Below, in pieces: positions 1-64,000 of a DNA stretch of 64,000 bases. Where the stretch lies: positions 1 to 64,000 of the forward strand of contig JACEFZ010001353.1 of assembly GCA_014155875.1 (NCBI GenBank), in the 5' to 3' direction. Position 1 is the stretch's first letter. Each line of letters starts with the position of its first letter. The DNA comes from Cepaea nemoralis. Its lineage: Eukaryota; Mollusca; Gastropoda; Stylommatophora; Helicidae. The notes under the pieces are model-generated. The model saw only the letters and a list, made by a program, of their open reading frames with translations. It did no database searches and had not been told where the DNA came from. The position numbers and the translations under genes were made by a program.

Positions 1-707
1 TCTGTGCAGATCTTCACGACAAAGTAAATCAAGGACATCGCTGATATCGGTGAGTGTCCTGCTCTTTTTGTCTGGATTGTTCCGGCAGAATCTGGTCACA
101 TTCCTTCCTAAGATTGAATATATATATATTATATCTATATATATTCATGATATCGATATATCTCTCTCTCTCTCTCTCTCGCTCTCTGCCTCGTCATCTC
201 TCTTAATCTCTCTCTCTCTGTCTTCGCTCTCTCGTCGTCTCCTCTTCCACCGCCACCTTGTAAATGCACACTGTTTCTATACGAAATAAAAGTTACAAAA
301 AGAATTTTTTTTTTTTTTTTTCAAATACAAGAAAGGAAGCATATGCAAGGAGCGAGTATGTACATATACCATGTCGTAGATTTTGTTGTGATGTATGCAT
401 TTGTTTTATTTGCACATGTGTCACTTAACACTAACAAACGGCAACGCTCTGCAAAATACACAAACAAAGAAACACACATTGCACCATGTTAATACACACT
501 GATTTGCACTGGTATGTATGACATAAAAGTTTTCTTTAATATCTGGGATCGTCATTATGCCTTCATAAATGTCACCGTTTTATCCCTTCCAACTTCCTAG
601 TTTGGCAAGATATGTGTATATTTTGTAAAACAATTACTAATAAAACACAAACTACCATTAATTGGTGCCTGGGTGAAATAGTATGCAAACCGCAAATGTG
701 GAACACT
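1..707. repeat. AT-rich leader with (TA)n, (TC)n and poly-T tracts
   Basis: Positions about 117-170 are an alternating TA/ATC tract, 161-230 is an imperfect (TC)n tract and 305-321 is a run of 17 T. No coding frame, SINE head or TIR is recognisable in the rest of this stretch. Confidence 0.7.
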
Positions 708-719
708 AATGTGGGGCAG

Positions 720-2921
720 GCCGGTCTCTCTGGCCGAGGGGTTACTGTCGTGTCTTCCTTTAAAGTGTCGTCCCTGGAGTGAGGGGAGTCAACACCCACA
801 TTATAATTCTTTTCCCCTATCAATATCCTGGAGAATCCACCAGCTTCCGTCCAACACATTCCATCAGCCCGTGGACACCTTTTCCTATCACTCTCTCACT
901 GTCGTACTATGCCCCCTCTCATTCTCCCCCAACGCAACATATTCAACAACTCTTGCTTCTAAAAATTAATAAAGATTAATTTATTAAAAGAAAAAGTGTA
1001 ACATATATGAGACGTGTATGCGAAGAAAATGTGTGTCGTGTATTCTAATGTAAACGTATAGTTCAGACCACAGAGTTCATGTTCAGAGTCCACTCATCAT
1101 GGCAAGGATTACACGACATCACAAGAATCAGCACAATGGACCTCACCGAAGTCGTGTCCTTCTCTCCAGACATGTCCTCCTCCAGGAGCTCTGATGACCA
1201 TGAGATCTGATTCCCATTTACATATATAATCCGTGAAAGATACTATTTTTGTTCCTAACACAACTGTTCCTAATAGTTTATAGAAACTCAGACTTCATAA
1301 TTCCTGGCAGTGAAAAAAAACATGGAACACTGTCCTATGAACATGACGTTTTTCCTTCTTGCGAAATGTTCTATAGTTTTCACTCTTAAACAGTCATTGC
1401 ATCTAGACTAAAATAGAGTTCTTTATTTGCTAGATATTGTCTGAAAGTTATGATTTCCTTGATACGTGGAACTACACTTCAATGTTTGGTGTCATCTAAT
1501 GTGAACAGCAGTTCCTACTGATCTATTAATACGTGGACTGAATATCCATCACTTCAGGTGTGTTAACGAATGGTATGAACTCATGTAGGATACTTATACC
1601 ATTCAGATCCACCGAGCAATGTTTATCACTTCTTCTAGCATAGACCCATGGAGAAAATTGCTGGCCAATCTTCCTGCTCCAAAATTTTATCCGGGATCGG
1701 ATTATTCAATGATTCTGTGTTCTTCATCCCGACCAGAGAGAACCTGTAAAATATATAACACAACTGGTGATAGCCTCCCCGTTACTGATCTTTATTAGAT
1801 AATCGTGGGCCATCGGCCTCGCTCAGAAAAATACAGTGAACCTAACTCTGTCAGGGACAGATGAACTGATCACATAGGTTTTTATCAGGCCAAGACAAGA
1901 AGACAACAAAAAAAAAAAACAGAACCAATTATCACTTCCCTACGTTAACCAGTTTCTACCATGCCACTGCCTAAATTAATTAGAACTAATTATATACTAG
2001 GTTCTACCTTATACGGCACTGCAGTTTACTCAATCACATCTAAGTTTGCCATGACAGGCACGTGTAAAATAAATCTAATAAATCCCGCACACGTTAGATG
2101 TTCTTAACTCCCTAACCGCAGTGCCAAAGCACGTCTTCTTCGATCAATGTTTCGAGTTACACTAGTTGTCCCCAAATTGGGTTTTTGGCAAACGCCTAAA
2201 ATTGGTCACGTGACGTTATTCTTTATGTCCACACAGGTGTTATTATGGGCAGATCCTCCATTGTCAGGAATCTATCTCCCCTGGCTTAATCAATGTCAGA
2301 TTCGTCCTCCCATGTTTTGACATCAACAACAAGCTAGCGAGTTACTGTATGGTCCCAACAACAGTTTTCAATAACAAGCCGCCAATCTTCTGTCGAGTGG
2401 TGACAATCACAGCCGCCATTTCGCTTGATGTCCGGAACTCTAAATGACAGACGGACTGTTTTCTCCCGAGCTGGGCACTTCCGCTTGAATCCGACCTGTT
2501 TATGAACTGTCAAAGTGGTGTATAGATTCATCTCACTCACCACCGAATGTTCCTATTTCGCCCACCAGATGTAAACACGTGCAGCTGCAACCCAGACTGT
2601 TTTTTCTGTATTTGTTGAAACAACCTGTGGCCTCGAACATGTCGGTAATCCGAACGCCGTTTATTGTCATCACTGGTTAATCACGGTGTTTTTCGTGACA
2701 GTTACAACACTTTCTCCGTAATCCCGTTTATCACGCAGAGTCTCGTAGCGGGAAAGAACTGGGAGCGGTTCGACCCCCGCTGGTGACTCGAGGGATACTG
2801 AGCCGGCCGCTCAGAAAGCAATGGCAAACTACTGAGCGTAATCTTGCCAAGAGATCAACAGACAACTGAAAGATGCTGCTGTTGACAGCGATGTCCTGTA
2901 AAGGATATGCAAACAAAAAAA
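720..2921 (+). mobile_element. SINE-C copy 1, split by a 1,955 bp insertion
   Basis: The tRNA-like head (720-745, including the A-box-like TGGCCGAGGGGTTA) continues at 2701/2706, where GGTTCGACC (2767-2775) is a B box. The shared core GCAATGGCAAACTACTGAGC follows at about 2818, then an A-rich tail. A 12 bp perfect TSD, AATGTGGGGCAG, lies at 708-719 and 2922-2933. The uninterrupted copy at 16.9 kb reads straight across the junction, which shows the middle part is a later insertion. Confidence 0.88.
746..2700. mobile_element. TG...CA element with 5 bp TSD, LTR-like (candidate solo LTR)
   Basis: This 1,955 bp segment interrupts SINE-C exactly. It starts TGTCGTG and ends CGTGACA, and GTTAC is duplicated at 741-745 and 2701-2705. 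TG...CA termini with a 5 bp TSD are the hallmark of LTR retroelement integration. I see no open frame above 100 codons, no second internal LTR copy and no reverse transcriptase motif, so a solo LTR or an internally deleted element is the simplest reading. A DNA transposon with very short TIRs (TGTC/GACA) is the alternative. An AATAAA-like motif lies near 966. Orientation is not determined. Confidence 0.6.
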
Positions 2922-3039
2922 AATGTGGGGCAGACTAAACAAGCCTCAGTGAATCTAGAGGTGAGGACAAGTCGCCGGCCTTAGATAGGGCACACATTGA
3001 GAACACCTGTTATCTGTATCATTGGAAAGAACTCATCAG

Positions 3040-3082
3040 CATATAACTAAACAGAGATAGAGAGCGGGAGAAATAGAGAGAT

Positions 3083-3121
<39 letters not shown>

Positions 3122-3190
3122 ACAGAGAGAGATGAGAGAGAGAGAGGGAGAGAGAGAGAGAGAGATAAACAGAGAGAGATGAGAAAGAGA

Positions 3191-3239
<49 letters not shown>

Positions 3240-3391
3240 GGGGGGGAGAAAAGAGATAAACAGAGAGAGATTAGAAAGAGAGAGAGACAAACAGAAAGAG
3301 GGTAAAAAGAGAGAGAGGATGAGAAAGAGAGAGAGAGACAAACAGAGAGAAAGACACAATAGAGAAGTAAGAGAGACAGAGAGAGAGAGAC

Positions 3392-3461
<70 letters not shown>

Positions 3462-3462
3462 T
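3040..3462. repeat. (GA)n compound microsatellite
   Basis: About 420 bp of imperfect GA repeats is broken by ATAAACA and GGGG interruptions, including a run of G at about 3238-3246. Open frames in both strands read SLSLSL or RERERE and are not genes. Confidence 0.95.
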
Positions 3463-3574
3463 ATGCACTTTACAGCCAATGTTGTAATGTATAGTCATTT
3501 ATAGTCTATTTATAATTATGCATGGATGTGTATGCGTTTAAATATAGATCTGTCTATGTATGTCTTCGATCGTT

Positions 3575-3747
3575 TTACCCCCCTCTCTCTCTCTCTCTCT
3601 CTCTTTCTGTCTGTCCCTCTCTCTTTCCTCCCCCTCTCCATACATTCAGCAAACCATGAATCTAAACGCATGCATAGACGAATTAGCAGAATTGCGCACG
3701 CACACATGCACCCGTGCACACACACACACACACTACCTGGCAAACAG

Positions 3748-3790
<43 letters not shown>

Positions 3791-3805
3791 GCACACACAA
3801 GAACA
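3575..3805. repeat. (CT)n followed by (CA)n microsatellites
   Basis: An imperfect (CT)n tract occupies 3580-3640 and a (CA)n tract with short interruptions about 3696-3800. Overlapping frames are repeat translations. Confidence 0.95.
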
Positions 3806-4440
3806 ACTCCGGACAAATCGTGTATGCCCACAGCCGTGAGCTACCCCCCAGAAAATCCAATTTGGATTTCTCGCCAGGCTACCCACACACAACAAGGGCA
3901 ATTACCGTGTTCATCAAATATTGTTGCCAACAATTTATGCCCATTATTTACTTTTCTCCTGGTCTCTGGCCGCTGATCGGATTCTCCCCGCAGAAAGTGC
4001 GCATCCGAACACAACGGTACAGATAATATATAGAAAGCCCGCCGACCGGCCCTTGCTGCCATGGGGGAGGTTTTTGCGACTTCCAATATTTGTGCATTCC
4101 AGTGTCGGTTGTGACAGCTAAGTTCGAGTTCCCTGCGTCGGTTGTGACAGCATGTGTCAGTGTGGCAAACCTATTTGTCCCAATTAATCGGCCGTAGATC
4201 TGATTCCGAACGCGGTAACTGTTGTTGAATTGTCATTAACTGGTCGTTAAGAAAGGATGGTGGCAATGCGGCATTAATCATTGCGTGTTTATTATTGCGT
4301 GTGCAGAATGGGTACATCCGTTCTGAATTTTTAAAAAAAACACCTAGCTTAAATAAAAATATAGCGCGCTATAAAACACATAAAATACCCGGCTGTCGCT
4401 GTGTTATGTGCACGTAAGAATTCAAATGTAGTTCAATGCT
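3806..4440. other. No recognised feature
   Basis: Unique-looking sequence. Short frames cover 3840-4120 but show no domain, and no SINE head or TIR is evident. GTCGGTTGTGACAGC occurs twice close together (about 4104 and 4138). Confidence 0.5.
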
Positions 4441-4453
4441 GACCTTAAGGTGT

Positions 4454-4693
4454 AGTTTAAAAGTAGCTTAAAAGTCGACAGGGTCGACTTCATTGCACCG
4501 GGTTTTATCCCATATGGTTCGGTCTTTTTTCGCAGCGCGGAAAGCGTCGCACACAGCACGAACTCCGTAGCTCTAGCGACGACCCACAGGGGTCTCCGAA
4601 AAATTTCACTCGTGAACCGAAAGACGCGGCCCGGAATCTAACCCACAACCTTCGGAACCTGAGTCAAACGGCTTGACTCTTCGCCACGGAGCT
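4454..4693 (-). mobile_element. SINE-A copy 1 (tRNA-derived) with TSD
   Basis: On the minus strand a tRNA-like head (CGTGGCGAAGAGTCAAGC) is followed by a degenerate B box (GGGTTAGATTCC), then a tRNA-unrelated body ending in GTCGACCCTGTCGACTTTT. CCTTAAGGTGT flanks it at 4443-4453 and 4694-4704, an 11 bp TSD. Other copies lie at 12.2, 39.1, 46.2 and 52.4 kb. Confidence 0.88.
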
Positions 4694-4869
4694 CCTTAAG
4701 GTGTGAAGTTTTATTTTAATTGTCCCGATGTGGGAATTTGCCGTGGGTCACTAATGTGATAGGGGCATCGCATTTGTATTCCTGTTTGGGGGATAGTTCA
4801 TAAATAAACACACATGTATTGTTTGGCGAGAAGAAGGAAATAGAGACCATAGGACGCACTAGACAATAT

Positions 4870-4985
4870 ACAAATTTAAAGCCAAAGTTACAGACCGGGA
4901 TTTGAACCTGTCACCTCCAAATGACGGAGCCTCGCTGCAGGAACAAGAGTACTTCGATGCATGACCAAACCAGACACCCCTATAA
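4870..4985 (-). mobile_element. tRNA-derived SINE head remnant
   Basis: On the minus strand the sequence has a B box (GGTTCAAATCC) about 55 nt downstream of a weak A-box-like region starting near 4975. The spacing suits a tRNA-derived promoter. The body downstream is not shared with the other families here. Confidence 0.5.
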
Positions 4986-5110
4986 AATATGCCTTCATTA
5001 GCTAGGTCTATCATACACATGAACCCACGACTATGGAATGCGGACAGAATTCGCTTCTAACCATTGTGACAGCACTATAGGTTTCATAATCTGTGTATTA
5101 AACCAGTACA

Positions 5111-5208
5111 AGTCAACTACTGAGCGTAATCTTACCAAGAAATCAACATACAGCTGAAAGATGCTGGTGTGACAGCGATGTCCTGTAAAGGATATGCACA
5201 CACACAAA
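5111..5208 (+). mobile_element. SINE-C/D core fragment
   Basis: Contains CTACTGAGCGTAATCTT, then AAAGATGCTGGTG, then GATGTCCTGTAAAGG and ATATGCA with a CA-rich end. This matches the 3' half of the SINE-C copies at 2.8 and 17.0 kb. The tRNA head is absent. Confidence 0.85.
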
Positions 5209-6264
5209 AAGTCAAATAACGAACATCCAAGCATATCAGAATGTAATGCCGTGTTCAGTATATTCACGAATATTTAACAAGAGAAAGGATAGGTCGGTGT
5301 TATTTTCTGTTTTGGGGATGTGCGAGTGCTCCACCTTGTCCAATGGTGCCTCGTAAGCAAGCAGAGGGAGAGGTGCCTCTCGCTGCCCTATCCTTACTGA
5401 AAACTCAAAAACATACAGTGTGAATCCAAAGAAAATGAACCTATCGGAGGTTAACCGCCGACATAACAATCTCTCAATGTGTGCCTTCATGTCTAGTTCA
5501 TCTATACAGGATCTCTTGCACTGCGTACTTCAGGAGATGCCTCCGTCTTCCCTTCTCCCCCACCCCTCCCAACATACACAAATTTCAGCACAGTGCACCA
5601 AAACCATAGCACCTGTTAGTACCCAAGCACGCTATACATATGCTGCGGGTTGTGTTCTGACTTACACATTTAATCTGAGCAGCCTGCCTCTTCTGTCTAA
5701 TCTGTTCCATCCATAAATGCGGAGAGATTTGTTAAGTGGCACCGTGCACTCGAGTCCTCTATGTTTTTCGCCCTTATCCTGGAGGACTAGACATCCAATC
5801 CACTTCCCCATCTTCAGGACGAAGAATACCCAATTTTCTAGGACATAATTTTTTTAAGACTTTCACACGCCTTGAATAGTATCGGGCATACGGTGCTAAC
5901 GCCATAATTTAACAGACCAATCGGCATTCCTTGAGCGATGTGCAGAATATAACGCCCGGCGCCTTTACCACCCAGGATAGTTTCTGCTATCAACTTTAGT
6001 CTGGTCAACCTGGGAACCAAGGTCAAGTTTCAAACCATTCCTGTTCTTATTTTACGAGAAGACAAATCGTCCCCATTAAGCTTTTCACCACGTCTCATCA
6101 AGTTAGTGCAGGACATCGTACATTGAAGCCATTCCGCCCCACGTGCTACACCATGGAAATGAGAGTTCAGCTGAGCCCGCGTGAGGTCTACCGGATGTCA
6201 TGGCCGTACTCCCTTGACATTTTCATTCCTGGCGCCATGTAGCGGCTGACATAAAGCACATTTT
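5209..6264. other. No recognised feature
   Basis: Mixed-composition sequence without a supportable gene. Frames of 60-98 codons (for example 5420-5716) have no recognisable domain and no splice context that I can defend. Confidence 0.5.
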
Positions 6265-6411
6265 CTGCAAATGTTAATCGCTCGAAATGCTCAAATATCG
6301 CTTCTTCTTCTTGTCTGCAAATGTTAATCGCTCGAAATGCTCAAATATCGCTTCCTCTTCTTCTTCTTCTTCTTCTTCTTCTTCTTCTTCTTCTTCTTCT
6401 TCTTCTTCTTT
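6265..6411. repeat. 50 bp direct duplication abutting (CTT)n
   Basis: Units 6265-6314 and 6315-6364 share a block beginning CTGCAAATGTTAATCGCTCG. The second unit runs into a (CTT)n tract to about 6411. This looks like slippage or unequal exchange at the microsatellite edge. Confidence 0.9.
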
Positions 6412-6539
6412 TCATCTCAAAACGGGACATGAGCCCTCTACCAAATTACGTATAGCCCAAAGTAGACTTGTCAGTCACAGGCTAGTTTTTGCAGCTACTT
6501 GTCTAGGCAGTCAGATAGGCTTAGTTAGTTATGGAATGA

Positions 6540-6875
6540 CGACTGCGACGACGACGATGATAATGGTGATGATGACGATGATAATAATAATGATGACGAA
6601 GATGATGACGATGATGAAGACGGGATGACGATAATGAAGAAGGGATGACGATGATGATGAAGACGCGGTGATGATGATGAAGACGAAATGATGACAACAG
6701 TTGTGACGACTACGATGATGATGATGATGATGATGATGACAGCGATGATGATGATGACGGCGATGGTGGAGACGATTATGATGTGGATGTTGGTGTTGAT
6801 AATGACGGGTTGTGACGACTATGATGACAGTGACAGCGATGATGATGGTAACTATGGAGACAACGATGTCAATGA
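6540..6875. repeat. Degenerate (GAT/GAC)n tract
   Basis: About 330 bp of GAT, GAC and GAA triplets. Frames in both strands read as Asp/Met or His/Ile-rich peptides produced by the triplet repeat and are not genes. Confidence 0.93.
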
Positions 6876-7865
6876 TGAAAACATAACAAACAGTATTCTC
6901 CGACAAACCTTATATCCAATAAATCTATACCTTCGAAGTCTTCTATTTCCCAGTACGCCATCAGACTTCAACTACTCTCTCCACATATATCATATGTACG
7001 CAAATCAATACCCGCAGACGTACTTCCAACGACATTGCGGCATTCCCGGCGACCGACATTCCAACAATAACATTGTCAGAGAAAACAAACATACCATAAT
7101 TCTCAATCTTACTCGGGCATCTTCCCCCGCCCCGTTCACACAACGACAAGCGTAAATTAAAAATTCTATATGTACGCTTCAAAGCCCGGACAAATACGGT
7201 CTCTTGTTGCTGCAGCTATCAGAAATCCCCATGGCAAAACATCGAACTGTAAGACAGAATGCCCATTACATCTGGCTGGTTGGTTCCTCGGTGTGTAGCA
7301 TCTATTTATACTGCTTGGGTTGTTTAAACAAGTGTTATCATTTAACCTGGGCATGTCTGCCTCTGGGCCTCGTCAGGGTGGCCTGAGAAGGATCTTCTAG
7401 CAGCGGTGCTGGGTGAAAGGAGAGGCAGGGAGGAGGTTCTGATGAACTCTAGAAGCCATGCTGAGAGAGAGGCATATATTTGCTTGATTAATTAAAAAAC
7501 ACCATACTGACATCGTGAAAATTTGAACAGCGAAGAACACTGTCTCATAAACAGAATGGTGCCTCGGAAATATGTCGGCCTTATGAAACGCCACAAATAT
7601 TTGGAAAGAACAGTATCTCAAGGTTTGTTTCCTGAAAGTCAGGGGTCAACTAGGCCAACTAACGTGAAGATGGACACATTACTAAAGCCACGTTGGGGCA
7701 TGAAAATGCACGAGGCAGAGGAATCGGTAGGGGTCCAGGATCTTTCAGGCAGGCCGTGATGGAAGCGACGTCCTGTACAGGACCGGCTACATGATTATAG
7801 ATTTATACAGACTGGAGGAAAGAGTGTGAGTGGATGCGGGTTTCCATAAGTCGTTTTATTCGGGA
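6876..7865. other. No recognised feature
   Basis: No domain-bearing frame. A short match to the SINE core (GCGACGTCCTGTACAGGACC) lies near 7763 but is too short to call an element. Confidence 0.45.
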
Positions 7866-8108
7866 GCCTGGTCTGCACCAGACATCGGTGTTTCCTTATG
7901 TCGAGGTAGAGGGTTGACCCCTACACCGGTCAGCTGGACTACAAAGTTAACATCACGTCCTAAATCCTAAGTAGATTAGAAGTCGGAGTGGGTTCGCCTG
8001 ATAGCGAGGGACACTGGTAGTATGGAAAGCTAATCAACACGCAAAGATCAGTCCAGTGTACTAGAAGTAGAAGCAGGTGTATGGACTAGGCTTGAGTTCA
8101 AAGCGAGC
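7866..8108 (+). mobile_element. SINE-B copy 1 (degenerate)
   Basis: GGGTTGACCCC is a B-box-like motif, followed by the SINE-B body motifs GAAGTCGGAGTGGGTTCGCC, GGAAAGCTAATC and CTTGAGTTCAAAGCGAGCGA. The A-box half is decayed. Better copies are at 11.9 and 52.1 kb. Confidence 0.75.
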
Positions 8109-8234
8109 GAACACCCAAAGAAAACGACACCTACCCAACTACCAGAGGGATGCCGGGTTGGTAAATGTGACATGGGCACGGTGGACGTCGTGCATCTTAC
8201 CAAGACAACAGAGAGCCAACAATACCAGCTGAAC

Positions 8235-8357
8235 GGGACGCAGAGGTGATTCCAAGGCACCAGGGCCGGGTTATATACTGGCCAAGACCTATTGACGCGT
8301 CCTCGTCGAGAGTCCTGGGCAACAGGTCCCTTCGGGGTCCTGGCTAAAGTCAGTAGG
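8235..8357 (+). ncRNA. HDV-like ribozyme fold in RzR copy 1 (P1 damaged)
   Basis: Same architecture as copies 2 and 3: a GGGACGC 5' strand, a 9 bp P2, J1/4 GGGCAAC, P4 capped by UUCG and J4/2 CUAA (fits CNRA). The P1 3' strand reads GAGUCCU, which leaves a G-A mismatch at pair 6, so cleavage may be impaired. P2 carries an A-to-G change that turns U-A into U-G and keeps the pair. Confidence 0.65.
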
Positions 8358-8568
8358 ATCGCCGATTCCTCCGAAGTCGGAGAGTGTCTGCCTGTACGGC
8401 GAGGAACCACCATTCTGCACACCAATAAGCCAGACATGGGACAACGGATACTCACGCAAACCTCAGGTCCTGTATGACATCACACTGATGTTGGACAACA
8501 GGATGCCTTCATCCGACATACAGGACTTCGCGTTGGAGCTCAAGCCAACGAACACAAGCAAGCAAGCA
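8235..8568 (+). mobile_element. RzR retroposon copy 1 with TSD
   Basis: This ~334 bp element starts GGGACGCAG and ends with two to three AAGC units. An ACCAGCTGAAC(G) TSD lies at 8224-8235 and 8569-8580; the G at the junction is ambiguous. It is full length by comparison with copies at 30.1 and 53.8 kb. No tRNA, 5S or 7SL head is recognisable. It contains the 10 bp stem GTCCTGTATG/CATACAGGAC near the 3' end. The TSD and tail imply target-primed reverse transcription by a LINE that I cannot identify here. Confidence 0.9.
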
Positions 8569-8580
8569 ACCAGCTGAACG

Positions 8581-8940
8581 AACTCTGGAACGATGCTGCA
8601 TTGACAGACAGGCAGGCGTGTCATAAACTGCAAAGATATGCCTCTGGCTCGGTGTACAATGTAGATGGAAATGTGCGTGCGTGTGGCGGGTTGTGGGTGA
8701 GGTGGGTTGTAGGTGAGGTAGTATTTTATTAAACGATGTAAGCTTTAGAAACGACACCAAAATAACAACCATAGTCTGATCGATTTCACACGAAGGGATG
8801 TTACAGCGTGCTCGAATAGTGGATACAAAATTGGAACCTCACGTGAATGAGAGATGCACGTACACATAGAGGTGCCTACACTGCACAGTTGTACCAACAC
8901 ACACAGACACTTTTGTGGCGTAATAAATAATAGTAAAATA
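8581..8940. other. No recognised feature
   Basis: No frame with a domain. GGTGGGTTGTGGGTGAGG-like G-rich text lies near 8690-8720. Confidence 0.45.
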
Positions 8941-8954
8941 CAGGAACAAGGCTA

Positions 8955-9113
<159 letters not shown>

Positions 9114-9225
9114 GTCGTTGTAAATAAGTAACACCGACCCACTGACACTCTATACAGATGTGCATGGTGCAAGCCCCACATCTTCAGGCCCATTGACAAT
9201 TATGAGTACTGTGGTCAATATAGGA

Positions 9226-9310
9226 GCTGATCCACGACTCTGATGATCGAGTGAGATGGCAGAACATGACCGCCCACGCTTACCGACATGGCACATGATG
9301 AATGGATGGT
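9226..9310 (+). mobile_element. RTE-R 3'-end fragment
   Basis: Near-identical to the last ~80 bp of the RTE-R coding end at 27.3 kb (GAGCTGATCCACGACTCTGA then CCCACGCTTACCGACATGGC). It ends in ATGATGAATGGATGG, a decayed (GAT)n tail. Confidence 0.88.
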
Positions 9311-9389
9311 CAATATCACGGAAGCCGCCTTAACTTCCCATGAAATTGTCCTGGTACTTTTATTAAGCTGGTGCCGTCTGAGAGCACTT

Positions 9390-9470
9390 AAAAAGAAACC
9401 CTCGCTTCCACGTGAACTCGAACGCATGACCACTAAGCCGCTAGGCAATAGAGCCAGCCGTGGCGCTAAC
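9390..9470 (-). mobile_element. tRNA-like SINE head remnant
   Basis: The minus strand reads GCCTAGCGGCTTAGTGGTC and then GCGTTCGAGTTCA, resembling A and B boxes with shortened spacing. The body is unrelated to the families named here. Confidence 0.4.
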
Positions 9471-10584
9471 TGCGTTCCCAAAATAAAATAACGGGATCCA
9501 TCAAATGCAGCCATCAGCATAAAACAATCAATTTCTGACAACATCAACAATGTTGCATGTCCTTCGTGGAACGTTTCGTTCAACCCCTGCTTGATTTTAC
9601 ATAAAACAACACCAGACAGTTCTCTTCGCGCAAGGCCTCCATTTACTGAAGGAAAGAAGAGTAAGAAAATCCTTGCAGATAATTGCCCATTAAACAGAAC
9701 CGTGTCCTCATCAAACCATCTTCATCCAGCCAGCCATTAATCTACCGCTGGAGCTTTTCTATCCAAAGCACCAAAGCTACACTGGAGTATGTCGTCTGCA
9801 AACTACAGCCGGCATCGATCTAATTTACCAACAATAGCCCCCGTGCCGCGCTGCTCTTCCCAGAAGCCACCCAGTCAGACGAACTCAAACCCCCCTGTAA
9901 AAAATCACCCGGACAAACAGAATCCCACGTTACCAATCTCGCCCAGGCGACCAACATTAAACAATCCCTGGTGACCCTGGGTACGGGGTACGGTCGTCGG
10001 TTGTGAGAGCGGTTCTCAAAGAGATGCTTTCACACACGCTAAACGCCAACGGGGGGCGGACAAACAGGGGAAACCGCCGGTAACTATTAAGACAATATCG
10101 GGGACTGGGTGCTCGAGACTGCGCTAATTCAATCAAGAGAAAAATGATATTTTTCATCGGAAGAAGCGGGGTAATTTCAAGTTGGGATTCATTCGAGCCG
10201 CGTAGACGTGTCTCTACAGTCGGTTCTATAGATTGTACATAATTTGATCATGGCGGTGGTTGGTTGCCATGGTGAGCGTGGCCAATGTTGATATTCATGA
10301 TGGCGTTGATGATAATATGATGATGACGACAGTGATGAAGAGGAATACGCTAACTATGAGGATTAGATGGATGCCGCTACGAAACGACAATGAACTTAGT
10401 GGTGGTGCGCACGAGTCCTCCGAATGTTTGGCAATCGTCTGAAAAGACTAGACGCAGGATCCACTACCCGTGGTTAGCAAACTTTCATTGTCTACTCCCA
10501 CATTTTTAATGTCTCTTGGCCTCAAAAACTAGCTCACATGTCAAACTCTATCATACACCTATGTATGTAGACAGATAATAGTCA
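9471..10584. other. No recognised feature
   Basis: About 1.1 kb without a defensible gene or repeat. Small imperfect GAT-rich stretches lie near 10290-10350. Confidence 0.45.
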
Positions 10585-11200
10585 TTGTATGCCTGCTTGC
10601 CTGTCTGCCCCTGTCTTGTCTATCTTTCTACATGTGTATTCTGTCCGTCGCTGTCTTGTCTGTCTTTCTATATGTGTATTCTGTCAGTCTCTGTCTTGTC
10701 TGTCTTTCTATATGTGTATTCTGTTCGTATCTGTCTTGTCTGTCTTTCTATATGTTTATTTTGTCCGTCTGTCTTTCTATAGTGTATTCTGTCTGTCGCT
10801 GTCTTGTCTGTCTTTGCATATTTGTATTATGTATGTATGTCTCTCTTGTCTGTCTTTAAATATGTATATTCCATCCGTCTCTGTCTTGTCTGACTTTCAA
10901 AATATGTATTCTGCCTGTCTCTGTCTTGTCTGTCTTTCTATATGTGTATTCTGTCTGCCTCTGTCTTGTCTGTCTTTCTACATGTTTATTCTGCCTGTCT
11001 CTGTCTTTCTATATGAGTATTCTGCCTGTCTCTGTCTTGTCTGTCTTTCAATGAGTGTATTATGTCTGTCTTTCTACGTGTGTATTCTGCCTGTCTCTGT
11101 CTTTCTATGTGTATTCTGCCTGTCTCTGACTTGTCTGTCTTTCTATTTGTGTATGCTGTTTGTGTCTCTGTTTTGTCTATCTTTCCATATCTGTATTCTC
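10585..11200. repeat. ~40 bp CT-rich minisatellite
   Basis: About 15 units of roughly 40 bp built on CTGTCTTGTCTGTCTTTC followed by TATATGTGTATTCTGT, with shortened units near 10775 and 11060. A 213-codon frame (10589-11230, plus strand) is open through it because the unit lacks stops; its Cys/Leu/Ser/Val-rich product is a repeat translation. Confidence 0.92.
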
Positions 11201-11639
11201 CCTGCCTCCCGGTCGTGTTTTGTGGGGTAAAACCCCCACGCCCCCGAAGCCACGAGTTTAGTGTGTGACCTGCAAAGTCCATTTGAAGTCCAACCACAAG
11301 TGGTTTGTCGAAGCAAAATTGCCTTGCTATCCCAGGAGACATCCCTACAACTCGGTGGAGCTCAGGACTGTCACAGTTGGTAATAGCGCAGCTATAACAG
11401 CTTCTAGCATAGCTGAATAGTTGGAAATTGTTCCATCGACGTATCCTCCTTAGCAATGTTGACGCAAGAACAGATAAGCAAACAGAGATTACCGGCTACT
11501 TTTGGGAATTCATTTCTTTCATTTGCCTGGGATAGTGTACTGGTGTGTGGCTGGTAGAGATTTACCAGCATACCAGCCCATGTGGACTGTCAACTGGGTG
11601 CTGCTTTTCAGTTGCACTGGGATGGAAATTAAATACGAC

Positions 11640-11875
11640 GCTGATTCTTCCTATTTTTCTTCTTCTTCCTCTCATTGTGTTGCTTCTTGTAATCGAAAGT
11701 AAGCAAAAACGATGTTAATTCCTCCTCCTCCTCCTCCTCCTCTTCTAATACTCCTGTTACTGTTGCTTCTTCTGGAACGAAAATTAATCATTCTTCGCCG
11801 CCTCTTCTTCTTCCTTCTTCTGCCTATTCTTGTTCTTCTTCTTCTTCTTCTTCTTCTTCTTCTTCTTTATCCTTC
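11640..11875. repeat. (CTT)n/(CCT)n triplet tracts
   Basis: Clusters of CTT and CCT triplets at 11646-11690, 11720-11745 and 11800-11870. Leucine-rich translations here are artefacts. Confidence 0.9.
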
Positions 11876-11904
11876 TGCTTATCATCTTTCTTCTTTGGAG
11901 AGGA

Positions 11905-12188
11905 GGTCAGCATGGCCAAATGGATAAGAACGCGTGTTCTTAAACATCCGGTGTGCTCATGCCGAGGTAAGCGGTTCAAACCCTACACCAGACAGTTGGA
12001 GTAAAATGTTGTCCTCTCGTCCTTGACTTAGGGACGTAAATTACAAGTGCCTCTGAAGTCGGAGTGGGTTTTGCATGATGGCGAGGGACACTGTTAATAG
12101 GGAAAGCTAATCCACATGCAAAATTCAGTCCAGCACTACTAGAAGTAGTGTGTATAGACTACGCTTGAGTTCAAAGCCAGCGAGTGCA
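11905..12188 (+). mobile_element. SINE-B copy 2 (tRNA-derived, fullest head)
   Basis: The head TCAGCATGGCCAAATGGATA resembles the D-arm and A box of an Arg-type tRNA. GGTTCAAACCC is the B box about 55 nt later. The body carries CTCTGAAGTCGGAGTGGGTT, AATAGGGAAAGCTAATCCAC and ACTACTAGAAGTAGTG, ending in the AGCGAG-type tail. Other copies are at 7.9, 36.5, 52.1 and 61.5 kb. Confidence 0.88.
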
Positions 12189-12235
12189 AACATCAACCTT
12201 CGTTTCCCCCTTCTTCTTGAACTGGCTACCCGACC

Positions 12236-12436
12236 TCAATACCCAATGTTGCCCCTAGAAAACACAGGGCGGATTGCCGAAAGCGTCGCACAAAGCATGA
12301 ACTCCGTAGCTCCAGCGACGACCCCCGGAAGTCTCCGAGAAAATCGCACTCGTGAACCGAACAACGTTGCTCAGAAATAACCCTACAACATTCGCAACGC
12401 GAGGCAGGCGCGGCGACCACTTCAACGCGGAGATTC
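12236..12436 (-). mobile_element. SINE-A copy 2 (diverged)
   Basis: Shares AAAGCGTCGCACAAAGCATG, GAACTCCGTAGCTCCAGCGA and ACTCGTGAACCGAA with SINE-A. The distal 3' end and the B box are decayed. Confidence 0.8.
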
Positions 12437-12476
12437 CCACGTTGAGGTAAACGGCGATGGCTGCGCTTCGGACGCT

Positions 12477-12709
12477 GCCTCTGTGGTAAAGGAGTTAAGG
12501 ACACAATTCGTAATCCCGCATACCGCGTTCGAAACACAACTGCGAGCGATTTGGCAGCAGACCGCCTTACGTTGGGTTCCATTCAATGGTATGTGTGTCG
12601 GTCGTTCAGAAATCAATGGAAAACTACTGAACTGGTACAGGAATCACAAACAGTCCCCAAAATGCTGGAGTTGACTACTACGTCATGTAAAGGATATGCA
12701 GCTAAATTA
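12477..12709 (+). mobile_element. SINE-D copy 1
   Basis: A tRNA-like head with B box CGTTCGAAACAC is followed by the shared core (TCAGAAATCAATGGAAAACT, AAAATGCTGGAGTTGACTAC, TGTAAAGGATATGCA). The head differs from SINE-C while the core is the same. Most other D copies lie on the minus strand. Confidence 0.85.
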
Positions 12710-12942
12710 ACCGTGTGTAAGGCATACAACACTCACGGCGGTCGGACGTGATGTTTGCACGCCGTGAAGGTAAAAGACGTATTCAGGAATAGGATGACTC
12801 ATTTGTTCACATGCTCGTGACGACAGGGCCAGGTGCGGATGTCTGTCATGAGATGGGCATCGCCAGCTGCCGTGTTGCAGGAAGATAGAGGGTGGAAGAT
12901 AACAGTGACGATTCAATGTGATTAATAGGAGGGTGGAGGGAG

Positions 12943-12943
12943 A

Positions 12944-13025
<82 letters not shown>
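12943..13025. repeat. (GA)n microsatellite
   Basis: About 80 bp of almost perfect GA. It directly precedes an RTE-R tail. Confidence 0.97.
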
Positions 13026-13027
<2 letters not shown>

Positions 13028-13039
13028 TGAGTCTTAAAT

Positions 13040-13180
13040 GACTCGAAGGGAAGAGAACAAGGAGAAGGCAGAGAAGCAAATACCTGGATGGCTTGGCCGC
13101 GTGGCATGGTCGAGACAAGAACACTGAGCTGATCCACGACTCTGGTGATCGAGTGAGATGGCGAATATTACCATATGCCC
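13040..13180 (+). mobile_element. RTE-R 3' fragment
   Basis: Matches the 27.2 kb copy at AAATACCTGGATGGCTTGGC, GGCATGGTCGAGACA and GAGCTGATCCACGACTCTGG. The terminal HAHAYRHGT-coding part is missing. Confidence 0.87.
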
Positions 13181-13189
13181 AATATGAAA

Positions 13190-13339
13190 ACAGTCGCGTA
13201 AACAGAGATGTAATGTCATCAGAAACAGACATCTTATCAGCAAGAGCCATGTGACCAGTTTGAGTCACGTGGTCAGTAAGAACCATGTGATCAGTTCGAG
13301 TCACGTGATCAGTAAAAGCCACGTGATTAGTCACAGTAA
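13190..13339. repeat. 18 bp minisatellite (GTGATCAGT type)
   Basis: Units such as CACGTGATCAGTAAAAGC and CATGTGATCAGTTCGAGT repeat at 18 bp for about eight copies. Because 18 is a multiple of three, the minus strand stays open and encodes a TDHV-type hexapeptide repeat. The array continues on the far side of the Helitron (14222-14280). Confidence 0.85.
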
Positions 13340-14221
13340 TCTATATATATAAAAGACAATGTATGTATGTAGGAATGTATTTGATGCGTTCGATAACGTT
13401 CCATCCGATTGAGATGAAATTTTCTACATGTTTTCTTTTCATTCCCGTGCACCCAACTGTCATAGTTTGTTAGTGTACAATCAGCTATTTACTTACTAAA
13501 ATTTAATATTTTAATTTACATTATCATTTATATATGTCGAGGGGATTTAACTTACGGAAAGTTATTTCAAGGAGCATAACTTTTAATAGCATTGCTATAT
13601 ATTTTATGTATAGATGTTTGCATTGTTTTCAAAGGTTTATAAACTCTTTGTCTACAGTTATTTACAGGCATATGCGTTATAATAAATAATGATATAATCT
13701 TTAAGGTATTTTCAAAGTTTTCATAAAAATAATGCATCTATTTAAATAGTGAAAATTTTCTAACTGATCTTTGTATGTTTAAAGAAGTTATCTACAGTCA
13801 TGTAGGTGATTAAAAACAGTTTTCATTAAAAATAATTGATGGTGTGTGGAAGGACATTCTTAAGTTAATTTTTTTTTGTTATATGAATTTAATGAGACGT
13901 TCCCCGTCAGGAGCTGGGCGAAGCCGCGCTGGGTCAGATAGATAGACAGACAGACAGACAGATAGTCGGGAACGGGAGCTTATATGACTACTTATATGAA
14001 TTAAATGAGATTCTCCCCATCAGAGACTGGGTGAAGCCGGGCCGTGCCAGACAGACAGACAGACAGACAGACAGTTGGGAACGGGAGCTTATATGACTAC
14101 TCATATGAATTAAATTAGATGCTCCCCATCAGGAGCTAGGTGAAGCCGGGCCGGGTCAGACAGACAGACAGACAGATAGATCCCAGCCAGGGATTGGGCG
14201 AAGCCGGGCCGGGTCAGCTAG
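13340..14221 (+). mobile_element. Non-autonomous Helitron
   Basis: It starts TCTATATATATAAAAG and ends in GC-rich GGCGAAGCCGGGCCGGGTCA then GCTAG, inserted between A and T. These termini are typical of animal Helitrons (5' TC, 3' CTRR, A^T target). The interior is AT-rich with no Rep/helicase frame. The 3' region holds a repeated module with (GACA)n (13911, 14023, 14133, 14191). Both ends are flush with a perfect 40 bp direct repeat (13301-13340 and 14222-14261). Confidence 0.85.
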
Positions 14222-14703
14222 TCACGTGATCAGTAAAAGCCACGTGATTAGTCACAGTAATATGATCAATAAGAGTAACTGTGTTTGCGCGCTGGTAAGC
14301 GCGTGAGCCTGCGCGCACGAAATTATATTCTGGTAAAGCAAACTTCTTATTTTCCCCACTGCAACACTGAGAGCCACGGTAGCGCGTGTCTGCAGTCCCG
14401 GTAATCTCGCGTTCGAATTTGTACTGTCCCGATCCCCCAGGTCGAGCCACCTATCAATGGATAGCCCCACATGTTCGGAGAAGTAGAGGAGGTCGGCGAG
14501 ATACCAGCCACTTCACCTACGATATGTCAAATGGTCTATAAACATGTGAACGAGCACCATATACCAAACACGCCTCACGGGTGTGTAAACGTATCCTCTA
14601 CTTTAATCACGCGCGCACAAGGTCACATCTATGCCGACAACCCAACTTATCCTTTTGTACACTTTCAGCCTGATAACTTATATAGGGTGCATTTTTTAAA
14701 GGC
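14222..14703. other. Minisatellite remainder and unassigned sequence
   Basis: The first ~60 bp continue the 18 bp repeat. The rest (14280-14700) has a possible B-box-like GCGTTCGAATTTG near 14411 but no clear element. Confidence 0.4.
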
Positions 14704-14820
14704 TATGGGGTTGTTAAAAATATTGCCGTTCCAAGGTTTGTATTCACCCTCTGTGGAGGTCATGCAACATCGAAGTTAAATACAAAACTTGGAACGGCAA
14801 TATTTTCAAAAACCTCATGG
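14704..14820. repeat. Inverted repeat (foldback/MITE-like)
   Basis: Arms of about 41 bp (14704-14744 and 14779-14820) share AATATTGCCGTTCCAA in inverted orientation around a ~34 bp spacer. Arm identity is about 85-90 percent by eye. No convincing TSD is seen. Confidence 0.8.
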
Positions 14821-15190
14821 TTATTAAAGATAAACCCTTTATATTTAGTAATTCTGCCAGAGGGTTTGAATCCTCGGTAAGTTGACGGTTTTGTTTTGGG
14901 TGGCGGGAAAACAAGGAAAACCCTAATCTATACAATTCGCGGCGGCCTTAATTCCTCAGACTTAGACCCCCATGTCTCACACCGCAAGGTACCCAGGCAG
15001 TACGACAGATACTGAAGTAAATGACTATTTTATACGTATTTTGGGTGGGGACATATTGTGCTCAATCCATATTTTCAGTAGATCTATTGGCACACGGTAG
15101 GCGATTTGGCCGGTATCACGTTGGCCATCTTTACTTCCAAAAATAGTATGGGTACCCATTTCAGGGTGGGTCAACCTGAAATCCCGTGTC
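14821..15190. other. No confident feature
   Basis: A B-box-like AGGGTTTGAATCCTCGG lies near 14862, suggesting a decayed tRNA-derived SINE on the plus strand. The rest is unassigned. Confidence 0.4.
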
Positions 15191-15194
15191 AAGT

Positions 15195-15285
15195 TTACAA
15201 ATCAGCTTTCGATGGGGATTCAAACCCAAGACCATCCGGTCTGCATGCGAGCGTCTAGCCACTACACTACTGCAGCTCTCGACAA
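15195..15285 (-). mobile_element. tRNA-derived SINE head remnant
   Basis: The minus strand reads TGCAGTAGTGTAGTGGCTAG (A-box region) and, about 35 nt later, GGGTTTGAATCCCC (B box), as in a tRNA. The (CT)n tract abuts its 5' side. The downstream body is not recognised. Confidence 0.6.
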
Positions 15286-15292
15286 CATATAT

Positions 15293-15295
<3 letters not shown>

Positions 15296-15366
<71 letters not shown>

Positions 15367-15380
15367 ACACCCCCCCCCCT
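15296..15380. repeat. (CT)n followed by a C tract
   Basis: About 70 bp of (CT)n, then TTACA and about ten C. On the minus strand this is a (G)n(GA)n compound, which recurs elsewhere in the window. Confidence 0.96.
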
Positions 15381-16243
15381 TATTTTTGTTCTCTCAGCTA
15401 TGTGGTGGAACCCCTCCATGACTGAAAGCTCTACACGACCCATGACAAAGAGATTGCAAATCTGACGCGCTGCCGGATATTGCCAGAAATGCAAATCTCA
15501 GTGATAATGCGCATGTGCGTGCCTCCATGGTTGTAAATTTATAAGTCGGTCAGACGGTTTGTGTTATGTCTCTCTGTGCTTTGCTGCACTCAAATATTCG
15601 AAATTGTAAGTTTCCGGGAACATTTAAAAGGTATATATTAGGTACGTTCATTTGAAACCCGTTCCAATGGCTTTTTTTAAACGAAAGAATGAAAGAATGG
15701 CTCCAATTACCACCACCCCACTCCTGCATCCAATCAACGATCCCCCCTCCCAATTCCTACCCCTAATCATCGACAACCATCACTGTTGCCTCCAATCACC
15801 ACCCCCACCCCTCCCCCAATTACCTACAACCCCACTCCTGTATCCAATCACCAACACCTCCACTCCCTGTCCATAATCACCCACGCTGTACCTCTGGCAG
15901 TCTCCATTTCGCCGCTGACCGTTAATACGACTACCCTCCTGCAGTTATGACACCCGGGGCGTCGAAGTTAGGAACAGAATGCGCTAATGGGTGAAGGCAA
16001 TTGATTTGGCTGTTAGGCGGCGTTAGGCTGCAGTCGCACCAATATAACATGACTCAGCTACGCGGAAAGCTGTAAAAGATGATTGGGCTGTCACGGGACG
16101 TGAGAAATGTGTGATTAGTATTGCTGTTTCATTAGAAGAAGGACATATTACAAGTGGGACTATAGGAAGGGGATCTGGATTGAAATACAATTTAGGTACC
16201 AGTTTCTTTCTTCCGTAATTCTTTTCCGTCGCGTGGAGTCAGC
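15381..16243. other. No recognised feature
   Basis: Contains a C-rich imperfect repeat at about 15690-15880 (CCAATCA/CCCCTCC motifs). No domain-bearing frame. Confidence 0.45.
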
Positions 16244-16345
16244 CTACAAGTGCAATTTGGTTTCCTGAATGAATTGTACGGTGTTCTGCAGATTGTCAAG
16301 GCTTCTGTAGAGTTTGAAGTCCAGTGTTGTTTCATCTGGACATTG
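16244..16345 (-). pseudogene. LINE-1-type C-terminal tail fragment
   Basis: The minus-strand frame ends with residues LYRSLDNLQNTVQFIQETKL and a stop. This closely resembles the last ~30 codons of the LINE at 17.2-21.4 kb, so it is a 3' remnant of the same family. A (CT)n tract separates it from unrelated sequence upstream. Confidence 0.7.
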
Positions 16346-16426
16346 AATAACTGTACTTGGTTGGGGTGCTTTTCTATATGTACATACTGCTGCCGGTTTT
16401 CCCGTTAGCTGTGCGCCTCCAGTAAT

Positions 16427-16427
<1 letters not shown>

Positions 16428-16502
<75 letters not shown>
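16428..16502. repeat. (CT)n microsatellite
   Basis: About 74 bp of perfect CT repeats. Confidence 0.98.
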
Positions 16503-16507
<5 letters not shown>

Positions 16508-16677
16508 GCCTGCTTCATAACATGGTAATATGCACTGTTTATGTTCACAGCATTCATTTGACAATGTCTTTAATCTATGTGAATGTAACAAGCGCAATAG
16601 ATAACTGATGTGCGAAAGATGACTGGTTGGAAGGGCCGAATGTAAGAAGGGTCTGCGCGCCAAATTTGTGACGGCCA

Positions 16678-16678
<1 letters not shown>

Positions 16679-16759
<81 letters not shown>
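16679..16759. repeat. (CT)n microsatellite
   Basis: About 80 bp of perfect CT, only 177 bp from the preceding tract. Confidence 0.98.
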
Positions 16760-16762
<3 letters not shown>

Positions 16763-16896
16763 TCTTCATGTCTATGATGAGTAAAAGCTACAACAGTGTT
16801 TCGATCCCGCTGGTACTTGTCATTTTTCGGATCAAGCACTATTCTGAACGCTTCTGCAAGTATTCCATGGCGTTTCACATTGTCTATATTATGGAA

Positions 16897-17158
16897 AGTT
16901 TAAACTGGAAAGCCGGTCTCTCTGGCTGTGGGGTTACAACACTTTCTCTCTGTAATCCCGTTTATCACGTAGAGTCTCGTAGCGGAGCGAGAGCTGAGGC
17001 GGTTCGACCCCCGCTCGTGACTTGCGGGATACTGAGCCGGCCGCTCAGAAAGCAATGGCAAACTACTGAGCGTAATCTTGCCAAGAGATCAACATACAGC
17101 TGAAAGATGCTGGTGTTGACAGCTAAGTCCTGTAAAAGGATATGCTAAAAAAAAAAAA
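16897..17158 (+). mobile_element. SINE-C copy 2, intact, with TSD
   Basis: The head GCCGGTCTCTCTGGCTGTGG leads to the B box GGTTCGACCCC, then the shared core and a final run of 13 A. ATATTATGGAA is duplicated at 16886-16896 and 17159-17169. This copy supplies the uninterrupted sequence that defines the insertion inside copy 1. Confidence 0.92.
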
Positions 17159-17220
17159 ATATTATGGAAGGAACATTGGTCAGATGTATCAGTCCCCCTG
17201 ATTAAACGGTCGGTTGTACT

Positions 17221-20200
17221 TCTTCTTCTTCTTTCGTTCGCTTGAAATATGTCTATATCTGCAATGTCGTCTCTTGCATGAATTGAACTGTCTTTTTCAG
17301 TTCACACAGTGGTCCATAGAGTTTATCTTCCACTGTTCGTCTCTCTAGGCCAGAAGGTTTGCCTAGATATGTTATATTTTGGGCAGTCTTGGAGTATGTG
17401 CTCTGCTGTCTGCGACGCCAATCCACATGTGCACATGGCTGTTTCACCAATCTTGAATTTTGTATACATGTGGTTGCGTAATCTATTGTGTCCTGTTCTG
17501 AGGCGCAGAATAATGACTTGTTCTGGTCTGTCCATAACGTGGTAGTCATCTTGAGCAGGTTTTGGTGGCTTTCTGACTGATTTGATCATTCTTTTCTTTT
17601 GGTGGTATGTAACGGGCACATCAGGCTGTTCTTCTTTGGCTCCTTCCTTAGCCAATTGATCAGCTCTGTCGTTTCCGGGTACTCCACAGTGGGATGGTAT
17701 CCACTGTATGGTGACTTTATGCTGACTGCCAAGTTCAGAAAGTAGTGTCCTTAGTACTGGCAATTTCCCAGAGAGGAGCGCCTCGAGTACTGATTTTGCA
17801 TCTGTCAGTAGCACCACAGGTTGTGTACCATTGCTGTTATTTAGTAATTTCTCTGTTGCTATCTTGATTGCCTCAATTTCGGCATCATAGTTATGGCAGT
17901 ACTTTCCTGTCGGTACTCTGGCTGTGTCCCTAGTATTATTTGGGTATTCTATGTACACTCCCGCTCCTCCATTTCGAACAGCATTTTGTGCTGACCCATC
18001 TGTGTAGACTCGGATCCAGAGGTCCTGTGGGTATTCTTCATCAAGGAAGCTGAGAGTGGCTGTTCTGCGCAGCACACTGTTCTGTTCTTCCTTGTCAAAT
18101 ATTCCTCTCACTTTTGTCTGGATTTTTAACGATAGTCTATGCTCATCTTTCCATGGAGTTCGCTCTGGAATAGTTGTTAGGGGGATACCAACTGTGGGCA
18201 GATCAGTGGTTTCTCTGCAGAGTCGTTTGGCCTGGTGGATAAAACTACTTCTTTTCAACCGCCCCATAGCTAGGTTTTCAAATCTGTTCTTCATAGGGTG
18301 GCCTGGCAAGCTGAGGAACTTTTCTGCTTGTATTAGCGTTTTCGTATCTCTGCGCTCACTCAGTGCCTGTGTCCTTCCCATCTTCTCCATTTCCACTATA
18401 GGGGTTGATCTCATCCCTCCTGTGGTGACTCTAAGTGCTTGATTTTGCACCTTGTCCAGCTCTTGTAGTGTGGTTTTTGATGCTGAACACCACGCAGTTG
18501 ACCCATATTCCAGGTGTGGTCGTATGCTCTGTTGGTAAACTTTGCTAAGTATTTTCGTACTGGCTCCCCATGTGGTTCCACTTAGCTTTCTCAGAATGGC
18601 TATTTTCCTTCTGGCTTTAGCTACTGATTTGTTGATGTGCTTTCTCCATGTCAGCCTGCCATCAAATGTTACTCCAAGGTATGTTGGTTCTTTATCATCT
18701 CTTAGGGGTGTTCCATTTATCTGGATGATCCCTGCCTTTTGTTTTGGAGAAAGGGTAAATAGGGTGGTGCTGCACTTGTCAGTGTTTATGCTGACACACC
18801 ATCTATTTGCCCATGCAGCAAATGTATCTACAGCTCTTTGTAGCAATCTGGTGGCCACTGATGCATATTCATTTGTGCTCCATAGAACCAGGTCATCGGC
18901 GTACATTGCCGCTTTAATTCCATGCGGTAGGTGAGCAACAAGATCATTGATGAAGATTAGAAAAAGTGTGGGGGACAAGACTCCGCCCTGGGGGACACCG
19001 TGACGCAGTAGTACTTTCTTGCTCTTGAGTCCGTCTATCTGTACTCGGGCTCTTCTGTTGTGCAAGTATGCTTTCACCCATTTGTACATTCTTCCATTGA
19101 CTTTGCAGTTTCTCAGTTTCTTCATCAGACCTTCTTTCCAGACTTTGTCAAAGGCTTTCTTCAGATCTATCCATGCTGCAAGCACCAGCTTCTTCTCTTG
19201 GAATGCATCCTCAATTTCTTGAGAGAGGTAGGTTGTCTGATCTTCCGTAGAGTAGCACTGCCTAAAGCCAGCCTGCTGTGGCACAAGGATGTTTTTACTT
19301 TCAATGTACCACTGCAGTCTGTGATTGATGATGCGCTCCAGTGTTTTGCAGAGACAGCTGGTGAGGCTAATTGGTCTGTAGCTGGAGGCAATGGAACCAT
19401 CTTTCCCTGATTTTAGGAGGGGTATCATGATTGCTTCTCTCCAGGCTTGTGGAACACTGCCTAAGGTCCAGCTGTTATTGAAGATCTGCAACAGCTTTGT
19501 TTTGGCCTCTGTTCCTAGGTTCCTGATCATTTCATTGGAGATACCATCAGCTCCTGGTGACTTTCTCATTTTCAGTTTTGATATGGCTAGCTCCAGTTCG
19601 CTGATTGTGATGGGTGCCTCCAGAACCTCACGTACTATTTCCTTCTGTCCTGTATGTTGTCGTTTCTCTCGAATCTCTTGTTGTTTCTCTGGACTAATTT
19701 TGATATTGTTATCTTGTGCGAATGAGTCCGCAAAATGGTCAGCTGCTTGCTTTCTTGTTAAGATTTTTCCATCTTTATGTAGCGCAATTTTTGAGTTTCT
19801 CCCTGTGCCCTCGTCATTAAGCTGTTTTATTAGCTTCCACAATTTCCTTGTGTCTCTTTCAAAGTTCAGAGACTCTGTTTTCTCCTGCCAGCTTTTCCGT
19901 CTAGCCTGCAGCTTGGCCCTTTGAAATTTGGCTTTTGCGTGCTGGAATTTATTGTGGTGCTCTTGGCTGGGTGTGGCCTCTGCTTGCTTTCTACACACTT
20001 CCACCTCATTATGCAACTGTTCCAGTTCACTACTCCAGTAGGGTTTATATTGTTTACGGGCTCCTCTTGGTACTGTTTCTTGCGCTGCCTGTAGCATGCA
20101 TTTCCCAAACTCTTCAACTACTTTATTTATGTCTTTCTCAGTGTTCAGGTTTCTAACCAGTATGCTGGTGCGATGCTTGTACATTGCCCAGTCTGCTTTC

Positions 20201-21430
20201 TTGTAGTTCCACCTCGAGAGGGTGCTGCTTTCACTTAGAAGCTCATTTTCTACGGTTAGAAAGACTGGCCGATGGTCACTGCCACCAAGTTGTTTCCCAA
20301 CAATTCGTGTAATGTTCCACTCCAGGTCTGGTGAATGAAAAGCCAGGTCAGGTGTAGTTGTAGAGTGCCATGATCTCGAGTAGAAAGTATGTGGGTCGGA
20401 CGGCTTGTTAATCAGGATGAATCTATTCTCATCCTGCCAGTCTTCCAGTCTCTCTCCTCTCTGGTCCATGTGATCATAGCCCCAACTCTGCGAGTGGCTG
20501 TTGAAATCACCACACACAATCATTTTTTCTTTTAGTGGTAGTGTGTCCAGTGCCTGTGGGCGGTCACTTGGACAGTAGTAATTGATCAGATGTAGGTCTG
20601 TATTACCTGTCTTAAGTTTAAGTGTCTGATACTCAGCCCCTTCCATGTAGACTTCAATTTGGGAAGCCATGATGTTATTTTTTACAAGGGTCAGTATCCC
20701 ACCTTTTCGCCTGTCCTTTCGGTCAGATCGGTAACACTGGTAGCCTCTGATTTTGAAGGCTATATTTTCATTGAGGTGAGTTTCTTGCAGGCAACATATG
20801 CTTACTTTTTCTTGGTCCAAGATGTTTTCTAATTCTATTTTTTTGTTGCTGACTCCCTCCGCATTCCAGTGCATTATTTTAAGTCTTCGTTTGGTAAGGC
20901 CAGTCATCCTATTCTCATGTCCCCTGGCTCCACAGGACATCTGAGAAGGACCTCCAGTAGTTGGGGTTGGACCCTTTCGAGACATAGGGCCCGGCACTGC
21001 ACCTGCCTGGGGGTCCAAAGCAGGGCGAGCACCATAACGATTAGCAGTAGTCGACATATTCCATTTTGCGTGATTGCGTGGCATCCTGATTTCTGTGGTG
21101 CGCCTCTTGGCTGGTTGCCTCCGACTTCAGCACCTTTCTTTGCTAGAGCAGACTGTGGTCTCACTCGAGTGTAGATGTGTACGCGCGCACACACCTGTCT
21201 GCGCATGCATGTACGTGCATACACATCTAGAGCATACTGGTTATTTTCAGGCGCCAGAGATTCGCCGTCGCCCCTTCTCCTGTTAGTTTAAACAGGTCCG
21301 CCGCGTGAAGGCCAGGAGTTGGACTTTTGCTGCATAGGTTATGTATTCACGAGCCATTGAGGTATTTAAGCAATGTTGGGCGCTCACCCCAACACCGTGC
21401 CTCGGCTACATACAGCAACATTTGGAACCC
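17221..21430 (-). mobile_element. Non-LTR retrotransposon LINE-1 (EN-RT-RNase H), with TSD
   Basis: The element ends at its 3' side in (GAA)n (17221-17234 on the plus strand reads CTT repeats). GTCGGTTGTAC(T) lies at 17209-17220 and 21431-21442, an 11-12 bp TSD. The 5' leader before the frame is about 346 bp and starts GGGTTCC. No ORF1 is present upstream, so the copy is either 5' truncated or of a single-ORF type. Clade placement (I/Nimb/Ingi-like) is inferred from the RNase H domain. Confidence 0.9.
17323..21084 (-). CDS. LINE-1 polyprotein: endonuclease, reverse transcriptase, RNase H
   Basis: 1,253 codons on the minus strand. An APE-type endonuclease spans about residues 66-280, with N74, E101, D193/N195 and the S-D-H triad at 269-271. 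The reverse transcriptase spans about 500-780, with D640 in WIDLKKAFD and YADD at 728-731. RNase H spans about 1025-1150, with D1029, E1069, D1095, H1132 and D1139 all present. A Cys/His cluster (CTC...H...C) follows near 1215-1237. The first ~65 residues are Pro/Gly/Ser-rich and unassigned. The frame stops early: the last ~25 codons of the family's conserved tail (ending in a VQFMQET-like peptide) lie in another frame at 17253-17340. The copy therefore has a late frameshift but keeps every catalytic residue. The enzyme would copy its own RNA at nicked chromosomal DNA. Confidence 0.92.
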   Translation of the reverse strand: MPRNHAKWNMSTTANRYGARPALDPQAGAVPGPMSRKGPTPTTGGPSQMSCGARGHENRMTGLTKRRLKIMHWNAEGVSNKKIELENILDQEKVSICCLQETHLNENIAFKIRGYQCYRSDRKDRRKGGILTLVKNNIMASQIEVYMEGAEYQTLKLKTGNTDLHLINYYCPSDRPQALDTLPLKEKMIVCGDFNSHSQSWGYDHMDQRGERLEDWQDENRFILINKPSDPHTFYSRSWHSTTTPDLAFHSPDLEWNITRIVGKQLGGSDHRPVFLTVENELLSESSTLSRWNYKKADWAMYKHRTSILVRNLNTEKDINKVVEEFGKCMLQAAQETVPRGARKQYKPYWSSELEQLHNEVEVCRKQAEATPSQEHHNKFQHAKAKFQRAKLQARRKSWQEKTESLNFERDTRKLWKLIKQLNDEGTGRNSKIALHKDGKILTRKQAADHFADSFAQDNNIKISPEKQQEIREKRQHTGQKEIVREVLEAPITISELELAISKLKMRKSPGADGISNEMIRNLGTEAKTKLLQIFNNSWTLGSVPQAWREAIMIPLLKSGKDGSIASSYRPISLTSCLCKTLERIINHRLQWYIESKNILVPQQAGFRQCYSTEDQTTYLSQEIEDAFQEKKLVLAAWIDLKKAFDKVWKEGLMKKLRNCKVNGRMYKWVKAYLHNRRARVQIDGLKSKKVLLRHGVPQGGVLSPTLFLIFINDLVAHLPHGIKAAMYADDLVLWSTNEYASVATRLLQRAVDTFAAWANRWCVSINTDKCSTTLFTLSPKQKAGIIQINGTPLRDDKEPTYLGVTFDGRLTWRKHINKSVAKARRKIAILRKLSGTTWGASTKILSKVYQQSIRPHLEYGSTAWCSASKTTLQELDKVQNQALRVTTGGMRSTPIVEMEKMGRTQALSERRDTKTLIQAEKFLSLPGHPMKNRFENLAMGRLKRSSFIHQAKRLCRETTDLPTVGIPLTTIPERTPWKDEHRLSLKIQTKVRGIFDKEEQNSVLRRTATLSFLDEEYPQDLWIRVYTDGSAQNAVRNGGAGVYIEYPNNTRDTARVPTGKYCHNYDAEIEAIKIATEKLLNNSNGTQPVVLLTDAKSVLEALLSGKLPVLRTLLSELGSQHKVTIQWIPSHCGVPGNDRADQLAKEGAKEEQPDVPVTYHQKKRMIKSVRKPPKPAQDDYHVMDRPEQVIILRLRTGHNRLRNHMYTKFKIGETAMCTCGLASQTAEHILQDCPKYNISRQTFWPRETNSGR

Positions 21431-21540
21431 GTCGGTTGTACTGACGGAAGACACATTAACTAATCATACATCCTGAGTAAAGATTATTTGACAGCCCGCT
21501 GTTTACACTTTCTGGTTGACTTACGCAAGACGCGTTAACT

Positions 21541-21606
<66 letters not shown>

Positions 21607-22080
21607 GCGCAATGATAAACGTGGGCGGTCATGTTTCATCATCTGACGCGATCACCAAAGTCGTAGATCAGCTCAGCGTTCTTGTCTCGACCATACCACG
21701 TGGCCAAGCCATCCAGGTATTTACTTCTCTGTGACATCCCCTTGTTCTCTTCCTCTCAACCTTGCCAGTTATCACCATGTTCTCCAATTTATTTCTTCCC
21801 ATAACGTAAACAAAACATTGTGACTGTCTACGTCTAATTTCTGTAACGGTTTACACTTGTTTCTTTTAGGAATTGGTCCATGGTTTTCTGTTTGTCCGTG
21901 GGATTCCTGGCATTTTCCTCAGAAACCACATTTCCACAGTCATCAGATATTTTTCAGCTGTCTGCTCATTGTCCACGCTTCACATCCGTACAAAAGTACA
22001 GGTTCTAAGCACCTAATCATACCTCGTGTGTAAAGATTATCTGAGGGTCCGCTGTTTAAACTTTCTGTTGTACTGACTCA
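21431..22080. repeat. ~80 bp tandem unit hosting two LINE insertions
   Basis: The unit starting GTCGGTTGTACTGACGGAAG (21431) recurs in diverged form at 21511 and resumes after the RTE-R insertion (22021-22080). Shared text includes TAAAGATTAT and CCGCTGTTTA. LINE-1 inserted at the left edge and RTE-R inside the second unit. Confidence 0.7.
21547..22012 (-). mobile_element. RTE-R 5'-truncated copy with (GAT)n tail and TSD
   Basis: Read on the minus strand, decayed RTE coding sequence begins near an LLYGCE-type segment and runs to the end of the reading frame, then a (GAT)n tail (21547-21606). CTAATCAT flanks it at 21539-21546 and 22013-22020, an 8 bp TSD. Frameshifts and stops make it non-coding. 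Confidence 0.85.
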
Positions 22081-22500
22081 CATCACCAACAAGGCCCGCA
22101 GTGGATTTTCATCGAATATTGTCCTCCTGGCACACGTTTTAATCAGGGTATTTATGTATCAAACCCAGACGCACAATCGTATCCTGACAGCAAATTATGC
22201 TACGGGGTACTTCATTGTACATTGCACTCTCACACAACTATGTTATTAGTTGTGTTTTTCTTTGTATATTTGTAATGCCATGGACGCAGCAACCAGGCCA
22301 TTACCTGCTATTTAGGTGTGTATTTGTATTGTACACATTGGGCAACTAGGGTTAGAATTTCACGTAAGAAAATTGATATTATGATAATCTCCAGCTCGAA
22401 AGACATACCATAATGTGCGAGTCGTAACTTCCACATAAATGGGAAAATTCTTCAACACGTGAATCGGAACGAACTATTTCTGAATGGTTACAACATCTGA
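22081..22500. other. No recognised feature
   Basis: AT-rich stretch with no SINE, TIR or coding signal that I can defend. Confidence 0.45.
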
Positions 22501-22504
22501 GAGA

Positions 22505-22798
22505 AGGTGTCTTGTAGAGTAGAGATTAGGACAAGAATCGCTAAGGCCAAGATCGTATTGTAAAGAAGAGATTGGAACAAGAATCTATATGGCAAAGTTA
22601 GCCTTGTTGAGAGGAGATTAGAACAAGAATCGCTATGCCAAAGGTAGCCATGTAGCGAGGAGATTAAACCAAGAATCGCTATGACAAAGGTCGCTATGAC
22701 AAAGGTCGCTTTGTAGAGAGGAGACTAAAACAAAAATCTGTATGCCAAAGGTAGCCTTGTAGAGAGGATATTTGAACAAGAATCGCTACGGCAAAGGC
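22505..22798. repeat. ~57 bp degenerate minisatellite
   Basis: About five to six diverged units share GAGGAGATTANAACAAGAAT, CGCTATGNCAAAGGTNGCC and TTGTAGAGA. One unit has a short internal duplication (GCTATGACAAAGGTC twice near 22680-22705). The array ends where an RTE fragment begins. Confidence 0.85.
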
Positions 22799-23036
22799 TG
22801 CCATCTGCAAGATGGAAAACATGCCGACCAATTTTTAAGAAAAAAATGTCAATGGCAATGAGAAAAAACGTGTTAAGTGCTATATAGAACCTATACTGTT
22901 ATATGAATGTGAAACATGGACCGTGGGCAGACAAGATGAGAAACGTCTGATGGCAGTGGAAACGTCGTTTCTGAGAAACATGCAAAGCATTTCTTGGGAG
23001 CGGGATAAACGCCTTATTATTCTGAATGTGGTAATT
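22798..23036 (+). pseudogene. RTE-type LINE fragment (diverged subfamily)
   Basis: Parallels the 26.8 kb copy (GCAAGATGGAAAACATGCCG; AGAACCTATACTGTTATATG; GTTTCTGAGAAACATGCAAA) but carries stops and shifts. No (GAT)n tail is visible. Confidence 0.8.
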
Positions 23037-23049
23037 TGACATTGTACAG

Positions 23050-23093
<44 letters not shown>
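23050..23093. repeat. (TA)n microsatellite
   Basis: About 44 bp of TA next to the (GAA)n end of the RTE-type LINE. It may be part of that element's tail. Confidence 0.95.
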
Positions 23094-23095
<2 letters not shown>

Positions 23096-26000
23096 TCTTC
23101 TTCTTCTTCAGCATTCCGAGCCATTGAGGTTCTTTGCTGCAAATACAATCTGTCTCCATTCGTCTCTCTGGTGGACCTTCTCTTGCCAGTCGTTGATTCC
23201 AAGTGCTTGTAGGTCTGTATGTATATTATCTCTCCACCGCCTTCTTGGTCTACCTCGGGGTCTACGGTCATTTATTTCCTGAGTGTAAGCGAGTTTTGTT
23301 TCCCTATTATCTTCCATTCTTTCTATATGCCCCAGCCATTGTAGTCTATTAGCCTTCATGATACCAGTGATTAGCGGGGACTTAAACAAATCATAAATGT
23401 CTTTGTTACTTCTTCTTTTCCACTCTCCACTTTGTGTATCCCTAATGGGTCCAAAGATGCGTCTTAAAATTTTGTTCTCAAAGGTTTGTAACAAGGCTTC
23501 GTCTCCTTTCGTTGTACTCCAGGTTTCAGAGCCATACAGCACAACTGGTCTGATCAGTGTTTTGTATATTGTGATTTTGGTGTTACGAGATAGCGCCTTT
23601 GATTTTAGTAGATGTTGTAGTGCATAGTATATCTTATTTCCAGAGTTGATTCTAGTTTGTATTTCTTCCCTTATGATGTTGGAGCAGTTGAAGATTGTAC
23701 CCAGGTATTTGTATGTTTCCGTTCTTTTAATGGTCATATTATCTATTTGTATGTGGCCAGAGTTTTTAGCCATTCCGTCTCTTGAAATTACCATATATTC
23801 TGTCTTATCTTGGTTGATAACCAGCCCCATCTGTTGGGCTTTTTCCTTTAAGTGAGTCAATATTTCTAATGTCTTTTGTTCACTTTGCCCTATAATATCT
23901 ATATCATCTGCATAACCAAGCAGCTTGGATGTTCCTCCAATATCACATTCCTCCTTTACCTTCCTTACAACTTTCTCTAGAGCCAGATTGAAGAGTAGCG
24001 GCGATAGTGCATCACCCTGTTTCAAGCCAGACGTTATTTGGAAGGGGTCTGATTTCCTGCCTTTATATGTTACTATATTATAAGTATCTTCCATGCATAG
24101 TTTGGTCATGTTAATTAACTTCCTTGGTATTCCAAATTCCTGCATAACATTCCATAGACTATTCCTATGGACACTATCATAAGCCTTTTTAAAATCCACA
24201 AAAATGTTATGGAGATCTCTTTTATATTCCCAATGTTTCTCGGCTATTTGTCGTAAGATAAATATCTGATCTATTGTTGATCTGTTTTGTCTAAAACCCG
24301 CCTGGTAGTCACCTAATATGTCTTCTGAATATGGTTTTAGTCTATTTAGTAATACTGCGGATAGTATCTTATAGCTTGTGGACAGTAGTGATATTCCTCT
24401 ATAATTTCCACATTGGAACTTGTCTCCTTTCTTAAAGATAGGTATCAATAATGACTCTTTCCAGTCATGGGGTAATTCTTCTGTCCTCCAGATTTTTATT
24501 ATTAGTTCGTATAGCTTTAGATGTAATGCATGGCCACCTGCCTTTATAAATTCAGCAGCAATTCCATCAGTCCCAGTTGCCTTATTGTTTTTAAGTCGTG
24601 TGATTACATATAGGATTTCTTCAAATGTAGGTTCTTCAATTTGTGGTTCGCATGTTAGAACCTCTTCCTGTGGGAAAATGTTACTTGGAGCTTCACAATT
24701 TAGTAATTCAATAAAATATTCTTTCCATGTGTTGCACATTTCTTCATTGGTATTTATCATATTCCCATTTTTGTCTTTTAAACCATATGTGTTTTGTTGG
24801 TGCCCTCGTTTCATTGACTTCAGTACTTTAAAAAACTTTCTGGATTCATTTTTCTGGTGATTAGTTTCCATATCTTTGATTATATTACTCATATATTCTC
24901 GCTTCTGCTGTCTGACTATTTTTGTAGCCTCTTTACATTCATTTCTATAATGCTCTTCCTTTTGGATGTTATTGATGTCATTTAACCATACATGTCTGGC
25001 ATTCTTCTTCTTAGTGACTGCTTCTTCACATTTTTGATTGAACCATCTGTTCTTTCTATGCGTGGTTGACACACCGAGACCTTCTGCGGTAGATTGAAGT
25101 GTATTCTTGATGTTCAACCAAGTTTGGTCAACGCTTTCCTCCAAAGGGTTTTGAAAAGTTTCAAGTTTACATTTTATTTCATCTGTAAATTTCTCTTTGA
25201 CTGTAATGTCTTGTAGTTTTTCTCTGTTATATGTTGGGTGTAATCTTTGTAGTTTAGTATAGAAAGCTCTCTTAAGTTTTATTTTAAATTTTGCTCCAAC
25301 GAGGAAATGGTCACTGTGGCACTCAGCTCCTCTATAACTTCTGACTTGCTGTATGTTTGATGCATTTCTGTTGTTAATTAAAATGTGATCTATTTGATTA
25401 TAGGTTCTCTTGTCACATGATTTCCAAGTTTGTTTGTGTATATCCTTTCTTTGTAGTCTGGTACTGCTAATCTGCAGTCCTTTGGCTTCTGCCAGGTTGA
25501 TGACTCTCCATCCATTATCATTTGAAGTTGTATGTAGGCTTTCCATACCGGCCACTTTTTTATTAGTTTGCTCTCTACCTATTTTTGCATTGAAGTCTCC
25601 CAGCACAATCAGGATGTCCTGTTTGGGGGTTTCTTCTATGACATCTTCCAGATCATTATAAAAGTCTTCTTTAATATCATCTTCTTTCTCTTCAGTAGGT
25701 GCATGTACATTAATCATCGTTATATTTTTCCATTTACCTTTTATTCGTAATTTACTAATCCTGTCATTAAAAGCTTTAAAGTTTAAAATGTTCCCCCATA
25801 ACTCTTTTTTGATGACAAATCCTGTTCCTAATTCATGTTTATTTTGGGTGTTTCCTCCATATATTATAATCATTCCATTTTGCTCTAAAGTACCCTCTCC
25901 TGGCCACCTTATTTCTTGAATTGCTGTGATATCCATTTGATATTCAACCAGCTCCCGGGTTAGTTCTTCGGCCGCTCCAGCTCGATATAGTGTCCGTACA

Positions 26001-26110
26001 TTCCATGTTCCAAATCTCAAAAGTCCTTTAACGTTCCAAGGTCGTTGTCCAGATAAGTCAGTATTTTGTTTTCCCCTATTGTCCAGAGTCCACTGATTGG
26101 TTATTAGCCT
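23094..26110 (-). mobile_element. RTE-type non-LTR retrotransposon LINE-2, apparently intact
   Basis: A single long frame is followed on the minus strand, after its stop, by five GAA/GAG-type triplets and (TA)n. The 5' boundary is uncertain; about 90 bp of leader before the first ATG is plausible. I found no TSD. Base composition is clearly more AT-rich than LINE-1. Confidence 0.85.
23108..26020 (-). CDS. LINE-2 ORF: endonuclease and reverse transcriptase
   Basis: 970 codons without a stop. The N-terminal endonuclease begins with GTWNVRTL at residues 4-11 (N7), with E36, D142/N144 in GDFNAKIG, D211-H212 and the S-D-H triad at 236-238. The reverse transcriptase spans about 475-740: D609 in FVDFKKAYDSV, GLKQGDALSP at 665-674 and YADD at 703-706. 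The C-terminus has RRPRGRPRRRW, the Arg-rich motif usual near the end of RTE-like proteins, then ends at NLNGSEC. The length and single frame fit RTE-type elements, which lack RNase H and a separate ORF1. Database entries for related proteins are often labelled craniofacial development protein 2-like; that label comes from the endonuclease fold and is not a function. Confidence 0.93.
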   Translation of the reverse strand: MRFGTWNVRTLYRAGAAEELTRELVEYQMDITAIQEIRWPGEGTLEQNGMIIIYGGNTQNKHELGTGFVIKKELWGNILNFKAFNDRISKLRIKGKWKNITMINVHAPTEEKEDDIKEDFYNDLEDVIEETPKQDILIVLGDFNAKIGREQTNKKVAGMESLHTTSNDNGWRVINLAEAKGLQISSTRLQRKDIHKQTWKSCDKRTYNQIDHILINNRNASNIQQVRSYRGAECHSDHFLVGAKFKIKLKRAFYTKLQRLHPTYNREKLQDITVKEKFTDEIKCKLETFQNPLEESVDQTWLNIKNTLQSTAEGLGVSTTHRKNRWFNQKCEEAVTKKKNARHVWLNDINNIQKEEHYRNECKEATKIVRQQKREYMSNIIKDMETNHQKNESRKFFKVLKSMKRGHQQNTYGLKDKNGNMINTNEEMCNTWKEYFIELLNCEAPSNIFPQEEVLTCEPQIEEPTFEEILYVITRLKNNKATGTDGIAAEFIKAGGHALHLKLYELIIKIWRTEELPHDWKESLLIPIFKKGDKFQCGNYRGISLLSTSYKILSAVLLNRLKPYSEDILGDYQAGFRQNRSTIDQIFILRQIAEKHWEYKRDLHNIFVDFKKAYDSVHRNSLWNVMQEFGIPRKLINMTKLCMEDTYNIVTYKGRKSDPFQITSGLKQGDALSPLLFNLALEKVVRKVKEECDIGGTSKLLGYADDIDIIGQSEQKTLEILTHLKEKAQQMGLVINQDKTEYMVISRDGMAKNSGHIQIDNMTIKRTETYKYLGTIFNCSNIIREEIQTRINSGNKIYYALQHLLKSKALSRNTKITIYKTLIRPVVLYGSETWSTTKGDEALLQTFENKILRRIFGPIRDTQSGEWKRRSNKDIYDLFKSPLITGIMKANRLQWLGHIERMEDNRETKLAYTQEINDRRPRGRPRRRWRDNIHTDLQALGINDWQEKVHQRDEWRQIVFAAKNLNGSEC

Positions 26111-26114
26111 TCTT

Positions 26115-26500
26115 CATACGTTTACAATTTGTTCATTCCAATTTCCACTGACGATGACCTTCGGGTGACAGACGGCATCCCCCCGGCTAGCACTGCTTCC
26201 GGTGCCTCGTTGTGACCGCCTGATTACGTCTCGGGTTAGTATCATCTCCCAGTTTGACAACAGTTTCAAAAGAATTATATAGCCAGTTAACCCGGTCAAC
26301 AAATGCTCGCAAAAGTCGGATGTGTCGGCCTAACGGCGCAAGAACGCGGTTCTGCTGTAAACAAGCACAACGCAATCACATCCGAAAGAAAAAAAACTCC
26401 GGATGAAAGCAGAAGAGTCTTAATCCTTAGATAACCATTCCGATAACTCGGATTAGTTTTTCACGATAAACCCAAAGACGAAAACGGAAAGGTTTGTTTT
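26115..26500. other. Unassigned, possibly LINE-2 5' leader
   Basis: GC-richer than the LINE-2 frame. It could belong to the element's 5' untranslated region, but no boundary is visible. Confidence 0.35.
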
Positions 26501-26505
26501 ATTAA

Positions 26506-26707
26506 CCTATTCAGTGCCACACAAAAAGTTTGGACCAAACAAAATCGGCTGGCGGGAAATGGTTTGTTTCAGTTTTACTAAACGTGTTGTTAATATAATA
26601 GCAGACATGTTTTGTAATGCAATGACAACATCTCGGCAATGTATAAGCCAATGGCATGCCACAGGAAGTCATTTAAGACGATTAATCATCCCGTGGCAGT
26701 TAATTGG
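26506..26707. mobile_element. piggyBac-type MITE with TTAA TSD
   Basis: 202 bp between TTAA at 26502-26505 and 26708-26711. The ends CCTATTCAGTGCCAC and GTGGCAGTTAATTGG are inverted repeats matching at 12 of 15 positions. There is no coding capacity. TTAA targets and CC-starting TIRs are characteristic of piggyBac. A diverged relative lies at 41.8-42.0 kb. Confidence 0.82.
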
Positions 26708-26804
26708 TTAATGAACGGACACTCGTCTGCCGACCGGGTGGTTAAGGGTTAGATCTGCACCTGAACTGTTTGGATATTTGTGGGCATTGGCCTGATTGAA
26801 TTAT

Positions 26805-27316
26805 TGCCATTGCGAAGGTAGCCTTTTGCAAGATGAAAAACATACTGACCAATAAAAAGATATCGATTGAAACGAGAAAAAGAGTGTTGAGGGGATACAT
26901 AGAACCTATACTTTTGTATGGATGTGAAGTGTGGACAATAAGCAGTCAAGCTGAAAAACAGCTGATGGCTGTGGAAATGTGGTTTTTGAGGAAAATGCAA
27001 AGAATACCATGGACAGACAGAAAAACCAATGAACAAGTCCTTCAAGAAACAAATGAAGTTCGTAAACTGATTAGAGACATTAGACGTAGACAGTCAAACT
27101 TTTTTGGGCATGTTATGAGAAGAAATGAATTGGAGAACTTGGTGACAACTGGCAAGATCGAAGGGAAGAGACCAAGAGGAAGATCGAGAAGTAAATACCT
27201 GGATGGCTTGGCCACATGGCATGGTCGAGACAGGAACACGGAGCTGATCCACGACTCTGATGATCGAGTGAGATGGCAGAACATTACCGCCCACGCTTAC
27301 CGGCATGGCACATGAT
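26805..27316 (+). pseudogene. RTE-R C-terminal fragment, best-preserved copy
   Basis: A 160-codon frame (26833-27315) contains YIEPILLYGCEVWT (palm/thumb region), FGHVMRRNELENLVTTGKIE, the Arg-rich KRPRGRSRSKYLDGLA and the end ITAHAYRHGT. It lacks the endonuclease and the catalytic YADD, so it is a 5'-truncated insert, not an enzyme. Its end reads ATGATGG, a minimal (GAT)n tail. It serves as the reference for nine other RTE-type fragments in this window. Confidence 0.88.
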
Positions 27317-27329
27317 GGAAATGGACCCG

Positions 27330-27535
27330 ATTCCCGAGTCATCATCTCATGTCATCTTGTTCCTCTTGTAGCTTGCGCTGGCGAGGTGAAGCATAAGCAG
27401 CAGGCTTTCTGAACGTGAAGCCAACGTTTAAGTTCACGTAAAGGCTAATGCAGGGTTGAACCACCTACCCCGCCACCAGTGGACCGGAAGTTTCAAAGTG
27501 AGGCCCTTATCCTTCCGACCAGGTCGACGTCTATG
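27330..27535 (-). mobile_element. tRNA-derived SINE remnant
   Basis: The minus strand reads CTGGTCGGAAGGATAAGGGC (A-box region) and about 45 nt later GGTTCAACCCTGC (B box). Its 3' end (CAAGATGACATGAGATGATG on the minus strand) resembles the end of the LINE fragment at 36.6 kb. Confidence 0.55.
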
Positions 27536-27554
27536 TCACTGTAATCGTATAAAC

Positions 27555-27916
27555 CAGGGGTGGGCAAACGTTTTGTGCGTAGGGCCACATTGACAAATGT
27601 AAAGCTATTGGGGGGCCGCATATATATTATGTCCACTTTGTTTACAGCAACCTATCACAATAAGTAATTATGAATTATTTATAGGTTATTAAACAGTATG
27701 AATAACTAATTATTGCAATAATATAATAGTAGAAAATTAAAAGAAATTTTATCAAAATGTTAAAATAATCATAACGGTACATGAAATTCTGTAAAATTCA
27801 ACAAGATAACTTAAAAACGAAGCAATATTTTTGTTAATTTCTAAATGCCCCCGAGGGCCGCATAATATCAATTGCTAGCCGCATGCGGCCCGCGGGCCGT
27901 AGTTTGCCCACCCCTG
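27555..27916. mobile_element. hAT-type MITE, 362 bp, with 8 bp TSD
   Basis: Perfect TIRs CAGGGGTGGGCAAAC and GTTTGCCCACCCCTG, with GGCC-rich subterminal text. The TSD is GTATAAAC/GTATAAAT (7 of 8). The interior is AT-rich and non-coding. hAT elements make 8 bp TSDs and often start CAGGG. Confidence 0.93.
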
Positions 27917-27924
27917 GTATAAAT

Positions 27925-29313
27925 AAACCATGACAGAATTAATCAAACAACGAAAGGGATATATTTCCGCAACCCTTTAAAGCCATTTCCTAATACACAT
28001 GTACAGCAGGCGCAGAATAAAGCGTCGTGAACCGCAGTACTCCTCGGGCCATATTTGTGATTCGGACCGTAATCATAAAAAAACTTCTCCCGTCTTTCGC
28101 CCAAAGAGACAATGTCGCCAATACAGTGATATTTTATCATCGGTGAAATAACATCCTTGCGCTTATTTCCTCAACACAATTTCCAGGTTCGTTTTCTGTC
28201 CGCGTGTTTATTTATGTAGACTCTGTGTTTTCCCAGACGGACAAAGTAACCTTTCGCTCCGATAGCAAGTGGAATTTCAGATTTCCCGCTGGAATTGTGA
28301 AATTCTATCACAGAAAACCATCGCTCATGTTGTGGGGACCGAGATAAGAATGCCGTTGTATTCTCTAACGGCATCACCAAATGTATGTTATCAGCTATAA
28401 CATGAAACATAGGGTGTTCTCGTGTGGCCAGTAGCGCTATGGTCTCATCTGGTGGACATTGCACAGCTTTGCAGCAGAGCTGTCAGAATTCAATTTCTAG
28501 CTGAAGATTTCTTGTGACAAAACACAGAAGCGGTCGTCAAACTTCATAGCTTAATTCCATAAATGCTCGCGAATACCATACGTAAGCAAACAGCAAGCAA
28601 ATGGTCATTTGTCTATTATCCCGATCGCTTTCAACCTCATAAGAGAAGTTATAATTAGGGCCCATCCCAGTCTCATATTACTAATCCTGAGACGAAACCA
28701 CTCACACTTCGGAAATTCATTTGAAAAGGACTGTAGTTCATAGAAAGTAATGGCGTGTAATAATTGGCAAATTATATATAACAATACAGAGGCAAATTGT
28801 TCAGTTGGAATTCTATATAGCCGGGGAATAATATAAATACTCAAATGGCCCCTGGAAAGATTCCCCTTCCCTACTATATAGAGATCTTTCGCCTACCGCC
28901 ACAAACTTGAGACCATAACCAACAACTATCGGTCGACTGCTTGCTAGTTCAACCCGTAAGATGATCACATGGTTTTACTTTCCCATGTTGCGGACCCACA
29001 CGAATATTCCACATTTCCCAAAGATGATTACCGGAGAGACGTCAAAAATTTCGGAAAGAAAGTCGATGAATGAAGACAGTGTCATGGAGGAATATTATCC
29101 GCAGGGTTGATCCAGAAAACCAAAGGCCGAGATCTGCGGTGAAACATGAACGCCTATGCCAGCTAGCAAGGCACTTTATTACGATGATGATCCCTAGACT
29201 AGGACAGGAGTTGTGCTAGTGGGATCTAAAGTATTTATAAATGCATTTCTTGTATTTTCCTGATGACTTCAAGGTGTCCACAGAGATATAAGCGCGTATT
29301 ACATAGTTAAAGT
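27925..29313. other. No recognised feature
   Basis: About 1.4 kb, relatively repeat-poor. Frames of 65-97 codons on the minus strand (28171-28464, 27943-28140, 28605-28844) show no domain that I can name. Confidence 0.5.
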
Positions 29314-29542
29314 TAGTTGCATGTCCTATACAGAACGTCGCAGTCAACCCCAGCATTTTGTTGGCTGCCTGTGATTTTTTGGCAAGTTTATGTTCTGTAG
29401 TTGGCCATCGCTTTATGAACGACTGGTATAAATTCCACTGTACGAAACCCAACGCAAGGCGGTCTGCTGCCAAATCGCCTGTAGCTGAGTTTCGAACACG
29501 GTATGCGGATTACGATCTCCGCCCGTAACCCATTCTCCGCAT
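29314..29542 (-). mobile_element. SINE-D copy 2
   Basis: On the minus strand: head with GGAGATCGTAATCCGCATAC, B box GTTCGAAACTC, then the core to the TGTATAGGACATGCAACTAA end. Matches copies at 43.3, 48.3 and 56.3 kb. Confidence 0.85.
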
Positions 29543-30038
29543 AACAAGGCGAAATTGGGAGTAAAGTATCTAAGCCTTACAACTCAACAGTTCGCCCTTA
29601 AACCGTCTCCCCCATTACTCGCGGTCCAGCGCAGCCGCTAAACACGTAAAACTCCGGCGACTGACCTTTCACACACTCTTTCAAACTGAACGAAATTGAA
29701 CGAACTCCCGGACACAACAATCAATAAAGGCGTGAAGTAACAACATCAAATGTTCACAAGGCTGCGTGTTGCAGTCCATTCAAGTCTTCTTTTCCCTATG
29801 GCTCGGCCATTTTTTGTTTCTTGTTCTTTAGTTCGCTTAATACCAACTGCGAAGGTCTTTATTATCAGTCTGTGAGAACCTATCTGTCTTCCCCCAACGT
29901 ACGTACACATAACACTCTTATAAAGACCACGCCGGAGGGGAAGGTAGAAGGTAGAGACCATACAAGTGGAAAGATAACATCAAAGAGGTGGACGACAGCA
30001 GTCTGACAGAATGTACAGTCATGGTGATAGACAGTGTT
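29543..30038. other. No recognised feature
   Basis: Short frames only. Confidence 0.45.
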
Positions 30039-30050
30039 GGAGATCCAATG

Positions 30051-30382
30051 CTTGCTTGCTTGTGTTCGTTGGCTTGAGCTCCAACGTGAAGTCCTGTATG
30101 TCGGATGAAGGCATCCTGTTGTCCAACATCAGTGTGATGTCATACAGGACCTGAGGTTTGCGTGAGTATCCGTTGTCCCATGTCTGGCTTATTGGTGTGC
30201 AGACTGGTGGTTCCTCGTCATACAGGCAGACACTCTCCGACTTCGGAGGAATCGGCGATCCTATTGACTTTAGCCAGGACCCCGAAGGGACCTGTTGCCC
30301 AGGACGCTCGGCGAGGACGCGTCAATAGGTCTTGGCCAGTATATAACCCGGCCCTGGTGCCTTGGAAACACCTCTGCGTCCC
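30051..30382 (-). mobile_element. RzR retroposon copy 2 with TSD
   Basis: 332 bp on the minus strand, from GGGACGCAG (30382) to the AAGC tail (30051). GGAGATCCAATG is duplicated perfectly at 30039-30050 and 30383-30394. Very similar to copies 1 and 3 (roughly 95 percent by eye); several differences are CpG-type transitions. Confidence 0.93.
30260..30382 (-). ncRNA. HDV-like self-cleaving ribozyme in RzR copy 2
   Basis: Numbering from the element's first base: P1 is 1-7 with 76-82 (GGGACGC/GCGUCCU, a G-U wobble at the predicted cleavage site). P2 is 54-62 with 115-123 (CCUAUUGAC/GUCAAUAGG, 9 bp). P3 is weak (63-65 with 73-75, two Watson-Crick pairs plus G-A). L3 is UCCUCGC, with CC available for P1.1 to GG at 83-84. 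J1/4 is GGGCAAC. P4 is 89-96 with 101-108, UUCG loop and one U-U mismatch. J4/2 is GCUAAA, where C110 would be the catalytic base. J1/2 is enlarged (46 nt) with its own CCAG/CUGG stem. Confidence 0.78.
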
Positions 30383-30628
30383 GGAGATCCAATGAAGACA
30401 ACCTTCATTGTGGAGACGGCACCTGATTAATTTACTGACAGAATGTACGTACACTATCTCGCCTTCACCGTATCAACTAAGCTTATTGTTCCATACTATC
30501 GTGTTTGTGCGTGTGTATGTCTGACGTTACACGCACCCCAAACGAATGCACGCCAGAATAAACAACTAAACAATCAGACTAAAGGCTGGCAGACGATGAC
30601 GATAATCAATTTGCGGGTGACCATTTGA

Positions 30629-30740
30629 AGATGAGAGAGTGAGGGAGAGAGAGAGAGAGTGAGGGAGAGAGAGAGACAGAGCAAGACAGAGAGAGAGGGA
30701 GGGAGAGAGATGGAGGGAGGGAGAGAGAGAGAGAGAGGTG
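30629..30740. repeat. Imperfect (GA)n/(GGGA)n tract
   Basis: Interrupted GA repeats with GAGGGA and GACAGA units. Confidence 0.93.
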
Positions 30741-31256
30741 AGAGAGCAGGAGCGCGCACACACATACCTTACAAACATGCACTCACATCATACTGGCTAA
30801 AAGCCACACACGGCAAGGTCATACCTGTAAACCAATAATCTGAGCTCTGTTCACCTGTGCCGCCGGGCCCGTCCACCTGTAAACAGGTAGTGTCTGTGCC
30901 GCCATCTTCCCCCAGCGACTGCTGCACAGCTCGCGCAGTCCCTATCCCTCCCCTCCCGATCTCCTGAGTATGCAAATGCCAAAATGCCAGATAACACGGC
31001 GCCCATTTTAGAATAGCAACACGATGTGTACGAGCTACGGAGAAGGTCAATATTCATGGACTCGGGCAATTCATGGCAGGCATGCAGTTATTACGTGGCA
31101 TCTCCAAGAGGATTTTGTAATTACTTGGGAGATATCGACAGGGTTTAGAAAATACGTGCGATCCTGGTTTACATTTCAGGCTTCAATGAAATATATTTAA
31201 CCGATAGACAGAAGGTCGAAATGGCTGAAAGGTTTAACGTGCTTAAACCGCCTCTT
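30741..31256. other. No recognised feature
   Basis: No coding or repeat signature beyond short imperfect motifs. Confidence 0.45.
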
Positions 31257-31288
31257 CCCATTGGGGGGGGGGGGGGGGGGGGGGAGGG

Positions 31289-31375
<87 letters not shown>

Positions 31376-31494
31376 CCTTATTCTTCAGACCGGTCGTTTG
31401 GTCTTAAAATGTCGACTTCTCGATCAGAAAGCAATGGCAAGCTATTGAACGTAAACGGCAAAGGACATGCAATTTTAACGGATGAATAAGGGTG
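31257..31494 (+). repeat. (G)n(GA)n block, copy 1, with SINE-core tail
   Basis: CCCATTGG leads into a G tract, then about 90 bp of (GA)n, then a ~120 bp unique segment. That segment contains CAGAAAGCAATGGCAAGCTA (SINE core) and ends AATAAGGGTG. An almost identical block lies at 35311-35530 in the same orientation. Confidence 0.9.
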
Positions 31495-34400
31495 TGATAT
31501 AATAAAACGTCCTCACCCTTTCCTATTTATTGACTCCCTTAAAAATAAACCCCTTTCAACTACGGTTTAAGTATCTTACTGAATATAGGATAAAAACTAA
31601 CCCGTAGGGTAGCTAAATTAATTTGGCCTTATTTTGGCCTACATACCTGGCCAACAGTCGTCGACTGATTGTAAGACAAAGGCCCAGTGTAGCCATTTTT
31701 AGTTCAAGCTAAGAAACTAAACAGACGTGCGTTCCCTTGTGGGATTTCTTTCCCCGTGTGGGGAAAAGGTATTTTGCCTTTTAAAACCATGATTCTCTTC
31801 AAGCTATTGGTATGTTATCTACATTATTAAGATGGATTTATGTATTACATAGACCAGTATGTTTAATTAAGAATTAGGTACAATTCTCTTAAACCAGGCT
31901 GGATGATGTTTATCAAGGAAACACATGTGGGCGCCACGCTGTAATTTTTCCTATGTTTTACAATTTCTAATCCTTATGTTAATATCTTTTATAGGCATTA
32001 TGAACTTATATCTAATAGTGCTCATCTATAAAGATTATGTGTAATGTAGAGTATCAACTCTCGTCAGAAACTCTTCTCAAATTAGGAACAGACTCCTGAT
32101 TCATACCTCAAAGAAGAAAACTCGTTTCTGTCAATTTCATATTCCTATGTTAAAACTTCTAGGCACTGTGAACAATATCTCACTATTTATGCTTAGAAAT
32201 CTGCAAATAATCTATGCACTATAGAAAGGTGTTTTATCCATGCGGGGACATACAAATGATTACGCGTATTCCTGACTCTTAGTCAGGGGATAAAATACTT
32301 CGCCACATCATAATCTGTAACTTGGAACTATAGTGCTAAATTTTAGTATCATCCTTTTGTTAACAGATTAGTAACCACTCCATATGAGGAGGGACATGTA
32401 ATCATTTCATAAAATATTGCTAGGGACGCCATGGTTGAGAATATAAATTCATGAACAAAGGAAGTAAACGCGTGATCAAAATCAATGTTCGGATAGGATT
32501 CAATCCGCATCACCTCACCGTAGTAGGAACAGAAGCGAAGATTGTGAATAAATTGCTTGCAATATTCAGAAGACTGGACCATGCGGCATAAGTTATTCTA
32601 ATAAATACTCCTAATAATAGCAGTCATTGACAAAATATATCACAGCGGCTACTATCCTCATCTGCGGTACGCAGTGGGGAAAAACAATGTATGTTTTAGT
32701 TATGGATTAACCCCTGAAGAAAATTCAAAACCATTGGCTCCGGCATTAAATTTTATGATTAAATTATTAGGTATGATTATCATGTACTTAATATCAGAGA
32801 AATGTACATGTATGTTTTTTTTCTGGTATGAGAATTTTCTCTGTTCTGATTGTTACTTTTTACTGTGGGAATATACATTTTAATGTTGCACCTTGGGATT
32901 AGAGGATGTTGATGTAAGAATCCATGTGTATGTCAGTACTTAAGCCAATGTTGAATAGTCTTGACCTAAGGATGATTATAGTGCCAAAAGGAAGACGCGA
33001 CATTAGAAACCACAGAGATTCTGTATAGGCTATTCTCTTCAAGTAATGAGAGAGACAATATCAACATGTTGGATGGACAGAATGACTTCACTCATCTAAT
33101 AGTCCCAGTAACAACAGAACAAAATATAAGTGAGAAAATACCTTACTCACTATTAAGAGTCAGAATGGCTCTACTCAGCAATGAGGGACAGTGGAACATG
33201 GACACCCACTCCTTTCCCCTTCTCCCCTTGTTTTGTATTTTTGTTTGTAAGTGTCTTGTGAAAGTTAACACATCACAGTAGGTTAATGCCCGTGTTGTAT
33301 TCTTGTCATCCCTTTTCTATAGAAGAGAAGCAGGTGGTGGTTGAATGTGGTGGGACTATATCACTAAACCTGGATCCTGGGTCAACAGCCAGAAAGTGAA
33401 TGTCCTAACCATAGTCTGCATCTATAAATACCCATGGACTGCTGCGCTCAATAGCTCCATAGCGAGCAACAGATAAATTAGAAGACAACTGACTGGGTGA
33501 GTGATTAAGTCCTATTTTAGTAGGAATATCCAGGATGGACTTCAAGATCTAATAATCTACAAAGATGAAGATCATCAGAGTACTGACAACAGTGTATCGT
33601 TTGCGTTACTTCTGAGAAGTATCACCTATGGCCTCATCATTCAACCAAGTCAGTGAAACTGGGACAATCCTTCTTCAAGTTACTAAAACTAACAACAGTG
33701 AGTAACCTTCAACTGTTGGTTGGATTACCAAGTTAATATCCACAATGGATAAGTCTTCGAAAGAACATCTCACAGCTGCAACAGTCAAACATAAGGTTCC
33801 AGCCATGCAACACCAAGTTCTAGCTATGAACACCCACTCAAACAAATGGGGAGAAGACATGAACCACATAAGCCAATACAACCAAGGTACAAACTTAATA
33901 TCATCTGAAACATAACTACGAAACCAGATTACCTCAAGGTTCCAAACCCTGAACCCCATCAGATAAAAGACCATATGAAAGCAGCTAAATGTCTCTACAT
34001 CAGCAACAAGAGGAATCATCCAATTGTTTGCAAACCTGTTACTGTGCCGGATTTATTCATCTGTGGATATATGTAGGTATAGATCAATTGTGGCCCTAGT
34101 CACAGATACTACCATGAGATGCCTCTCAGTCATATAAAGTTCTACACTGGACTAGATAACCACGACTAACTCTTTGCTGGTCCAATGTCAACCCAAATGC
34201 CATGGGTTATAGACTCGCGACTTGGTGGGTGTAAAATCTTTGTTGAACTACTTGGGATTCTGATATTAAAAGCAGAGCAGCTGAATGGACGTCTACTTGG
34301 CACCATGTATGGTGAGATGGTAAAGTACCTTCTGCAGAGCTTAAGTGGAAATTCCGGAAAGTTAGACCAACCTGAGGCCCCAAATTTCAAAAAAAAGACA

Positions 34401-35310
34401 CCGAGCCTACTGCAACAGAGTACTCGAATATTCTAGCCCGCGGAGGGATTTGTGATTGTGTGTAATTTCTATTTTGGATTATAAAGTATGATTTGCACCA
34501 GCCAATTACCAGTGACTAAATAGTAAGAACATAACTGAGTGCATTAATTCGGTACCCAGATAATGGGGAAAAGGATCTAATCGACAGCAAAGGTGAACCC
34601 ATAACCGCACACCAGGAGATAGACTCGATTAATTAATTTAATTAGTACAAAATGCTGTTTATGTGTTGGTAATTTTTTTCTGAAGGTAACAGGTCAGTAG
34701 TTTTTTTTTCCCCAATGGTATAGATGGTATAGTATTTTGACACCAACTCATTATTTTTAACAATGAGAGAATGGTAAAAGGTGTCAGAAACATGTTATGT
34801 TGGGTTCTATTTAATATCTTTATTTGCCTTAATTATGAGGGAAAATGAAAGTAGACCCAATTTGTGGTTGCTGTGTTGTTTGTAATAACATTGTTGTTTT
34901 TTTTTGGGGTCACTGGGTACTATGTTGTAATACTGCACATCATTCCCATGCCTGTCTGAAAATGCATAGTGTTTATTACACATATATATATATATATATG
35001 TAAATGCAGATCTTGAGTTAATACCTGAACTGTTTGTCCAAAAGTGTTGTGTACATCAAGTAAATGTGGTGTCCAACAATGGTTGTTTATATGTTGTGAG
35101 CAATCAATATCCTTCTAGCACTATAGACAATGTAAAGGGTGATGAAGTGGGAAGGGAAACCTACACACAGATGCCATTGTTTCAAGGATTGAACTCTTTT
35201 CTCCTGGGATTTGTGGTAAATATCCCTGATCACCCTGCATTCTAACCAGTGACCAGAGAATCAATAAAACCCCCTAGACATTTTAACGAATCATTCTCAG
35301 GAATTAAAAT
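31495..35310. other. Repeat-poor 3.8 kb segment, no recognised gene
   Basis: AT-rich sequence with almost no microsatellite or SINE, unlike its surroundings. Frames up to 114 codons exist (33675-34019 minus; 34185-34436 plus; 33066-33281 plus; 32674-32883 plus) but none has a motif that I recognise. A short (TA)n lies at 34983-34999. It could be host intergenic or intronic DNA, or the interior of an old element. Confidence 0.5.
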
Positions 35311-35328
35311 CCCATTGGGGGGGGGGGG

Positions 35329-35411
<83 letters not shown>

Positions 35412-35530
35412 CCTTATTCTTCAGACCGGTCGTTTGGACTTAAAATGTCGACTTCTCGATCAGAAAGCAATGGCAAGCTATTGAACGTAAACGCCAAAGG
35501 ACATGCAATTTTAACGGATGAATAAGGGTG
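35311..35530 (+). repeat. (G)n(GA)n block, copy 2
   Basis: Same order as copy 1. Outside the length-variable tracts only about two mismatches occur in ~120 bp. Confidence 0.9.
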
Positions 35531-36125
35531 ACATAGGATTAGAGTAATGAGTGAGAGATAGCAAAATGGTTTAGTAAATACACAGAATTCATCAGAGATA
35601 TCCAGGCAACATGTGCGACTTTAATAGGATTCTGGAAAAGTGTAGGAAAATGATTCCGTGGGAGAGAAAATAACCACCATCCATGTCAACAAGAAACACT
35701 TCTTCCATAGAAACGCTGAGCAACGATTGGCTCGTACGGGCATGTTATGACTCCCTTCCAAAGACGAGTCACGTCATTCGCCAAGACTCGTTCCAAACAC
35801 GAACCTTATGGTGACAGTTAAAGGCAAACGGAACAGAAGAAAGCAAAGAGAATTATAGACATCAGAACATCAAAAAAAAAAGGACGGATCATTGTATTCC
35901 TACACGCAAATGTTTTAAGGGACAACAAATGGTGGACCTGACTGTTGATGTTACTGTTAGCAAAGTGTTTCTGTGGCAACGGACAACAAATGATGGATCT
36001 GTGTGTTGATGCTGCTGCCAGCAAAGCGTATATATGATCACAAATGAAGTTAACGGTTAATCATAATCGTAAAATGTGTAGGAAGCTCCTTGTTTTTCGT
36101 TGATTTGGAATCAGCTCATAACTGC
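35531..36125. other. No recognised feature
   Basis: A short imperfect internal repeat: GGACAACAAATGRTGGAYCT occurs near 35920 and 35980, about 60 bp apart. Confidence 0.5.
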
Positions 36126-36205
36126 AAACGTGCTCCTGCATGAATTGCACTATCCTCTGCAGATCCTACAGATTCCTTGGAGTTTGGCACAGTGGTTGGT
36201 GGCGT
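36126..36205 (-). pseudogene. LINE-1-type 3' tail fragment
   Basis: Minus-strand text encodes a CQTPRNL-stop-DLQRIVQFMQE segment. It aligns with the tail of LINE-1 and the 16.2 kb remnant. It is short and carries a stop. Confidence 0.6.
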
Positions 36206-36472
36206 GGCAAGACCAGCTCATACGCATGTGTGAAAGTTAAGGCCACCCCGACTTGTAAGAACAGTACTTCATGCATGTCACTGTGGACGCCAGCTGGTGA
36301 AAAGGGCGACAGCCTGTAAGACTCTTCCTGCTGATTCCACGGAACCTCGTGCAAGACTTCCGCCCTAAGCCCACGGAGTACACAGTGGATATATGACCCC
36401 TCGTGGGACCTACACCAGAGTGACATCGGTTCTCAGAGCAGATGGAGCCATAGAGACACATTACTCAGAACT

Positions 36473-36603
36473 ACCTCTGAAGTCCGAGTGGGTTTGCCTG
36501 TGGCGAGGGACCCTGGTAATAGGGAAAGCTAATCCACACGCAAAGATCAGTCCGGTGCACTAGAAGTAGTAGCATGTGTATGAACGACGCCTGAGCTCAA
36601 AGT
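36473..36603 (+). mobile_element. SINE-B 3' half
   Basis: Begins in the body (CCTCTGAAGTCCGAGTGGGT), continues through AATAGGGAAAGCTAATCCAC and AGTCCGGTGCACTAGAAGTA, and ends CTGAGCTCAAAG. Head absent. Confidence 0.85.
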
Positions 36604-36850
36604 CTAATCTCATCTTGCTCCTTCCTCAACTTGCGGTGTCGAGTCGAAGTAAAGACAGCGGGAGAGTACCTGCCTATGGACCTCACGCATCGATATTCCC
36701 ATGTACTCTGCTATTCCCTGCGTCAACCGTTTACGTGGTCGGCCTCTTCCTCTGCTTCCATCTGGTCTGTACATTATTGCTTGTTGCTCAAAGTCTAAAT
36801 GGGACATTTTAGATGCCTCAAGTCGCACTGACCATACGGTGCTATAGACC
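36604..36850 (-). pseudogene. RTE/jockey-like LINE C-terminal fragment
   Basis: Minus-strand codons include DGSRGRGRPRKRLTQGIAEY, the Arg-rich segment near the end of many EN-RT LINE proteins, then MGISMREVHRQVLSR. This is a different family from RTE-R. Confidence 0.72.
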
Positions 36851-38200
<1,350 letters not shown>

Positions 38201-38252
38201 GGGAGAGAGAGCGTGTGTTCGCGCGTCCGTGCGTGTATGCGCGCGCTAAAAG

Positions 38253-38350
38253 TGTTGCATATCCTTTGCAAGTCGCTGCCATCAACCCCATGTTGATATT
38301 CTAGGCAACTGTACGTTCAGTAGTTTGCCATTGCTTTCTGAACCAGAAGT
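38253..38350 (-). mobile_element. SINE-C/D core fragment
   Basis: GTTGCATATCCTTTGCAAGT to GTAGTTTGCCATTGCTTTCT corresponds to the core on the minus strand. The head is missing. Confidence 0.85.
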
Positions 38351-38721
38351 CAACGTTCAAGGACAACTCATTACCCTCGCATAGATCAAACGGCCTACCT
38401 CACCACCAACTATAGCGTACATACCAATCAAGTGATTGTGATCGACTGGGGAGCAACCGATATCCTCCAGAGTGATTACATCACAGGAGCTCACTGTCAC
38501 ACGGCTTCCCAAACTGACGGTCGGACTCACTACTGGGGTTATCATTTACTCTAGTCGGACACCCAGTGGTGGACCTCTGGGAATCGCTGTAGATGAAAGA
38601 TGTTCACTAGTTTGCGGACGCGCCAAGTGTGACATGGTTTTGATTTGATTTCCCAATATGGGACTTTGTGGACAAACAAGCATCCAAACACTGGACAGCT
38701 GCGACAACCAAATAGTACGTG

Positions 38722-38722
<1 letters not shown>

Positions 38723-38778
<56 letters not shown>

Positions 38779-39440
38779 GTGCCATGCCGACAAGCGTGGG
38801 CGGTCATGCTTCGTTATCTCACACGATCACCAAAGGCGTGGATCAGCTCTGTGTTCTTGTCTCGGCCATGCCACGTGGAAAAACCATCCAGGTATTTACT
38901 TCTCTGCCTTGTCCATTTGTTCTTTCCCCCTCAATCTTGTCAGTTGTCACTAAGTTGTCTAGTTTATCTCTTCTCATAACGGGCCCACAACATCTTGACT
39001 ACCTGCGTCAAATTTCTCTAATCAGTTTATGATTTTCATTTATTTCTTGTAAGACTTGCTCATCGGTTTTTCTGTCTGTCCATGGCATTCTTTCCATTTC
39101 CCCCCAGAAACCACATTTTCATTGCCATTAGATGTTTTTTTAGGGAGCCTCTGGTGATTATTTTAAGGGAGTCTCTGTGGCGAAGTGGTCAAGCCGTTTG
39201 ACTCGTGCTCCGAAGGTTGTGGGTTCGATTCCGGGCCGCGTCCTTCGGTTTACGAGTTAAATGTTTCGGAGACTCCTGCGGGTCGTCGCTAAAAGCTACG
39301 GAGTTCGTGCTTTGTGCGACGCTTTCCGTGCTGCGGAAAGAGACCGAGCCATATGGGATAAAACCCGGTACAATGAAGTCGACCCTTTCGACTTTTAAGC
39401 GACTTTTCATTAGATGTTTTTGAAGTGCAGCCAAGCATAT
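38723..39440 (-). mobile_element. RTE-R copy with long (GAT)n tail, interrupted by SINE-A
   Basis: The (GAT)n tail is 38723-38777 (reads ATC on the plus strand). Decayed RTE-R coding sequence follows to about 39139 and resumes at 39422 after the SINE. Frames in the tail (poly-His, poly-Asp, poly-Met) are artefacts. Confidence 0.88.
39141..39407 (+). mobile_element. SINE-A copy 3, best preserved, with TSD
   Basis: A box TGGCGAAGTGGTCAAGC, B box GGTTCGATTCC, then the body to GTCGACCCTTTCGACTTTTA. A 14 bp perfect TSD CATTAGATGTTTTT lies at about 39126-39139 and 39408-39421. The 5' end has a short duplicated leader (GGGAGCCTCTGGTG then GGGAGTCTCTGTGG). Confidence 0.93.
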
Positions 39441-39974
39441 CTTGTATTGACAAATCCATGAGGAAGTCAATACCTAGTGACTGCTGTGTGCGCATGGCTG
39501 TGCCTGTAGCTACTTTTGAAACCTCGATCTTTAGATAGTCTTAACTGCGACACTGCGTTCACTAACCTCTAACCCGCACACGTCGGCAAGATGTAAGTAC
39601 CTTCGACAGAACTCTCACCACCTTCTTCAGATAGGATTGAGCGATTTCAAGACTTTTCCCGGCGGCTGCCTTGGTCTCTACAGACACATCCCTGGAGACT
39701 GCTGCACTTGGTTGCATGTTTCGTGCTACAAGGTCTTTCCATATTGCATTTCTTGACAGCAAATATCGATCCATGTCATATTAATCAAACTGCTTTTCCA
39801 TCACTGAATAGACTGGTCTCTTTCTTTTCCCGACCCGTTAACATTACGAACATCTTCACCGCGTTTTTTTTTTTTTAACTGATACTCGTCGTTTTCAATT
39901 TCAACCGCGCGTGCGTGTGTGAATGGAAATACGCGTATGTGTGTGGTGTGTATGTTGAGACAAGGGAGAAATGT
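39441..39974. other. No recognised feature
   Basis: No gene signal; a T tract lies at 39866-39878. Confidence 0.45.
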
Positions 39975-40018
39975 GTATGTATGTGTGTGTGTGTGTGTGT
40001 ACAGGGAAATGTGTGTGT

Positions 40019-40082
<64 letters not shown>

Positions 40083-40335
40083 AGAGTAGATGGAAATATA
40101 TGTATGTGTGTGGGAGAGAGAGAGTAGAGTAGAGTAGAGTAGAGTAGAGTAGAGTAGAGTAGAGCAGAGTCGTTCAAAAGGCGTAGAGTACAGCAGAGTA
40201 GAGTAGAGTAGAGTAGAGTCGTTCAAAAGGCGTAGAGTAGAGTAGAGTAGAGTAGAGTAGAGTAGAGTAGAGTAGAGTAGAGTAGAGTAGAGTAGAGTAG
40301 AGTAGAGTCGCTTACAAAGCGTAAAGTAGAGTAGA
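39975..40335. repeat. (GT)n, (GA)n and (AGAGT)n compound array
   Basis: (GT)n at about 39978-40001, (GA)n at 40021-40086, then a pentanucleotide AGAGT array at 40125-40335. The array is interrupted by CGTTCAAAAGGCGT at about 40169 and 40219 and by a variant at 40307. Confidence 0.95.
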
Positions 40336-40599
40336 GTGAATTGCGTGAATGAGGCGACATTACGTGTGAGGAGGACAGACATCAGGAGATACAATGAGGA
40401 AAAGCCCGTACGATGCGCCACGAAAATGCAGGACAGTGGGCGTTGTAGACTAACTGCAACCAGCCTTCATTGCGGAGATGGCATGTATACTAAGAGTGCC
40501 CAGACACGTCCAGAAGTTGCCTAAAAACACCAGAGCTATAAAGTGTGCGAAAACTACGGCACCATCTCTGCGCGTTAGTTGAGAAGGTAAATATTTCCC

Positions 40600-40705
40600 G
40601 CCGAACCTATCCGGATCAAAGCATATATCTTATCAACTTCGGGCCACAATAAAGAGTCCGGCGGGCCGCAAGAGGCCCGTGAGCTATGTCTTGAGCACCC
40701 CTAAC
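40600..40705. mobile_element. hAT-type element end, decayed
   Basis: GGGCCGCAAGAGGCCCGTGA and TTGAGCACCCCTAA resemble the right end of the hAT MITE at 27.9 kb (GGGCCG...GCCCACCCCTG). No left end or TSD is visible. Confidence 0.55.
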
Positions 40706-41077
40706 TTTAAAAAAATCTATAGTTTTTGTTTCTACTATTTGGGTGACCACCTCTGTCAGTGCGCAAATCAGGGTTTCATTGCTATTGGTTCATACTTTTC
40801 TTTGGCCTTCTGTTTCTTTGTTTATCTTCTTTTTCTGTGTGTTTTCTGTTTCTACGTTTGTCTTCAATGAACATACTTGTCTTATGTGCCTCTCTGTGTC
40901 TTCAATTTCCGTTTGTATTCAGTTTACATTATGGTCTTCTGTGTTTGTTTTGTTTTAATTAATGTTTGTCTTCGGTGAATATATTTGTCTAATGTTTCTA
41001 TGCATATATGTGTGCACAATGATTACCTAGTCGTTCTTTTCACCTGAAAGTAAAGTCGCCTTTTAAATTACAAACCA
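40706..41077. other. T-rich unassigned sequence
   Basis: Low GC. Hydrophobic frames (40679-40962) arise from T-rich composition. Confidence 0.45.
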
Positions 41078-41122
41078 ACTAATGCTGGGGCTGACTGCAG
41101 CGTCCTGCAAAGAATACGCAAC
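41078..41122 (+). mobile_element. SINE-C/D core end fragment
   Basis: AATGCTGGGGCTGACTGCAG, CGTCCTGCAAAGAATACGCA. Confidence 0.75.
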
Positions 41123-41582
41123 CATTTTTTTTTCAAGCGCAGACAGCGAGACAGCGAAAGCCCGTCATCAAACAGCCACTACACTAGACTTGATCAAGGG
41201 CACAATTTGTAACCAAGTGGTCATGAAATTACTCAACTACTATCTCTCTCCACTAGCCGGGAACAATGAAACTAGAGTGCCGTGACGTCAACACCGGCTG
41301 CAGTCGAGACGACTCAACGATTTACATAAAAGGCCAGGAGACCACCACCATGCGGATGCTGTACACTCATTGACCTCTACTGCTTTAGATTTTTTTCCCA
41401 GACAGTATTGTATGCCTCTAACTCATCAACCAGACCGATATATTTTTATCTGTCAGTACCTGACAACGTTAATATCTCATTCTTTCGCCGTTATTGTCTG
41501 TCTGGAATTATAATTGTAAATTTGCAAAGTTGACCTACAATCCGTGGTTTTTAGTTGTTTTAGACTGGTTGAAACAGTGCTA
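41123..41582. other. No recognised feature
   Basis: No supportable element. Confidence 0.45.
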
Positions 41583-41665
41583 GACATCATCACCATCATC
41601 GTGTGCTATGCCGACAACGTTGATGGTCATTGTTCGCTATCTCACATGATCATTATGGCCTGGTC
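41583..41665 (-). mobile_element. RTE-R terminal fragment
   Basis: A short ATC-rich tail, then GTGTGCTATGCCGACAACGT and a diverged terminal coding segment. Confidence 0.65.
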
Positions 41666-41794
41666 ACATCCTAATATGATTCTTTGCAGATGTGACGAGC
41701 CATTGCTGGTCGTGTAGAACTCGCTGGATATGAATGAGTTTGAAGTAGGCATGGGGAGTTCTGCACAATATCCCCTGTGTGGCAGATACTTCAA

Positions 41795-42015
41795 CAGCAT
41801 TATAAGCCAAACGAAAAGTAGTTCTGGACCAAACAAAACATGGATGGCGGAAATGAGAAGTTGGGGTGTGTTAGAGTTAAGAACTTAAATGTTGTAAATA
41901 TGGTAGCAGACATGTTTGTATTATTAGGCAGTTAGAGCATTTCGGAGATATATAAGCCAATGTCAGATACGGGAAGTGGCTTAGGACGATTAATCATCCC
42001 ATGGCGCTTGAACGG
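41795..42015. mobile_element. piggyBac-type MITE, diverged relative
   Basis: Shares GGACCAAACAAAAC, GTAGCAGACATGTTTGTA, TATAAGCCAATG and GACGATTAATCATCCC with the 26.5 kb MITE. The right end is followed by TTAA (42016-42019). The left end is decayed. Confidence 0.7.
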
Positions 42016-42117
42016 TTAATACTGGATCAAGATAAAAAGTCTCTACACCGACCTCATTCCGATAGAAGCAATTCCTTTTCATGACTGGTCATCTGAACGC
42101 CTTTATAATGGCAATCA

Positions 42118-42440
42118 ATCAATCATGTGCCATGCCGGAAAGCGTGGGCGGTCATGACTCGCCAGTTCACTCGATCACCAACGTCGTGGATCAGCTCAGT
42201 GCTCCTGTCTCGTCCATGCCATGTAGCCAGGCCATCCAGGTATTTTCCTCTCGGTCTTCCTCTTGGTCTGTTCCCTTCGATCTTGCCAGTTGTCACTAAG
42301 TTCTCCAATCCATTTCTTCTCATAACATGTCACAAAAAATTTGACTGTCTACGTCTAATTTCTCTAATCAATTTACGATTTTCATTTGTCTCCTGTAGAA
42401 CTTGGTCATTGGTTTGTCTGTCTGTCCATGGTATTGAGTT
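42118..42440 (-). mobile_element. RTE-R 3' fragment
   Basis: The minus strand encodes NGLENLVTTGKIEGNRPRGR, KYLDGLATWHGRDR and a terminal AHAFRHGT, with the frame largely open over ~65 codons. The tail is short (CAATCAATCAATCATG region). Confidence 0.88.
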
Positions 42441-43322
42441 GAAACTCATTGTCAGGGAAATTCACCATCCAACCAACAAAACTATCCCAAGTAGCCACCA
42501 CGTGACGCCTCCGCCTCGATGAAGCAGCCAATGTCGCCTCCTGGTGGGCTAGAATACTTTATAAGATCATGCCATCGTTACTATTATACGTACACTCCAC
42601 ATCTGCCCATCCTTTTCCATTTACCTCCTGTCAATCGCCTGCTCTAGCATCTCATTGTCACCACTTCTAAGCTGAGATAAATACTTATGATGGGATAAAT
42701 CTATCTTTGACAAGTTACACTTCCCTCAACGCTCCCAGTTTCTTTGTATGACACGGACAAAGCAATTCCTTCCCGCGACAACATCCAAAATTAAGCCGCC
42801 TGCACTTCCTGCAAACGACATTTTGTCCAACAGATCAGATTTCTGAACACCTCGCACCCAGAGCAATTCCGATACAAGCCCATTTCACATACCCCATCCT
42901 CTGTTCTGGCCCCATAACGCATTTTTAAAAAAAATAAATAAATAAATTGAGAGCCGGCAATACTAGACAAAAAACAATAACATATAAGTACCAGTGTGGG
43001 ACAAATGAAATTACTTGGCGAGCCCGCGCTAAAAGCATATCTCCCGGCGCGGCAAAGAGCAGGCGTTTGCCAGAGGACACGTCGGCAGTTGCGGAAATCT
43101 TACCGGTAGGGAAAACGCGAAATTATGCATGATTTTATTTGTAATATCAGTGCTATTTGCGTGTATATTTTTCTTTGCCCTCGGTCTTCAACGGGTCTAT
43201 AAAATTATCGATGTATGCTCTCTATCCGTCTTGGGGCAAACGCTATCAACCGATTCAAGCCAAGCTATCCTATTTTCTGCTATTCTCTGCACCTCGCTCA
43301 GTGTTCGCACCAAATTATTATT
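42441..43322. other. No recognised feature
   Basis: C-rich, then A-rich sequence without a defensible gene. Confidence 0.45.
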
Positions 43323-43577
43323 ATTTTTTTTTAGTTGCATATCCTTTACAGGACGTCGCAGTCAATCCAAGCAATTTTTTTCTTTGGCTCTTTGTTATTT
43401 CTTGACAAGTTTACGTTCATTGGTCTGCTATTACTTTCTGAACTGACAGGCATTAATTCATACCATTTTATACAAACCAACGACAAAGCATTCTGCTACC
43501 AAATCGCCCGCAGCTGTGTTTCGAACGCGGTATGCGGGATTACGAACTGCGTCGGTAACCCATTCGCCAGAGCTGGC
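43323..43577 (-). mobile_element. SINE-D copy 3
   Basis: On the plus strand: AGTTGCATATCCTTTACAGG, then CAGCTGTGTTTCGAACGCGG (B box on the minus strand) and the tRNA-like end TATGCGGGATTACGAACTGC. Confidence 0.88.
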
Positions 43578-43615
43578 ACCAGAAACTTTTAATAACGTTG
43601 TGGGAACTGTCTAAA

Positions 43616-43718
43616 CAGTGGTGCTCAACCTTTTTTCTTTGGTCAATGCACTTCTTCACCATATGTTCAGAATGTCAACACCACCACCCCCCCCTTTTTT
43701 CGTCTTTTCCTCCCTATA

Positions 43719-43759
<41 letters not shown>

Positions 43760-44073
43760 ACAGCCCTCTACACCATATACGTAAACATGGAAACTAATTT
43801 TAATAACACATACTAGAACAAGTCTAGACATCTACATAAAACGTGATTAGCGGGTCTACTTACGTTATAACAGGAATTTCAGAAGAGCGAGAAGTACAGA
43901 ACCGTAAAATATGGAGGTAAAAACAATATCAAGTAATCGGTTCTTGTATTAATGCGATCTTGAAATAATCTTAACCCCCCCCCCCCCCCCCCCCATAATT
44001 AAATTCTCCCCCCCCCAAAGTCCCTGGGGGGGGGGGGGGAGAGAGGATTCCCCACCCGGTTTGACAGCCACTG
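43616..44073. mobile_element. hAT-type MITE with expanded C/G tracts
   Basis: Ends CAGTGGTGCTCAACC and GGTTTGACAGCCACTG are imperfect TIRs of the CAGTGGTTCTCAACC type. The flanks TGTCTAAA and GTCTAGAA share GTCTA, an imperfect 8 bp TSD. The inside holds poly-C of about 36 bp (43724-43759) plus further C and G runs at about 43975-44039. The outer calls are confident; the exact TSD is not. Confidence 0.7.
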
Positions 44074-45160
44074 GTCTAGAAATACCAGGCGGCAAGAAAG
44101 GCAACTGATCCATCACACCCCCCCCCCCCCCCCATCGAAGTACCAGCTGTGTGTGTAAGGCAATCGTGAACACGTCTGTGTATGTATATTATTTGCCGGA
44201 CAGGGGCAGGCTCCCGTGGCCAATAATTTCTTAACCCGGCTTTACCTTAACGATTGGCATTTGGTTTGTGCCTTTTTCGTTTCTTGTTTTCATTTTGTAT
44301 GGTTCGGCAATTTCAACGGCATCAAGTTATTGGAGCTTCTCTTATCTGGAGTTTACAGTTTAATTACACCGCACCCAATCCCTCTTCTAGAACAGTCTTC
44401 GGCAGGAAGCCAAGTCTTATCAGCGTAGACAGGGATTCTGGGGCGGTATGTGGGATATTCAACTTCTTCTTTTCCCCATCCCCCTCATAGTCCTCTTTCT
44501 TCGTCTTCATCATTTCATTTTTCGTAATTCTCTTCTACTTCTTCCTGCTTCTATTTTATCAAACCCTCTTCTTCATCTTCTCCGCCTACTCTTTTTCTTC
44601 CTCTTCTCCTCCTCTTCTTCCTCTACTTCTCCTTCTGCCTTGTATCCTTTCATGGAGCACAGGCCTTCAACCACTATATGCCAGGCCTGCCCCATTCTGT
44701 ACCATCTTGTTTCAGTTTCTCATATTATTCATCTCGGGTTATTCTCTTGTGCGTGCGTGCGTTGTGAGCGACACGGGAGGACTCCCAATGGCCTAGAATA
44801 TAAAACAGTCTAACATTCAGAATCACATACAACAACCACCTGCCGCATCTGTATAGTATGTTCTTCTGTGGCATTCCTATAGACCGACGATATACGGATT
44901 CTAATCTTTATTTTTTGTAATCCACAGCACTCCATACATCTAAGCCTTCACATTCTCAACTCTGACACACACCTGTCTCGTTTTAATACGGTTACTCTAT
45001 ACAGACAAGGTCGCTGCGGCGGCGCTTAAAGCTAACTTACTTTCCTGCCAGTCGGTGATCAAGCCTTAACAATTTTCCTTCACGTGGGGGATTTATCTTT
45101 ATTTGTTAAATTCACGTGTGCTTCGACGTTTTGTGCAATAAGTCAGTGTCTTTGAAAGTT
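44074..45160. other. No recognised feature
   Basis: A C tract lies at 44119-44133 and CTT-rich text at about 44460-44640. Frames there are composition artefacts. Confidence 0.45.
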
Positions 45161-45164
45161 AGAA

Positions 45165-45660
45165 AGTGAGTTCTTGCATGTTACATAGAACCAATTTTAA
45201 CATACGGCTGCGAATCCTGGACAATTAGTAAAGAAGCGGGGGATCCCCGGAAGCACTGGAAATGTGGTTTTATAGAAGAATGCTGAAAATTAATTGGATA
45301 GTCAAAATGAGCAGTCTGGACAGTTTGAGGAAAGTTCTGGACAGTTTGAGGAAAGTTCTGGACAGTTTGAGGAAAGTTAAGTCGCAAAGACAACTTATCG
45401 CAAACATCAGTAAGAGGCAGTCATTGCTTTTTTGGTCACGTTATGAGAAGACAAAAACTGGAACATGTCTGAACAACCGGAAAGATTTGCAGAAAGAGAG
45501 ATAGAGGAAGACAGCGGGAGATATTCTTGACAGTCTTGTGCCATGGCACAAAAGGGACTCAACACACGAAATGATCCATGCCGGCGGAGATCGCAGTTTG
45601 TGAAAAGGCATGATTGCCCACGCGAGCCGTCAATGCACTGGATGATGATGAGGTGCTCTC
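45165..45660 (+). pseudogene. RTE-type LINE fragment with internal 21 bp triplication
   Basis: ACATAGAACCAATTTTAACA and CTGCGAATCCTGGACAATTA correspond to the IEPILxYGCExWTI segment. FWSRYEKTKTG-type text follows, and ATGATGATGAGG ends it. At 45316-45378 a 21 bp unit (CTGGACAGTTTGAGGAAAGTT) is present three times in frame. Frameshifts elsewhere disable it. Confidence 0.82.
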
Positions 45661-46135
45661 ACGTCGACCCATCCTTTTCGTCCTTCTGCGATCAACGTCT
45701 GCTATGCGTAGTGCGTAGGCAAACCATCCCAGTGTGAAGCTGTCTACTTTCTAGTCCCGTTCCACTTGGGCCAACATCTTCCGATTTCACCGGTTGGAAT
45801 TTCTTTCCCGCATTCCTCAGGACTCGCGGTTCCGCAGGGGCAAGAGTAGCTCCATGAGATTCCACGTCCTTGTGTATCATTCGGATAATCGCCTCTGCTA
45901 GTGGCCCTGGCCAGACCAAGTGCATTTACTGCATTTTGATCTTGGCCAAAAGGCCTAAAACCCGGGCTTGTGGGCCATGCCTGTCATATTTTCTGCCAGG
46001 CTGTGTTACCCTAGCCTTTGTTTGGCATTCCGTGTGTCTTTCATGTAGATGGATTTCCTTCCAGGGTTTATGAGCTCGATCAGCCCATTCTGTCTACTCC
46101 TTTACTATTTCCTATCAAGATCTAGATCCAACCTA
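45661..46135. other. No recognised feature
   Basis: Short frames only; no shared repeat noticed. Confidence 0.45.
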
Positions 46136-46139
46136 ACGT

Positions 46140-46363
<224 letters not shown>

Positions 46364-46378
46364 TTTCCCCTTAAGAAC

Positions 46379-46605
46379 CTGCAGATGATCACCAGTGTCC
46401 AGCCTGCAGATGATCACCAGTGTCCAGCCTGCAGATGATCACCAGTGCCCAGCCTGCAGATGATCACCAGTGCCCAGCCTGCAGATGATCACCGTGCCCA
46501 GCCTGCAGATAATCACCAGTGTCCAACCTGCAGATGATCACCAGTGCCCAACCTGCAGATGGTCACTAGTGCCCAACCTGCAGACGAACATCAGTGCCCA
46601 ACCTG
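46379..46605. repeat. 25 bp minisatellite
   Basis: About nine units of GATGATCACCAGTGTCCAGC plus CTGCA, diverging toward the right end (ACGAACATCAGTGCCCAACC). Confidence 0.95.
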
Positions 46606-47330
46606 CACAGTGCAGACGTAACCTTTCCGGTCCACACATTCTGAACATCTAATGCTTCAATAGATCTTCATTATGTGACTATGGTCAACTCTTAAACCCA
46701 TTTCTACGGTCAACTGCCGGTAATTCCCCCAAATGCGTACATTTAACACATTTACCCACCCGTCTACTCCACGCACTTACCCTATTCTCCTTATGACTTT
46801 ACTCCACCTCACACACCTCTCAGAAGTCGTCAGATTCCTCCAACCCGCACTAACTCAATCAACCTCCCCCTCATCAATCTAAGTGCTTCTCCTGGGGACT
46901 TTCCAACCGCCATTACCACCATCTCATCCAATCCAACCTCACAACCCTTCTCCAGGGAGAGCCCGTTGAACGATTTCTCCTCTCGCACTGAATTTTTATT
47001 TCCGAATTCACCATTTCAAAAATCGGTAGCATCGATTCGTCATCTCCCGAAAGCATACAACCATGACATCAATAATGCGTAAATTGTTCACGAGACAGCC
47101 AATCTCCTTTTGCTTATCAAACTTCACATGAATACGGTCTTCAGAGATATCCGCTTCGTCTGTCACCTCCTCTATGTCAGCCTCGCCGCCTCTCAGCGTC
47201 CATCTATTATGAAACGCTCCTCTTTATTGCATAAAGTCTCGGAATTCTATTTATAACCTGGCTTCTTGTTGGGTTGGCCATCTTTGTTGTGCCCCTGTTA
47301 AAATGCAGTTATGAAGTATGTACAGCGATG
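46606..47330. other. No recognised feature
   Basis: C-rich sequence without a recognisable element. Confidence 0.45.
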
Positions 47331-47339
47331 CGTCTGCGC

Positions 47340-47985
47340 GCATACACGGTACATATTGTGTTAACTTCAAGAAGTGTACAGAGCAGCATATCTATCGGTT
47401 GTCAAGAAGTGTATAGACCCATTAGTCTTCAAGAAATGTATGCAGCAGTATTCCTATCCTCTGTCAGAAATGTACAGAGAAGAATATATTTCATTCTTCA
47501 CAAAGAGTACAGAGCAATTTACTTATCGGTCTTCAAGAAACGTATAGATCAGTATATTTACCAGTATTCAAGAAATTTATATAACAGTATACCTATCGGT
47601 CTAAAAGTGTACAGAGCAGTATACATTTTATTCTTCACATAGAGTACACAGCAATTTACTTACCATTCTTCAAGAAGTGCCTGGAGCAGTATACATATCA
47701 TTCTTCAAGAAGTCTACAGAGCAGAGTACTTATTAGTCTGAAAGAAGTGTACAGAGCAAACTACTTGTTTAGCGGATTATAAAAAGTGGACAGTACAGTA
47801 TTTGTCTGTCTTCTAGAAGTGTACATAGCCATTAGTCTCCCAGAAATGCACAGAGAAGTATACCTCTCAGACTTAAGTAACTGCACAAATCAGTATACAA
47901 ACACGATGTGTACAAAGCAGCATACATCCGAGTCTTCAAGAAGTGTACAGAGCAGTATACCTGTCCGTATTCAAGTGGTGTACAC
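47340..47985. repeat. ~35 bp degenerate minisatellite
   Basis: Roughly 17 diverged units share TCTTCAAGAAGTGTACAGAG and CAGTATACCTATCGG. A 122-codon frame (47274-47642) is repeat-derived. Confidence 0.9.
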
Positions 47986-48302
47986 AGCTGACACTTACAG
48001 ACGATTAGCAAAGATTTGTTGAAACTGTAAACTGCATTGTAGGTCTGAAGAGAGATATGAGGCGATGTGGGGAAAGCCGTAGGGAATCGATACCGCCGAT
48101 TTACATCTTTCAATATTGGTGTAGATTAAACTCAAGAATTGACACCTGGGATGTTAGAACTACGTATGAATTGGGGAAGACAGCAATTGTGGTAGAAGAA
48201 ACGACATGTTATCAGATTAGCATTTGGGGATTACGCCAACCGAGGTGAAATGGAGTAGGTGAAAGATCTCTAGGCACGGGTGGGGAAATAGAGTAATAAT
48301 AA

Positions 48303-48545
48303 TTTTGTTGCGTATCCCTTCACGGGACGTTGCAGTCAACACCAGCATTTTTCAGCGGCCGTTGATATACTAAGCAAGTGTTACGTTTAGTAGTTTGCCA
48401 TTGCTTTCTGAACGACAGGCTCCCATACCAGCACGTTATAACACAACGCGACACGGTCTGCTGCAAAAATCGGTCGCAGCTGAGCTTCGAACGCCTGGTA
48501 CCCGGCTCACGAACCGCGTTCGCAAGCCTTTAGCCACGGAGAGAC
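48303..48545 (-). mobile_element. SINE-D copy 4
   Basis: TTGCGTATCCCTTCACGGGA (core end), AGTTTGCCATTGCTTTCTGA and GAGCTTCGAACGCCTGG (B box on the minus strand). Confidence 0.87.
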
Positions 48546-48762
48546 AGGCGTACAAACACACGGAGAGGGGGACTGGAAACACTGGTGACCAATACGGTGA
48601 GGTCAAGGGAGGAGAAGCGAGAGATAGACCAGAAAAGGACAGCTTGGGGTGATTGTTCGCCACTTTGTGTAAGGGTCTATGTCTCGCGGGGAGGGGCAGG
48701 AATGGGGGAGAGAGAAAGTGTGGGAGAGTGAGGAGTAGGAGGGAAGTAGAAGAGGGCGACAA

Positions 48763-49010
<248 letters not shown>

Positions 49011-49142
49011 GTTGTTATTGTTGTTGTTGTTTTTGTACCACATTGCCTTCCACAGTGAGGTGCGATTAAAGCTTTATTCCGATTATAGTGTGTAAACATC
49101 CACAGTTGGTGCGATAAAAGCATTATTCTATTTATTGTGTTA

Positions 49143-49380
49143 GTTGCATATTCTTTTACGGGATGTTGCATTCAACCCAAGCATGCATAGACTGATTTAC
49201 CAGTTTTAATCGCTTTTTGAACCACCACCTCACATCAACTAAATCAGGGGCAAAGCGACCCCCCCCCCCCCCTCTCTTCCCACCCCAATCACTATCGCTT
49301 GCGGCTGGTTTCAAACCTTCAACTTGGTGTGTCGGGGAATTTTGGATCCGCGGCGTTCATTAAGCCACAGAAGCCGACTT
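49143..49380 (-). mobile_element. SINE-D copy 5, diverged
   Basis: TTAGTTGCATATTCTTTTAC, then GGCTGGTTTCAAACCTTCAA (B box on the minus strand) and the tRNA-like 5' end at AAGCCACAGAAGCCG. A C tract interrupts it at about 49259-49271. Confidence 0.75.
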
Positions 49381-50386
49381 TGAATATTGCCATTGGAGGA
49401 AAATATTCTGAGAACCACTGCTGTGGCCCAAATACCATTACAAGGTGGTGGTAAATATGTCTGTCTGCTATCACACAACCAAGCAGTCAGTAATGGGCAC
49501 CGGTTTAATGAAACACGCATGTGATTGAACATAAATTCTGCAAGCTACTACTATATAACGCTGGTGCTCCTTGAACAAAGATAGCAGAGAGAACACAAAC
49601 AAAGGTTATTTCCCTAGAGGCAGACGCTAGTCATTGATGGGCGTTGCAACAGAGCTCTGTGTGATCTCTGTGTGTTTAATATATAAGTATCTCATTAACA
49701 GGTGGCTCCACACAACAGGAGGCAATTACGGGAATCACCAAGGTGGAACTCATGAAGAGAATTAGACAAGCGCAATGTTGTTGTTGTTGTTGTTGTCGTC
49801 GTCGTCTACTTCCACGTATGTCATTATGAGTCGTGGGGAGAGGTTACTGAAGTCCCAGCGCCTGTGACTAGCAACTTTCCTCCAATTTCCTCCATGATTC
49901 ATGCCTCTATATTCAACGAGAAGCCAATGTTATGTGTTTGATCCTTTATATTTGCTTCTTTATTGGTTAGTTGTCTGTTTGTTGTCAAGAATTCGCGACG
50001 CACTACAACTGTATTGCGCACTGAGTTGAAATTCAGCTTATATGGTACATAGCAGGAGACTAGAGCACTTACTTATTACAGTTATCTAGGTGTCATGGAA
50101 GCGATTCTCGAGCGATACCAAACCCAATATATGTGCGGTATATTAGCTGTCGTTATGGCCTAGCGTTTAATAGCTCGATGACTAGAACACTAGCCCGAGA
50201 TCCATCCCCACTAGTGGCTCAGCTCTGGGGTCGAACCAGCCTCTAACAACGCGCACGGCCAGAGCTACTGGAGCGTGAAGTCGACAGAAGAAATACTCTA
50301 CGTGTACAGTTTGGTCATGGGGTAAGATATAATCCGAACACCATATACTCATTTGTGGGGTAAGTAAGCGCGGGGGGGGGGGGGGG
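49381..50386. other. No recognised feature
   Basis: (GTT)n/(GTC)n at about 49778-49806. A weak tRNA-like stretch lies at 50155-50240 (TGGCCTAGCG...GGGTCGAACC) but is too diverged to call. Confidence 0.45.
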
Positions 50387-50720
50387 GGCCTGAGTGGTCT
50401 CGAGGTATGATGTCCGCCTCGAGTGCTGGAGATCCCGGATTCAAGCCACGGTGGGGGGGGGGGGGGGGGATTTTTTCACGTGGACTTCAAGTAACGAAAG
50501 TGCCCCTGGTCTCTGAGTAGTGAGATCGGAGGCCCGTGTGTATTATTGCGCACGTAAAAAAAGTCCCCTGGCAGTTGGAAATCAAACAAGAGTAGCCTAA
50601 CGGCGCTGCCAGGGCGAAATTTCGAGCTAAAAATCTACCCAAAATATTTTAGGATCCTCGCCGCACTGAGCTAAGATTCTCCGGACTCAGGCTTGAGTTA
50701 GGAGTAGAACGGAGCACTTA
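50387..50720 (+). mobile_element. SINE-E (tRNA-derived)
   Basis: GGCCTGAGTGGTCTCGAGGT (A box) and GGATTCAAGCC (B box) about 45 nt later. The body runs through CACGTGGACTTCAAGTAACG, GGCCCGTGTGTATTATTGCG and CGCTGCCAGGGCGAAATTTC. G tracts at 50372-50388 and 50453-50469 flank and interrupt the head. The 3' boundary is approximate; only one copy is seen here. Confidence 0.65.
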
Positions 50721-50919
50721 TGGGTTACACCAGTGTGCCGTGATGTGGATCCGTCGACTAAACTAAAGTAAGCGGGGCTTACGGCAGTCAGAAACAATAT
50801 ACAGTGCTAGGCCAGGCAAAAGGAAACCGGGGAAGCGACTGAGGTCATCAATATAATCAGATATATGCATGTAATGGCAATGGTGTGATCTTCATAGAAA
50901 GTAGGAAAGCCTACACATA

Positions 50920-51235
50920 GATGCGTCTAAACGCAGAGGCAATTGCATATAAAGACCTACTCACATATAGATGCTTACAATGATTACACCCACGCATACA
51001 TCTAAGCAGGGACATGGAGATGTCTATACGCGGAGGTAATTACACCTACACAGCATATACACGCTTACAACGATTACGAACGCACACACGTTTAAAAAGA
51101 GTCAGGGGCGTCTAAACATGGAGGTAACTACATATAAAGACACATACACCACATAGACACGCTTATAACAATTACACACACACACATCTGTCTAAACAGA
51201 GACACAGAGACGACTATATACAGAAACGCCTGCAC
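50920..51235. repeat. Degenerate ~90-100 bp tandem repeat
   Basis: Three to four units start GCGTCTAAACGCAGAGGCAA, GTCTATACGCGGAGGTAATT and CGTCTAAACATGGAGGTAAC, spaced about 99 and 88 bp, and share CACGCTTACAAYGATTAC. Confidence 0.75.
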
Positions 51236-51479
51236 ACAGAGATGCATTCACACACACGTCTACACGCAGTAATGCATGCAGAGACAGACAAACATACATA
51301 GACAGACTGGCAGGTAAAGATACACCTGCATATAGACAACAACATACAGCGACTCCCCCGCATGGACTCACACACGGAGAGGAGAGTACATCGCACAGTG
51401 ACACCTACACACACACAAATTTTTGTGGCGTAATAGATAACAAAACAGGGAAACATCCCGGAACAAGCCGCGGAAAGTG

Positions 51480-51492
51480 GGAGAGAGTGAGA

Positions 51493-51551
<59 letters not shown>
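51480..51551. repeat. (GA)n microsatellite
   Basis: GA repeats preceded by GCGCGCGCGCGA. Confidence 0.96.
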
Positions 51552-51555
<4 letters not shown>

Positions 51556-52066
51556 CAAAGAGACACAGATTCACACGCGCGCACAGAGAAAGATGAGAGA
51601 GACCAGAAAATATGAATAGAAATGAACTTCTAGAATTTACGTCAAAATGATGAATATCTCTATATCCTCCTTATCGATTGCTGATAACTCCGGACTGTAG
51701 CCTTTTCAGCTAAGTATTTTCCTTCTGTAATTACTTGCCCGTCTCTCGTGCGCGGTCCCCTATCTAGTCATTTTTTTTTTTTTTTATGTGTTTACTTTTT
51801 ATTATTCTCTTTGCGACGGCCGCATTCGATTACGGCTCCTCTAATGAGCATATGAAGACAGATGCGTGCCGTTGTCAGTCTGCGCGGGGTTTTTCTGACT
51901 ACGGCTAGAATGACTAACCAATCATGTCTCTTCTTTAAATGTTCGTTAATATACTAGACTTTGCATTCCGGCCCCATGTCTTTGTTATTTGATCTATGAT
52001 TGGTTAATATACATTTCTGAAATTTGTGGCACTGTTTCAATACAAATTTGGGTTGTCATCATTATC
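51552..52066. other. No recognised feature
   Basis: Includes a T tract near 51771-51785. No element recognised. Confidence 0.45.
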
Positions 52067-52145
52067 TGTCGTTTCGATAAGCGTGGGAGATCGAGGTTTG
52101 CCATCTCACACGATCATCAGAGTCCAGGATCTGGTCTTTGCCCTT

Positions 52146-52388
52146 GTCCCGATTATGCATCCGGTGTGCTGATGCCGATGTAAGGGGTTTAACCCCTACA
52201 CCGGACAGTTGGACTAAAGTGTTGACCTATCGTCCTTGACTTGGGAACGTAAATTACAAGTACCTCTGAAGCCGGAGTGGGTTCGCCTGATGGTGAGGGA
52301 CACTGGTAATAGGGAAAGCTAATCCACATGCAATATTCAGTCGAGCACTATTAGAAGTAGTGTGCATGGACTACTCAAAGCGAGCGAG
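52146..52388 (+). mobile_element. SINE-B copy 4
   Basis: Starts at CCGGTGTGCTGATGCCGATG (second half of the head), with GGTTTAACCCC as the B box, then the body to ACTCAAAGCGAGCGAG. Confidence 0.88.
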
Positions 52389-52638
52389 GAGACTGTGGCG
52401 AAGTGGTCAAGCCGTCTGACTCGGACTCCGAAGATTGTGGGTTCGATTCCGTGCCGCGTTCTTCGGTTCACGAGTGCATTTTTTCGGAGGCTCCTGGGGG
52501 TCGTCGCTGGAGCTACGGAGTTCGTGCTTCGTGCGACGCTTTCCGCGCTGCGGAAAGAGACTGAGCCATACGAGATTTTAAAAAAAATCCGTTGCAATGA
52601 AGTCGACCCTGTCGATTTTCAAGCGACTTTTTTTTTTT
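52389..52638 (+). mobile_element. SINE-A copy 5 inserted in the SINE-B tail
   Basis: The A box (GTGGCGAAGTGGTCAAGCCG) and B box (GGTTCGATTCC) are intact. AAAGCGAGCGAG at 52377-52388 and AAAGTGAGCGGG at 52639-52650 form a 10/12 TSD, so SINE-A entered the end of SINE-B. Confidence 0.9.
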
Positions 52639-52880
52639 AAAGTGAGCGGGCGCAACAATTTTTTTTTTTAAATTGCCATCGAATTTGCCAGCTGTCAGTC
52701 AGTTTTCAAAGTATTTCTCCTCACAACGTACCCAAAACAATCTTGACTGTCTGCGTCTAATTTCTATGACAAGTTTACAGTTTTCTTGTGTTTCTTATAG
52801 AACTGTCTTGTTCGTTTGTTTGTTTGTTTTTTCTGCCCATTTCTTTGCATTTTGTTCAGAAACCACACAACCAATGTCAT

Positions 52881-53199
52881 TAAACGTTCCTCAGCTTGTC
52901 GGCTTATCACCCATGTTTATAGCAGTATGGTACCATATAGCTCTCTAACAGTGCAACTGACAACATTCTATTGGTCAGTATCTTTTCCATCTGGCAAAAG
53001 CCTACATTTTTGTAAATTCGGGTTCGGATAGACCTGGGGCTAATGAAGATACCTTTGTTTCCCAGGGTTGTCTAGTTGGTCGCACGTCGAAGTGCACTTG
53101 TTCCTGCAGCAAGGCGTTGCCCTCATTTAGCGGCATAACTTAAAATCAAGGTGCGGTCAAAAACGCATCCTTTGGAGAACAATGCCATTAACCTCGATA
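52881..53199. other. No recognised feature
   Basis: No supportable element. Confidence 0.45.
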
Positions 53200-53270
53200 C
53201 CAAGATGATTGCCATTGCAATTTTACGTTCAGTAGTTCGCCATTGCTTTCCGAACGAGAAAGCTGAGGTA
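53200..53270 (-). mobile_element. SINE-C/D core fragment
   Basis: TTACGTTCAGTAGTTCGCCA and TTGCTTTCCGAACGAGAA match the middle of the core. Confidence 0.7.
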
Positions 53271-53640
53271 GGACTTATCGGTGTAGCGATTGATCCCGCT
53301 ACCCCACAGAACACCGGAATATCAGCGCTAGGGCGCTTCTGTCCTTTCGGTCACGCCGACTGGTGTGGTCACTATAGCTTTAAATGTGTATATTTCCAGG
53401 TGTGGCTTCTAACTTCTGCCTTTTCCTGCTTGTATATGAGTATCTGCCTAGCAACAACCATCTCCCTACTCCCCCTCTCTCTCCTTCATTCACCCCTCTC
53501 TTCCCCCCACCCTCTCTATCTCTCTCTCTCCTCACCCTCCCCCGTTGGTTATTTCCGTTTTTAGTTTTCATTTTCCTGGATTGGGCAAGCCCCTAGGGAA
53601 GTAAACATTCATGTAGATCGTTTATAAATTTAACAGTTTT

Positions 53641-53642
<2 letters not shown>
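53271..53642. other. No recognised feature
   Basis: CT-rich at 53460-53545. Confidence 0.45.
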
Positions 53643-53728
<86 letters not shown>

Positions 53729-53737
53729 CCCCCCCCT
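53643..53737. repeat. (CT)n followed by a C tract
   Basis: About 85 bp of CT then about ten C; on the minus strand a (G)n(GA)n compound. Confidence 0.97.
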
Positions 53738-53822
53738 GTTGATAAAGACGTCGGTTGAAACGCTGGCCTCCATCTGTGAGTATTTTTTATTATTATTATT
53801 ATTATTTATTCATCCGTCTAGT

Positions 53823-53945
53823 GGGACGCAGAGGTGTTTCCAAGGCACCAGGGCCGGGTTATATACTGGCCAAGACCTATTGACGCGTCCTCGTCGAGCG
53901 TCCTGGGCAACAGGTCCCTTCGGGGTCCTGGCTGAAGTCAATAGG
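53823..53945 (+). ncRNA. HDV-like self-cleaving ribozyme in RzR copy 3
   Basis: All predicted helices form except the outer P3 pair: P1 7 bp with a terminal G-U wobble, P2 9 bp, P1.1 GG/CC, P4 with a UUCG loop. J4/2 reads GCUGAA, which fits the CNRA rule with a base change relative to copy 2 (CUAA). The predicted cleavage site is the TSD/element junction, just before 53823. If active, it would give the transcript a defined 5' end whatever upstream promoter was used, as described for R2, RTE and L1Tc elements. Confidence 0.78.
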
Positions 53946-54158
53946 ATCGCCGATTCCTCCGAAGTCGGAGAGTGTCTGCCTGTACGGCGAGGAACCACCA
54001 GTCTGCACACCAATAAGCCAGACATGGGACAACGGATACTCACGCAAAACTCAGGTCCTGTATGACATCACACTGATGCTGGACAACAGGATGTCTTCAT
54101 CCGACATACAGGACTTTGCGTTGGAGCTCAAGCCAGCGAACACAAGCAAGCAAGCAAG
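53823..54158 (+). mobile_element. RzR retroposon copy 3 with TSD
   Basis: 336 bp from GGGACGCAG to an (AAGC)n tail of about four units. CATCCGTCTAGT is duplicated perfectly at 53811-53822 and 54159-54170. Internal features: the ribozyme (first 123 nt), a CUCCG/CGGAG hairpin just after it, and a 10 bp stem at 54055-54064/54105-54114. A frame of ~80 codons is open in all three copies (copy 2 has one stop), without a known domain. Confidence 0.95.
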
Positions 54159-54174
54159 CATCCGTCTAGTTTTT

Positions 54175-54484
54175 CAGTCACATTCTGTGTTTACTACTAT
54201 GAGTGCCCATCAATACTTGCCAATGTATTTCTCGCAGTATTTCAATGGCCTCAGAGGTTTCAACAAATGACGTTTCTGTCTAGTCATCAACCAGTGCTGT
54301 AGCTTACCTTCAGACTGCAGACGACCAGACAAGGGTAGGAGAGGAAAGGACTGAGACAAGCTATCTGTTAGCTAATAATAGGGCACGCAGCTTCAAACAA
54401 CTAGAAGGTGAGACCAGCAATCTGCTAGCTAATAACATCTCAGGTACCACTTCAGACGATTCGATTAAGAGGCACGATGTACGA
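54175..54484. other. No recognised feature
   Basis: Imperfect short repeats of AGCTAATAAT/CTGYTAGCTAATAA near 54365-54440. Confidence 0.45.
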
Positions 54485-54486
54485 CA

Positions 54487-54775
54487 TCTCGTTCAGAAAG
54501 CCATGACAAATTACTGAATATAACTATAACTGTAAAGCTCCCTGGCTAGTGCAGTCGCTGCGAACTGTGCAGATTAGGTTTTTTTTTTGTGTCCCCGACA
54601 GAAAAAAATTCACACCTTACCGAGGACTCGAACCCGGGTCTCTCAACGGGCGAGGGTTTGAACACGGGTCTCCAGAAGTGTAGCCCGGTAGTATAACCAC
54701 TCGCGCCTATTAAATTTCAAACGGTCAGTGGGAGCGGGGTTGACTGCAGCGACCCGCAAAGGACAAGCCATTTGT
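54487..54775 (+). mobile_element. SINE core split by SINE-F
   Basis: CGTTCAGAAAGCCATGACAA (left) and GGGGTTGACTGCAGCGACCC (right) are the two halves of the C/D core. Confidence 0.65.
54535..54712 (-). mobile_element. SINE-F (tRNA-derived) with two B boxes
   Basis: The minus strand reads GGCGCGAGTGGTTATACTAC (A-box region). Two B-box-like motifs follow, TGTTCAAACCC and GGTTCGAGTCC, about 30 nt apart, within a local duplication of the GAGACCCG text. An A-rich stretch follows. Confidence 0.65.
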
Positions 54776-54929
54776 AAGATGGCTGGTGGCTGCGGAGGCT
54801 TAGGATTGAGAAACATCAGTTGTAGGTAGAAACTCCGGAGGCATTACATATGGTGGTTAAGGTGATGATGATGCTAGTAGTGGTGATGGTGATTAATATC
54901 TAGGGAACTCGTCCAATTTGACATTTCCA

Positions 54930-55069
54930 AAATGACCGACTTTTACAATTTAACCGACACTTCCAATTTGACCGACACTTCCAATTTGACCGACACTTCC
55001 AATTTGACCGACACTTCCAATTTGACCTATTATTCCAATTTGAACGCTCTCACCCCGAACATTTACGAG

Positions 55070-55152
<83 letters not shown>
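54930..55152. repeat. 18 bp minisatellite then (CT)n
   Basis: Five units of AATTTGACCGACACTTCC at 54946-55030, so the frame encodes an NLTDTS repeat. (CT)n follows at 55072-55152. Confidence 0.95.
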
Positions 55153-55157
<5 letters not shown>

Positions 55158-55735
55158 TACATCGACTTGAGTACACACCACTTTCCTTACGGGATAATAC
55201 AGTCAATGCCGGCGAAGAAATCAGAAGAGAAGCAGTCCATGATTATTTGCCTCTGCAGACACTGTAGACACCAAGAGCACCCGACAAATACTCCGAGACG
55301 TCCAGCCGCTGACCAACTTGTTAGCGGACATCACTCCAAGCAAACCTGATTAATCTGTGTGTATGATCAACTCCCCGGGAACTCTCTAACGTCAAACGTG
55401 ACCAAACTTCAATCACTGCTCCTTCTCGGGCCGGCCGTAGACAAGAATGTCCGTTTCCCCCTTGGCGGCGCTCCTGAAAAGAGGGCAACTTCGCTCAAGG
55501 ATGCTAGATTAAATTAGATGGTCAACATGCAATCGGCAACAACTAATATCCAGCGGACGTGACCAGATCGAGTATCGGCAATCATGACAGTCGGCGGGGT
55601 TATGGGGGAAACTGCCTTGCCTGTCCGACCTAGTGGATGTTGGATGGACTCAACTAATTGACTACAAGAGAGGCGCGCGGGTCTTACACTGGCGTGTGGG
55701 CGTGCACACTCACCATAGAAAGAACGGAACAAGAC
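55153..55735. other. No recognised feature
   Basis: No supportable element or gene. Confidence 0.45.
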
Positions 55736-55853
55736 GCACTGACGGAAGGACAGAGAGATGAGGAAGGGAGACGGAGGAGGAGAGGAAGGGAGACGGAGGA
55801 GGAGAAGAAGGAGGACAGACGGACACACCGGAAAAAAAGGAAAAATACAGGCG

Positions 55854-55906
<53 letters not shown>
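55736..55906. repeat. GGA/GA-rich tract and (GA)n
   Basis: An imperfect GAGGAGACGGAGG-type purine tract, then (GA)n at 55857-55905. Confidence 0.93.
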
Positions 55907-55924
55907 GATGACACCTCAGTCAAA

Positions 55925-56255
55925 CAAATATTTGTTTGCTAATGATACCTGTCAGATAAAGATTGTTTTGGTAATGACACCTTGATCAGATAAAGATTGT
56001 TTTGGTAATGACACCTTGATCAGATAAAGATTGTTTTGGTATTGATACCTCGGTCAGATAAATATTGTTTTGGTAATGACACCTCGGTCAGATAAAGATA
56101 GTTTTGGTAATGGCACCTAGGTCAGATAAAGATTGTTTTGGTAATGACACCTAGGTCAGATAAAGATTGTTTTGGTAATGACACCTCAGTCAGATAAAGA
56201 TTGCTTTGGTAATGACACCTCGGTCAGATACAGATTGTTTTGGTAATACATCTCA
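55925..56255. repeat. ~34 bp minisatellite
   Basis: About ten units of GTCAGATAAAGATTGTTTTG followed by GTAATGACACCTCG. Most variation is in the three bases before GTCAGATA. Confidence 0.96.
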
Positions 56256-56335
56256 GTCAGATGATTCCCCCCCCCCCCACTCTATGTCCATTATATTTCA
56301 AAGTGTCCCTTTGGAGCGGATGGTAGCAGTTAAAA

Positions 56336-56574
56336 GATAGTAGCATATCCTTTCCAGGCTGTAGTAAACACCAGCATCTTTTGGCTCTTTGTGATTCCTG
56401 GGCAAGTTTACAACCAGTAGTTTGCCATTGATTTCTGAACGACCGCAACGCACACCTTTGTATGGGAATCAATGCAAGGTGGTCTGCTTCCAAATCGCCC
56501 GCAGCTGTATTTCGAACGCGGTATGCGGGATTACTAATTGCCCCCGTAACTCCATCGCAACAGAGCCGGCTGTA
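56336..56574 (-). mobile_element. SINE-D copy 6
   Basis: TAGCATATCCTTTCCAGGCT (core end), AGTTTGCCATTGATTTCTGA, GCTGTATTTCGAACGCGGTA (B box on the minus strand) and the tRNA-like 5' end at CAACAGAGCCGGC. Confidence 0.88.
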
Positions 56575-56744
56575 GTACCAGTACTTGCACTAAACAACCT
56601 GACATGGCGTTTGTATATCTATTCCGTCTGCCTGCACTGTTTTGAAAAGTGTACTTCAGAATAGCCAATCAAACGCAATTTTCAGTTCAGTTCAGTTCGA
56701 AGAGGATTATCATCTGTGCACCCGGGGACATGTCTACAACATCG

Positions 56745-57710
56745 TTTTCATGAGCTAGGAAGCGAATAATTAGGGCTCTACTTGTTAGAGCATTATTTCT
56801 GCTAAACATCATGGTGTACTTATTGCTCCAGGGTGTCTACACATTTCTTCGTCGGTCGCCGTCATGTCCGTATTGAAAGTCGGCTATAATGTGGTATCGC
56901 ATCCACACCTTTATGGCATCCATATTTTTCTTCCTAGTACTATTTTGTTCTTAGATTAGAATCCGTGCACCAAGAAGAAAAATCGTTTTAGAGACTAAAG
57001 AAGTCAATGAGTAGAGCTCTTACTGGATCATTATTTCTGATAAACACCAGTGTACCATTGGTGTCTACACATTTCTTCGTCGTTCATCATCATCATCTCC
57101 GCACAGCACTGAAGTTCGGCTATTATGTGGTTTCACATTCACACCTTTATGACACCCATGTTTTTCTTCTTCTTGTTGTTCTTGTTCTTGGTGTTCTTGT
57201 TGTTCTTCTTCTTGTTCTTCTTCTTGTTCTTGTTCTTCTTCTTCTTGTTCTTGTTCTTCTTCTTCTTGTTCTTCTTCGTTCATCAGGAGTGTTTTTTCCA
57301 GACGTAATTGCGGTGTGTCTAAGTTAGGCGCCCTCGGCGACTCTTAGGCCAACACATCCGACTTAAGCGTGCATTTTTTTTTTTATACTTAGGTTAGCAG
57401 TCCCAGGGTGCTTTTCTTTCTAGTACTGTTCTGTTCTTAGTGAACCAAGAAGTAGAAACGCGGTTTTCACGACCAAGAAAGCAAGTAATTAGGGCCCTCC
57501 CTTATTGAAACATTATTTCTGCTAAACATCATAGTGGGGTCCATTGTACCCATGACGTCTACACATTTCTTCGTCAATCACATCATCTCCGCCTCGAAGG
57601 TCGGCTATTGTGTAGTGTTGCGTCCACAACCCTATAAAATACACATTTTTCTTCCTAGTAGTAATGCATTCTTAGCATCCGTGGACCAAGAAGACGAAAA
57701 ATGTTAACAT
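56745..57710. repeat. Three-copy tandem segment (~250 bp unit)
   Basis: Copies at about 56745-56990, 56991-57468 and 57469-57710. All carry CATTATTTCTG(A/C)TAAACA, TGTCTACACATTTCTTCGTC, CGGCTAT(A/T) and TTTTTCTTCCTAGTA-like text, ending near an ACCAAGAAG motif. The middle copy is enlarged by a (TTCTTG)n tract (57165-57287) and about 100 bp of other sequence. Confidence 0.85.
57165..57287. repeat. (TTCTTG)n/(TTC)n tract
   Basis: About 120 bp. Frames read poly-Leu/Phe or Glu/Gln and are artefacts. Confidence 0.95.
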
Positions 57711-58127
57711 TCTACCAGAACTTAACACCGGGCTCACAAACAGTTTCCGTGTCTCGGACACCAACATCCTATGACCCACATTAAACATCACAATGGTTTG
57801 GGAAGAGCAGTGATGGGAGGCGCGGTTCCTTGAAGAAAAGACAGGGATAGACCAGCAAGAAAATGGACACTGGACACTGAAACACTCTGGGTATAATAAG
57901 GCATAAGGCAAAGGAAATGGGCAAAGAATTAGGAATTTTTTCGGCAAGCTATGATGAGAGCGAAGTTCTGCACAGGATTTGTTAAATGATGTCAACTACG
58001 AATCTAAACTTGGAATTCTCCTCCTATTCTATCATCTCACGCCGAATTCCCTACGAACGCCACTGATTTTATTAAATGAATTTAAGGATGGCGATCTCGC
58101 ATTTGAATCTATCTATTAGCAATCAGA
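57711..58127. other. No recognised feature
   Basis: A 107-codon minus frame (57672-57995) has no recognisable domain. Confidence 0.45.
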
Positions 58128-58162
58128 GACAGACAGACAGACAGACAGATAGACAGACAGAC

Positions 58163-58195
<33 letters not shown>

Positions 58196-58228
58196 GACAG
58201 ACAGACAGTACAGTACAGACAGACAGGG
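58128..58228. repeat. (GACA)n array
   Basis: About 100 bp of GACA with GATA and GAGACA variants. Confidence 0.96.
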
Positions 58229-58254
58229 TGAGTGTGGGGGGGGAGGGGGTGGAG

Positions 58255-58395
58255 GTAATAACAGCGCTAGATTTCATTAGAAAACAGCAAGTGAAATGGT
58301 TCGGCCACGTAACTAGACTAATAGCTGACAGTATACCACAACGAGCAATGATACACAGACAAAATGGAACAAGAAGAAGAGGCCGACCGCTGCTT
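58255..58395 (+). pseudogene. LINE C-terminal fragment (RTE-like)
   Basis: Codons for IRKQQVKWFGHVTRLIADSI and NGTRRRGRP match the WFGH...RGRP segment near the end of RTE-like LINE proteins. It is truncated by the next LINE. Confidence 0.8.
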
Positions 58396-58993
58396 ATGCT
58401 TCACCTTTAATAAGGCCAAACTAATTCACAAAATCCTATTTCAAATTGCTCCAAGCTACCTTTGGCCATTGTTTAAATATAACGCTAGACATAGCGAACG
58501 ACTAAATATATTTTACGTCCCTAAACCTAGGATAGACTTATATAAAACAAGCTTAGCATACTCTGCCACTTCCACAATCTTCCACAAGAAATCAAAGACA
58601 CCACCAATCATCATTATACATACATTCGCAACCTGTTTGAACACTACCTTAGTACAGACTACATTCCCCCATAAACAATACCACAAAAAGACAATAATGG
58701 TAACTTATCTCAAACGACAACTAGCCAAAAACATTCCCTTATGTATGGCACGTTACACCCTCCTTAGGTATTTATAATGCCCATGTTAAACACTGCCTCA
58801 GTGAGTCATTTGTTATTGATTATTTTTCATGCGTTTTAATGCTATTGTTCTTTTGTTGTCAAAATTTGCTTCATAAGTGATGTTGAATGAAAGAATGTAT
58901 GAGAGGAAATAGAGAAGGGCAGAATGTCAGACGGGCCTGCGTGCCCAATTCTTAACCCTTTGAAAATAAAGACTTTCGTTCGTTCGTTCGTTC
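58396..58993 (+). pseudogene. LINE 3' end with (TTCG)n tail (jockey/CR1-like)
   Basis: Encodes KLIHKILFQIAPSYLWPLFK and, after a frameshift near 58570-58590, a LPQEIKDTT...LFEHYLSTDY segment typical of LINE C-termini. The 3' untranslated region has AATAAA at about 58965 and ends in (TTCG)n at 58974-58993. The element is 5' truncated. Confidence 0.8.
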
Positions 58994-60041
58994 ACCACGA
59001 CACCACAAGGTATAAGAAGAACAAGATGAGATGATCAAGCGAACTCGCCTAAAGGTATACACATCAACGACACTGATCGTCAGAAGAAAGAGGAGGGCGA
59101 AGAAGAGAGAACTATCTCCGTTAAATACGTCATTATCTGATATGAGTTCACAAAGGAACCTTCTTTCATAACTGGAATCAATCTTTACAAAGCACGTCCT
59201 ATTGTATTCAGTAAGCCTACATCATATTATAAATCCTCTGACTCTCACTTTATGGATCTAGAAATCCACCTGGTTTCTTCGTTGCAATCAAGGCTTCGTT
59301 TCTTCCACAGTGAAAACAACAACTACTGCTCAGTGTAGACATCTTCATTGATTATCCTGGTTGGCTTCTGAACAGTCTGCTGCAGAATCTATACACGCGC
59401 TAGATCTTCAACTGGCGTTATTATGACGTTGAGAGTTTTCGTCCTTGGGTTTGATCAACAAACATTTCCAAGATCTAAACTTTACCATCCAACATCTGGT
59501 CTTTCGGTCCAATATGGCGGATAGGCGGTTGAGCTGTTAAGGCCTCTAGGGGTGGTTGTGCTTCTGGTTTGCTTAAGCATTTTCCTCATGTTGGACTGGT
59601 AGTACATGGTTCCATCGCCCAGCTACTGAGTTAAGTGCTTGGAGCGACACTGTAAGCTGTGGATTTTGTGTGGAATGCTTTTACATCTGTATTGTGAACT
59701 GCATGTTCAGAAAATGGCGGCGACCGGTTGCTGAACTAGCTAGTTTTGCATTATGCAGTAATGTGTGTGAAGCTGCTGGTTTTTCCAGCGACTGCCGCTT
59801 CCATCGACGATGAACTGTAATTTTCGTGGCGGACTGCTGTGTTGGCATTCTGGCAGCGGCCTTATGCTGTTGATTTGTCGATAAAGCTGTTTGTTCCACC
59901 TTTCGCATGAGGCAGTGAGAAGCAATTTTTTTGTAATATCCACTGGCACAGGAACGGGACATTGTGGGGGTGACCCTTTACCGTGAAGTTGGAACCGCAA
60001 CTAATGATATCTGGCACATTGAATCAGTATCAACCAATATC
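58994..60041. other. No recognised feature
   Basis: About 1 kb without recognisable elements. A 93-codon minus frame (59681-59962) has no domain. Confidence 0.45.
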
Positions 60042-60074
<33 letters not shown>

Positions 60075-60290
60075 TCACTGCCCTGTCAAATGGCGTCGGT
60101 GTTCGGGTATCCCCACAGACCCTGGTCCCTGTTGGCCTAAATCAATTTCAGGGAGTCGATATCTCTCCATGTCACCTTCTTGGGTCATCAATCATCATTT
60201 CTCTTGGTCTGCCTCTCTCTCAGTCTTCTACCGCTGATGCTTCCAGTCGTCACGATATCTTAATATGCTTCTCTTCCCATTACACGACCG
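60042..60290 (-). pseudogene. LINE 3' end with (GAT)n/(GTG)n tail
   Basis: The minus strand encodes a decayed ERGRPREMMIDDPRR-HGEI segment with the Arg-rich motif. The tail is ATC/CAC-rich at 60042-60078 on the plus strand. It differs from RTE-R in its terminal codons. Confidence 0.7.
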
Positions 60291-60324
60291 CAGACTGTCT
60301 CTTTCTGCTTTCGAAACTACACCA

Positions 60325-60700
60325 GCCACCATAAGCTATATTCATCTACATCAACCAACATCTGCTAGATTCAGTCTATACCAACCAACATCTGCTACTC
60401 TAGAACTACATCAACCAGCATCTGCTACATTCATCTACATCAACCAACATCTGCTAGATTCAGTCTACATCAACCAACATCTGCTAGATTCATCTACATC
60501 AACCAACATCTACTACATCCAAACAACATCAACCAACATCTACTACATCCAAACTACATTAACCAACTCTATTACACCCAAACTACATTAACCAACATCT
60601 ACTACACCCAAACTACATCAACCAACAACTACTACATCCAAACTACATCAACCAACATCTACTAAATCCAAACTGCATTAAACAACATTCACACTGCATC
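60325..60700. repeat. ~30 bp minisatellite
   Basis: About twelve units built on ACATCAACCAACATCTGCTA and CATTCAT or CATCCAAACT. Left and right halves are distinct subtypes. Confidence 0.92.
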
Positions 60701-61323
60701 AACCAAAATCCGTCTCCATAGATTTATCGCCTTCACTTTCAGCCATGGAACACGCGGCTCCTGGAAGACGACCCAGGGCCCGACCATCAGAACTGTCAGG
60801 ACAATACGGACATTAAAGGCATCATGGGCATGCAAGAGGCAGGGTAACTAACGAAGGATCAGGAGTCATTCCATCGGGTTTATAACCACACCGACATACG
60901 CAGTCCACAGCTCACACGGCTTACCCAAAAAGTCACTGGCAGCATGCAGTATACCTAACACTTCCTTGCAAGAACGGCCAGACGCTGGCATTTTAATATG
61001 CAACATATTGCTGACGTCACGAACAGTCTGACAAGCAGAGACTGCTAGCACTGATGCCGAACATTACTCCCTAGTAAGCTGGAAACCAGCAGCCGCGGAA
61101 ATCAATATCCCCCAGACAGCATGGGGCAATATAAAAATATTAATTGTTGAAAATACGTCAGGCTCTCATGGAAATATTGTAATAAATGACTTTACGACAA
61201 GCGAATACTACCCAGGGAGTGACGCCTTCGCCTGGGCTGTGTCGCCAAAGAAAATGAACAGGGCGTGTGTTAAAGGGAAAACCAGGTCGTCATTTCACAT
61301 CGGTGGCGGAGTTGTTTTAAAAT
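60701..61323. other. No recognised feature
   Basis: No supportable element. Confidence 0.45.
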
Positions 61324-61510
61324 TGTCAGCTGCATGTCCTTTACGGGACGTTGCAATCAGCCCCAGCATTTATTGGCCGTTTATGATTTTCTAAGCAATT
61401 TTATGTTCGATGGTTTGTTATGCTTTGTGAACGGCCGATGCTCATAACATGGTGAAAATTAAAACAAAGCGACATCTGCTCCCACATCGCCCGCGGCTGA
61501 CATTAAAGCC
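61324..61510 (-). mobile_element. SINE-D copy 7
   Basis: GCTGCATGTCCTTTACGGGA, CAATCAGCCCCAGCATTTAT and CATCGCCCGCGGCTGA. The distal head is lost beside SINE-B. Confidence 0.82.
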
Positions 61511-61524
61511 AGTATTTTTTTTTT

Positions 61525-61809
61525 CACTCGCTCGCTTTGAACTCAAGCGTAGTCCATACACACTAATTTATAGTAGTGATGGACTGGATTTTGCGTGTGG
61601 ATTAGCTTTCCATATTAGCAGTGTCCCTCGCCATCAAGCAAGTCATCACTCCGACTTCAGAGCTACTTGTAATTAACGTCCCCAAGTCAAGGACGACAGA
61701 TCAACATTTTAGTCCAGCTGTCCAGTGTAGTGGCTGAATTGCTTACCTCGGCATCGGCACAACGGATGTTTAAGAACACGCGTTCTTACCCATTCGACCA
61801 TGCTGACCT
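61525..61809 (-). mobile_element. SINE-B copy 5, full length
   Basis: On the plus strand: CACTCGCTCGCTTTGAACTC, TTAGCTTTCCATATTAGCAG and, at the tRNA head, TTCTTACCCATTCGACCATG then CTGACCT. The B box is decayed (GCTGAATTGCTTACC). Confidence 0.87.
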
Positions 61810-61913
61810 GCAAAGCTAGTATATGACATGGTTGAGTAATTGAGTTCACTTTCCATAAGTCGCAGATGCCAATAAACTAACAAGTATGGGTAACCAAAGA
61901 TTTCCTCTGTAGG

Positions 61914-62830
61914 CTATAGTCTGTGAAGTCTGTAGTTGTTGGTTATCAATCTATATAGTATGTGAAGTCTGTAGTTGTTGGTTATCAATCTATACAGTAA
62001 GTGAAGTCTGTAGTTGTTGGTTATCAATCTATACAGTATGTGAAGTCTGTAGTTGTTGGTTATCAATCTATATAGTATGTGAAGTCTGTAGTTGTTGGTT
62101 ATCAATCTATACAGTATGTGAAGTCTGTAGTTGTTGGTTATCAATCTATATAGTATGTGAAGTCTGTAGTTGTTGGTTATCAATATATATAGTATGTGAA
62201 GTCTGTAGTTGTTGGTTATCAATCTATATAGTATGTGAAGTCTGTAGTTGTTGGTTATCAATCTATATAGTATGTGAAGTCTGTAGTTGTTGGTTATCAA
62301 TCTATATAGTATGTGAAGTCTGTAGTGGTAGTAATCAAGCTATAGTAAGTAAAGTCTGTAGTTGTTGGTTATCAAGCTATATATTATGTGAAGGCTGTAG
62401 TCGTTGGTTATCAATCTATATAGTATGTGAAGTCTGTAGTGGTAGTAATCAAGCTATAGTAAGTAAAGTCTGTAGTTGTTGGTTATCAAGCTATATATTA
62501 TGTGAAGTCTGTAGTGGTAGTAATCAAGCTATAGTAAGTAAAGTCTGTAGTTGTTGGTTATCAATCTATATAGTATGTGAAGTCTGTAGTGGTAGTAATC
62601 AAGCTATAGTAAGTAAAGTCTGTAGTTGTTGGTTATCAAGCTATATATTATGTGAAGTCTGTAGTGGTAGTAATCAAGCTATAGTAAGTAAAGTCTGTAG
62701 TTGTTGGTTATCAATCTATATAGTATGTGAAGTCTGTAGTGGTAGTAATCAAACTATAGTAAGTAAAGTCTGTAGTTGTTGGTTATCAAGCTATATATTA
62801 TGTGAAGGCTGTAGTCGTTGGTTATCACCA
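61914..62830. repeat. 39 bp minisatellite with higher-order structure
   Basis: About 23 units. The left half (61914-62320) is a homogeneous 39 bp unit (GAAGTCTGTAGTTGTTGGTT and ATCAATCTATATAGTATGT). The right half alternates this with a ~37 bp unit (GTGGTAGTAATCAAGCTATA) and a TATATATTATGT variant in recurring order. A 128-codon minus-strand frame repeats 13 residues exactly because 39 is a multiple of three. Confidence 0.96.
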
Positions 62831-62973
62831 TGATCTCAACGTACAGTAATATTTTTTTTTTGAAGTATATGCATAAACATACCTAAAAAATACAACTCTA
62901 AATATATCTTTACACTCCAACATATTAGCAGAATAACAAGAAACAATTATACACAAGCATCAAGATAAAACAG

Positions 62974-63083
<110 letters not shown>

Positions 63084-63238
63084 AAGACAGAGACAGACGA
63101 AAAGACATGGCAACGTAAGTCCTCCATTACCAGAGACAGCCTCTGCGCAATGGCCACCAGGTGAAGGACAGGAAACAATAACATGTTCCACGACCCAGCT
63201 GGGAACTTCGTATGCATTGCTGATAATATACACTGCAA

Positions 63239-63388
63239 CGCCTTCCTAAGGAACTAATTGAATATGGCTTCCTCGGAGCTCTTCTGCGTCTGCCAGATCT
63301 GGCTGCAGACAGGGAGTTTAACGTAAGGGAGATGGCTGACAGTTTCAACGCCTTGTGCAGGGAATGGGTGGCGGTGTGTTCTTCTTGA
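63239..63388 (+). other. Coding-like segment of unknown identity
   Basis: A 50-codon plus-strand frame ending in TGA reads like real protein, with balanced composition and amphipathic spacing (for example FLGALLRLPDLAADREFNV). No upstream start, no clear acceptor site and a stop shortly before it. It may be an exon end, an element fragment or chance. Confidence 0.25.
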
Positions 63389-63435
63389 TAGATTCCAAAA
63401 GAGCAGCCAAGTGTAATGTGTTTACGTGAAAGTTA

Positions 63436-63439
<4 letters not shown>

Positions 63440-63504
<65 letters not shown>

Positions 63505-63520
63505 CGCGCGCGCGCGCTTG
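63440..63520. repeat. (CT)n then (GT/GC)n
   Basis: CT repeats to about 63497, then GTGTGTGCGCGCGCGCGCGC. Confidence 0.96.
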
Positions 63521-63656
63521 GTCGCGCCTGCCTGCAATGCATGCACAATTTAGCGGCCAAGGAAAGAGAGATGGGGGAAGATACCAGAGATAGAAGGTGT
63601 AAGAGAGACAGAGACATGACACAGGGACAGAAAGGGACAGAGAGAGGTAGAGATGT

Positions 63657-63658
<2 letters not shown>

Positions 63659-63748
<90 letters not shown>
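63659..63748. repeat. (GA)n microsatellite
   Basis: About 90 bp of perfect GA. Confidence 0.98.
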
Positions 63749-63749
<1 letters not shown>

Positions 63750-63877
63750 CTGATCGGAAACGATAGAGTATTTGAAAAGAAATGACGATATGCATGGCAC
63801 GAGGGAGAAGTCAATAAGTAAGTCACACATATAATACCAACTTGAAACCAGTTTATTTTTATGCATACATTGTCCCT

Positions 63878-64000
63878 TTATTTCTCAACATAATTCCCAC
63901 CAACATTGATGCACTTATCCCATCGTTTTATCAGTCCTCCCGAACCGGCTGCATAGAAGTGCGTGCTCTGTTTTCTAAACCACGTTTTCACTTCACATTC
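63878..64000 (-). CDS. Mariner-type transposase, C-terminal end (partial)
   Basis: The window edge cuts the gene. The visible 40 codons read in one frame from 64000 down to a TAA at 63878-63880. They include TWFRKQSTHFYAAGSGGLIK and RWDKCINVGGNYVEK, the typical end of mariner-family transposases (FY..GI..L..RWDKC....G.Y). The catalytic DD34D region lies beyond the window. The enzyme would cut and paste the element at TA sites. Sequence at about 63800-63877 should contain the 3' untranslated region and the right TIR, but I cannot define the TIR without the other end. Confidence 0.85.
   Translation of the reverse strand, partial: ECEVKTWFRKQSTHFYAAGSGGLIKRWDKCINVGGNYVEK

Follow-up and report, generated by a model that had tools for sequence, protein, structure and literature searches.

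An HDV-like ribozyme architecture at the 5′ end of an abundant snail retroposon

Retroposon copies and the architecture of their 5′ ends

The window analyzed here, meaning the whole 64,000-nt stretch of Cepaea nemoralis DNA, carries three copies of a retroposon of approximately 335 nt that share 97-98% identity with one another. Copy 1 lies at 8235-8568 (plus strand), copy 2 at 30049-30382 (minus strand) and copy 3 at 53823-54159 (plus strand); the last, delimited by repeat family and alignment, retains all P1 and P2 pairs of the fold described below and has an (AAGC)n tail. All three copies start with GGGACGC, terminate in (AAGC)n and are bordered on both sides by a duplicated stretch of about 12 nt. 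For copy 3, the target-site duplication CATCCGTCTAGT is found at 53811-53822 and again at 54159-54170 (both plus strand), where the first C possibly belongs to the tail.

Several other features surround these copies. A LINE at about 17219-21430 (minus strand) has an open 1267-aa frame encoding endonuclease, reverse transcriptase and RNase H domains, and a second LINE at 23108-26113 (minus strand), with an (AAG)n(TA)n tail, has an open 1001-aa endonuclease-reverse transcriptase frame. Tandem arrays occupy 61837-62893 (39/75-bp units), 10577-11201 (40-bp units) and 55917-56290 (34-bp units). A single frame of protein-like composition (LYGEEPPVCTPISQTWDNGY...) is open at 53884-54270 (plus strand), running from within the 5′ structured region across the retroposon body and into the tail; its body peptide has no homologue among 5.8 billion proteins searched.

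HDV-like ribozymes are recognized by a conserved core composed of L3, J1/4 and a J4/2 that carries the catalytic C and follows a CNRA rule. The corresponding motifs here are UCCUCGY, GGGCAAC and CURA. For copies 2 and 3, the initial annotation had proposed that the first 123 nt adopt an HDV-like architecture, and all of the helices and core motifs that it named are present. In copy 3 the putative ribozyme spans 53823-53945 (plus strand), with a predicted cut between 53822 and 53823. P1 is a 7 bp helix in which GGGACGC (53823-53829) pairs with GCGUCCU (53898-53904) and which includes a G1-U82 pair, and P2 is a 9 bp helix (CCUAUUGAC/GUCAAUAGG) formed by 53876-53884 and 53937-53945. Between these strands lie P3 and L3 (53885-53897), with L3 reading UCCUCGU (53888-53894) and P3 (GCG/CGA) made of two Watson-Crick pairs and a G·A. 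The sequence GGGCAAC follows at 53905-53911; its leading GG could pair with the CC of L3 to form P1.1, and P4 (53911-53930), a helix of eight positions with one U·U mismatch and a UUCG loop, begins with its final C. J4/2 is GCUGAA (53931-53936), in which C53932 is the candidate catalytic nucleotide.

The 46 nt J1/2, which the earlier description did not name, forms two hairpins in the minimum-energy fold (53833-53849 and 53852-53871), and 95.9% and 96.2% of the respective alignment cells are paired. The ribozyme of copy 2 (30260-30382, minus strand) is the same as that of copy 3 except that L3 is UCCUCGC and J4/2 is GCUAAA. Copy 1 (8235-8357) has a G6·A77 mismatch in P1 and one U·G in P2. As judged by pairing potential, and for P1.1 from sequence, copies 2 and 3 can form every helix of the nested double pseudoknot comprising P1 through P4 and P1.1. 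An unconstrained minimum-energy fold, computed by a method that cannot represent pseudoknots, retains P1 and loses P2 (z = -1.94). In all three window copies, each of which has target-site duplications, nucleotide 1 of the ribozyme is also the first nucleotide of the element.

Chance, covariance models and variation among copies

To gauge how often such an arrangement arises by chance, we used a descriptor consisting of a 7 bp P1 starting with G, a P2 of at least 7 bp, a P3 with at least two of three pairs, CC in L3, GG after P1, a P4 hairpin, and CNRA before the 3′ strand of P2. This descriptor was written post hoc with the sequence known, and its tolerance in P3 was chosen to suit. On both strands of the 64 kb it matches copies 2 and 3 only. 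Shuffled windows gave no matches in 100 and then 6 matches in a further 2000, and shuffling the plus strand of the element 20,000 times gave 0.

Rfam models return nothing in the whole window at gathering thresholds, and a low-threshold scan of the window yields 33 matches, with HDV families absent among them. Tested against individual copies, drz-agam-2-2 scores 11.9 bits for copy 3 (E = 0.87) and HDV_ribozyme 16.5 bits for copy 2 (E = 6), both below threshold; all E-values reported here were computed across 4227 families. No hammerhead family appears in the scans of the window or of the tested copies, and exact core patterns are found at 0 and 0 places in viral and prokaryote contig collections.

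The retroposon is abundant in the 3.47-Gb assembly. When up to three mismatches are allowed, a 27-mer from its 5′ end occurs at 20,514 places, a count that includes tandem-array units three mismatches away, and a 27-mer from its body occurs at 25,904 places; the reversed 27-mers give 0. The weak point raised in the initial annotation, a P3 with only two Watson-Crick pairs, holds for the window copies and for the abundant young subfamily with its G·A. It does not hold for an older subfamily, whose P3 is fully paired (ACG/CGU, three pairs). The pattern that marks the older subfamily, ACGTCCTCGYCGTGMGYCCTGGGCAAC, occurs exactly at 96 places, 17 of them within one array (control 0), and at 2275 places when one mismatch is permitted, some of the one-mismatch places being without a full P3. 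We retrieved 20 of these loci, 18 matching the pattern exactly and 2 with a single mismatch; their P3, L3, 3′ strand of P1 and J1/4 are for the most part dictated by the search pattern. The sequence from P1 to the 3′ strand of P2 is spanned in 17 of the 20, including one with a 5-nt gap in P2 (L103); the others are without the 5′ part (L104), depart after the start of P4 (L111) or are without most of J1/2 (L112).

Four copies hand-picked from these 20 were compared with Rfam, and drz-agam-2-2 matches every one of them, at 23.9, 20.0, 16.0 and 12.7 bits (E = 0.00093, 0.012, 0.2 and 1.8). HDV-F-prausnitzii matches three of the four and HDV_ribozyme two. The search by covariance model that had been suggested for this region thus yields HDV-class matches, and none reaches gathering level, the best score being 23.9 bits against a drz-agam-2-2 gathering score of 38; that score is a diagnostic cut-off and not a definition of HDV-like ribozymes. 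In the Rfam alignments printed, L3, GGGCAAC, P4 and J4/2 are in register. Because the printed HDV_ribozyme and HDV-F-prausnitzii alignments place the 5′ strand of P1 within J1/2 and not at nucleotide 1, the matches to these two models support the core only.

Covariation in P1 and P2 across copies, another feature by which the initial annotation proposed to judge the fold, does not exceed that of shuffled alignments. We aligned 44 distinct ribozymes out of 67 sequences, after the extraction rule had dropped three (L037, L077 and L079); 12 further loci, the array loci L046-L075 and the LINE ends L090-L097 had been left out beforehand. Paired cells amount to 91.9% versus 91.7% in shuffles (53 of 500 shuffles reach the value), pairs with changes on both sides number 2, one in P1 and one in P2, versus a shuffle mean of 1.4 (196 of 500), and the covariation score is 0.081 versus 0.077 (32 of 500). 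When the partners are slid by 1-3 columns, 22-45% of cells are paired, a drop that mostly reflects how the structure was drawn. The slid structures have 2 to 6 two-sided pairs, and four of the six versions have 6, above the 2 of the true structure. Individual changes that preserve pairing are seen at P2 pair 5 (U-A, U·G and C-G) and at P1 pair 4 (A-U in 36 copies, G·U in 1 and G-C in 1). Over the 44 copies 92.5% of P1 cells are paired and the P1.1 columns are invariant in 44 of 44, both figures arising partly by selection of the copies. A search for changed 3′ strands of P1 found 8 places (control 6), of which 6 derive from the retroposon, and none of these 6 has all seven P1 pairs when inspected by eye. 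This is a weak test, because the 44 copies are close relatives that probably evolved mostly neutrally after insertion. Covariation therefore lends the fold no support but, since dead copies need not covary, does not refute it.

These data bear on whether the resemblance to HDV might have arisen by chance or convergence, in a 5′ end that is structured, GC-rich and never was catalytic. Such an origin would fit the absence of a gathering-level Rfam match and covariation that is not above control. Against it stand the low rate of descriptor matches in shuffled windows and elements, the alignment of three HDV-class models to one core in older copies, and the exact insertion junction described below, and we regard it as very improbable.

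Insertion junctions, a second 5′ end and tandem ribozyme segments

We examined the junctions between target-site duplications and the element in two sets of copies. The first consists of the 32 closest copies (30 loci, one of which is copy 3, and window copies 1 and 2), with two locus pairs that share a duplication and may be alleles. Here the duplication meets the element no more than 2 nt from G1 in 29 of 32. The second set was chosen without regard to the 5′ end and comprises 80 of the 82 body matches that headed the list; the two skipped loci (L113 and L114) had been read previously, and both begin with GGGACGC. Its members are exact body matches, which biases the set toward young copies, and start positions come from local alignments, such that the smallest shifts may be mutated ends. 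The element starts at nt 1-2 in 53 of the 80 copies and at nt 132 (8 copies) or 133 (6 copies) in another 14. Two more copies start at nt 129 and 130, and the remaining 11 starts are scattered between nt 5 and 104. Duplications, mostly of 10-16 nt and with at most one mismatch, flank 46 of the 53 full copies, 13 of the 16 short copies and 4 of the 11 copies with scattered starts, and were obtained for 7 of 1974 random pairings of mismatched flanks. The proposed architecture, the core sequence and the exact coincidence of predicted cut site and insertion junction are borne out both by the window copies and by the genomic copies sampled.

A uniform 5′ end alone would follow equally from a fixed transcription start, and promoter-defined SINEs typically have uniform 5′ ends. 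If initiation by pol II (through an initiator) or pol III sets the end of the RNA, the fold could be a decayed relic or simply a stable 5′ structure, as the loss of one P3 pair in the young subfamily might suggest. The authors of one R2 study likewise argue that the fold aids R2 templates by structure, not necessarily by activity (PMC11331408). On the other hand, the identity of the predicted cut site with nucleotide 1 would then be accidental, P1 is well paired across distinct copies (in part by their selection, as noted above), and a search for promoters gave nothing beyond chance. ARAGORN finds no tRNA genes in the window. With the usual A- and B-box consensus sequences, the best B box in the element has 4 mismatches (equaled by 497 of 500 shuffles), a relaxed B box has 2 (326 of 500) and an A box has 1 (266 of 500). 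We consider an end set by transcription start improbable. The narrower candidate of a tRNA-type pol III SINE is not supported, on the two grounds of tRNA gene content and box matches no better than shuffles.

The starts at nt 132/133 constitute a second discrete 5′ end, seen in other copies and equivalent to 53954-53955 (plus strand) of copy 3, 8-9 nt past the last ribozyme nucleotide. In 100,000 simulated runs with truncation spread evenly over nt 3-200, no 2-nt window held more than 6 of 27 starts, compared with the 14 observed. A separate master lineage without the ribozyme could account for the sharp position and for its share of the sample. Between nt 136 and 310, the 16 short copies (starts at nt 128-135) are not distinguished from the 53 full copies by any body site at p < 0.02, the eight common variable body sites give p values from 0.20 to 1, and both older-type and younger-type bodies are represented among the short copies. 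Such a lineage is improbable, and the lack of a separating body site indicates that the short form arose repeatedly.

Candidate causes of the second end are that the folded ribozyme arrests the reverse transcriptase, or that trimming or other processing creates a second RNA 5′ end. We gave no weight to a body domain starting at nt 133 in the minimum-energy fold, whose closing stem has three pairs. For R2 templates that have the HDV genomic ribozyme but lack rRNA homology, insertions are described as often slightly 5′-truncated, mostly less than 50 nt from the end (PMC11331408), whereas the truncations of the snail retroposon lie past the ribozyme. One tentative possibility is that the two-peaked distribution of insertion ends records ribozyme folding: during target-primed reverse transcription in vivo, the LINE enzyme would read through to the self-cut nt 1 or halt at nt 132/133, 8-9 nt before the fold, making the ribozyme both a 5′ processor and an obstacle.

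In some copies an 82-nt unit, extending from after the 5′ strand of P1 through GGGCAAC, is tandemly repeated. Unit-unit junctions occur at 150 exact places (control 0), and the 100 places listed fall into 27 clusters by our count. Nine loci were read. They include copies with two units (L046, L047 and L073), three (L043) and five (L048), and one copy on C2774 (its two ends in L050 and L072) for which 23 junctions are listed, corresponding to more than 20 units. All of these start at the 5′ strand of P1, with substitutions in some, and have flanks that match by eye. Another array (L045, its 5′ end in L118), with flanks ACTGACACTTTC and ACTGACACTGTC and a substituted first base, mixes old-type and young-type units, and L074 shows neither array end. 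Where both ends were read, the 5′ strand of P1 precedes the first unit only, and P4, J4/2 and the 3′ strand of P2 follow the last unit only. Repeats of 2 to more than 20 units sit inside single insertions, and the arrays may have moved intact or expanded later. If insertion ends do record ribozyme folding, these multi-unit elements would form a natural series of ribozymes with an ever longer J1/2.

Proposed mobilization, related systems and implications

Members of the LINE family at 17323-21126 (37 genome copies scored among 314,693 candidates) were examined as possible partners. Five copies (among L090-L097) share a 5′ start nucleotide, GGGTTCCAAATG (GGGTTCC), that is unrelated to the 5′ end of the retroposon, and neither a descriptor match in this LINE nor an Rfam ribozyme family at its 5′ end was found. 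The uniform 5′ end of this LINE could hide another processing element. Its 3′ end, TTTCAAGCGAACGAAAGAAG, resembles the young SINE end; 2 of 1000 shuffles score as high, as do 109 of 1000 in the comparison with the older SINE end. The LINE at 23108-26113 gives 548 and 831 of 1000 for the young and older ends, respectively. Because four comparisons were made, this resemblance is a lead only. Homologues of a window LINE protein, among those listed with an organism name, come from the gastropods Bradybaena similaris and Littorina saxatilis. Narrow searches for a LINE bearing the same ribozyme found none: the 3′ strand of P2 joined to a foreign body occurs at 0 places, and exact L3 and GGGCAAC with an altered P4 start occur at 7 places (control 13), of which 5 derive from the retroposon and 2 are without the element.

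Our preferred reading, to which we assign a probability of roughly 83%, is that a self-cleaving ribozyme of the HDV-like class occupies the leading 123 nt and sets the 5′ end of the retroposon, which would itself be non-autonomous and mobilized by a LINE. The element would be transcribed within a longer host RNA, in which the ribozyme is predicted to fold and cut directly before G1, leaving nucleotide 1 as the RNA 5′ end. By analogy with published R2 work, the folded ribozyme may also protect this end against decay. A putative LINE protein would then prime at the 3′ end and copy to G1, giving insertions whose observed ends are flush with their target-site duplications. Copying, or the template itself, may sometimes end at nt 132/133, a proposed cause for the second copy class whose ends are seen in the genome. 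A structured J1/2 and a long P2 are reported to accelerate mosquito drz-Agam-2-1 (PMC4908430), and the two J1/2 hairpins and 9-bp P2 found here suit such an acceleration. An HDV-like fold is also described as favoring R2 template function (PMC11331408).

The closest kin of the retroposon are the R2 SIDEs and NARTc/RIME. R2 SIDEs and R2/R1 hybrid SIDEs of Drosophila are, as described, short and non-autonomous elements with a 5′ HDV-like ribozyme and a 3′ end that serves the machinery of another element (PMC3414825); the snail element is likewise short, with the ribozyme exactly at the 5′ junction, and its 3′ end would be used by LINE machinery. SIDEs occupy fixed rDNA sites and have known R2/R1 parents (PMC3414825), whereas the snail retroposon is dispersed, its 5′ ends number approximately 20,000, and the narrow searches above yielded no parent LINE bearing this ribozyme. 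The trypanosomatid NARTc, RIME and SIDER elements, short like the one studied here, have a common 5′ module of about 77 nt with an HDV-like fold of the L1TcRz type, and the module is also common to the autonomous L1Tc/ingi elements (PMC4035085); the snail ribozyme has 123 nt and two J1/2 hairpins. In SIDER2 two ribozyme modules stand in tandem (PMC4035085), whereas here the tandem repeat is the 82-nt ribozyme segment alone, reaching more than 20 units.

Mosquito drz-Agam-2 (RF01788; PMC4908430) provides the best-scoring Rfam match and has a structured J1/2 domain, and the consensus of its model and the older copies have a ACGUCCUCGUCGU-like P3-L3 in common. The snail ribozyme differs in its P2 of 9 bp, where Agam-2 has 12, its short P4 and its two J1/2 hairpins. 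Animal R2 ribozymes are also HDV-like and lie at the 5′ end of a non-LTR element, where they are reported to cut at or near the junction, with an active site near that of HDV in some lineages (PMC3774820). The predicted cut of the snail retroposon is at its junction too, but unlike R2 it lies outside rDNA and has no R2 protein attached. Animal hammerhead retrozymes, one of them in mussel, are small non-autonomous retroelements with a ribozyme as well (PMC7761336), and self-cleavage is likewise predicted here. They belong to another ribozyme class and accumulate as circular RNA (PMC7761336), whereas no RNA circle would be expected for the retroposon because it has a single ribozyme, at its 5′ end. 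A survey of the open-access literature by title and abstract start, broad in part, found no short mollusc retroposon with an HDV-like ribozyme. New here are the second discrete 5′ end and the tandem ribozyme segments; the family is also set apart by its dispersal and great abundance.

If the ribozyme is active, then C. nemoralis harbors an animal SINE-like family, dispersed and approximately 20,000 copies strong, in which a ribozyme and not a promoter generates the 5′ terminus. The range in ribozyme segment number among copies, from one to more than 20, would then offer a natural experiment on how much insertion J1/2 tolerates. The many junctions would likewise make it testable whether a 5′ HDV-like fold helps retrotransposition, through a precise end and stability, or hinders it by arresting the enzyme.
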